From a virus, in IMG/VR virus record IMGVR_UViG_3300030108_000480, positions 1 through 31,873 of that record: DNA of 31,873 nt. The stretch is one strand, 5' to 3'. The notes under the pieces were generated by a model that had not been told where the DNA came from, ran no database searches, and worked only from the letters and a program-made list of their open reading frames with translations. Position numbers and translations under genes: made by a program. Below, piece after piece: positions 1-31,873 of this stretch. Every line of letters starts with the position of its first letter. Position 1 is the first letter of the stretch.

Positions 1-137
1 ATCGATTTGCCGTCAAAATCACCAGAGTAATCGGTCGCGTTTGAACTCGATGTGTCAGATAAGACGTAGGACAGTGTTACGCTCGGCGCACTTTGATGGG
101 CGCCAAAACCAATAGCCGACATTGGCATGATGAACAT
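1..137 (-). CDS. N-terminal fragment of a small tail-region protein, cut by window edge
   Basis: About 45 codons are open from an ATG at 137 that overlaps the stop of the fibre gene (TAATG). A second ATG lies at 128. The peptide runs MPMSAIGFGAHQSAPSVTLS and later has DYSGDFDGKSI before the edge. The pattern of a short glycine-rich start, a SVTLSY strand and a Y-S/T-x-x-x-x-GKSIG-like strand recalls small beta-rich proteins found beside fibres in marine podoviruses, probably virion or fibre-associated. That family link is from memory. The missing C-terminus may be the fragment at the other window edge (31694-31873), although the two do not join in frame directly. Confidence 0.6.
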   Translation of the reverse strand, partial: MFIMPMSAIGFGAHQSAPSVTLSYVLSDTSSSNATDYSGDFDGKS

Positions 138-2110
138 TAGCTATCATCCTTCGCGTTCACCGTGTAAAAAATTTTGACGCCTAGCAGACGGGCATCACCC
201 GCCATGTCATCGTTGCTATCAGAAACATCTCGGAAGATTCGGAAAAAACATATATCTTCGGCGGCTGGTGAATTGGCGATTGTTACCGCACCACTTGTTG
301 CCGTGACCAAAACCTCGGTGGCATCGCCTTGGCTATCATCGGTCACAACGACTGCTGTGCCATAGGCTTGATCAGCTTCCTCGTTGTCACCGACCGCTAC
401 GCCTTGTAAACCGAAGGCAACTCCCGTGGTTGCCGCCAAGCCTATCCAGTAGCATTTGAAAGTGATTGTGCCCTCGTTCCAAGATTTGGGCATAGCAATT
501 TGAAACTGCGCGTGTTCATCTGAATCTTTGTCAAAGTCGAGAACCTGCAAATCAGGTCGGCCTGCCGTGGTTTCAACGTCTGTAATAGCCGCGCAACCAT
601 TGCTCACGGTTGGTCGCATTGCCGCTGCTGGCACCCATATCGTGTGCGTGCCTTGCGCGACATATGCGCTGGCCGCAGCCGCGGGCGTGACTGCCCTGGT
701 GCTGTCCGATCCCGTTGCCGTCTCTGCGTTGGTCGCAAGCTCAACCACGCCGCTTGATGTCGCAGACGCTGCGGCAACCTGAGAGATAATTGTGGCCAGC
801 CAGTTGTCGGGGCTTGCATCGTCGCCAATAAAGTGGATGACCTGACCGACTGCGTTAAGACCGCTATAATTCGATTCCGCCCCGTTAATTCGGTCGGTGC
901 CGTCGCGCACAATGGTGATGGCGTTGTCCACGTTGTGAACTTGAAACCCAAACAAAATGCCGTCGCTCGACCCGATGGCGGGCAGATTAATCGTTACTGT
1001 GCCGCTGGACGCGTCAATCAAATAATAAGTGCGTGCGTTGGTCGTTTCAACATTGTGCGTGCCGCTGGTCAACGTAACAACGGCGCTCCATCCTTGCGCC
1101 GCTGCTGTGGCCGTCGTCGCACTGCTGGCCGCAGCACTTGCAGAACTTGCTGCCGCCGTTGCTTGTGCGCTTGCTTTGGCGCTATAGTGCAATGCGGAAA
1201 ACGTCCCGGCCCCGGCAACGGTATCGTCTTCGGCGTTGGTTGCCCATTCCTTGGCTGCTCCCGCGCTAGACGTGTCGGTGATTCCAGTGCCGCCCACAGC
1301 CCACGCTTTCGCGCTGTACGTTCCGCTTTCAACTTCGCCATTCACCTTAATCGCGTAGTTCGACGCGAGGGTTGCGCTGGTTGCGGCGGCGGTTGCCGAC
1401 CCTGCTACATTATCAACATATAATTTCGTGGCAGCTTTCAAATTACTGTCAGGCGCACCCGCAAGCGTTAGGTCTCCAGTCATGGTGCCGCCAGCAAGCG
1501 GTAATGCTCCCAGCGTGGTAAGCTGCGCAGCGGCGTTGGCATCATCAAGTAACGCACGACCAGCAGAAGTGAAATCAGCCACAGCAGCCGTACCGCTTCC
1601 AGTGAAGTACGGAATCTTATCTGCCGCGCTCGTTAGGTTTGCAATAGCTTTGATGTCTGCATCAAGGCGGTCATTGCTTAGTGTTCCGCTGTTAATCTTT
1701 GCCGCATCAACATGACCGTTGGCGTCAAGAATGCTAACAGATATTGCTAGAGTTTCGGAGGACAGACTGCCGCTGTCCCAGCTCACCGTGACCGTGGTGT
1801 TAGTACTGAAGGCGCTGGCCGTGATCACGCCGTAGATCGTGCCGGTGGAGCTGCCGACTGCGCGGATGCGGCGACCGACCGCATAGATTGCCGTGACGTT
1901 GGTGCTGGCAATGGTAAATGATGTGCCGCTGGCATATGCGGTGGTGTGACCGTAATTGAAAAATCCGCCATCTTCCAAGTGCTCGCGAATGTCAGCGAGA
2001 ACTTGTCTCATGCTGTTATTCAGCGTCGATGGCAGTTGGTTCTCTGCAAAGTTAACGCTGCCTGCTGCATCGTTTTCGGATGCCGTTGTGCTGTAATCTT
2101 TGACGCCCAT
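137..2110 (-). CDS. Tail fibre protein
   Basis: This 657-residue protein would form the host-contacting fibre of the short tail. The N-terminal ~150 residues start with a motif common in marine podovirus fibres (DYSTTASENDAAG, then LPSTLNNSMRQVLADI), probably the tail-attachment domain. Around residues 204-235 is a fibre repeat of the form LPLAGGTMTGDLTL followed by AATKLYVDN. Next comes a low-complexity Ala/Ser/Thr stretch with many SAAASSA units, typical of a helical or fibrous shaft. The last ~115 residues (from IWVPAAAMRPTVS) look like a separate beta-rich C-terminal domain. No chaperone peptidase or enzymatic motif was seen. It lies at the end of the structural operon, 10 bases after the ejection protein stop, and its stop overlaps the next ATG. 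The fibre assignment is firm; receptor and domain function are not known. Confidence 0.9.
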   Translation of the reverse strand: MGVKDYSTTASENDAAGSVNFAENQLPSTLNNSMRQVLADIREHLEDGGFFNYGHTTAYASGTSFTIASTNVTAIYAVGRRIRAVGSSTGTIYGVITASAFSTNTTVTVSWDSGSLSSETLAISVSILDANGHVDAAKINSGTLSNDRLDADIKAIANLTSAADKIPYFTGSGTAAVADFTSAGRALLDDANAAAQLTTLGALPLAGGTMTGDLTLAGAPDSNLKAATKLYVDNVAGSATAAATSATLASNYAIKVNGEVESGTYSAKAWAVGGTGITDTSSAGAAKEWATNAEDDTVAGAGTFSALHYSAKASAQATAAASSASAAASSATTATAAAQGWSAVVTLTSGTHNVETTNARTYYLIDASSGTVTINLPAIGSSDGILFGFQVHNVDNAITIVRDGTDRINGAESNYSGLNAVGQVIHFIGDDASPDNWLATIISQVAAASATSSGVVELATNAETATGSDSTRAVTPAAAASAYVAQGTHTIWVPAAAMRPTVSNGCAAITDVETTAGRPDLQVLDFDKDSDEHAQFQIAMPKSWNEGTITFKCYWIGLAATTGVAFGLQGVAVGDNEEADQAYGTAVVVTDDSQGDATEVLVTATSGAVTIANSPAAEDICFFRIFRDVSDSNDDMAGDARLLGVKIFYTVNAKDDS

Positions 2111-2120
2111 GATCTATCCT

Positions 2121-3728
2121 CTACTGGCCGATGTTCTGTAAACCGACCGCACCAAGCAGTCCGGCACGGGGGGTTACTCTTGAGCGCGGTGCAATATCTC
2201 TGCCGCCCGTTGCAGCTACTGCGCGGAGATAGTCGGCAGTATTTCTACCAAGCCGATCTGCCAAGAATTTAGATGCCGTGCCAACGGCGGGAACGGAGAG
2301 AGCGCCAAGCTCTGGCCCCATTGCGCCTAGACCTAAACCAAGACCAAGCCCTGCGCCCACTGGGTTACGACTGCTGCCTCTGCCCGTTATGTTTAGACCA
2401 AACCTACCGACAAGGCTGGCAAGATTTGTTAGAGCATTCCCGTCTCTAATCTCTCGCATTAAAGCGCGTTCATCTTCTGAGAAACCTCTCAGTTTCTTTT
2501 TATTCCTTAATAGCTGGCGGAATCCCATGCGCAGACCATTTTCAAACCCACTGGCTTGGCCTTCTGCGATTGAAACAATTTCCTCAATGGTTTCACTTTT
2601 GCGAAACTTAACATTCGCAGCGCGTGCGGCTTTCAAAGCTGTGGCCGCTGTGTTTTCAACAACGGGGCCAACAATATCTTGGCCGCGCACAGTGATGTCT
2701 TTTGCTGCAAGGCTTTCAAACCAGTTGTCAAACTGATCACGCATCGTCATCGCGACCGCGTTATCTCCTGGCGTTTGCGCCGTGTCTTGTATTGCCTTTC
2801 CGATGCGCTTGCGCACGTTCTCGACAGTTTTGAGATCAAGCGGCTTGCCGTCTTTAATCATGCGCTCAATGCTTGCTAATACGGCCCTGGGCTTGGCAGT
2901 CTCGTCAAACTTATCAAAGCCAACATTTTCCATAGCTGGCTCAAGTTCATCTCTGAACCGTCGCAGCGCGTCTGACTTGACCTCGCCTTCAATGTCATCG
3001 ACGACGCGATAGGCTTCCTGTTTCTGCGCTTTCAAAACTTGGCTTGTCGGCGCGTCTTCTCTTAAGCCCATGCGCTTAAGTGAAACGGTTATTGCATTCT
3101 TAACCGCTCCCGGCACAAGCGCGACAAACGGCACCGCAGCAGATGCCGCCATCCCAGCCATTGGGCTGTCTGTCAGTTGTTCGACATTGCCGCCCACAAC
3201 CCCCGCAGCCGTTTGCAATGCCTTTTGTTGCGCTAACTGACTCAAAGCGTTTTGCGCAACACTGCCTTGCCGCGCTGTCTGCGCTAGGGCTGCGGCTGGA
3301 GCAAATATAGAACTAGCTGCACCTGCGCCCCTTCCTGTGCCATACGCCATTTTGTCGCCGGTTGTCATTGGCCCCGCCATGACTGTCGGAGCCATTTGAT
3401 CGACCGACAAACCCATTGCACGGGCTGGTGCAGATAGGCCGCGCCTTATTTGCTCTCCGTAATATCCTGATGGCGGGGCAGGTAAATTTAAAGCACGCAG
3501 GCCTGCCGCAGCCGTTTCCGGTAGAAATGCTGCTGTGTCCGTCACAGCATCAACAAAGCCCCGCGCACCAAACTCTGCTTTCCGCAGAGCCTCGCCGCCC
3601 ATGCCACGCTCATCAGATAAGAACTCGAAGAAAGCGTCTTCAATTTCTGCCTCAGTTGCATCGTCGTCGGCATCGATTTCATAGAGTGTGCCGCTGCCTG
3701 TTGGATACTCAATCTCGAATTGAGCCAT
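2121..3728 (-). CDS. Probable internal virion / DNA ejection protein (large)
   Basis: A 535-residue protein that probably sits inside the capsid and is ejected with the DNA. I recognise no catalytic domain; a lytic transglycosylase motif was looked for and not seen. The N-terminal ~45 residues are acidic (YEIDADDDATEAEIEDAFFEF). The middle is Ala/Gly-rich with hydrophobic stretches that could insert into membrane (GMAASAAVPFVALVPGA near residue 200, and a GLGLGLGLGAMG run near residue 460). Between them lies a charged helical region, residues ~215-430, rich in K, R, E and D. Context supports the role: it lies between two other probable ejection proteins and the fibre. The function is inferred from position and composition. 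Confidence 0.65.
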   Translation of the reverse strand: MAQFEIEYPTGSGTLYEIDADDDATEAEIEDAFFEFLSDERGMGGEALRKAEFGARGFVDAVTDTAAFLPETAAAGLRALNLPAPPSGYYGEQIRRGLSAPARAMGLSVDQMAPTVMAGPMTTGDKMAYGTGRGAGAASSIFAPAAALAQTARQGSVAQNALSQLAQQKALQTAAGVVGGNVEQLTDSPMAGMAASAAVPFVALVPGAVKNAITVSLKRMGLREDAPTSQVLKAQKQEAYRVVDDIEGEVKSDALRRFRDELEPAMENVGFDKFDETAKPRAVLASIERMIKDGKPLDLKTVENVRKRIGKAIQDTAQTPGDNAVAMTMRDQFDNWFESLAAKDITVRGQDIVGPVVENTAATALKAARAANVKFRKSETIEEIVSIAEGQASGFENGLRMGFRQLLRNKKKLRGFSEDERALMREIRDGNALTNLASLVGRFGLNITGRGSSRNPVGAGLGLGLGLGAMGPELGALSVPAVGTASKFLADRLGRNTADYLRAVAATGGRDIAPRSRVTPRAGLLGAVGLQNIGQ

Positions 3729-3732
3729 CTTA

Positions 3733-5157
3733 TTACTTCCTTCTGATGGTTATTGATGGCCGAGCTGGCGGGTCTTTCGATTCGCCAAAACGTGTGAATG
3801 AAAGTTCATTGCGTTTCATCAAAGGCGTAGCTTCGGCTTCTGAAATCTCTCCCTTGTCCACAAGTTTCTGTATTTCATCCGGCGTGCCATAAACAATATC
3901 CATATAAATATTGATAACGCGCTTTAAATTGTCCTCAACAACTTCGGTGCGTTGACCAACATCAAGAGAGCCTAACACTTGCTCCAAGCGTTTTTGCTGC
4001 TGTACCGGAACTTGGCCTAACGCTCCACCTGTTGGGCTGTTTTCTCGCATCGTTTGCAATGTATCCAAACCAACATTAGACAAAGCAGACTCGATTAGTG
4101 CCTTGGCCTCACCGGCTGGCGTCTGTTTGCCGATCAAAGGTAAATCAGAAGTGATTTCAGCAGGGATACCCGTAGCAGACGGGGCAGTGCGAACAATCTC
4201 TAAAGCTCGCCGTAAATCTTGAATAACCGTCAAGCCTGCGCGTTCTTTTTGCGATTGTCGGCCTTCTTTCTTCTTTGCTAAAGCCTCTGCCGCTCGGGCC
4301 GCTGGCGAACCAGGGATAGGAATAATTTTGCCTATCTGGCTTTCGTCACCTTGTGGTGGTGCTGGCGCTGTGCTTGGTCTTCCGTCTGGTGCGACTTGCG
4401 GCATAGCTCTAGGAGGGGGCGTCATAGTACCCGCGCTAGGTGGCGGCACAAACACTTGAGGATTGGCGGCACTAGCCATGGCTATTATTTTTTGATAGTC
4501 GGGAAATGACACAAAATCTTCTGGCTTGCCGCCTCTATCTACAAAATCTTGTTTGGCGAAATTGTAGTTTTTAATATCAGTTGTCCGGTTGCTCGTTCCC
4601 GCTTTTGCGGCTTCTAACTGTTTGGCGTACACGTTTTTGATATACGCTTCTGGGGCAATGCGGATCATATCTGCCAACTCTTGATTGCCGCCTGCTTCCG
4701 CTCGATCTGCTGCTGTCTGGGCAAATGTCATCAACTTCTGCCGTTGCTGTTCCGCGCGGTCAAAAGCCGCTTGCTCGCGGCCTGCCTTCTGCAACGCTAT
4801 CTGTGTGCTCAACGCCTGCACGTTAGCGGCACGCTGTCTTGCAAGATCGTCTTGCGTTGTCTTGGCGCGGAGCTGACCGGCCAGCGCGATGTTCTTCTGC
4901 GCGGCACCTGGGTCAGTGCTTGGCGCACCGGCGGCAATCAGAGCTGGCCCCATTGCGCCCAAGCCTTTTAAAAAGGCGTTGGCGCGGTCTTGACCACTGA
5001 GCGCCAGCAAGGTTTGCAAGTTGGCGGCAGACGTTGGTGCTGCTGGGCGAGCCGCAGGGGCGGGCGTAGGCGGCGTAAACGTCAGCGTCGTTGTCGGGCG
5101 CGGCATCATTGATGAACCAAAAAGCGCGCCGGGATTGCCAAGCATAAGAGTAGACAT
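3733..5157 (-). CDS. Probable ejection protein, coiled-coil rich
   Basis: A 474-residue protein with no family recognised by motif. It starts with a Pro/Ala-rich segment (TFTPPTPAPAARPAAPTSA). A long Ala/Gln/Arg/Lys-rich helical stretch follows at residues ~80-175, likely coiled coil. A Pro-rich linker sits near residues 240-275, and a second helical, charged region runs to the end (IRRK). The high Ala, Gln and Arg content and the position in a block of similar proteins between tail parts and fibre fit the set of internal proteins that podoviruses eject before DNA. It is separated from the next gene by only 4 bases, so the two are probably made together. An assembly or tail-needle role cannot be excluded. 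Confidence 0.6.
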   Translation of the reverse strand: MSTLMLGNPGALFGSSMMPRPTTTLTFTPPTPAPAARPAAPTSAANLQTLLALSGQDRANAFLKGLGAMGPALIAAGAPSTDPGAAQKNIALAGQLRAKTTQDDLARQRAANVQALSTQIALQKAGREQAAFDRAEQQRQKLMTFAQTAADRAEAGGNQELADMIRIAPEAYIKNVYAKQLEAAKAGTSNRTTDIKNYNFAKQDFVDRGGKPEDFVSFPDYQKIIAMASAANPQVFVPPPSAGTMTPPPRAMPQVAPDGRPSTAPAPPQGDESQIGKIIPIPGSPAARAAEALAKKKEGRQSQKERAGLTVIQDLRRALEIVRTAPSATGIPAEITSDLPLIGKQTPAGEAKALIESALSNVGLDTLQTMRENSPTGGALGQVPVQQQKRLEQVLGSLDVGQRTEVVEDNLKRVINIYMDIVYGTPDEIQKLVDKGEISEAEATPLMKRNELSFTRFGESKDPPARPSITIRRK

Positions 5158-5170
5158 TTGAGTATCCTAT

Positions 5171-6040
5171 TTAAAAACCCAGTAAACCTCGGAGGCCCGA
5201 TATGGCCGACGTACCGCCACGGCTTGCGCCAAACAGATCGCCCAAGATACCGGCGCCGGTCGCGCCGTACCCTAGATAAGTGGCTGCTGGGTCAGAAAAT
5301 ATCGGCTGCGTAGTTGATTGGCTTGTGTACTGCCCGCCCGTGACCAGCGGCATGTACTCGCCAAGCCGGATGCGTTCTTCATCCTGACCGAAATTAAAGC
5401 GGTCGATGTCTTCTTGTAGCTGCGCCCCTGCCATGCCTTCGTAGGCTGCGCCGACATCAATCAGCTTTGACGGGTCGAGATAGTCAAGCTGCGCCATTCC
5501 TGGCGCTGCCGTGCTTGCATCAATCTGCCTATCACGCTCTGCGGCATAATTGGTGTATGCCATCTTACTGCCGATGTCGCCAAGGCTTTGCAGATAATCC
5601 TCTGCCGCACGGTTTTGCGCTCGCGCCTGCATTCCAGAGCCATATCGACCGGCGCTTGAAAAGGCGCTGCCAATCTGTGGCATGACATCTTCTGTGAAGG
5701 CTTCACGCATCGGCCTCGTCGCCGCGTCCATTGCGCTTGCAAGATATGGGTTGCTGTCGGGGCTAAGATAATCGCCCGCCATTGTCGCTGCGGTTAGGTC
5801 TTGCGCACCCGTCACCAGCGGCGACCCTGCCTCTGCGCGGTCTTGAATTGCAGTCAACCCGGCTTCAGTTTGCGTTGAAAACGGAACAACCGTGCTGCCT
5901 TCATACATGGTGCGCGGTATTCCAAACAATTCTTTCGCCTTGTCCAGCCCGGGCGTCAAGTAAGGCTTGATAAAGTCGCTTGGCTCATTGCTTGCAACCG
6001 TTGTCACGCTACCGGATGGCTTCGATGATGACCCGCCCAT
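5171..6040 (-). CDS. Probable ejection / internal virion protein
   Basis: A 289-residue protein starting MGGSSSKPSGSVTTV. It carries a pattern I associate with marine podovirus internal proteins: an N-terminal segment with PYLTPGLDKAKELF, then NPYLASAMDAATRPMREAF, then IGSAFSSAGRYGSGMQARA, and a C-terminal small-residue hydrophobic patch (YLGYGATGAGILGDLFG). The middle is helical and rich in Ala, Gln, Asp and Arg. The C-terminal glycine-rich segment could associate with membrane. It begins one base after the GNAT-like gene's stop codon region, in the same orientation and probably the same transcript. The role in DNA ejection is inferred from neighbours and composition, not from a catalytic motif. 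Confidence 0.6.
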   Translation of the reverse strand: MGGSSSKPSGSVTTVASNEPSDFIKPYLTPGLDKAKELFGIPRTMYEGSTVVPFSTQTEAGLTAIQDRAEAGSPLVTGAQDLTAATMAGDYLSPDSNPYLASAMDAATRPMREAFTEDVMPQIGSAFSSAGRYGSGMQARAQNRAAEDYLQSLGDIGSKMAYTNYAAERDRQIDASTAAPGMAQLDYLDPSKLIDVGAAYEGMAGAQLQEDIDRFNFGQDEERIRLGEYMPLVTGGQYTSQSTTQPIFSDPAATYLGYGATGAGILGDLFGASRGGTSAISGLRGLLGF

Positions 6041-6041
6041 T

Positions 6042-6524
6042 TCACAACCTCTTCTCTAAAATAACTTTTGTTTTCTCATATTCTGGCAGCACCCGCTCCC
6101 AACCGCTGCGCCCCTCAAGGCTTACAAGATCGCAGTCGAGTGCTTTCGCCCACGCTTCGATTTCACCCAGCATGTCGTTAACTGTCATCCAGCTGTACGC
6201 CGACCCACGCTCGCCAGCTAAGAGCCAGATAAAACATTCTTTACGTTGCGGATACTGTGTGATGGTCGTCACGACGATGCCGTCAATAGTGTCGCCGTCA
6301 CCGGCTATCCAGAGCTGCGCCTTGCCTTCGCGCAAGTCGGCACAGACATCGGCAACGGTGTGGGAGCCTGCGAAGTCTAACGCACGTTGTATATGATGCT
6401 TGCATTGCGGCACGATGCCATCAATGGCGTCGAGCGGCACAAGGCTCAGATTGACCGCAGCAGCAAGTCCAAAACGACTAGAATAATGTCTTCCATTATC
6501 CAGAGTTACAATGTTAGCCGTCAT
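6042..6524 (-). CDS. GNAT-like protein, T7 gp13-type internal core protein
   Basis: A 160-residue protein with the layout of the GNAT-fold proteins that podoviruses carry beside their ejection genes, the group that includes T7 internal protein gp13. Supporting signs are a central beta strand pair (QLWIAGDGDTIDGIVVTTI), a later FIWLLAGERG strand and turn, a helix DMLGEIEAWAKALDCD, and the closing strand VSLEGRSGWERVLPEYEK. The GRSGWERxL motif is characteristic of this group in my recollection. Whether it binds acetyl-CoA is doubtful; such virion copies are often thought to be structural. It precedes the 289-residue ejection protein almost without a gap. Confidence 0.7.
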   Translation of the reverse strand: MTANIVTLDNGRHYSSRFGLAAAVNLSLVPLDAIDGIVPQCKHHIQRALDFAGSHTVADVCADLREGKAQLWIAGDGDTIDGIVVTTITQYPQRKECFIWLLAGERGSAYSWMTVNDMLGEIEAWAKALDCDLVSLEGRSGWERVLPEYEKTKVILEKRL

Positions 6525-6549
6525 GTGTCTACACAGTTAAGGCGAGTCA

Positions 6550-7455
6550 TTAGTCGCCTTCTTCCATGTCGCCAAAGTCTTCATCGCCGCCGAATTGGGT
6601 GTCAGCATCGCCAAACATATCCCCAACCAACGCATCGGCAATGTCACCAAATGGATCATAATTCGGATCAACATCGCCAATGTCGTCTATTACGTTTGGC
6701 CCAGGAATACTGGCCGGGCCTCTGTTGTCCATAGAGGGTGAGACACCAAACGGATCAATACCCAGCTGGTTGATTCCATAGTAATCTTCAAGCTGTTCAT
6801 TGAGCGACGGTCCAAGGCCAAAGCCATAGCCAAGCGTTCCCAGGAATCCACGGCGACCACGGTCGCCTAGGGCCAGCGTGTTCTGCGCGTCAATCACGTC
6901 ACCTATGCGCCCGCCAACAATGCCGCCGCCAAACGCGCCAATTGGACCGCCCAGCAAGCCGCCAAGCACGGAGCCGCTCAAATCACCAAGGGTTGCCGCG
7001 CCGCTGCGCCCGCCCGCAAGACTGCCCGCAACGTTGCCAAACAAGCCCGCGCCTGGAATACCGCTGAGTCTTCCCAACGCGCCACCAAGCCCCGCTGCGG
7101 CAGCACCGCGATTGATCGGATTAACGCCAAGCACACCGCCCGTCATCATTGGGATGTTGGTGCTATATTGAGTGGTGCCAAAACCGGAGGTCACCCCGCC
7201 CGGTGGACCTGATGGCGGGGGCGTTTCGCCGTCGTTATCATTGGGCGTTTGCACCACCATGCCGGGGCGCTGCATCGGTTGCACAACGGGATCAGCCGCG
7301 ACAGGCGCAAGCGGTTCAACCACGGGTTGCGTTACCGCTGGCTGATCTCCAAAGCGCGGAAAGACAAACGTGTTGCCGTCGAAGTATCCCATCGGTCGGC
7401 CAAACTGGTTGACCGGGAAAACCTTGCCCGTCGAGTCTGTGTATGTCTCAGCCAT
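6550..7455 (-). CDS. Glycine-rich probable ejection protein with membrane-like core
   Basis: A 301-residue protein of unrecognised family. Residues ~1-35 have a short folded start (YTDSTGKVFPVNQFGRPMGY). A Pro-rich linker follows (PVVEPLAPVAADPVVQPMQ). Residues ~110-190 are very rich in Gly, Ala and Leu with GxxxG-like spacing (GLGGALGRLSGIPGAG, then VLGGLLGGPIGAFGGG), a glycine-zipper composition that can span membranes. The C-terminal ~60 residues are strongly acidic (DDIGDVDPNYDPFGD, ending DFGDMEEGD). A membrane-active, virion-internal role is a reasonable inference. Its start codon overlaps the preceding gene's stop at 7455. Confidence 0.55.
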   Translation of the reverse strand: MAETYTDSTGKVFPVNQFGRPMGYFDGNTFVFPRFGDQPAVTQPVVEPLAPVAADPVVQPMQRPGMVVQTPNDNDGETPPPSGPPGGVTSGFGTTQYSTNIPMMTGGVLGVNPINRGAAAAGLGGALGRLSGIPGAGLFGNVAGSLAGGRSGAATLGDLSGSVLGGLLGGPIGAFGGGIVGGRIGDVIDAQNTLALGDRGRRGFLGTLGYGFGLGPSLNEQLEDYYGINQLGIDPFGVSPSMDNRGPASIPGPNVIDDIGDVDPNYDPFGDIADALVGDMFGDADTQFGGDEDFGDMEEGD

Positions 7456-7796
7456 CAGCCCACCAGTACCACCTTGAATGTTCGATCTGTTTGCGAGTTA
7501 TTTGCGTGCGTGATTGCCACGCTGCCATTCACCCGACCTGACTGCCCAACGTAGATCGTGCCTGCGCCAATCTCAGCCGACGCATTTGCTGTCGTTGGCA
7601 TAAAAAGCAAAACCGTGTTCACGCCGATGCGTGCGTCTGTCACCGTGGTCGATGCCGCGCTGGCCGTTAGCGTCACGTCCAGCACGTTGTTGGTGCGCCC
7701 CAGCATCATCTCGTTGAGAGATGTTGAGATTTGCCGCCGGTGAAAATTGCCGTCAGGGTTGTCGAGCGGCGGCGACGGAAATTCAGAAACGGTCAC
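7455..7796 (-). CDS. Small beta-rich tail-associated protein
   Basis: A 113-residue protein directly after the nozzle gene, overlapping it by 4 bases. The first ~35 residues contain FPSPPLDNPDGNFHRRQIS and NEMMLGRTNN, followed by alternating hydrophobic beta strands (DVTLTASAASTTVTDARI, VNTVLLFMPTTANAS) and an ending RTFKVVLVG. Marine podoviruses often encode a small protein of this type in the same slot, and I infer a virion role such as a tail tip or knob part. No enzyme motif is present. An exact function cannot be given from sequence alone. Confidence 0.6.
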   Translation of the reverse strand: MTVSEFPSPPLDNPDGNFHRRQISTSLNEMMLGRTNNVLDVTLTASAASTTVTDARIGVNTVLLFMPTTANASAEIGAGTIYVGQSGRVNGSVAITHANNSQTDRTFKVVLVG

Positions 7797-9607
7797 GCTG
7801 CACCGTCTGCCACGACTTCGGCGTCAACGCCTTGGGCGTGCGACCATGTGCCGCCCGCAGCCACATTTACCTGCGCGCGGGCATAGCGCGTGCTGACCGT
7901 GAAGTGCGCCTGCCCGTCTGCGTCGATGCTGTTCTCGCTGGTTTCCGTTACGCTGTCGCCAGGAGCTGCGCGGTGCTTGAGCTTGACGGTCACCGTGCCG
8001 CCATCAACATAGGGTCGGATAGCATTGACATAGATGCGATTGCTGCCGCCAATCTCTTGCGTTTCTAACTGTGCCGCAAGGCTTGGCCCCGTAAATCGGC
8101 ACAGCTTCTTATCAGCATTAAAGCCGTTTAAGCTGGTCAACCCGCCAATCCATGAAGCACTGTCGAAGCTGACATCAATGGAGTCTACAGTGCCGAAGGC
8201 GTCCAGGCCTTCCAGCGTCACCTCGGTGCTCAAATTACGGAACATATATTCTTGATTGACCTCAGCGGTGCTCCAACGGTCTACAGCCCAGTTATAGATA
8301 ATGACCTTGTTGGGCTGGCCGTCGCTGCTGCCAAATGAGGGATAAGCCCAATACACCATTTTCTGCGTTGGGTCGGCAGCGCCATAAACGCGGTCGATAT
8401 AGTTTTGGTCGAGGTCATTAAGAAAGAAGCGGTCAACCTTTTGATCGCCAATGCTCTGCGAGCCTGCGCCCGTAAATGACCAAAAGCCTTCCTCCCCAAG
8501 GTAGAAGGCAAAGGGTCCGACATTGACCACGCTGTTACGCGCAAACGGGCCACGGTCGCGCTCAATCTCTGTGATGTTAAAAACAGTCGGCGGGCCAACA
8601 AACGAAAGTCGATAGATGGCACTGCGGCACATGACCACGCCATCCATGCCGCCGACCGCGCCCAAGATCGCCATGACCTCGCCGCCGACCGGCAAATCTT
8701 GAAAGTCTGATTGCACTGCCGCCGCTGCCGATGTCCCTGGCGTTGGGAAGCTGGTCGGATCATTGATGGCCGACCAGTTGATGCGGTTGGGATGCACAGT
8801 AGCGTCTTGCTTGATGTTGCCCATCATTACAAAGTCTTTCACCACAGCGATAGACTTTGGCTTGATGTCATAGCTGACGCCGTTATCGAAGTTTGTCGCC
8901 GTCATGCCAACGGGCGAGCTGTCTGTTACCGTCACCGTTGTCTCGCCGCGCACGCCTGCCGTGGCTTGCGTGACCGTCACCACATTCGACGCAACCGATG
9001 CTGAGAACTTAGCGTTTGCGTCAATTTGATCTTTTAAGTTTGTTGCCGTTTGGTCGTTAGACGTTGCGGCAACAAAAGTGCCGCTGCCGGGGGATGACCC
9101 GACTGTGAAATCGTGCGTGGTTTGGTCGGTAGCTACAAGCCGCACTTTCTCGCCGTTGGCTAAATCTCCAAAAGAACTAATTGTAATTTGGCATGTCGCC
9201 TGCGCGGCTAACAGATCGTCAAACGTGCTCGACGTGCCCATCACAAAAGACTGCGGCGGGTCTGTGTGGCCTGATACAGAAATCACGCGGTTGCCAAAGT
9301 TTACGAAGTTGACAACATCGTTGCCGCTGACCGTGTAACTGGCAGACGCCCGCGATACGTTGCCGAAGGTCATGCCGCTTAGTTTAAACAAATCTTGGCT
9401 GTCAGCAGCAAACGTGTGGACCGTGCCATCGGTCTGCTTGAAAGATGCGGCGCCCATTGGCCGGTTAGTTAGCGCATTGCTGACCACGGCTTGCGCTGGA
9501 AAAGGCGCATAGGTCGCCGCCGTCTTTGGCAGCACGTTGGTCGCCACGGTCGAGCCTGGGTTGCCCAGGTCGGCTTGGTCAGGAAGAAACGGGCCGAAGC
9601 TAAACAT
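7793..9607 (-). CDS. Tail nozzle / stabilisation protein (P22 gp10-like)
   Basis: A 604-residue protein that most likely forms the tail nozzle or head-completion hub between adaptor and fibre. The start FSFGPFLPDQADLGNPGS is typical of the gp10-like proteins of marine podoviruses. The body is nearly all beta strand with evenly spaced aromatic and glycine residues, as expected for a beta-propeller nozzle. A segment with VRLVATDQTTHDFTVG resembles an inserted Ig-like or fibre-like domain (residues ~155-245). The order adaptor, nozzle, small tail protein is the normal gene order. It overlaps the adaptor gene by one base (ATG at 9607 within TAATG), which points to coupled translation. Confidence 0.8.
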   Translation of the reverse strand: MFSFGPFLPDQADLGNPGSTVATNVLPKTAATYAPFPAQAVVSNALTNRPMGAASFKQTDGTVHTFAADSQDLFKLSGMTFGNVSRASASYTVSGNDVVNFVNFGNRVISVSGHTDPPQSFVMGTSSTFDDLLAAQATCQITISSFGDLANGEKVRLVATDQTTHDFTVGSSPGSGTFVAATSNDQTATNLKDQIDANAKFSASVASNVVTVTQATAGVRGETTVTVTDSSPVGMTATNFDNGVSYDIKPKSIAVVKDFVMMGNIKQDATVHPNRINWSAINDPTSFPTPGTSAAAAVQSDFQDLPVGGEVMAILGAVGGMDGVVMCRSAIYRLSFVGPPTVFNITEIERDRGPFARNSVVNVGPFAFYLGEEGFWSFTGAGSQSIGDQKVDRFFLNDLDQNYIDRVYGAADPTQKMVYWAYPSFGSSDGQPNKVIIYNWAVDRWSTAEVNQEYMFRNLSTEVTLEGLDAFGTVDSIDVSFDSASWIGGLTSLNGFNADKKLCRFTGPSLAAQLETQEIGGSNRIYVNAIRPYVDGGTVTVKLKHRAAPGDSVTETSENSIDADGQAHFTVSTRYARAQVNVAAGGTWSHAQGVDAEVVADGAA

Positions 9608-10236
9608 TAAAAGCCCCGGCTAATGTCAAAGCGTCTGGATTGCGTCAGCGCGGAATCTACTGCCAAACGCGCTTGGCCGCGTGTGCGGTTGTCCAAGGTG
9701 TTCAGCTCTTGCACCACGCCGTCTAACAGATTCAAATTCGACTGCACGCTCTGCGGGTCTTTTGCACGCATGTAGAACGCCGCCAGCGTGGCATAGATGT
9801 AGGCGTCTGGCGCGTTGGTCAGCAGCGAATTTGTGTCGTCAGTCGCCAGATCGAACTTTTTATAAAAGCGGTGCGTAAACGTATAATTCTGATCAGCTTC
9901 GCGCTCAAACTGGATAGTGGCGCCGATAGCATAATAGTAAGGCCGACCGCTGCCGGTCGTTGCGGTTTCTTGCAACGCAAACAATGATTGTTGCGTCGGC
10001 TGATAGTTGTCGCTGGTGAAGAATAGATCGATATGCTCAAGGAAGCCGGTCGGCAGGCTGGCTGAGCTGTTACCAGTTGAAAGCGTTACAGACGCGCTGG
10101 TCTCTTGAGAGAACAACCGCAGCTTGCGGTTGAGGCGTGCCTCGCCGCGTGTGATGTAGTCGTCCCACGTTATGTCTGACCGGCTTGTTTCCGTTTCGAG
10201 AGCGGTCTTCAGCTCGGCCAGGGTCGATATGCTCAT
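9607..10236 (-). CDS. Tail adaptor protein (head-to-tail connector)
   Basis: A 209-residue protein that should form the ring joining portal and nozzle, comparable to P22 gp4 or T7 gp11. The N-terminus has a helical segment (ISTLAELKTALETETSR) followed by DDYITRGEARLNRKLR, a widely shared adaptor signature (the W-x-D-x-I-x-x-A/G-E-x-R-x-N-R pattern). A beta region follows (SVTLSTGNSSASLPTGFLEH), and a C-terminal helical region (APDAYIYATLAAFYMRAKD) is also typical of the family. It lies between the coat-linked small gene and the nozzle gene, overlapping both by 1-4 bases. Confidence 0.85.
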   Translation of the reverse strand: MSISTLAELKTALETETSRSDITWDDYITRGEARLNRKLRLFSQETSASVTLSTGNSSASLPTGFLEHIDLFFTSDNYQPTQQSLFALQETATTGSGRPYYYAIGATIQFEREADQNYTFTHRFYKKFDLATDDTNSLLTNAPDAYIYATLAAFYMRAKDPQSVQSNLNLLDGVVQELNTLDNRTRGQARLAVDSALTQSRRFDISRGF

Positions 10237-10469
10237 TGCTCATAAGCCTCATTAACGTCGGGCGTGCTTGGGTCGTCGGCAACAAACTTGCCGCCTTTAC
10301 GCGCACGTTTCTTCGGCGCTGCCTTCTTAGCCGTGGCCTTCTTAGCCGCAGGCTTCTTCGCACTCACCGCTGCGCTGGGGCTGTCAGAATAGCCGCTCTT
10401 TGGCATGTCGTCGGCGTCGAACAATTCCTGTTCGCCGGTGCCGTCTTTATAAAGAAATACTTTTGGCAT
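10233..10469 (-). CDS. Small Lys/Ala-rich protein between coat and adaptor
   Basis: A 78-residue protein, with the start at the ATG at 10469 chosen over one four codons upstream because GGAG lies at a normal distance before it (TTGGAGATTAAC-ATG). The first ~35 residues look folded (PKVFLYKDGTGEQELFDADD). Residues ~38-60 are a histone-H1-like run of AKKxAAKK units, and the tail is acidic (VADDPSTPDVNEAYEQ). Proteins of this form follow the coat gene in several marine podoviruses. A DNA-binding or head-completion role is plausible, but nothing in the sequence decides it. It overlaps the adaptor start by four bases. Confidence 0.7.
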   Translation of the reverse strand: MPKVFLYKDGTGEQELFDADDMPKSGYSDSPSAAVSAKKPAAKKATAKKAAPKKRARKGGKFVADDPSTPDVNEAYEQ

Positions 10470-10486
10470 GTTAATCTCCAAGGTTT

Positions 10487-10510
10487 GGGAGCCGCCTTGC
10501 GACGGCCCCC
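10487..10510 (-). terminator. Hairpin after the coat gene, probable attenuator
   Basis: An 8-bp stem with one mismatch (GGGAGCCG at 10487-10494, CGGCCCCC at 10503-10510) and an 8-base loop lies 8 bases past the coat stop codon. On the minus strand it is followed by AAACC, not a T run, so it is more likely a partial terminator or an mRNA-stabilising hairpin that lets coat be made in excess of tail parts. Confidence 0.4.
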
Positions 10511-10517
10511 GTTAGCC

Positions 10518-11738
10518 TTAGTTCATATGGATTCTGCAAGCCAATTCTGGGCGAATTGTCTTGAAGCCATAGAGAACATCAAGACGGGTGATGAACGTAT
10601 CAGCAGAGATTGAGTAGTCTCTGATGATCCGCATCGAAATGCCGTCCATTGTTTCTCTGGCCGCGAAGTCCACACCGTCGGGCAATACGAGGTCAGCCGT
10701 CGCAAAGCAGAACGCATCTTTGTGATACGCCATGCTGGTGGTGAGCGTCTGACTTGCGGCGATTGCCGTTGCGTCATCCGACTCACGCTTGCGCAGCGGA
10801 GCATTGTTTGCTGGCATGGCCGACACATTTTGCAATGCGCCCGAAGACCGCAGAGCCGGTGAGAACGCAATGCTGGTTGCGCTGGTTCCCACATCGGCAG
10901 TGACCACAAACTTTTGCAGCACGCCCGTATCGGCCTTGGTCTCAGGATGCACGCGGTTGACACTATCAAAAGTGAAAATATCACCTTTCTTGAAAGTGCC
11001 TGCGCCGGTGTCCACCGTGATGCTGGTGCTGCCTTCAGCGATGGTGCCGCTGTCGTTGACCAGATAATCGCCGGTGCCGTCGTCGGTGCCGCCAAGGTGG
11101 GATGGCATCAGTGAGGTTTCCATGATCTCAGAAAAACCAAACGTGTTCGATGCCACACGTCCCTCGCGGTAGTTCTCACCAAGATTGTCCTGATGATTGA
11201 ACAAGCCCGACAGGTCAGTGACCAGATCGACGTTGTCTTGCGTGTTCAAGAGCAAGGTACGCTGATCATACGGCGCAAGGTTGTCGGTCAGGCGCTTGGA
11301 AGCGTTGAGCACATCGCCCTTAACGATTGACGCGCCACTGTCAGTCACATGGTCAGGGATGTCCTTATACATGCTGAGCGCATCGCTCTCGATGTTGGCA
11401 GCGAGCACCGCCATAGCAGGCGACAAAATCCGCTCGCTAAAATCATCGAGGTCAAGTGTGAGGTCGTCACTGGTGAAGGTCGTATCGACGCCCTTCTGCG
11501 TCGCGACTTGTAGGCTCACGCTTTGCTCGGTTACGTCCTGCGAGCTTAAAGCAGCGCCTGTCCGAACCGTGTACTGGTTGGGCAGACGTATGCTCAGCGT
11601 GTCGCCAATTTTTGCGCCCGATTGCGCGAAGCGGTCATCGTAAGCACGGTTGATGCTGCCGACGAAGGCCAACTTTTGATGGAGAACGCGAAGTGCTTCA
11701 CGGGTCACCATCGTTGGCGTGAGTAGAGTATTCGCCAT
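10518..11738 (-). CDS. Major capsid protein (P22 gp5-like coat)
   Basis: A 406-residue coat protein. The start MANTLLTPTMVTREALRVLHQKLAFVGSI is the usual N-terminal pattern of P22-type coats, and it is followed by DDRFAQSGAKIGDTLSIRLP and a helix-rich core. The region of about residues 225-310, with SITVDTGAGTFKKGDIF and then FVVTADVGTSATSI, corresponds to the beta-rich insertion (I-) domain of the P22 coat. The C-terminus ends FKTIRPELACRIHMN. The start at 11738 is supported by AAGGAA ten bases upstream. It follows the scaffold gene, as in P22-like phages, and is probably the most strongly translated gene of the operon. Confidence 0.92.
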   Translation of the reverse strand: MANTLLTPTMVTREALRVLHQKLAFVGSINRAYDDRFAQSGAKIGDTLSIRLPNQYTVRTGAALSSQDVTEQSVSLQVATQKGVDTTFTSDDLTLDLDDFSERILSPAMAVLAANIESDALSMYKDIPDHVTDSGASIVKGDVLNASKRLTDNLAPYDQRTLLLNTQDNVDLVTDLSGLFNHQDNLGENYREGRVASNTFGFSEIMETSLMPSHLGGTDDGTGDYLVNDSGTIAEGSTSITVDTGAGTFKKGDIFTFDSVNRVHPETKADTGVLQKFVVTADVGTSATSIAFSPALRSSGALQNVSAMPANNAPLRKRESDDATAIAASQTLTTSMAYHKDAFCFATADLVLPDGVDFAARETMDGISMRIIRDYSISADTFITRLDVLYGFKTIRPELACRIHMN

Positions 11739-11759
11739 GATAAATGGTTCCTTCTAAGG

Positions 11760-12650
11760 TTATGCGGATCTTTTCCGCAGTTGCTGGTTTCTCCATTTCT
11801 GCCACTCGCGCATACTCATCTTATCGGGGTCTTTTGCACGCGGAGCTGACTTGCCCTTGACCTTGACCGCAGCTTGCGGTTCCGGTTTTGGATTAGCCGC
11901 TTTTTGCGCGGCCATCAGCTCATCGTACCGTCGAGCCTTGTCGATAAGTTTGACATGCACCGGGTCAGAAATGTTTTGAACAGCCGACTCGGGCAACCCT
12001 TGACTGACGCCGTAGGTTGCAATCTGTTGAGCAAGCTGGGGAGACCAACCATCGATTTCCTTTTGAAGCACCCGCTGGCCTTCTTCGATTGCTTGGGCGT
12101 GCTGCTGCCGCCGACTTTCGAGAGCCTTGGAATGATTTTCATTGAGTCGTTGGATAGCCTGCTGACGACTGCCCTCTAGATCACGTTTCTGCCGATCCAG
12201 ATTAACAGCGGTCGCCATGTCACTTTGATACAGCTCATCCCAGTTCAGAGCGGCGTATTGCTCTAATTGCTTGTCAATGGCCTGCACCGCCGCCACGTCT
12301 TGCACAGTAAGTTGCTGCATTTCAGCTTCTTGCTGTAGCTGTGCGGCTTGCGCTTCGACTTGCCTTCGTTGGTCGGCAAGCGTCTGCGTCTTGGTGGTGT
12401 AGTCTTTTTGACGCATAAGCGCGTCTTTGAGTGCTTCGGGCACTTCGTATTCTTGCCCGTCATACTCGACAGAAACAAACGCCGGGGCCGGTGGCTCCGC
12501 GTCTGCGTCAGCCTCGACCTCAACGGCGTCGGCTTCGTTGTCTGACACTTCCTCGACCGGCTGCGTGTCCTCTACCTCTACGGCTTCGGGTGCTGGGTCT
12601 GCGGTTTCTAAAGCAAGTTCCGGTGACGGATTGTTTGCTTCGTCTGACAT
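11760..12650 (-). CDS. Capsid scaffolding protein
   Basis: A 296-residue protein expected to direct coat assembly and leave the procapsid. The N-terminal ~60 residues are strongly acidic (VEVEDTQPVEEVSDNEAD). A short folded part (FVSVEYDGQEYEVPEALKD) follows. Residues ~85-205 are rich in Gln, Ala, Glu and Arg and are probably coiled coil. The C-terminus is strongly basic with a short helical end (MSMREWQKWRNQQLRKRSA), matching the coat-binding helix-turn-helix at the end of P22-type scaffolds. Location between portal and coat is diagnostic. No protease gene is seen, which agrees with P22-like scaffold recycling rather than cleavage. Confidence 0.85.
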   Translation of the reverse strand: MSDEANNPSPELALETADPAPEAVEVEDTQPVEEVSDNEADAVEVEADADAEPPAPAFVSVEYDGQEYEVPEALKDALMRQKDYTTKTQTLADQRRQVEAQAAQLQQEAEMQQLTVQDVAAVQAIDKQLEQYAALNWDELYQSDMATAVNLDRQKRDLEGSRQQAIQRLNENHSKALESRRQQHAQAIEEGQRVLQKEIDGWSPQLAQQIATYGVSQGLPESAVQNISDPVHVKLIDKARRYDELMAAQKAANPKPEPQAAVKVKGKSAPRAKDPDKMSMREWQKWRNQQLRKRSA

Positions 12651-12661
12651 TTAAAAATCTC

Positions 12662-14623
12662 CTAAATCAAGTTATTGGGTTGAAAGTCCTCCATCATCGC
12701 CACGTTGGGCGCGTCTTTTTGTACCTTCGCCAAGCCTTCCATGCGGTCGGTTTCGGCGCGGTATTTATCGACAACCACTTTCTGCGCATCTAGCGCGACC
12801 TTGTTGGCGTCAATCTGGTTTTTCTGTTGCAGCACAGAACGGTCGGCCTGTAGCTGCTGAATAATCGAAGCGGCTTCGGCAAGCTGCGCCTTCATTTGCT
12901 GCTTTTCTGGATCAGCGCCTTGTAACGCGCCAGGAAGCAATTTCTGTAAACGCTCTGCCATTTCTTCCGCACCCGGCCAATCCAAGTTTTTAGCAATGAG
13001 GTCTCCTATCACTGGCGCGGCTTGCGGGAACTGCTGAACCAACAGCATCATTTGCTCCGCAGCTTCAGCGCGTTGCGTGGTAAAGCTAGGCCCAACCTTG
13101 ACGGTCACGTCATACTTGCCCGTGGTTAAATCAAAAATGCGTGGCTCTGGGTCGCCTTCCATTTGCGTCATCTGATTGACCGGCACGTTGCTGGCTTCGT
13201 TGTCTTCGCCCAGCACGCGCAGCACACGGGCCTCGGTGTAGACGCTTGGGATCAGGTCAACGATAATGCGGCCTGCGTGTCGGATGGCGCGGCTCAGATT
13301 GTCAATAAAGTGATAGGTGCCGACATCGCCCTCTTTCTGACGCATCGCCAACGCCTTGCCGCTGACCTCGTTTGACATATTGCCAATGCTGGCGTCGAAC
13401 ATGCCGATGGTGTGCTTGATGTCTTCGCTGGCACTTAAACTTTCCTGCAACACGCCTGCCGGTGGACCGGCAAACGGTTGACGCTGCGGCGGCACGCCGC
13501 CGTCATATTCGATGAAAGCGTGATTGACGCTTGCGGCGGTTTGCCACTTGTTGCTGTCGGTATTGAACGCGCCGACCGGACCAATGAAAGGCGCTTTTGG
13601 TGCCAGGGCAACCAGCTCTGTCGCCGCCGTGCGCCAATAATTATACATCATCTGGCTGTCTTTGGCGAAGTGGATCAGGCTGTGAAAATGCCGCTCCTCG
13701 CCCATCACCACTTCCTCGCCGTAGACCGGCACGATGGGAATGAAGCGCCCGGCCCACTCAATTTCTGACAGGATTTCACTGCCGGTCACAACCTTTTGCG
13801 TAACCTTGTGGCTGCGTGTTAGCCGTGACTGCACGGGCAATATGCCCGCCACTTGCAACAGGTCGCGTTGCTCATCAAAGACATCGGCGTCTAAAATCTG
13901 GCCGTCGCTCAACAACACAATCTCGCGCTGCACTTCCTCGCGTGTCCAATACTCAGCTACGCGCACGGTCTCGTCGGTATACCAAAGCGTGTCCCGCATG
14001 TCGTAGGTCATGCTTTCAAAGTTGACCTTGTCGGCGTCAGGATACATGTCTTCAAATTCGTCATGGGTCAGCATTTCGGTAACGAAACACATATTCCAAT
14101 CAGAGCTATCCACCGCCGTTGAGCGCGGGTCACGGTAGACGCAAAACGGGTTCATTATGCGGTCGATCTTAATGTCGCGCTCAAAGCCGTCATCGCGTGC
14201 AAAGTCAACGTCAACGCGGAAATAGCCAAAGCCCATGCTGACCGCATCATCAATGGCGTTGGTGTAGGCGACATCGGCGTTGCTGCTGGTTTCAATCTGC
14301 TTAATCAGACCGTTCAAAACCTTCGCAGTTTCAACATCGGCGTTGTTATCGACCGGGTGACACTTAATCGCTGGCTTGTTCATACGCGCATCGTTGACAA
14401 TCTGGCGTATAAACGTAGGCATACGGTTGACCGTCAGACACGGGCGGCGGTCACGCTCACGCTGCCGCTTGACCTCTTCGGGCCATTGCGTACCCATGCG
14501 TGCAAACTCAAGGTCGTCCATCGCCTGATGGCGGTTGTCGGCCTCGGCTTCTTCGCACATCTTGAAGGCTTCGCGAATGTCGCGAAGTTCATCGTCTTGC
14601 ATTGCCATTTTATATCGATCCAT
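12662..14623 (-). CDS. Portal protein (P22 gp1-like)
   Basis: A 653-residue portal subunit that would form the dodecameric DNA channel and packaging motor dock. The N-terminus (DDELRDIREAFKMCEEAEA, LEFARMGTQWPEEVKRQRE, RPCLTVNRMPTFIRQIVND) is the standard P22-like portal opening. The central part includes DAVSMGFGYFRVDVDF and YRDPRSTAVDSSDW, both typical. From residue ~530 on there is a long helical barrel-like region (AQLAEAASIIQQLQADRS), ending PNNLI. The start is ambiguous: ATG at 14623 overlaps the upstream gene by 14 bases, and ATGs at 14608 and 14602 follow. The spacing to GGAT mildly favours 14608. Confidence 0.93.
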   Translation of the reverse strand: MDRYKMAMQDDELRDIREAFKMCEEAEADNRHQAMDDLEFARMGTQWPEEVKRQRERDRRPCLTVNRMPTFIRQIVNDARMNKPAIKCHPVDNNADVETAKVLNGLIKQIETSSNADVAYTNAIDDAVSMGFGYFRVDVDFARDDGFERDIKIDRIMNPFCVYRDPRSTAVDSSDWNMCFVTEMLTHDEFEDMYPDADKVNFESMTYDMRDTLWYTDETVRVAEYWTREEVQREIVLLSDGQILDADVFDEQRDLLQVAGILPVQSRLTRSHKVTQKVVTGSEILSEIEWAGRFIPIVPVYGEEVVMGEERHFHSLIHFAKDSQMMYNYWRTAATELVALAPKAPFIGPVGAFNTDSNKWQTAASVNHAFIEYDGGVPPQRQPFAGPPAGVLQESLSASEDIKHTIGMFDASIGNMSNEVSGKALAMRQKEGDVGTYHFIDNLSRAIRHAGRIIVDLIPSVYTEARVLRVLGEDNEASNVPVNQMTQMEGDPEPRIFDLTTGKYDVTVKVGPSFTTQRAEAAEQMMLLVQQFPQAAPVIGDLIAKNLDWPGAEEMAERLQKLLPGALQGADPEKQQMKAQLAEAASIIQQLQADRSVLQQKNQIDANKVALDAQKVVVDKYRAETDRMEGLAKVQKDAPNVAMMEDFQPNNLI

Positions 14624-16088
14624 CCGGCATTGTGGCGGTGTATAAGCGTTGGCCTAACAGGCCACGCATTGGGAAGCTGTTTTGATTGCGCGGGGTGCGG
14701 CGTCGGTCTTGAAGTAGCCCCGGCAGTGCGGCGGTGGGAGATTTGTTTGCGCCTAGTTCGATGCTGTCAGAACCTTGTATAAGATCAATTAATTCTTGCA
14801 AACCGTCGCGATTAGAAAGCCGCTTGTCGTTGTAAGGGATCGTCAGGCTATCATCACCAACGTCGAAATTTATGCCTTTACTGCCATAAGAAACGATAAC
14901 TTCGCCGCTATTATTTGCAGACCGCCTTGTCGCAGCTAAGTGGTCACTAATGCGTAACCGGCTATTTTCACCGACATCGAAATAACGGGAATTATAAGGC
15001 TTGCCGGAAATAACCCCGCCGCCAAGTTTTTGCTTTAATGCAGACGCAACCCCGTCAATGGTTGTCAAATCTATTTTAGAGGGCCAACGCGGCTTTTTCG
15101 CCTTACTCTTTGCCGCACTCTGCAAACTCTGTATTTCATCCAGCGCAGGGCCAAGCATAGCCCGTTCCGCTGTATTTATATCGTTAGTCGCCGTGTGCTT
15201 CTGAATGACTGCCTTAATTTTCTCTGCTGTTTTAGGCGGTATGTTTTGGTTGTAAAAATAAAGATTGTAAATATTTTCGACCGCGCTAAAGTTTTCTTTC
15301 GGGGGCTGGTTGTCATCTGGCGAGTCATTAATGCCCTTCAAGCTACGGTTTGTTGGATTTAATGGCCGAGCATGAGCCGCTCCCGAACCTTTTCCTACAT
15401 CATCCAACAACCCAGGCAGTGCGGCGGTGGGGGCTTTGTTGGCCGCTAAATCTATGTCTTTCTTACGCCGTTGCGTATTTAAAGCGCGTTGAATTTTAAC
15501 ATCGTCGGGCAGTCTATCTGGGCTTGGGTCCATAAAAGAAGCAAAGTCTTCAACAAACTCTGTTGCCGCCTTTTCTGCCACTTCGTTCTTGCCCACGGGC
15601 AACGGCATTTCGCCGAAATCATTAGCAAGATCATCTAGGCTATTAAATACCATGTCGGACATCTCTGGATCAGCATTATCCGTTAGAGTCCCGTCTTTCT
15701 GCTGATAGAAAGTGTAACCATCAGAAGTCCGATATTGAGGTAGATCATTCATGCCGCTTACGCCTCGCCCACTAAAAGCACCAAGCACCGCGCCTTCTGG
15801 AACCGCACCCGTCGCCGCGCTTAACAAGCCACTGACAAGCGGGGCGTCGAGCATCGTTTGCGTCATCACGTTGGGATCGACCGGCATGTCGCCCATCAGC
15901 ATCGCGCCGGTCTGTGCCATGCCCAGCATCGGATCATATAGCAGGCCGGGGGCCGCAAACTCCAAGCCGCCAAGCTCTTCCGTTATATCGTCGCCAGGGT
16001 CGGTATACGTGCGGCGTGCGACCGGCAGCAGCATGGCCCGCTGCATTGCCGGGTCGGCAAGCAGACCGCGTGGTAATTGCTCTGCCAT
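14610..16088 (-). CDS. Modular protein between terminase and portal, with duplicated flanks
   Basis: A 492-residue protein of unknown function. Residues ~1-110 (LPRGLLADPAMQRAMLLPVA, then DPMLGMAQTGAMLMGD) look like a conserved virion-type N-terminus. A segment ANKAPTAALPGLL at about residues 216-229 recurs as ANKSPTAALPGLL at about 447-460, and the DNA has a 17-bp exact direct repeat at 15415-15431 and 14722-14738, in frame and 693 bases apart. Between them lies a different, charged domain with YNSRYFDVGENSRLRISDHL and VIVSYGSKGINFDVGDD, looking like a small beta-rich enzyme or toxin-like module. The short tail after the second repeat (FPMRGLLGQRLYTATMPDGSI) again resembles the conserved part. 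The product may be packaged. No catalytic set was identified with confidence. Confidence 0.75.
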   Translation of the reverse strand: MAEQLPRGLLADPAMQRAMLLPVARRTYTDPGDDITEELGGLEFAAPGLLYDPMLGMAQTGAMLMGDMPVDPNVMTQTMLDAPLVSGLLSAATGAVPEGAVLGAFSGRGVSGMNDLPQYRTSDGYTFYQQKDGTLTDNADPEMSDMVFNSLDDLANDFGEMPLPVGKNEVAEKAATEFVEDFASFMDPSPDRLPDDVKIQRALNTQRRKKDIDLAANKAPTAALPGLLDDVGKGSGAAHARPLNPTNRSLKGINDSPDDNQPPKENFSAVENIYNLYFYNQNIPPKTAEKIKAVIQKHTATNDINTAERAMLGPALDEIQSLQSAAKSKAKKPRWPSKIDLTTIDGVASALKQKLGGGVISGKPYNSRYFDVGENSRLRISDHLAATRRSANNSGEVIVSYGSKGINFDVGDDSLTIPYNDKRLSNRDGLQELIDLIQGSDSIELGANKSPTAALPGLLQDRRRTPRNQNSFPMRGLLGQRLYTATMPDGSI

Positions 16089-16237
16089 TACTTTTTCTTG
16101 ATCTTCGGCGCACCCTTATGCGCCTCACCAAAAGTCATGCCGCCGCGTACCTTCTTCTCGATCTGCTTCAGCACACGGGGGGTGTGATGCTTGCTGTGAC
16201 GGTCCAGCGCCTTCTTCTGCCGCTTGGTCAAAGTCAT
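16088..16237 (-). CDS. Small basic protein linked to terL (49 aa)
   Basis: A 49-residue protein too short for usual gene lists. The ATG at 16237 overlaps the terL stop (ATGA), and its own stop overlaps the next ATG (TAATG), so it sits exactly in the operon. The sequence is MTLTKRQKKALDRHSKHHTP at the start, then EKKVRGGMTFGEAHKGAP, ending KIKKK. It is highly basic and helical. I recall short proteins of the form LTKRQ-x-A-L-x-R-H-x-x-H-H-T beside terminase in marine phages, so it is a conserved accessory gene. Function unknown; a role in packaging or head completion is a guess from place only. Confidence 0.8.
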   Translation of the reverse strand: MTLTKRQKKALDRHSKHHTPRVLKQIEKKVRGGMTFGEAHKGAPKIKKK

Positions 16238-17556
16238 GCCATCCAGCTCCCACTCGCCGCGTTTGGTCGGCTGTAATATGTGTCTTCAATCTGTGGTGCC
16301 GCCTGCCGTATAGAAACGGCCAAAGTGCGCATACAGTCGGCGTCATGGCTTGACCAATCGTGGGCGGGACGTGACCTAAATATCAGGTTCTTCGGGTCGT
16401 ACACCCGGTGGTAATACCGCAGGCTCTCCAACAACCGCTTGCACTTGTCACGATCAATAAAACACTTGGGCAAGGTCATCTTGACCGCGTTGATGCCTTC
16501 TTCCAACGGCAGCTTGGGGGCGGCCCGGAAGTTGATACCAAGGCTCAAGGCCGTCTCCTGGCGGGTCTTGCCGGTGCCTAACTCACGCTGCGTAATATCA
16601 TGCGGGGCATAGTGGGCCTCATACACATAACCATGCTGCTGCGCCTTCTGATCCAACAAATCCGCATAATAAGGCAGACCCTCGCCGGTCATGTTGACAT
16701 GATCGATAATGCTGATACTGCGGTTGCCATGCGCCATTTGCGCCCAGATGATGCTGGTGCTGTCATTAATGCCCAAGTCCCAAAAGGTCTGCACCTTAAA
16801 CGCAGGGTCATGGGGGATACGACCAATCTGGTCGTTCTCTTCCATGCCTTGCAGCTCTTTATTGTAGACGGCACCAGGGACATTGCTTTCAAAACTGCAC
16901 TCAAATTCAGCTTCATATATGCCTTCTGGCATGGTGCTTTTTGCAGCTTGCAGCTCTTCGTCTGGCAAGATGCCGGTTTCAGACGCCTTGTAGACCGCAC
17001 AGTGCCAATCAGGGTCTTCCTTGGCGTGGCTGTAATAATCGTAAAGCGTATTGTGGCCCATCGGGGTGCCCACAAATATGCAATACGTCTGCTCGCCCTC
17101 AAGGCCGTTACGGTCGGCCAGGGCGGGGCGTACAATCTCAGGAAAGATCGTGTTATCCATCAAGCCAGCCTCATCGATGATGAAGCCGTCAGAGAATATG
17201 CCCCTTAGATTCTGACCGCCTTTTTCACCGCTGAGAAGGCTGATGCGTGCGCCGTTGCCAAAGTCTGCACGCAGCTCGCTCTCGTTAAAGCGGGTGCCCG
17301 GTATGTTCGATGAAAACTGCTTCAGATAATCCCAGAGCGTTGACTTGGCTTGTCGGTAGGTCGGGCAGAGTAAGTGGAAGCGGGGGTTGGGCTTTTTGCT
17401 GGTTAAGGCGTCTCGCAGTAGGTGGTTGATGGCGCAGACCGATTTGCCGAAGCGTCTATGGGTGATAGCTACGCTATACCTATGCTGAGACCACGCCCGG
17501 TGTAGCTCGCGCTGAAGGTGCCGGGGGGCATACGGAATCTCTATGTTTTGCGCCAT
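16234..17556 (-). CDS. terL: Terminase large subunit
   Basis: A 440-residue packaging motor with ATPase and nuclease domains. The Walker A variant THRRFGKSV is at residues 32-40, with PTYRQAKSTLW after it. Walker B is GFIIDEA at 124-130, with the catalytic Glu at 129. VGTPMGHN (162-169) is the coupling motif. The RNase-H-like nuclease starts with FWDLGINDST (D260 and D265) and ends with HDWSSHDADCMRTLA near residue 415, which supplies further acidic metal ligands. Length is normal for short P22/marine terminases. The start at 17556 has only a weak GGGTCGGG upstream. The leader contains a CCTAGG-centred element repeated in the att region (see findings). Confidence 0.95.
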   Translation of the reverse strand: MAQNIEIPYAPRHLQRELHRAWSQHRYSVAITHRRFGKSVCAINHLLRDALTSKKPNPRFHLLCPTYRQAKSTLWDYLKQFSSNIPGTRFNESELRADFGNGARISLLSGEKGGQNLRGIFSDGFIIDEAGLMDNTIFPEIVRPALADRNGLEGEQTYCIFVGTPMGHNTLYDYYSHAKEDPDWHCAVYKASETGILPDEELQAAKSTMPEGIYEAEFECSFESNVPGAVYNKELQGMEENDQIGRIPHDPAFKVQTFWDLGINDSTSIIWAQMAHGNRSISIIDHVNMTGEGLPYYADLLDQKAQQHGYVYEAHYAPHDITQRELGTGKTRQETALSLGINFRAAPKLPLEEGINAVKMTLPKCFIDRDKCKRLLESLRYYHRVYDPKNLIFRSRPAHDWSSHDADCMRTLAVSIRQAAPQIEDTYYSRPNAASGSWMA

Positions 17557-17563
17557 TTTTTGC

Positions 17564-17615
17564 CCGACCCTAGGATTTGGTATCTTTAGGTCAGCCCTTT
17601 GTTTTCAATAACTTA
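17564..17615 (-). repeat. CCTAGG-centred element in the terS-terL gap
   Basis: On the minus strand this stretch reads TAAGTTATTGA, then GACCTAAAGAT, then AATCCTAGGGTCGG, directly ahead of terL. The last 14 bases recur exactly on the plus strand at 29462-29475, and the block 17568-17585 matches 29291-29308 at 16 of 18 positions, with the TCAATAACTTA block following in the same order at both places. It could be a regulator, integrase or packaging site; nothing in the sequence decides between these. Confidence 0.55.
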
Positions 17616-17722
17616 CGCGCTTGATTAACAAATCGCTTGCAAATGTCTATCTCATCGAGCCGCCAGATCGACCAAAAAGTGAGAGAAATAATCTGGCCTC
17701 GCGCGTACTTGTATGCTGGCAA
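17591..17722 (-). CDS. Doubtful short ORF between terS and terL
   Basis: A frame is open from just inside the 3' end of terS to 17591. It lacks ATG or GTG; the first possible start is TTG at 17722, giving 43 residues beginning (M)PAYKYARGQIISLTFWSIW and continuing DEIDICKRFVNQARKLLK. The amino acid pattern looks protein-like and amphipathic, but there is no Shine-Dalgarno sequence. It could be a remnant of a gene, a frameshifted extension of terS, or chance. Listed because it fills the only gap in the packaging operon. Confidence 0.25.
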   Translation of the reverse strand: MPAYKYARGQIISLTFWSIWRLDEIDICKRFVNQARKLLKTKG

Positions 17723-17741
17723 TACACAGATTTCGCGTTGT

Positions 17742-18206
17742 TTAGCTTGCCTCGTTAATTAAGCTGATCACAGTGCCAGCATCATCCTCATCAGCTTGAC
17801 GCGCAGCCACGTCATCAGAACCGTTTGACCAACTCAAAACAATCGCACCGTTTTGCGCTGTGTCTTCGGCTTTGTTCCGCAGACCTCTTGGCTGTTGCCT
17901 CGCATATGTCCATTTCAAGCTGTCAACTTGCAATCGCCTGCGCTGAACTTCGGCATTAGCTAATTGCTTATCGACATTCTCTAAGCCCTGCCTTGATACG
18001 TCATGGATCTCATCCGCAAGCGTCTCAGCGCCAATCGCTCTGGCCTTCGCATACATGTCATAAAGTTCTTCATCGCGCTGTACGGCTTGCAAAACCGTCA
18101 CACGATGCGGCATATCGTCACGCTTACAGATCGAGTTAAGAGACTTGCCATCAGCCAGCTCATCACAGATCGCCAACATCTTCTTCTTACTTAACTTGCC
18201 AGCCAT
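17742..18206 (-). CDS. terS: Terminase small subunit (Sf6-like)
   Basis: A 154-residue DNA-recognition subunit of the packaging motor. The first ~55 residues form a helix-turn-helix start (SKKKMLAICDELADGKSLNS, then MPHRVTVLQAVQRDEEL), followed by the hallmark MYAKARAIGAETLADEIHDV helix found in Sf6/P22-type small terminases, then DSLKWTYARQQPRGLRNK, also conserved. The C-terminus is acidic (DEDDAGTVISL). The ATG at 18206 overlaps the upstream stop (TGATG) and is preferred over a GTG one codon earlier. Its likely binding site (pac) may lie inside the gene or in the gap after it, which holds a repeated element. Confidence 0.88.
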   Translation of the reverse strand: MAGKLSKKKMLAICDELADGKSLNSICKRDDMPHRVTVLQAVQRDEELYDMYAKARAIGAETLADEIHDVSRQGLENVDKQLANAEVQRRRLQVDSLKWTYARQQPRGLRNKAEDTAQNGAIVLSWSNGSDDVAARQADEDDAGTVISLINEAS

Positions 18207-18457
18207 CACCTAAATCTCGCTGTTTTCTTCGCTATCCGTTTCGGCTGCTTTGACACGGCCTTGCCCGCTTTCTTGGCCTTACGCTTTGCTCTAGTTGTCG
18301 CCGCATACTCCGCTGAACTCAGCGCCTTGATTGCCGCCGTTGGCAAATAACGCTCGCCTGTGGCTTTCGGTCCTTGTGTTGATGGCTTTCCAGACTTCGT
18401 GCGCCACTTCTGCTTTGTCCACTTGTCCAGGCTCCGCTGCGATGCTTTCTTCGCCAT
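18206..18457 (-). CDS. Small basic protein, KWRTKSGKPS type
   Basis: An 83-residue, very basic protein. It contains SLDKWTKQKWRTKSGKPS, TGERYLPTAAIKALSSAEYA and QPKRIAKKTARFR. I recall this conserved pattern from marine phages and also from large algal viruses, where it is uncharacterised (a DUF-type family). It has no recognisable enzyme motif. Both ends overlap neighbours in TGATG junctions, so it is an intact member of the packaging operon. DNA or RNA binding is likely from charge only. Confidence 0.8.
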   Translation of the reverse strand: MAKKASQRSLDKWTKQKWRTKSGKPSTQGPKATGERYLPTAAIKALSSAEYAATTRAKRKAKKAGKAVSKQPKRIAKKTARFR

Positions 18458-18648
18458 CAGTCTCGATACCCGCCGCCCTTGGCCTTGTATTTCTTCGCAA
18501 CCATCTGCGCCTTACGAGCTGTCCATTGCCCAGGTCGACCGCCCTTACCACTAGCCTTTACACGCTTAAAAATCTCTTTCCGCATCGTCGGCTTGGTGTA
18601 ATTACCCGCTTTGTTCACCGTGCTCTTACGTTTCGCCCTTTTAGCCAT
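18457..18648 (-). CDS. Small basic protein, GRPGQWTARKAQ type
   Basis: A 63-residue protein when started at the ATG at 18648, which follows the upstream gene's stop closely. Hallmarks are YTKPTMRKEIFKRVK and GGRPGQWTARKAQMVAKKYK, ending GGGYRD. The GG-x-PGQWSARKAQ pattern is a known small uncharacterised family that I recall in phages and in large DNA viruses (DUF5872-like; name from memory). The protein is basic and probably binds nucleic acid or acts in head assembly. The stop overlaps the next start as TGATG. Confidence 0.8.
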   Translation of the reverse strand: MAKRAKRKSTVNKAGNYTKPTMRKEIFKRVKASGKGGRPGQWTARKAQMVAKKYKAKGGGYRD

Positions 18649-18944
18649 CAGCACTTCCACCGCTTACGCGCCTGCCTGATCCGACTGTTGGGATCGTTGC
18701 GCGTCTTCGCGCTTGCCTTCTTGAGCTGCCCCAACGACCTTGCGCAATAACTCTTACGCCGCTTCGCGTCCTTGCTTCCAGGCTTAACCTTACCAGTAAC
18801 AGCCGTTTGCAATTTACTTCCTGGGTTTGCCTTGCGGTAGGCCGCAACGCCTTTTTTAGTCATGCCAGCACCCTTACTTGCTGGCCTGTAGTTCGCGCCC
18901 TTACCGCTCGTCGTTCGCGATATAGGCTTCGCCTTCTTAGCCAT
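18648..18944 (-). CDS. Small basic Cys-containing protein (DUF6321-like)
   Basis: A 98-residue protein. The ATG at 18944 is preferred to a GTG at 18959 inside the upstream gene. The conserved core is GMTKKGVAAYRKANPGSKLQ, then TGKVKPGSKDAKRRKSYCAR, and the end is NDPNSRIRQARKRWKC. This matches my memory of DUF6321, a family common in cyanophages and marine podoviruses, with no known function. The conserved SYCAR and RRWKC cysteines are kept. It lies in a row of four tiny basic proteins ahead of the terminase genes, which hints at a shared role in packaging or in host nucleoid effects. Confidence 0.8.
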   Translation of the reverse strand: MAKKAKPISRTTSGKGANYRPASKGAGMTKKGVAAYRKANPGSKLQTAVTGKVKPGSKDAKRRKSYCARSLGQLKKASAKTRNDPNSRIRQARKRWKC

Positions 18945-19068
18945 AGCTGCGCTTGCCACGCTTCATGGTCGCGCCTTTCTTGCCCGCTGCTTTCTTCGCA
19001 GCAGCCATGCCTTTTTTGGTGTACGGAAACTTTTTCATCTTACCTGACTTCATTTTTACATTTGGCAT
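18937..19068 (-). CDS. Small basic protein, KKFPYTKKGM type (43 aa)
   Basis: A 43-residue protein starting PNVKMKSGKMKKFPYTKKGM and ending RGKRSYG, made mostly of Lys, Ala and Gly. The KFPYTKKGMAAAKKAA motif recurs in many short marine phage proteins as I recall, and sometimes in two or three copies per genome. The ATG at 19068 has GGAG six bases upstream; an ATG one codon earlier sits too close to it. A much longer upstream extension is rejected because its composition is not protein-like. This is the first gene after the candidate late promoter. Confidence 0.75.
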   Translation of the reverse strand: MPNVKMKSGKMKKFPYTKKGMAAAKKAAGKKGATMKRGKRSYG

Positions 19069-19172
19069 CATTAACTCCAAAAGTAATGGCGACATCCAGG
19101 GAGAAATGCCGCCATCGAGATAAGTTTCTAGGAGGAGAATTCGTTTCAAAGACAGGACTCCGAAACTAGAAA

Positions 19173-19202
19173 TTTTTACCCTGTTTTCGTAAGCAACGTC
19201 AA
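19173..19202 (-). promoter_or_regulatory. Candidate sigma70 late promoter
   Basis: On the minus strand a TTGACG hexamer (19202-19197) and TAAAAA (19178-19173) are 18 bases apart, about 105 bases before the first small basic protein gene at 19068. The -35 is close to consensus and the -10 is only fair. A perfect 7-bp inverted repeat sits just upstream at 19210-19230. It lies at the boundary between replication-side genes and packaging genes, where a late promoter is expected. Confidence 0.4.
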
Positions 19203-19209
19203 CATTGCC

Positions 19210-19230
19210 AAATCTAAATGCACTAGATTT
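19210..19230. promoter_or_regulatory. Inverted repeat, possible operator
   Basis: AAATCTA and TAGATTT form perfect 7-bp arms around a 7-base spacer (AATGCAC). It lies between the stop of the wHTH gene (19235) and the -35 of the candidate late promoter, a fitting place for an activator site. Which protein binds it is unknown; the Xre-type protein at 23454 and the wHTH protein at 19235 are candidates. Confidence 0.35.
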
Positions 19231-19234
19231 TGTG

Positions 19235-19660
19235 CTATAGCCTGTACCACAACCCCAACATAGCGCGTTCAAATCGCCTCTTCGCCGTGCTTGGGTGAAC
19301 GCCCATGCGCCTCGCAATAGCCTTCCACCGCGCACCTCGACGCCTTCTCGCCGCACTGTGTGCCGCAGCCCACACTAACGCCCGTTCGTCAGCGTCCAGC
19401 AGAATCGCCGCCTCTAACGCTAGATCATACCGCGTCACTTCTTTAGCATTGGCTGGCCCGACTGAAACAACCGCATCATTATATCCAAACGCTAAATTCG
19501 GATCATCAGGATATTCGGGCCAACACCCTTTAACCCGATGATCAACCGCCCGTGGCATACGCCTTTCAGTCTCCGCAGCCTCAAAAAAAAGCTGCACTAG
19601 CCCATCCACGTCATGCGCCTCGGCCTTCACCCGACTGCGCAGACTAGAACGGGATGCCAT
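19235..19660 (-). CDS. Winged-HTH protein, DUF6362-like
   Basis: A 141-residue protein with the start chosen at ATG 19660 (MASRSSLRS), overlapping the previous stop by 17 bases; an ATG one codon earlier is possible. The first half has AAETERRMPRAVDHRVKGCW, with a WPEYPDD segment. The second half is a helix-turn-helix: DERALVWAAAHSAARRRRGA, RWKAIARRMGVHPSTAKRR. This layout matches DUF6362, a family common next to small terminase in alphaproteobacterial prophages as I recall. The HTH resembles sigma-factor region 4, so it may act in transcription, perhaps of the late genes that follow. Confidence 0.75.
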   Translation of the reverse strand: MASRSSLRSRVKAEAHDVDGLVQLFFEAAETERRMPRAVDHRVKGCWPEYPDDPNLAFGYNDAVVSVGPANAKEVTRYDLALEAAILLDADERALVWAAAHSAARRRRGARWKAIARRMGVHPSTAKRRFERAMLGLWYRL

Positions 19661-20195
19661 CATCAAGCGGCTCTCTGGCATCGACAACCTTTGCGTCTGG
19701 AAAAACATCTTTCACCTCACCGACAAGTTTAAACCGCACATCAAGCAACCGTGCTGCTTCCTCAATACTAAACACCCTGGTGCCTTCCATTTGCTTCGAC
19801 GCCTTCCACGCCTCAACATTCGACCTCACAAACGCATAACGCTGGCCGTCGTCTGTCGTCACCTCCCACACTTCGGGATCAAGCCCTCCATGCCCTAATG
19901 CCGTCGCCTCATCACTCAGCGCTTTCCACGCCTTGATCATCACTGCCGCCTTTTTTCTCACGGCCTCAACGTCATTAGCATCGATAGCAGCATCCAGCTT
20001 TGCCTTTGCGGACCCAAACCTCGCCGCCGTGTCCACGCTCACCAGCCCAACCAGCCTATCCGCTCCCCAGCGCATCTCCATCTGATGCACCATCTCATCC
20101 AACGGCCTCAACGCATGGTACACACTTTCAGCAATCACGTTGCCGATCTCTTCGCTATTTATCAGCCTGTCTGGTCTTCGTTTACGTTGCATCAT
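19644..20195 (-). CDS. Conserved phage protein of unknown function
   Basis: A 183-residue soluble protein. The N-terminus has RLINSEEIGNVIAESVYHAL, a helical middle has KAKLDAAIDANDVEAVRKKA and VMIKAWKALSDEA, and a central beta part has EVWEVTTDDGQRYAFVRSNV. It ends EPLDDGIPF. I recognise it only as a recurrent neighbour of DUF6362-like genes in alphaproteobacterial prophages, with no known activity. It is the first gene after the AT-rich regulatory gap at 20196-20439, and AGG lies about seven bases before the ATG. Confidence 0.7.
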   Translation of the reverse strand: MMQRKRRPDRLINSEEIGNVIAESVYHALRPLDEMVHQMEMRWGADRLVGLVSVDTAARFGSAKAKLDAAIDANDVEAVRKKAAVMIKAWKALSDEATALGHGGLDPEVWEVTTDDGQRYAFVRSNVEAWKASKQMEGTRVFSIEEAARLLDVRFKLVGEVKDVFPDAKVVDAREPLDDGIPF

Positions 20196-20439
20196 CCGAC
20201 CTCATAATTGTGTGTGCCGCGCCCAAGGCGCACACACAATGGGGTTATTATATAAGGGGTTATGTGTTACATAGTTAAGTAATTGATATTGCAACATTAT
20301 TTACATTGTGTGTACCCCGTGTGTTACATTAGACTTTTAATCAATGATTTCATGCACTTAACTGCTATTTTTCACTTATTTTGCCTAATTTTGTACAAAA
20401 CATGACACACAACTCTAATTACCGTTATACTTCAGAGAC
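20196..20439 (-). promoter_or_regulatory. AT-rich regulatory or origin-like gap
   Basis: This 244-base gap between the primase-helicase gene and the 183-residue gene has no ORF. It has an exact inverted repeat, ATTGTGTGTGC (20207-20217) against GCACACACAAT (20230-20240). TGTGTTACAT is repeated at 20263-20272 and 20320-20329, and GGGGTTAT at 20241-20248 and 20256-20263. A minus-strand TATAAT lies at 20252-20247 without a good -35. The inverted repeat lies between this -10 and the gene start, as an operator would. Position beside the primase also suits a replication origin. Confidence 0.5.
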
Positions 20440-22440
20440 TTAACCCCATTTTGGCCTATTTACGACCCTATAACCTTTGCGTGTTTCATGGGTGATATAT
20501 CCATCACTTTCGAGGTCATAAAACGCCTTCATCACCACGCCTTTTTTCCACTGATTAACCACCCGTGGCAGCGCCGTCCGCACGGCCCTGCCCGACCGTG
20601 ACTTGAATGGAGACCCATCCTTTTCTGCTTCTTCCACAGCATCAAGAACCGCCCTTTTGACGTTACGCCCCTCAATCCGAGCAATGGCATCGTCGGACGT
20701 TGGCAGCGTGAGCACGCCAGCTTCCCATATCAGTTTGATGTCGGTCTCATTATCCACAGCCGAATAGTTTGATTTCTTTCTCGACAACGTCCGCACCTCA
20801 TCCATATCTGCGTCTCTAGACAGATATGAGCGGCTCCTGACGCTGTTCTCCCACGCCGTGCTACCCGACATACCAGAACCACTAGCAAGCCCTGAGAGGC
20901 TTGGATGGGCCAACAGGATGACGGTTGCATTGAACTGCGTGCAGAGAGAGCCACAATAAGACTTAATGAACGTATTAACCTCACGTCGGACGTTCTCTGA
21001 ACCGCCAAAAAAATCAGTGGCATTATCCAATATGACGCATATCTCATCGGCATCACCCTTCGCCGCCTCAACCGCCTTCACCAAATCCGCATAGAAGATG
21101 GTCGGCTGATCCTCGCCAGCGTTGGGAAACGTAACGACAATGTTATCCTCACCCACACGCGGCCACAGATACACATTCTCAGGCGCAGAGCCAAAGGCGT
21201 CATCGATTCCCCTGGATTGATTAATATCAATCTGCCGCCGGTCAATCTCTTGCTTATCATCCTCACATAGCACGCACAGCACCGGCATTTTGCTCGTACC
21301 GATACCCATGAACGCCTCACCATCTGCCACAGCGTTGGCAAGCTGCTGCACAATCAGCGTCTTGCCGACGCCGCCTTGTCCAAACAGCAGCGACACGGCA
21401 CGCTTGGGAAACCACTGATTGAGTAGCCACTGACGCTCTGGGACAGGTCCGGAGACCTCAGAAGCCCTGTACATTCCTTGCGGTAGCCCCGTGTCCTCAT
21501 CGACCTCTATGACCGCCTGGGGCGGCTCTACGGGCTTCTGTTCCTTGCGCCGGAACTCCCCAACGTCAAATCCATAGTCCTTCGCCATATAAAAGATTGA
21601 CCCAGCGCCTACCCGCCGCACGTCTTTAATCGACTTCCACACCCGGTCAGTCTCATCACGATCATACTTCTGCGACCGTTGACTAAACCGATGCCATAGC
21701 TCATATCCCTCATCAGCCACGGCACCCTTGAGGCTTAACGCCATGCGCACCCAATCCTCGTAGTGCCAATCGTCATTGGGTATATGCGCTAGGGCGACAT
21801 CGATCTCTTTAACCTCGCCGGTCAGCTCTTGCGTAGCAAACCAATCCATCTGCTGCGGCGAACCGTTCGCCTTACGCCCCTTCGGCTTGCCGTGTTTCGA
21901 GAGCATCGTATTGCTCATGGCAACAAACTCTCTGAGCTGATCCGGCGTAACCGCCGTCAGCTTGTCCACGGGTATATCGGCCAAGGTATCGTCCACCCAT
22001 TTATATTTCTTTTTCGTATCTGGGTGGATACCGCTGGCAACAAACTGCTGCCCCTCGGCCAGTATCTCAACGGCGCAGTCTTTGCCTTTTATATGAAATA
22101 CCGCCGTTCTCATCTTCGGTACGGCCTCTGTGCAGCGAAATACAAACAGAGCTTTTGGAGCCATGCCAATACGCTGCGGCGCAAAGCCTAGTTCTTCTGT
22201 AATGACTTCCTCAAACTGCTGCGCAATCCGATGGTCATACACGTCAACATCGACGGCGACGACATGCGATTTGCCGCCCGTCAGCACGCCTGTATTATTT
22301 CCATTGTATTTATGAAAATCCAGCGCAGCATCTGGCCGTTTCTGCCAACCTTCTAGGATTGGCTTCTTGCCTACCAGCGGCGTTGTATCGTAGCCCAGCC
22401 CGACAAGTATCGGCGCGTGAACGGCGTAGCGTTGCATCAT
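20440..22440 (-). CDS. Primase-polymerase / helicase fusion
   Basis: A 666-residue replication protein. Residues ~1-180 are a bifunctional primase-polymerase domain: GKKPILEGW near 24-32, the metal-binding strand VVAVDVDVYDH (60-70, D64 and D66), and VASGIHP (134-140). Residues ~205-275 look like a PriCT domain (DDWHYEDWVRMALSLKGA, RVWKSIKDV). From about 335 on there is a RepA-like hexameric helicase core: Walker A FGQGGVGKT (353-361), then VLCVLCEDD and a Walker B region CVILDNATDFFGG near 465-480. The C-terminal ~90 residues look like a winged helix (AFYDLESDGYITHETRKGYR). It should open the origin and prime synthesis. No DNA polymerase gene accompanies it, so the host enzyme is probably recruited. 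Confidence 0.88.
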   Translation of the reverse strand: MMQRYAVHAPILVGLGYDTTPLVGKKPILEGWQKRPDAALDFHKYNGNNTGVLTGGKSHVVAVDVDVYDHRIAQQFEEVITEELGFAPQRIGMAPKALFVFRCTEAVPKMRTAVFHIKGKDCAVEILAEGQQFVASGIHPDTKKKYKWVDDTLADIPVDKLTAVTPDQLREFVAMSNTMLSKHGKPKGRKANGSPQQMDWFATQELTGEVKEIDVALAHIPNDDWHYEDWVRMALSLKGAVADEGYELWHRFSQRSQKYDRDETDRVWKSIKDVRRVGAGSIFYMAKDYGFDVGEFRRKEQKPVEPPQAVIEVDEDTGLPQGMYRASEVSGPVPERQWLLNQWFPKRAVSLLFGQGGVGKTLIVQQLANAVADGEAFMGIGTSKMPVLCVLCEDDKQEIDRRQIDINQSRGIDDAFGSAPENVYLWPRVGEDNIVVTFPNAGEDQPTIFYADLVKAVEAAKGDADEICVILDNATDFFGGSENVRREVNTFIKSYCGSLCTQFNATVILLAHPSLSGLASGSGMSGSTAWENSVRSRSYLSRDADMDEVRTLSRKKSNYSAVDNETDIKLIWEAGVLTLPTSDDAIARIEGRNVKRAVLDAVEEAEKDGSPFKSRSGRAVRTALPRVVNQWKKGVVMKAFYDLESDGYITHETRKGYRVVNRPKWG

Positions 22441-22619
22441 TCCTTAAAAATCTCCCTGATTTCTTCCGCGACTCGCGACACTTGCTTCATGTCAGATAGA
22501 TCGACGTGACGATGATGCGCCTCATCAATAAGCCTTTCTGCCGCCACCCCACACGCTTCCTTAAAACCTGCAGCGTAGCCTTTACAGTAGGAATCTAATG
22601 TTTCGTATTGTTTGATCAT
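22437..22619 (-). CDS. Small helical protein of unknown function (60 aa)
   Basis: A 60-residue protein started at the ATG at 22619, which overlaps the preceding stop in an ATGA junction; its own stop overlaps the primase start. The sequence begins MIKQYETLDSYCKGYAAGFK and continues AAERLIDEAHHRHVDLSD, with a final amphipathic helix REIREIFKE-like. It contains two Cys but no paired metal-binding motif. No family recognised. The tight coupling to the primase gene suggests a replication-linked accessory role, which is inference. Confidence 0.65.
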   Translation of the reverse strand: MIKQYETLDSYCKGYAAGFKEACGVAAERLIDEAHHRHVDLSDMKQVSRVAEEIREIFKE

Positions 22620-23341
22620 TGCCCATATTCCTGTTCTGCGATTTGACAAAGAAAATCACAATCAGGTGCTAACGGCTGCGTCACAGATTGATTTACGGGA
22701 ACCTCATCAATAAAAACGCGCTCATCATTCACCCTTGCCAACCGCGCCCCGACTTGGCGACTGAGTTTTGCCATGCGATTAAACTGTTCTGGAAAATGCT
22801 TACGGACTAACGCCCAATAAGCTGGGCTTGTTGCTTTACAACAGGGCAAACAATTCGCGTTGGGAAATCCCAGTGCATATGTTAATGGCGGTTTGATTCC
22901 CGCCTTTTCAATCATGGACAAGCAACCGGCCTTTGTAATGCCGCGTTCAATTAACGGAGCGGCAACATCTAAATCAGGCCAATGCTCTTGCATTGCAGCA
23001 AAGCGTTTTACGTCTGCCGCGTCAGCGGTATAGCCAAAAATATGTAAGTCATCATCGTGTTGAAACTGTAAGCGCGGTTTAATTTTCAGCTCAGACGTGC
23101 AAGGCGCACCGGCGACGCCAGCGATATATTTTCTTTTTTCCCATACGTCCCATGTGTCTTTGAATTTTTCACTTTTTAAAATCAAAACAGATTTATCAAA
23201 CCACTGTTCGCAGTCGCGCAGAAATCTTTGATTGTCTTCATGCTCTGCGCCCGTGTCGCAGTAGGCAATCACGTCTGGCGCACTGAGCTTCGTTGCAACC
23301 GCTGAAGCTGCGCCACAACTAAACCAACTGACCTTTCTCAC
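22616..23341 (-). CDS. PAPS-reductase-like PP-loop enzyme
   Basis: A 241-residue protein of the adenine nucleotide alpha hydrolase superfamily, starting with GTG at 23341 in a GTGA overlap. The PP-loop is SCGAASA (residues 8-14), a variant of SGGKDS. It is followed by CDTGAEHEDN (28-37), APCTSELKIKP (79-89), IFGYTADAADVKR (101-113), and LGFPNANCLPCCKA (157-170). The cysteines at 81, 140, 164, 167 and 168 could hold a metal or Fe-S cluster. Such phage proteins are annotated as phosphoadenosine phosphosulfate reductase, but the reductase Cys motif of CysH is not seen. Sulfur assimilation, nucleic acid sulfur modification (DndC-like) or base modification are all possible. Confidence 0.8.
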   Translation of the reverse strand: MRKVSWFSCGAASAVATKLSAPDVIAYCDTGAEHEDNQRFLRDCEQWFDKSVLILKSEKFKDTWDVWEKRKYIAGVAGAPCTSELKIKPRLQFQHDDDLHIFGYTADAADVKRFAAMQEHWPDLDVAAPLIERGITKAGCLSMIEKAGIKPPLTYALGFPNANCLPCCKATSPAYWALVRKHFPEQFNRMAKLSRQVGARLARVNDERVFIDEVPVNQSVTQPLAPDCDFLCQIAEQEYGQ

Positions 23342-23457
23342 TGCAGCCTCGCCACGTCTTCTTTAGTGCGCGGCTCAATCTTCGGCGTGTGTCGTGGCGG
23401 CTCAACCGTCCGATAGCCCTTCAACCAGAACAGCAACCGTTTAATCAACTGCATCAT
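23338..23457 (-). CDS. Small basic peptide (39 aa)
   Basis: A 39-residue ORF whose start ATG at 23457 overlaps the stop of the Xre gene (ATGATG/TGA) and whose stop overlaps the GTG of the next gene. The sequence MMQLIKRLLFWLKGYRTVEP opens with a short amphipathic, partly hydrophobic helix, then a Pro/Arg-rich tail ending DVARLQ. Junction overlaps on both sides support it as real. A longer ORF in the same frame reaching 23769 is rejected since it crosses the terminator and the Xre gene. Function unknown; membrane-peripheral at most. Confidence 0.6.
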   Translation of the reverse strand: MMQLIKRLLFWLKGYRTVEPPRHTPKIEPRTKEDVARLQ

Positions 23458-23660
23458 TTCCTCACCACCTCCAACTCGTACCCGTAAACCGCCAGCACCT
23501 TGTCCAAGTTCTGCACGCTGGGCGACACGCCGTATTGCTCCAAGTGCCGCACATAATTCACCGACAACCCGGCTTTGATGGCCGCCTGACGCTGCGACAA
23601 CCCGGCCTCTTCGCGTAGCTCTGTCAGCATCTGCGCCCACTGGTCTGGCTCTGTTTTCAT
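23454..23660 (-). CDS. Xre-family DNA-binding regulator (68 aa)
   Basis: A 68-residue protein that is essentially one HTH_3 domain: LTELREEAGLSQRQAAIKAG is the first two helices with the turn, LSVNYVRHLEQYGVSPSVQ the recognition region, and LDKVLAVYGYELEVV the closing helix and strand. It has no peptidase or dimerisation domain, so it is not a classical CI repressor. It is the first gene after the 23664-23690 terminator, starting only four bases from it, so it needs its own promoter or read-through. It is the best candidate for a lysis-lysogeny or early-late regulator. Confidence 0.85.
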   Translation of the reverse strand: MKTEPDQWAQMLTELREEAGLSQRQAAIKAGLSVNYVRHLEQYGVSPSVQNLDKVLAVYGYELEVVRK

Positions 23661-23663
23661 TGA

Positions 23664-23690
23664 ATAAAAAAGGGGGCATTGCGCCCCCTT
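23664..23690 (-). terminator. Intrinsic terminator after the SSB-like gene
   Basis: On the minus strand a perfect 8-bp stem (AAGGGGGC / GCCCCCTT, 23690-23670) with a 5-base loop is followed by a run of T (TTTTTT, 23671-23665 region). It lies 15 bases after the SSB-like stop and ahead of the Xre gene, so it closes the early operon, at least in part. Confidence 0.85.
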
Positions 23691-23704
23691 CTCCCTGATC
23701 GATG

Positions 23705-24283
23705 TTAGAACTCGTCTTCGTCGTCGTCTTCCACGGCAGCAATGACAGGCTCATCAGCCGCAGCGTCAAGGCTCTCTGGTCGGTCTACCCACTTGGCGAC
23801 CTCTAGCTTGGCGCACGTTGTGGACCCGCCGCCGTTGAAATCAACATCAAAAGTGCCGTTCATCTTGACGACCGGCAGCTTGTCGTCTTTCCGATCAGCT
23901 TTGATCTGCTTTGCCAGTTCTGCAACGGCGAGAAACGTACCGCTGCCCGCCTGCATCCATGTGCCGGTTTCACCACTAGCAAATGCAACGGGGATCGATA
24001 CGCCTTTTTTCCAATCGTCTCCCGGCTTCTTCGCAAACCGCGCAGGGCTGTCGTTCATCTGCCAATCAGTGCCGCTAGGCGTAAAATACGCCCAACCCGT
24101 CTGCATGGCGTCGATGTCGAAAATAACGCCTTTTTTAAACTTCGGCGTCACGTCTTGACGATCATCGCCGTCCTTTAATGAAAACGTCTTGGCCGCAGCC
24201 GTGCCATCCTTGCGGCCATTTGCGTGCCAATTGATAAACGGGCCTTTGCTGCCGCCCTCAGCTCCAGTGTCGAACTCAAACAT
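23705..24283 (-). CDS. Probable single-stranded DNA-binding protein
   Basis: A 192-residue protein with a beta-rich body and a strongly acidic tail that ends VEDDDEDEF. An acidic C-terminus finished by Phe is the mark of SSBs that dock replication and recombination partners (as in E. coli SSB and T7 gp2.5). The body has PFINWHANGRKDG, PKFKKGVIFDIDAMQTGWAY and GTFDVDFNGGG, typical of an OB-fold-like phage protein. It is followed by the terminator and preceded by a RecB/Cas4-like nuclease, so a recombination-replication pair is likely. AAGGAA lies about eleven bases before the ATG. I recognise the role from the tail and context rather than from close sequence identity. Confidence 0.7.
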   Translation of the reverse strand: MFEFDTGAEGGSKGPFINWHANGRKDGTAAAKTFSLKDGDDRQDVTPKFKKGVIFDIDAMQTGWAYFTPSGTDWQMNDSPARFAKKPGDDWKKGVSIPVAFASGETGTWMQAGSGTFLAVAELAKQIKADRKDDKLPVVKMNGTFDVDFNGGGSTTCAKLEVAKWVDRPESLDAAADEPVIAAVEDDDEDEF

Positions 24284-24334
24284 TTTGCAGTGTTTCCTTT
24301 TTTACAGTTTTTCGCAGTGCCGCTGCGCCGGTTC

Positions 24335-25090
24335 TTAGATTCCAAAAATCTCTTTGCGCTGATCAATACAGTCCGACCAATAGAAGTGCGTCGGATCGAC
24401 CGGGATGATTGACGCCAAATACTGCGGGTCATCGCTTACGCGCAGAAACCGCTCCAGGCGATTACAGTGCGCCTTGACCGTCGCCAGCTCGGCATCAACG
24501 TCACCATCCTCAAGCCAGCCCGACTTCTTCGGCGTCACATACAGAAACTTCACTTGCTGGTTGCCGCCCAAGCACCGCTGGTATATGCACCGCTGCCGCT
24601 TGTGGCTCTGCGTCATCACTGACGGCATCCGCATGGTCGTCTTGAGATCGACCACAAGCCCGTGGTCGGGGTAGACCAGATCAAGGTATCCAATAATAGG
24701 AATTTTCCACCCATCGCCATTACAAGTGATCGACACTTTCTGCTGACTGCCGTCGATGCTGAATTGAGGCTTGCCATACTGCTCAAGTTCTGCAACCGCC
24801 AACTCAAGCATTGGCGCAATGGCAGCACGTTCCTTCTCGCTCTTCTCATCAGCCAAAGTGATTTCCGCGTCGAACCGTGCCAACGCCCCAGCAACAGAAG
24901 CACCTAACGAACTGCCGCCCAAGAACGCAACCACGCCATCCTCAACCGCAATGCCACGCCACATGGCTGCGCTGCTTGGCCGCTTCTCTTTAAGCAGGTA
25001 TGCCATCACCCACTGCGCCGGGTTGCTTTCCCACAGACTGATTGATGAATTGGATAAGTGTTTGATGCCGTGCTTCTCAAAGCCGTTCAT
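24335..25090 (-). CDS. PD-(D/E)XK exonuclease (RecB/Cas4-like)
   Basis: A 251-residue nuclease. The N-terminus HGIKHLSNSSISLWESNPAQ is the usual opening of PDDEXK_1-type proteins, with the Y/W region that follows. The catalytic motif is GYLDLVYPDHGLVVDLKTT (around residues 128-146): the Asp in GYLD, then D-L-K as the D/E-x-K. QSHKRQRCIYQRCLGG afterwards contributes the QhxxY helix seen in RecB-like enzymes. It probably resects double-stranded DNA during recombination with the SSB-like partner. No ring-forming annealing protein is seen beside it. The ATG at 25090 overlaps the upstream gene by four bases. Confidence 0.85.
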   Translation of the reverse strand: MNGFEKHGIKHLSNSSISLWESNPAQWVMAYLLKEKRPSSAAMWRGIAVEDGVVAFLGGSSLGASVAGALARFDAEITLADEKSEKERAAIAPMLELAVAELEQYGKPQFSIDGSQQKVSITCNGDGWKIPIIGYLDLVYPDHGLVVDLKTTMRMPSVMTQSHKRQRCIYQRCLGGNQQVKFLYVTPKKSGWLEDGDVDAELATVKAHCNRLERFLRVSDDPQYLASIIPVDPTHFYWSDCIDQRKEIFGI

Positions 25091-25299
25091 GCTGCACCCT
25101 TATTAAAAAACCGCCGGATGACGTACCCGCGCCCAACGCTCAAAATGAAGTAACAAAAGGTTATGACGACCGCCTCGCCTGCACTTGGCTCCAAGCCAAA
25201 CAGCGGCAGCGCAAAGTAGGTGAACAGCCAAGAAACAATCAGGCCAATCACGGCGTTGGCGTTGGCTTCAACAAGCGACATGATGCGGGTCTGGCTCAT
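25087..25299 (-). CDS. Two-helix membrane protein (DUF7220-like)
   Basis: A 70-residue protein starting MSQTRIMSLVEANANAVIGL. Two hydrophobic segments, VIGLIVSWLFTYFALPLFGL and a second around AVVITFCYFILSVGRG, are separated by LEPSAGEA, and the tail is basic (YVIRRFFNKGAA). The MSQ-x-R-x-MSLVEA start with a two-helix body and an S-x-x-R-x-Y-x-x-R-R end is a phage family that I recall as DUF7220. Function is unknown; it is an inner membrane protein by prediction. Both ends overlap neighbours by four bases. Confidence 0.8.
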   Translation of the reverse strand: MSQTRIMSLVEANANAVIGLIVSWLFTYFALPLFGLEPSAGEAVVITFCYFILSVGRGYVIRRFFNKGAA

Positions 25300-25985
25300 A
25301 AATCCAGCCCCCCTTGCACAGCCTTTGCAGGCGGCTCAACAAACAAATCGGGTTGCTTGTAAGCGTCCTCGATGCGCTGACAGGCAATGTCAAAATACTT
25401 CGGCTCTAACTCGATGCCGATAAACTTACGGCCTAGCTTGGCGCAAGCGACTCCCGTTGTGCCGCTGCCCATGAAAGGGTCTAAAATGGTTTCCGTTTCT
25501 TTTGGAAGCCTCTCAATGCACCAACGCATAACTTCGTAAGGTTTTTGCGTAGGATGCACGCGCTTTTCACGTTTGCCGATTAATCCGTTGTATTCAAATT
25601 CAAGTAACTTCACCGACTTCCGTTTAATGTTTGTCCAAGCCAGTTCGCAATCGCTAAATGTGGGCATGGTGTTTTTCTTATCCCACACTAGCCAGTGACC
25701 ATTGACGGGCAACATATCAGTGAAATAATTAGCCCCAAATATAACGGCATATTTTGCCGTAGTTTGAATCGTATCAAACGCCGCTTTAGGTGGCCGTACA
25801 TCATCCCATTCATCATTATATTGACGGCGAGCAATCGGCGGCCCAAATCCCCCAAATCCCTCAAATCCTTTATCTTGTCCAATCCCATACGGCGGGTCAG
25901 TCACCACAGCATCGACCTTTCCAAGCGTCGGCATGATCTCAAGGCAGTCGCCTTGATAAAGGGTGCAGTCGCCAATCTGAATCAT
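25296..25985 (-). CDS. Orphan DNA methyltransferase (N6-A / N4-C type)
   Basis: A 229-residue enzyme that would methylate DNA with S-adenosylmethionine. DAVVTDPPYGIG (residues 25-36) is motif IV, and ETILDPFMGSGTTGVACAKL followed by IGIELEPKYFDIACQRI is motif I and its flank, near residues 160-200. Motif IV before motif I gives the beta-type order. The stretch between, with WLVWDKKNTMPTF and RVHPTQKPYEVMRWCI, is typical of phage MTases of the PF01555 group. No restriction gene lies nearby, so it probably protects phage DNA or marks it for regulation. The target sequence cannot be read from the protein. Confidence 0.9.
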   Translation of the reverse strand: MIQIGDCTLYQGDCLEIMPTLGKVDAVVTDPPYGIGQDKGFEGFGGFGPPIARRQYNDEWDDVRPPKAAFDTIQTTAKYAVIFGANYFTDMLPVNGHWLVWDKKNTMPTFSDCELAWTNIKRKSVKLLEFEYNGLIGKREKRVHPTQKPYEVMRWCIERLPKETETILDPFMGSGTTGVACAKLGRKFIGIELEPKYFDIACQRIEDAYKQPDLFVEPPAKAVQGGLDL

Positions 25986-26222
25986 TTATACTTCCACCCG
26001 CCGCGTCGGCTGCGGAAACGGAATCACATTCTCATAAGCCGCACACGTCTCTTGAAACGGACGCGGGTGAGCGTGTATGCCGTAGCGTTCTTCAGCGCAT
26101 TTTTTCGCCTGGGCAAAAAGGGCTTTTGTTTCTTCTGAATATTTATCAGGGTTGTTTAGTACTCTGGTGCAGACCTTTAGCTCACGTTTGATGGCAACGG
26201 CATCGTCGTATTGCAGTTTCAT
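25986..26222 (-). CDS. Small protein of unknown function (78 aa)
   Basis: A 78-residue protein. It starts MKLQYDDAVAIKRELKVCTR and continues NPDKYSEETKALFAQAKKCA, both amphipathic helices, and ends with ENVIPFPQPTRRVEV, a flexible Pro-rich tail. No motif recognised. It lies between the resolvase-like nuclease (ATGA overlap at its start) and the methyltransferase, whose ATG follows its stop at once, so it is translated with the DNA metabolism genes. A role there is only inferred. Confidence 0.65.
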   Translation of the reverse strand: MKLQYDDAVAIKRELKVCTRVLNNPDKYSEETKALFAQAKKCAEERYGIHAHPRPFQETCAAYENVIPFPQPTRRVEV

Positions 26223-26545
26223 TTCTTCAGCACCCCTGCTTGTCTAAAAAGCGTTTCCACTGTTTCTTCACTCATAATGTAAAGCCGCTCTGCGCGGTCT
26301 TGGCGTACAACGAGAAAGTCAGCGTCATCTTGCGCGAGGCTATCGTATAAGAATTTGAAGCCCGATTTCTTCCGCTTACATTCCACGGTGAAACCGGAGA
26401 GCATCAGATCACCGGCAAACTCATCACCAAGCTGCTTATATGCGCCAGATGCAAAGACTCGCTCACAGTCAACGCCCAACCCTTGCCAATGCTTTACGGT
26501 TTCGGCTTCCAGTTCGTAGCCGCGTTTTTTATTCCGACTACTCAT
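26219..26545 (-). CDS. Holliday-junction-resolvase-like nuclease
   Basis: A 108-residue protein when started at ATG 26545 (MSSRNKKRGYELEAETVKHW); AGGTGG lies just upstream, and an ATG one codon earlier is equally possible. It has the PD-(D/E)XK nuclease pattern: an N-terminal helix with Glu (YELEAET), then SGAYKQLGDEFAGDLML with the first Asp, and VECKRKK with the E-x-K pair. LVVRQDRAERLYIM follows as a core strand. The layout fits small archaeal-type Hjc or phage resolvases, which cut branched DNA before packaging. Extending upstream, as the open frame permits, is unlikely because it would overlap the zinc protein fully. Confidence 0.75.
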   Translation of the reverse strand: MSSRNKKRGYELEAETVKHWQGLGVDCERVFASGAYKQLGDEFAGDLMLSGFTVECKRKKSGFKFLYDSLAQDDADFLVVRQDRAERLYIMSEETVETLFRQAGVLKK

Positions 26546-26669
26546 CATCCACCTCATCGTCATTGACTTCGCCAAGGCCGTCGTAGCAATGCGGGCAAGG
26601 CGCTTCATAAAAGCCATGCCAGTTGACGCGCTCAACCACGCCGCTGCCATCGCACTCAGGACAGGTCAT
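26538..26669 (-). CDS. Zinc-ribbon protein (43 aa)
   Basis: A 43-residue protein started at the ATG at 26669 (MTCPECDGSGVVERVNWHGF). CPECDGSG and CPHCYDGLG form two CxxC-xGxG knuckles, the pattern of DnaJ-type zinc fingers, and the tail is acidic (EVNDDEVDDE). An upstream ATG at 26729 would extend it over the DUF6378-like gene; the shorter start fits better. It probably binds one zinc ion and may be a small adaptor. It overlaps both neighbours, 14 bases upstream and 8 downstream. Confidence 0.65.
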   Translation of the reverse strand: MTCPECDGSGVVERVNWHGFYEAPCPHCYDGLGEVNDDEVDDE

Positions 26670-26955
26670 CGTCGCGCTTCCGCTGCATCCAAAGTTCTGC
26701 TGCCAGTGCAATATATCCCGCTTGATCACGAAACGAATCCCATGACGGCTTTGGCCCAGCGAGTCGAGCGAGTTTCAATTCCGCTAACCGCAGACAAACT
26801 TGCCAAGACTCAATCTGGTAATCGCCGCCAGCGTTCCAGTAATCGGCCACACGCTGAAAGTTATCGGCGGGCGGGCCATACTCATCTTGACGGTCGCCAT
26901 TTATAAGATTGGACGCCTCATCAAGAAGCCGCGTTCTATAGTTGTCTTTACTCAT
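26656..26955 (-). CDS. DUF6378-like protein (99 aa)
   Basis: A 99-residue protein starting MSKDNYRTRLLDEASNLI at the ATG at 26955, which overlaps the excisionase-like gene's end. Hallmarks are NLINGDRQDEYGPPADNFQR followed by VADYWN, and CLRLAELKLARLAG, then DQAGYIALAAELW. The G-x-R-x-x-x-YG-x-P-x-x-NF pattern with a helical K-x-x-R and D-x-x-GY is a phage family that I recall as DUF6378. These residues resemble all-alpha NTP pyrophosphohydrolase (MazG-like) proteins, though the activity is not shown. The longer upstream extension to 27036 is not supported. Confidence 0.75.
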   Translation of the reverse strand: MSKDNYRTRLLDEASNLINGDRQDEYGPPADNFQRVADYWNAGGDYQIESWQVCLRLAELKLARLAGPKPSWDSFRDQAGYIALAAELWMQRKRDDDLS

Positions 26956-27139
26956 CGTCGCCCCGCAGTGCGGCGATGGCGCGACGGGGTATAAAGTAGC
27001 GGCCATTTTCGGTTGGCCTGATGGTCTCGATCTCACCGGCTTTAATTAGGGCATAGAGCCGCTTGCGGTTGCTGGTGGAAAACTCTGTGAAGATTTCGGC
27101 CACGGCCTCATCGACGGTGAGCAATGCCGCTTCGGTCAT
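26948..27139 (-). CDS. Excisionase-like winged HTH protein
   Basis: A 63-residue protein started at the ATG at 27139, within the ATGA overlap with the 41-residue gene. It reads MTEAALLTVDEAVAEIFTEF, then NRKRLYALIKAGEIETIRPT, then GRYFIPRRAIAALR. This is the winged-HTH pattern of excisionase and MerR-like proteins: a T-V-D-E-A helix, L-x-x-L-I-x-x-G-E-I recognition turn, and R-Y-F-I-P-R strand. It lies directly downstream of the integrase on the same strand, so a recombination directionality factor is the first guess; a transcription regulator is the alternative. Confidence 0.65.
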   Translation of the reverse strand: MTEAALLTVDEAVAEIFTEFSTSNRKRLYALIKAGEIETIRPTENGRYFIPRRAIAALRGDDE

Positions 27140-27261
27140 TGCATCACCATCGTGGCGTAGCAACTATCGTTTAAGATGCAGGCTATATTAACGGCGAAGT
27201 AAACCGTCGCCAGAAAGGCCCAGATGCCTACAAATTCAGTGAGTAGTTTGACGTAACCCAT
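27136..27261 (-). CDS. 41-residue single-span membrane protein
   Basis: A short ORF with a clear Shine-Dalgarno sequence (GGAG, seven bases before ATG 27261) whose stop overlaps the ATG of the excisionase-like gene (ATGA). The peptide MGYVKLLTEFVGIWAFLATV leads into YFAVNIACILNDSC and ends MVMQ. Residues ~8-30 form one hydrophobic helix. It has no lipobox. Both junctions argue for a translated gene, possibly one coupling integrase and excisionase expression. Function unknown. Confidence 0.65.
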   Translation of the reverse strand: MGYVKLLTEFVGIWAFLATVYFAVNIACILNDSCYATMVMQ

Positions 27262-27327
27262 GTTGGATCTCCGTGGTCAATGTTGACCCCTTTTATCCTA
27301 TCTGTTCTTAACAAATCAATAATTTTT

Positions 27328-28551
27328 TTACGCGCTTTTGAAAACTTTGTTTAATTGTTCACGAACATCGTTATCACGATCTTTCCGATCTTCAAGCCAG
27401 TGACCATAGTTTCGGATGGTTGTGGCAATCTCTGTATGACCCATCATTTGCATGATCTTACGGTCGGTCAGGTTCAAATCGTACAAAAGAACCGACGCAT
27501 AAAAGTGCCGGAAGCCATACAACGTGAACCGCTCAACGCCAGCGCGTTTAATAGCTGGCGCAAGGCCGCGCTTGTTCCAGTTGTTGATAAGTTGAACGGT
27601 GCCGACACGGGTAGGAAAGACTAAGTTGTTGCCGCGTTGCTCCAGCGGCTGCTTGAGCCGCCACGCTTTCAACTCTTGAATCAACTCATCCTCAAGCTCA
27701 ATGGCCCTGATGCCTTGCTCTGTCTTCGGCGTTGAGATCACGCCGTCGGCATTCATCGCCCGTTGTATGTAAACGCGCTTGGCATCAAAATCAAAGTCTG
27801 ACCATTGCAGCACCGTCGTTTCGTTAGGCCGTGCGCCGGTGCGGCTTTGGAAACGAAACAGCAGCGCATAGAACGGCGTGGCCGCTTTGATAACTTTCTC
27901 AATGGCGGTCACCGATATTCGGACGTGGCGTTTCTGCACGTCGGTCTTCTTAGGCTTCTGGATTTTGTCCAGCTTGAGCAACAAGGCCGACGGCATCAAC
28001 TCTGACAACATCGCCCATTTGAGTACGCTCACAAAGAAGGTGAATTTCTTTTGCGCCGTAACCTTGGCGCGACCGGCCCAGATGCTTGGCGCAACATAAT
28101 TCTGGATTTGCGCTATCGTGATCTCGCCAATTCTAATATTGCCGATCTGACCGCTAGGCGTCTGCACCTCCGCGACTTGCTTGAGCGCCAAGATTTTTTC
28201 ATACATCGACGCTTGCAACAGGTCTTTAATGCCGACCATCTTGGCCTGATACTGTTCATATTGATGCACCAAGCAACAGCTTACCGGCTGGCTTAGATTG
28301 ACATCGTTGAAGCAATAGAAACGCGGAGACGTTTTCGGGTTTATATATGTCTCCGACTTCCTAATCGTTTCGCCAACCTCTGCCATGTGATCCTGCGCGG
28401 CCTTTCTGGCCGCACAGTTCTGTTTCACCTTGCCCTTGGTGCAGCGGCAACCTTCGCAACGTGGTATAGACTTCTGACCGCCGTGCGGTCGGGTGTCTGC
28501 CGTTAGGCGTAGCAGACGGTTTTGATCGTCAAAGATTTCCCTGATTATCAT
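27328..28551 (-). CDS. int: Tyrosine recombinase (phage integrase)
   Basis: A 407-residue integrase that should recombine attP with host attB. Catalytic residues seen are R241 in TGARPNET, K276 in TPKTEQG, R348 and H349 in LYGFRHFYAS, H372 in MMGHTEIATT and the nucleophile Y382 in RNYGHW. The usual first His of H-x-x-R is Tyr (Y345). The N-terminal ~100 residues are unusual: C32, C35, C37 and C46, plus C80, C92 and C93, suggesting a zinc-stabilised arm-binding domain. Residues ~100-200 are the core-binding domain. A likely attP lies 0.6-1 kb upstream of it at 29068-29473. The start ATG at 28551 overlaps the preceding gene's stop. Confidence 0.93.
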   Translation of the reverse strand: MIIREIFDDQNRLLRLTADTRPHGGQKSIPRCEGCRCTKGKVKQNCAARKAAQDHMAEVGETIRKSETYINPKTSPRFYCFNDVNLSQPVSCCLVHQYEQYQAKMVGIKDLLQASMYEKILALKQVAEVQTPSGQIGNIRIGEITIAQIQNYVAPSIWAGRAKVTAQKKFTFFVSVLKWAMLSELMPSALLLKLDKIQKPKKTDVQKRHVRISVTAIEKVIKAATPFYALLFRFQSRTGARPNETTVLQWSDFDFDAKRVYIQRAMNADGVISTPKTEQGIRAIELEDELIQELKAWRLKQPLEQRGNNLVFPTRVGTVQLINNWNKRGLAPAIKRAGVERFTLYGFRHFYASVLLYDLNLTDRKIMQMMGHTEIATTIRNYGHWLEDRKDRDNDVREQLNKVFKSA

Positions 28552-28787
28552 TGCTGCTTACCCTGCATTTCCACAGCCTCTTTCATGGCATCAAGTAAAT
28601 GCTTGTGATTATCGTTGTGGTAAAAACATCCCTCTTTTTCCACGAACTTTGTAATGCTGAAGGTTCCATCTTCACAAACTTGAATACTGATGTTTTCGTC
28701 AGATTTCAAAACCCATGCGTCATCTTCAACTTGTGGGTCATCCGCTTCTTCAAATTTAAATAAATCTTTTATCCATCTGCTTTTCAT
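28548..28787 (-). CDS. Small acidic early protein (79 aa)
   Basis: A 79-residue protein started at ATG 28787, with AGGAGAGAGAAG upstream. The sequence opens MKSRWIKDLFKFEEADDPQV, continues through DDAWVLKSDENISIQVCEDG and FSITKFVEKEGCFYH, and ends in a helix KHLLDAMKEAVEMQGKQQ. It is acidic, beta then alpha, with two Cys. No family recognised. Its leader TTAGGAGAGAGAA also precedes the next small gene upstream, so the two are likely expressed alike. Its stop overlaps the integrase start, so it probably governs or shares integrase translation. Confidence 0.7.
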   Translation of the reverse strand: MKSRWIKDLFKFEEADDPQVEDDAWVLKSDENISIQVCEDGTFSITKFVEKEGCFYHNDNHKHLLDAMKEAVEMQGKQQ

Positions 28788-28817
28788 CTTCTCTCTCCTA
28801 AAGTTTGCACCAGCAAA

Positions 28818-28837
28818 GCCCCGCGCTAGGTCGGGGC
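28818..28837 (-). terminator. GC hairpin between the two early genes
   Basis: GCCCCG (28818-28823) and CGGGGC (28832-28837) make a 6-bp perfect stem with an 8-base loop. On the minus strand TTTGC follows, too short a T run for a strong terminator. It lies between the 65- and 79-residue genes and may attenuate integrase expression relative to the first gene. Confidence 0.4.
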
Positions 28838-28869
28838 AATGCGGCGCTGCTGCGCGATGGGGGTGAGTA

Positions 28870-29067
28870 TTAGAAAGGATCGTCAGGGTGAAATTTAAAA
28901 ATAGGAAATGTGCGCCCCCAACCTTCCATATCATCAAGAGTTTTCTTGATAGACTCGGCCTCTAACCAATCGTCTTCTGCCTTTAACTGGGCAGGAGTAT
29001 CACAACCGTGGATGATGCAAGCCTGCTCGTATGATTGATAAAAATTTCCGGCGCTGTCTGTGTACAT
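28870..29067 (-). CDS. Small acidic early protein (65 aa)
   Basis: A 65-residue protein started at ATG 29067 with AGGAGAGAGAAA upstream; an upstream ATG at 29112 lacks that signal. It reads MYTDSAGNFYQSYEQACIIH, then GCDTPAQLKAEDDWLEAESI, and ends FKFHPDDPF. Acidic, with a two-Cys segment and likely helices. No family is recognised. It is the first gene on the integrase side of the att region, so it is probably transcribed early or in the lysogen. A regulator is possible but no HTH is seen. Confidence 0.65.
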   Translation of the reverse strand: MYTDSAGNFYQSYEQACIIHGCDTPAQLKAEDDWLEAESIKKTLDDMEGWGRTFPIFKFHPDDPF

Positions 29068-29214
29068 TTTCTCTCTCCTAAGTTGTGGCGTGATCTCCCT
29101 GACCACGATCAAACATTACGACAAAATAGTGTGCATTACAATAATAAAATGACCTAAAGATCATTTTGTTAGTGATGGCACTTGTTAGCAATTTGTTAAT
29201 CAGCCCCCTAAACG

Positions 29215-29243
29215 CAAAAAAAGCCGCCCCCGTAGGAGCGGCT
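29215..29243 (-). terminator. Intrinsic terminator of the lysis/late transcript
   Basis: On the minus strand AGCCGCTCC, a 4-base loop and GGGGGCGGCT form a stem with one mismatch, followed at once by TTTTTTT (29221-29215). It lies about 310 bases past the holin stop, beyond the tRNA, and so ends the late transcript before the early genes. The transcript would include the tRNA's antisense strand. Confidence 0.8.
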
Positions 29244-29351
29244 AAGTTATTGATTTATAATGTATTCTAGCTATTTGGTCGCAATCTTGGCCCTAGGATT
29301 AGGAATCTAAAAAGGCCGGCGCATAACCTACATACAAATCAATAACTTAGC
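29242..29351. repeat. 16-bp perfect inverted repeat around a tRNA-like core
   Basis: GCTAAGTTATTGATTT (29241-29256) and its exact reverse complement AAATCAATAACTTAGC (29336-29351) flank 79 bases. The 20-base core at 29288-29307 lies near the centre. Shortened copies of the arm, ACAAATCAATAA at 27311-27322 and TCAATAACTTA at 17605-17615, occur elsewhere. Confidence 0.75.
29288..29307 (-). other. Candidate attP core resembling the tRNA-Arg anticodon arm
   Basis: The plus-strand 20-mer TGGCCCTAGGATTAGGAATC matches the reverse complement of tRNA positions 29504-29523 at 17 of 20 places, including an exact 11-mer GATTAGGAATC that spans the anticodon loop CCT. Integrases of several families are known to cross over at the anticodon loop of tRNA genes, so this is a reasonable core site. 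It would differ from a normal attP in not rebuilding the whole tRNA 3' half. Confidence 0.45.
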
Positions 29352-29473
29352 GAAACATCTAGTTTTCACTAGTTACTGATGGGTCATAGCAGGTTAGGAT
29401 AGGCAAGGAAAGTAAAAGATAGGTCAGGACTCTTTGTTAGGCATTTGTTAGTCTAACAAATAATCCTAGGGTC

Positions 29474-29550
29474 GGTCCCGTAGCTCAGTTGGATAGAGCA
29501 CCTGATTCCTAATCAGGGGGCCACAGGTTCGAATCCTGTCGGGACCGCCA
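29474..29550 (+). tRNA. tRNA-Arg, anticodon CCU, CCA encoded
   Basis: A complete 77-base cloverleaf can be folded: acceptor GGTCCCG with CGGGACC, D stem GCTC/GAGC, anticodon stem CCTGA/TCAGG around loop TTCCTAA (anticodon CCT), variable GGGCC, T stem ACAGG/CCTGT around TTCGAAT, discriminator G and encoded CCA. All stems pair without mismatch. It reads AGG codons. It is the only plus-strand gene, three bases from the holin stop. It may be a phage-carried tRNA or host attB-derived sequence captured by the phage; the fully preserved 5' half favours a functional gene. Confidence 0.95.
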
Positions 29551-29553
29551 GCT

Positions 29554-30012
29554 CTACTTTTTGGGACGCATGGCTCTGTCACCAAACCACCAAAGCACCG
29601 CTGTCGATGACATATATATGACGCTCTGAATTATGGTTTCTTGCTGCGCAATGTCGTCGCTGGATGCGTAGACGTACCAAACGATGCCCACAAGCATGAT
29701 CGTCAACGCAGGCCGCATTAGACGTAAGATCGCGGCGACCCACGGGTACGGAATCTCCACTTGCGTCATCATGCCGTAGGACGCGACACGGGCAGCGCCA
29801 GCCGATTGTTCCTCTACAATGGCGCGTTCGTTTTCCAATTCGTCGGCTCTCAATTCCGCTTGCAGCCGGTGCATTTCCATCGTGCGTTCATGTTCGCCTT
29901 TGGCTTTCTTTTCTTCGATGAAGACATCAGCGAAGTTGAAAATCTTGCCAAGCACGCTTCCCAGGATGCCCGTTGCGCCGCCGGTCAAGACGCTGAAAAT
30001 CATGTCCATCAT
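29554..30012 (-). CDS. 3TM holin (GTA-type)
   Basis: A 152-residue membrane protein (ATG 30012, one base after the endolysin stop; ATG 30003 also possible). It has an N-terminal hydrophobic or amphipathic segment (MIFSVLTGGATGILGSVLGK), a charged coiled-coil part (AKGEHERTMEMHRLQAELRA), then two transmembrane helices, ALTIMLVGIVWYVYA and SVIYMSSTAVLWWFGD, ending RAMRPKK. This is the layout of the gene-transfer-agent/phage 3TM holin family (PF11351). It would form the inner-membrane pore that releases the endolysin. Longer upstream starts run into the endolysin gene and are not preferred. Confidence 0.8.
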   Translation of the reverse strand: MMDMIFSVLTGGATGILGSVLGKIFNFADVFIEEKKAKGEHERTMEMHRLQAELRADELENERAIVEEQSAGAARVASYGMMTQVEIPYPWVAAILRLMRPALTIMLVGIVWYVYASSDDIAQQETIIQSVIYMSSTAVLWWFGDRAMRPKK

Positions 30013-30013
30013 G

Positions 30014-30421
30014 TCACCATTGTCTCCGTCGGCCCATATCAACATGGATAAAAGTTTGATACCGCATACCGAAACCTTTGAACCCAACGTCCTGGGCTAC
30101 CTTGCGGATCACTTCCTTGTCACGGCCTTGAAGCTGGATATCGAAGGCGTGACCTTCAAGGTGTGAGGATCGCGGAGCGCCTCCGATTTTGGAATTATGG
30201 TAGGGGCTGCGGTATGCGGAAGATAAACGCACAGAATGGCCCAAACGGGACCGCAAAATGTCCAGAGCGCCAATGGCAGCGTTGTGAATGAGGATTTTGC
30301 CGGTGCCTTTACACGCGACTTCGTGGGGTTTGAAATAGGTGAACGGCCAGCCGTCTAGCGGGATGTCGTTATAGTGTTCAAACAGCATCAGTAATTGAAC
30401 CAATCCACCGGCATTTTCCAC
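30014..30421 (-). CDS. Endolysin, M15-family zinc peptidase
   Basis: A 135-residue (ATG 30421) or 124-residue (ATG 30388) peptidase. WPFTYFKPHEVACKGTG is the family's opening, SVRLSSAYRSPYHNSKIG the conserved strand with SxYRxxxxN, and SSHLEGHAFDI supplies His and Asp zinc ligands, with HVDMG near the end supplying the third. This is the peptidase M15_3 group, which cuts peptidoglycan cross-links (D-Ala or D,L-endopeptidase). No signal peptide, so it relies on the holin after it. ATG 30421 has GGTGG upstream; ATG 30388 forms TGATG with the 28-residue lipoprotein ORF. Both are plausible. Confidence 0.88.
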   Translation of the reverse strand: MENAGGLVQLLMLFEHYNDIPLDGWPFTYFKPHEVACKGTGKILIHNAAIGALDILRSRLGHSVRLSSAYRSPYHNSKIGGAPRSSHLEGHAFDIQLQGRDKEVIRKVAQDVGFKGFGMRYQTFIHVDMGRRRQW

Positions 30422-30474
30422 CGGCAGGCACTCAACAGAATTGCAATTGCCATCAAGCTAATTGTCTGACGCAT
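30388..30474 (-). CDS. 28-residue lipoprotein ORF in the lysis cassette
   Basis: A 28-codon ORF overlapping the end of the larger lipoprotein gene and the endolysin start. It reads MRQTISLMAIAILLSACRWK and ends WFNY. It has a positively charged start, a short hydrophobic core and a lipobox LLSAC, so Cys17 should be lipidated, giving an 12-residue mature peptide. Its stop forms TGATG with an in-frame endolysin ATG at 30388. The design resembles Rz1-type spanin lipoproteins, which are often tiny and nested. Chance cannot be excluded since the Shine-Dalgarno is weak. Confidence 0.5.
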   Translation of the reverse strand: MRQTISLMAIAILLSACRWKMPVDWFNY

Positions 30475-30790
30475 TGGCTTGCTCTTCTTTCGGTTTATCA
30501 TCAATGATTGTTAACATGCCTTGACCAACGAGCCAGATGCACTCGCGGTCGTTGACCGTGCGGGTCATCGTCCAGCCCGTCTTGCCCACGTACATGGTGA
30601 CGAAAGCGCCGTCGCGAACGGTGCCTTTGATGAATGGCAATTCGCCAAACTTTTGTTTGAGCTGTTTCGGCATATCTGCTTTAGGCAAGCACGGCTGTAT
30701 CACGGGCGCAGCTTCCACCTTTGCCGCAGGCTGACAGGCAGTGAGCAGCAGTGCCGCAATTAAAATAAGAAGACCCGGCATCACTTTCAT
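30458..30790 (-). CDS. Lipoprotein of the lysis cassette
   Basis: A 110-residue secreted lipoprotein: MKVMPGLLILIAALLLTACQ is a signal peptide with the lipobox LTAC, so Cys19 is lipidated. The mature part begins with QPAAKVEAAPVIQPCLPKAD, then GTVRDGAFVTMYVGKTGWTM, and ends in a flexible EEQANASDN. It could anchor a spanin-like or envelope-altering function, but the fold is not one I recognise. Some phages use such lipoproteins for superinfection exclusion. Its start overlaps the preceding gene by four bases (ATGA), so it is made with the membrane coiled-coil protein. Confidence 0.75.
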   Translation of the reverse strand: MKVMPGLLILIAALLLTACQPAAKVEAAPVIQPCLPKADMPKQLKQKFGELPFIKGTVRDGAFVTMYVGKTGWTMTRTVNDRECIWLVGQGMLTIIDDKPKEEQANASDN

Positions 30791-31143
30791 TCGACCGGCC
30801 CATGCCTGGAGTTGTGAATTTTCTCAAGGTGCTCGATACGACGCCGTAAATCTTTGTCGATGTAATTTAAACTGGTGATCAGACGTTCAGATCGTCTGGC
30901 GTCCTCTTCTCTTTTTGTGGGCGAAAGCATACCGGCCAAAATATCGACGCGCTGGATTTGTGTGTCTGAGGTATTTTCGAGCTTGTCGGTGCGACCATCC
31001 GCAGACCGAAGCTGATTCTCGACATCCTTGATCTGCTCAGTGAGCCGCTGTATCTGCGCCCTGGCCACAGCGGCAGTGCCAATCACGCTGGCCGCTACAC
31101 CGCCCAGGGTGATCAACAATTTTACGTCGACCATCCCGTCCAT
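30787..31143 (-). CDS. Membrane coiled-coil protein of the lysis region
   Basis: A 118-residue protein with an N-terminal transmembrane helix (VKLLITLGGVAASVIGTAAV) followed by a long charged, heptad-like helix (QIQRLTEQIKDVENQL, then DKLENTSDTQIQRV) and a C-terminal basic region (YIDKDLRRRIEHLEKIHNSR). The one-span plus coiled-coil form fits an inner-membrane spanin (Rz-like i-spanin), paired with one of the lipoproteins after it; it could also be a type of holin. The ATG at 31143 overlaps the previous stop (TAATG). Confidence 0.7.
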   Translation of the reverse strand: MDGMVDVKLLITLGGVAASVIGTAAVARAQIQRLTEQIKDVENQLRSADGRTDKLENTSDTQIQRVDILAGMLSPTKREEDARRSERLITSLNYIDKDLRRRIEHLEKIHNSRHGPVE

Positions 31144-31685
31144 TACTTAATCGCTCCACCGGACGTGGCTGCGTAGTAAAGCCAGAACCCAATGAGGGTC
31201 GCACAAAAAAGTACGCCAGCCCCCTTGGCAACCTCAGCCAAAATTCGTTTGTTGCGTTCTTGCCGTTCAAGTTCAGCTTCGCGAGCAGCGGCCTCGCGTT
31301 TTTTCTTTGCTGCAATCGCTATCTTTTGGCGTTCAATAATGTTGTCCCAGGTATCCTCTCCGAATCTGGCATTAAGTGCCTTGCGAAGTGAGTTGAGTGC
31401 TTCCTCGTGCTCCTCGTGGGCCACCTGTTCGCGCATAGCACCCGCCAAAGTAGTCGGGTCGTCAACAGATCCGTCTTGCTCGCCTAGTCGGCTTTCCACT
31501 ACCTTCTCATTATGGCTTCGCTCGACGGCCTTTTTATTTTTCTTGACCTCGCTATTCGCACCAAAAATAGCATCTAGGTGCCCGCCGATTTGCGACAGGT
31601 CGTCGGCTGTCTCAAGAGCACTTTTGCAAGCGGAGATCGCTACCTTGGCCGCACTATAGCTTGCAGCAAGAGTGACAGGGTCCAT
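31143..31685 (-). CDS. C-tail-anchored protein of unknown function
   Basis: A 180-residue protein. It starts MDPVTLAASYSAAKVAISAC, a pattern seen in marine phage proteins near the tail and lysis genes, and has an Ala/Lys/Glu-rich helical middle (AAKKKREAAAREAELERQER) and one transmembrane helix at the end (GVLFCATLIGFWLYYAAT). It is helical throughout. It could be virion-linked or part of lysis. AGGTGATGA lies just before the ATG at 31685. It sits between the tail gene fragment at the window edge and the spanin-like gene. Confidence 0.65.
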   Translation of the reverse strand: MDPVTLAASYSAAKVAISACKSALETADDLSQIGGHLDAIFGANSEVKKNKKAVERSHNEKVVESRLGEQDGSVDDPTTLAGAMREQVAHEEHEEALNSLRKALNARFGEDTWDNIIERQKIAIAAKKKREAAAREAELERQERNKRILAEVAKGAGVLFCATLIGFWLYYAATSGGAIK

Positions 31686-31693
31686 TCATCACC

Positions 31694-31873
31694 TCACGCA
31701 ACAGCAAAGGCAACAGCCGCTAACATGCTATCGCCGAGCGTATCGCCATTTGCATCGGCAGTTATTGTGTAAGTGCCACTAGCGGTTGATCGCGCCGTCG
31801 AAAAATGAAAGTCAGAGTCGAAGACAGCATCATGGTCCTTAGTCGCATTGGTGTAATTAAAAGTTGTAGTGCT
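31694..31873 (-). CDS. C-terminal fragment of a small tail-region protein, cut by window edge
   Basis: Fifty-nine codons are open from the window edge to a stop at 31694. The peptide starts STTTFNYTNATKDHDAVFDS, continues TARSTASGTYTITADANGDT, and ends DSMLAAVAFAVA. It is beta-rich and Thr/Ala-heavy like a virion surface domain. The final hydrophobic strand is like the C-terminus of small fibre-associated proteins. It may be the rest of the gene whose start is at 137, but the two segments do not join in frame, so some sequence is missing or they are two genes. Confidence 0.6.
   Translation of the reverse strand, partial: STTTFNYTNATKDHDAVFDSDFHFSTARSTASGTYTITADANGDTLGDSMLAAVAFAVA

Follow-up and report, generated by a model that had tools for sequence, protein, structure and literature searches.

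We propose that the phage analysed here, a marine uncultured P22-like podovirus, very probably relies on a tRNA of its own for lysogeny, i.e. that the core of its putative attachment site attP equals the anticodon loop of tRNA-Arg(CCU) and that its own tRNA-Arg(CCU) compensates for the host gene lost upon integration. From the sequence we infer three steps: the integrase would recombine the 7-bp core at 29299-29305 with the anticodon loop of a host tRNA-Arg(CCU) gene, integration would break this gene, and the phage tRNA-Arg(CCU) at 29474-29550 would then supply the lost tRNA. The target isotype is suggested by the attP core itself, and the complete phage tRNA is most plausibly the compensating component of the system to which this core belongs.

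The window, i.e. the whole stretch of 31,873 bases that was analysed, is a virus record that encodes P22-type portal and coat genes. The large terminase subunit (16234-17556) is closest to that of HTVC010P-type pelagiphages (50%), the portal (12662-14623) to those of a Chlorobiaceae phage and of P22-like phages (45%), so that by sequence similarity the head module is a mosaic. As the att region is uninterrupted, the window is not an integrated copy. The region harbouring att and tRNA (29100-29560) has a G+C content of 42%, as compared to 53% across the window.

Anatomy of the putative attachment site

The integrase gene, the elements upstream of it and the tRNA gene are located as follows:

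27328-28551, minus strand: tyrosine integrase, 407 aa (PF00589, 4e-16; phrog_1 integrase, 6.5e-46)
29165-29198, minus strand: two TAACAAA motifs, putative arm-type repeats, at -134 and -107 from the core centre; region conserved in relatives
29222-29243, minus strand: terminator-like hairpin in the gap between attP and integrase (shuffles average 0.8); conserved in relatives
29241-29259, no strand assigned: arm 1 of a 19-nt inverted repeat (18/19 complementary), putative inner sites for integrase or an accessory protein
29288-29319, minus strand: attP core with putative half-sites GGCC.TTT.AG and C.T..GGCCAA flanking a 7-bp centre; conserved in six phages and including the 20-mer discussed below
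29299-29305, minus strand: putative crossover (overlap) region, TTCCTAA in integrase sense, the same 7 nt as in the anticodon loop of tRNA-Arg(CCU), located between invariant half-sites
29333-29351, no strand assigned: arm 2 of the 19-nt inverted repeat (18/19 complementary)
29433-29460, both strands: three TAACAAA motifs (two minus, one plus), putative arm-type repeats, at +134, +145 and +155 from the core centre; conserved in relatives
29474-29550, plus strand: complete tRNA-Arg(CCU) with encoded CCA and anticodon loop at 29506-29512 (ARAGORN; Rfam, 73.4 bits)

We regard 29165-29460 as attP, and with it the explanation as a whole, with high though not full confidence. Five of the nine TAACAAA copies in the window fall within this region and would represent arm-type sites. 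The 19-nt repeats are centred at 29296 and the core at 29302; the core is the approximate centre of symmetry for inner and outer repeats alike. An inverted repeat of 16 bp around the 20-mer had been described in an earlier note made from the window sequence; the repeat is present, but it spans 19 nt. In relatives its arms are conserved whereas their pairing is imperfect, as would be expected of sites bound by a protein more than of a hairpin. The same note placed the 20-mer close to the integrase; the interval between it and the integrase start (28551) is 736 bp long, with the 20-mer on the upstream side, and contains two small ORFs.

This geometry bears on the idea that the phage tRNA gene itself serves as attachment site, in which case recombination with the host gene within the loop would yield two hybrid working tRNAs and the 20-mer would be a by-product. 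The tRNA does contain the same 7-bp loop and adjoins the repeats. Yet the 19-nt and outer repeats centre on 29296-29302, away from the tRNA loop at 29509, six phages share the half-sites around the 20-mer whereas their tRNA stems can vary freely, and in relatives with a canonical site the tRNA part of att lies on the integrase-sense strand, like the 20-mer and unlike the phage tRNA. We therefore consider this scenario improbable.

The 20-mer at 29288-29307 (TGGCCCTAGGATTAGGAATC) and the reverse complement of 29504-29523 (TGGCCCCCTGATTAGGAATC) agree at 17 of 20 positions, including an exact 11-mer over the anticodon loop; coordinates and count are as first reported. In Markov simulations of the window, in which any 20-mer with at least 17/20 identity to any part of the tRNA was counted, 2% of the simulated full-length windows but not one of 200 stretches of 500 bp contained such a match, placing the local match beyond chance. 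That the similarity is nevertheless fortuitous and the true crossover lies elsewhere might be argued from the conserved stretch being only 7 bp long, but besides the simulations the position of this 7-mer speaks against it, as all six phages have it in the centre of conserved half-sites and it matches the loop whichever way it is oriented. A chance origin is thus very unlikely. A second exact inverted repeat, of 11 nt, links the attP core (29291-29301) to a segment just upstream of the tRNA (29461-29471) and is absent from most relatives.

Near relatives, their tRNAs and the reversed cores

The near relatives are five IMG/VR contigs whose integrases are 86-100% identical, and a sixth contig, L196, found via its attP half-site and carrying the start of the integrase gene. 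As L002 is effectively the window phage, the set comprises six distinct phages (window/L002, L003, L004, L005, L006, also listed as L034, and L196). All six contain a complete tRNA-Arg(CCT) gene, and their attP sites, located upstream of the integrase, are built alike. R241, K276, R348, H372 and Y382 are invariant in the family alignment. Among annotated phages, the nearest integrases have less than 35% identity, over part of the protein only.

The half-sites around the attP centre are nearly invariant in the six phages, while anticodon stems and flanks vary. The 11-mer, exact in the window, is matched at 10 of 11 positions or reversed in some relatives: what is kept is the 7-bp loop TTCCTAA or its exact reverse complement, and not the outer 2+2 bp. 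The tRNA-likeness of these outer positions and of the GGGCCA part is, judged by the relatives, not reliably present, and the 11-mer match in the window is, on this comparison, partly fortuitous. The proposed crossover at the anticodon loop of tRNA-Arg(CCU) is supported in substance by the six phages and by the distant integrase relatives described below.

The complete tRNA-Arg(CCU) copy reported earlier, whose link to the att site the earlier note mentioned without explaining it, is called by both ARAGORN and Rfam. In the near relatives the tRNA-Arg(CCT) genes score 64-73 bits (Rfam) and 100% of pairs are kept, although five pairs, four of them in the anticodon stem, have changed on both sides; the tRNA is therefore under selection as a tRNA. 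As four of the five anticodon-stem pairs differ on both sides among the phage tRNAs while the loop is constant, attP corresponds to the loop alone rather than being copied from the tRNA arm of the phage. A search directly upstream of the phage tRNA found no sigma-70-like promoter.

Alternatively, the tRNA might serve lytic growth, e.g. by codon supply or escape from an anticodon nuclease, and be unrelated to the attachment site, as many phages carry tRNAs for such reasons (literature cited in PMC10865867). With 4.7 per 1000 codons, AGG is tied as rarest Arg codon of the phage, a value that reflects the phage's own usage and not that of its host; this gives no special reason for a role in codon supply, which may nevertheless exist. 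Moreover, the tRNA gene lies just outside the attP arm and its isotype matches the attP core in six of six genomes, and integrase relatives with a canonical att have no tRNA. We thus rate this possibility as low.

In the window/L002, L003, L004 and L005 the attP centre reads TTCCTAA, whereas in L006 and L196 it reads TTAGGAA, i.e. the exact reverse complement, without a corresponding change of the phage tRNA. One explanation, which we hold to be somewhat less likely than not, is that target and orientation are determined by nothing more than the 7-bp overlap and that the near-symmetric half-sites let the core flip, the prophage then entering the same loop in the opposite direction; the phage's own tRNA would have freed attP from keeping other tRNA sequence, so that such flips became neutral. 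A reversed core may accordingly reverse the orientation of the prophage. Flipping of the palindrome-flanked loop and a past reversed integration are both possible origins. A different target tRNA as the reason for the reversed core of L006 was set aside as less likely, because this phage, too, encodes tRNA-Arg(CCU).

Distant integrase relatives and the probable direction of change

With a family profile, 75 further viral integrases with 24-37% identity were collected. ARAGORN found a complete tRNA gene in none of the 75 fetched stretches, and among 36 records a tRNA above the Rfam cut-off was present in 0 of 32 distant whole contigs versus four of four near relatives. Most distant relatives instead contain a tRNA or tmRNA 3' end upstream of the integrase, with a perfect or near-perfect T-arm and CCA. 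Isotypes, as read from the loop, are Lys(UUU), Thr(UGU), Arg(UCU), Glu(UUC) and a CAU tRNA, besides tmRNA. In the tRNA-type relatives the anticodon loop is where identity sets in, and the 5' stem for the most part lacks complementarity. By sequence, this layout is the canonical gene-rebuilding arrangement with the anticodon loop as sublocation. Many members of a group comprising L028, L029 and L078-L109 have a tmRNA-like 3' end (CACTCCCGCCA or CAACCGCGCCA) upstream of the integrase; from such ends in many relatives it follows that the integrase family switches between tRNA and tmRNA targets. In L036 and L037 the 3' half of a tRNA (CAU) upstream of the integrase lies on the strand opposite to that in other relatives.

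An attP with a tRNA 3' half, the hallmark of canonical tDNA integration, is thus found in most distant relatives and is missing from the window and its near relatives. The latter contain several of the features that characterize tRNA-dependent lysogeny, namely a tyrosine integrase, a short core taken from inside a tRNA gene and an intact tRNA of the core's isotype. Canonical integration of the window phage, with attP holding the tRNA 3' half and the host gene being rebuilt, would correspond to the usual layout of these relatives, and a faint further similarity (GGGCCA-AGATTGCGA) downstream of the core, with p ~0.03 before correction, is perhaps a relic of such a 3' half. This candidate was rejected, as the similarity occurs in the window only and is absent in L003-L006. 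Since in the window and the near relatives compared neither T-arm nor CCA follows the core, the sequence already contradicts this mode, which is the least probable of the explanations considered. The compared genomes directly show that the tRNA is intact, that attP is conserved and matches the loop, that the 3' half is absent and that the canonical relatives differ from this layout.

The five near relatives group as a single clade in the integrase tree (100/100), and this clade is nested (97/97) with carriers of a tRNA 3' half, including Arg(UCU) types. Being nested among canonical relatives, the window clade has probably lost the 3' half and gained a whole tRNA. A canonical att first and the whole tRNA later is likely, not proven: the clade forms a long branch, and its nearest integrase relative, L035, has neither 3' half nor tRNA and no recognised att. 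As the six phages form one clade, the association of the tRNA with a short core counts as one evolutionary event.

Several points count against tRNA-dependent lysogeny as the best explanation: the conserved identity extends over only 7 bp, the pairing of tRNA and short core stems from a single clade, the core is reversed in two phages, L035 is bare, the phage tRNA lacks a sigma-70-like promoter directly upstream, and the searches for integrated copies were negative. Integrase scans of genome contigs for prophages yielded in one case no confirmed relative and in another only remote, mostly actinobacterial integrases, and scans of viral contigs for junctions with the left and right attP half-sites returned, apart from chance matches, nothing but attP sites that were intact and belonged to this clade (L196 being new). 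As neither an integrated copy nor a host genome nor a hybrid junction was found in the genome and viral contig collections, use of the site is what we infer.

Comparison with known systems

Lysogeny that depends on a phage tRNA was described recently, mainly for phages of Actinobacteria (Guerrero-Bustamante & Hatfull 2024, PMC10865867), mycobacteriophages having attP-attB cores of 8-17 bp and a required phage tRNA. How common this mode is outside Actinobacteria phages was asked there, and its relation to canonical tRNA integration was called unclear (PMC10865867). The clade of marine P22-like podoviruses exhibits sequence hallmarks of this mode and is nested among integrase relatives with canonical 3' halves; these uncultured phages would fit as an added case of an already known mechanism. 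A practical rule may follow: where a lone tRNA gene lies beside the integrase of a temperate phage, its anticodon loop should be sought in the centre of a symmetric repeat, which predicts both attP and the host gene.

The actinobacteriophages Fionnbharth (K4), Gaia (X) and those of cluster L (PMC10865867) share with the window phage a tyrosine integrase, a short core at the anticodon loop of a host tRNA, a cognate phage tRNA, and relatives with canonical long cores; arm-type repeats, putative in the window, and the lack of a rebuilt tRNA would be further parallels. Differences are the isotype, which is Arg(CCU) in the window and Lys, Ile2 or Leu there, the virus, a marine uncultured P22-like podovirus, the clade-wide conservation of 7 bp as compared to cores of 8-17 bp, the occurrence of the core in both orientations, and the position of the tRNA directly at the attP arm; moreover, the system of the window is known from sequence alone.

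In Lo5R7ANS-like prophages of Sinorhizobium meliloti (PMC11476347) a tRNA gene is likewise split mid-way and a substitute tRNA of the same isotype is carried. There, however, the target is tRNA-Leu(UAG) and integrated copies are seen, and the likeness considered here is one of layout. S. meliloti 1021 lists a single tRNA-Arg(CCU) gene, 050, used by prophages of another type (PMC11476347); a tRNA-Arg(CCU) gene can thus be both single-copy and a target in an alphaproteobacterium, which says nothing of the host of the window phage. Finally, canonical tDNA integrases acting at the anticodon loop (Islander, PMC4383910; L039, L041, L045 and L049) resemble the window system in that the integrase is related and the attP identity starts at the anticodon loop, but they keep the 3' half up to CCA and rebuild the gene, whereas the window clade carries a whole tRNA instead.
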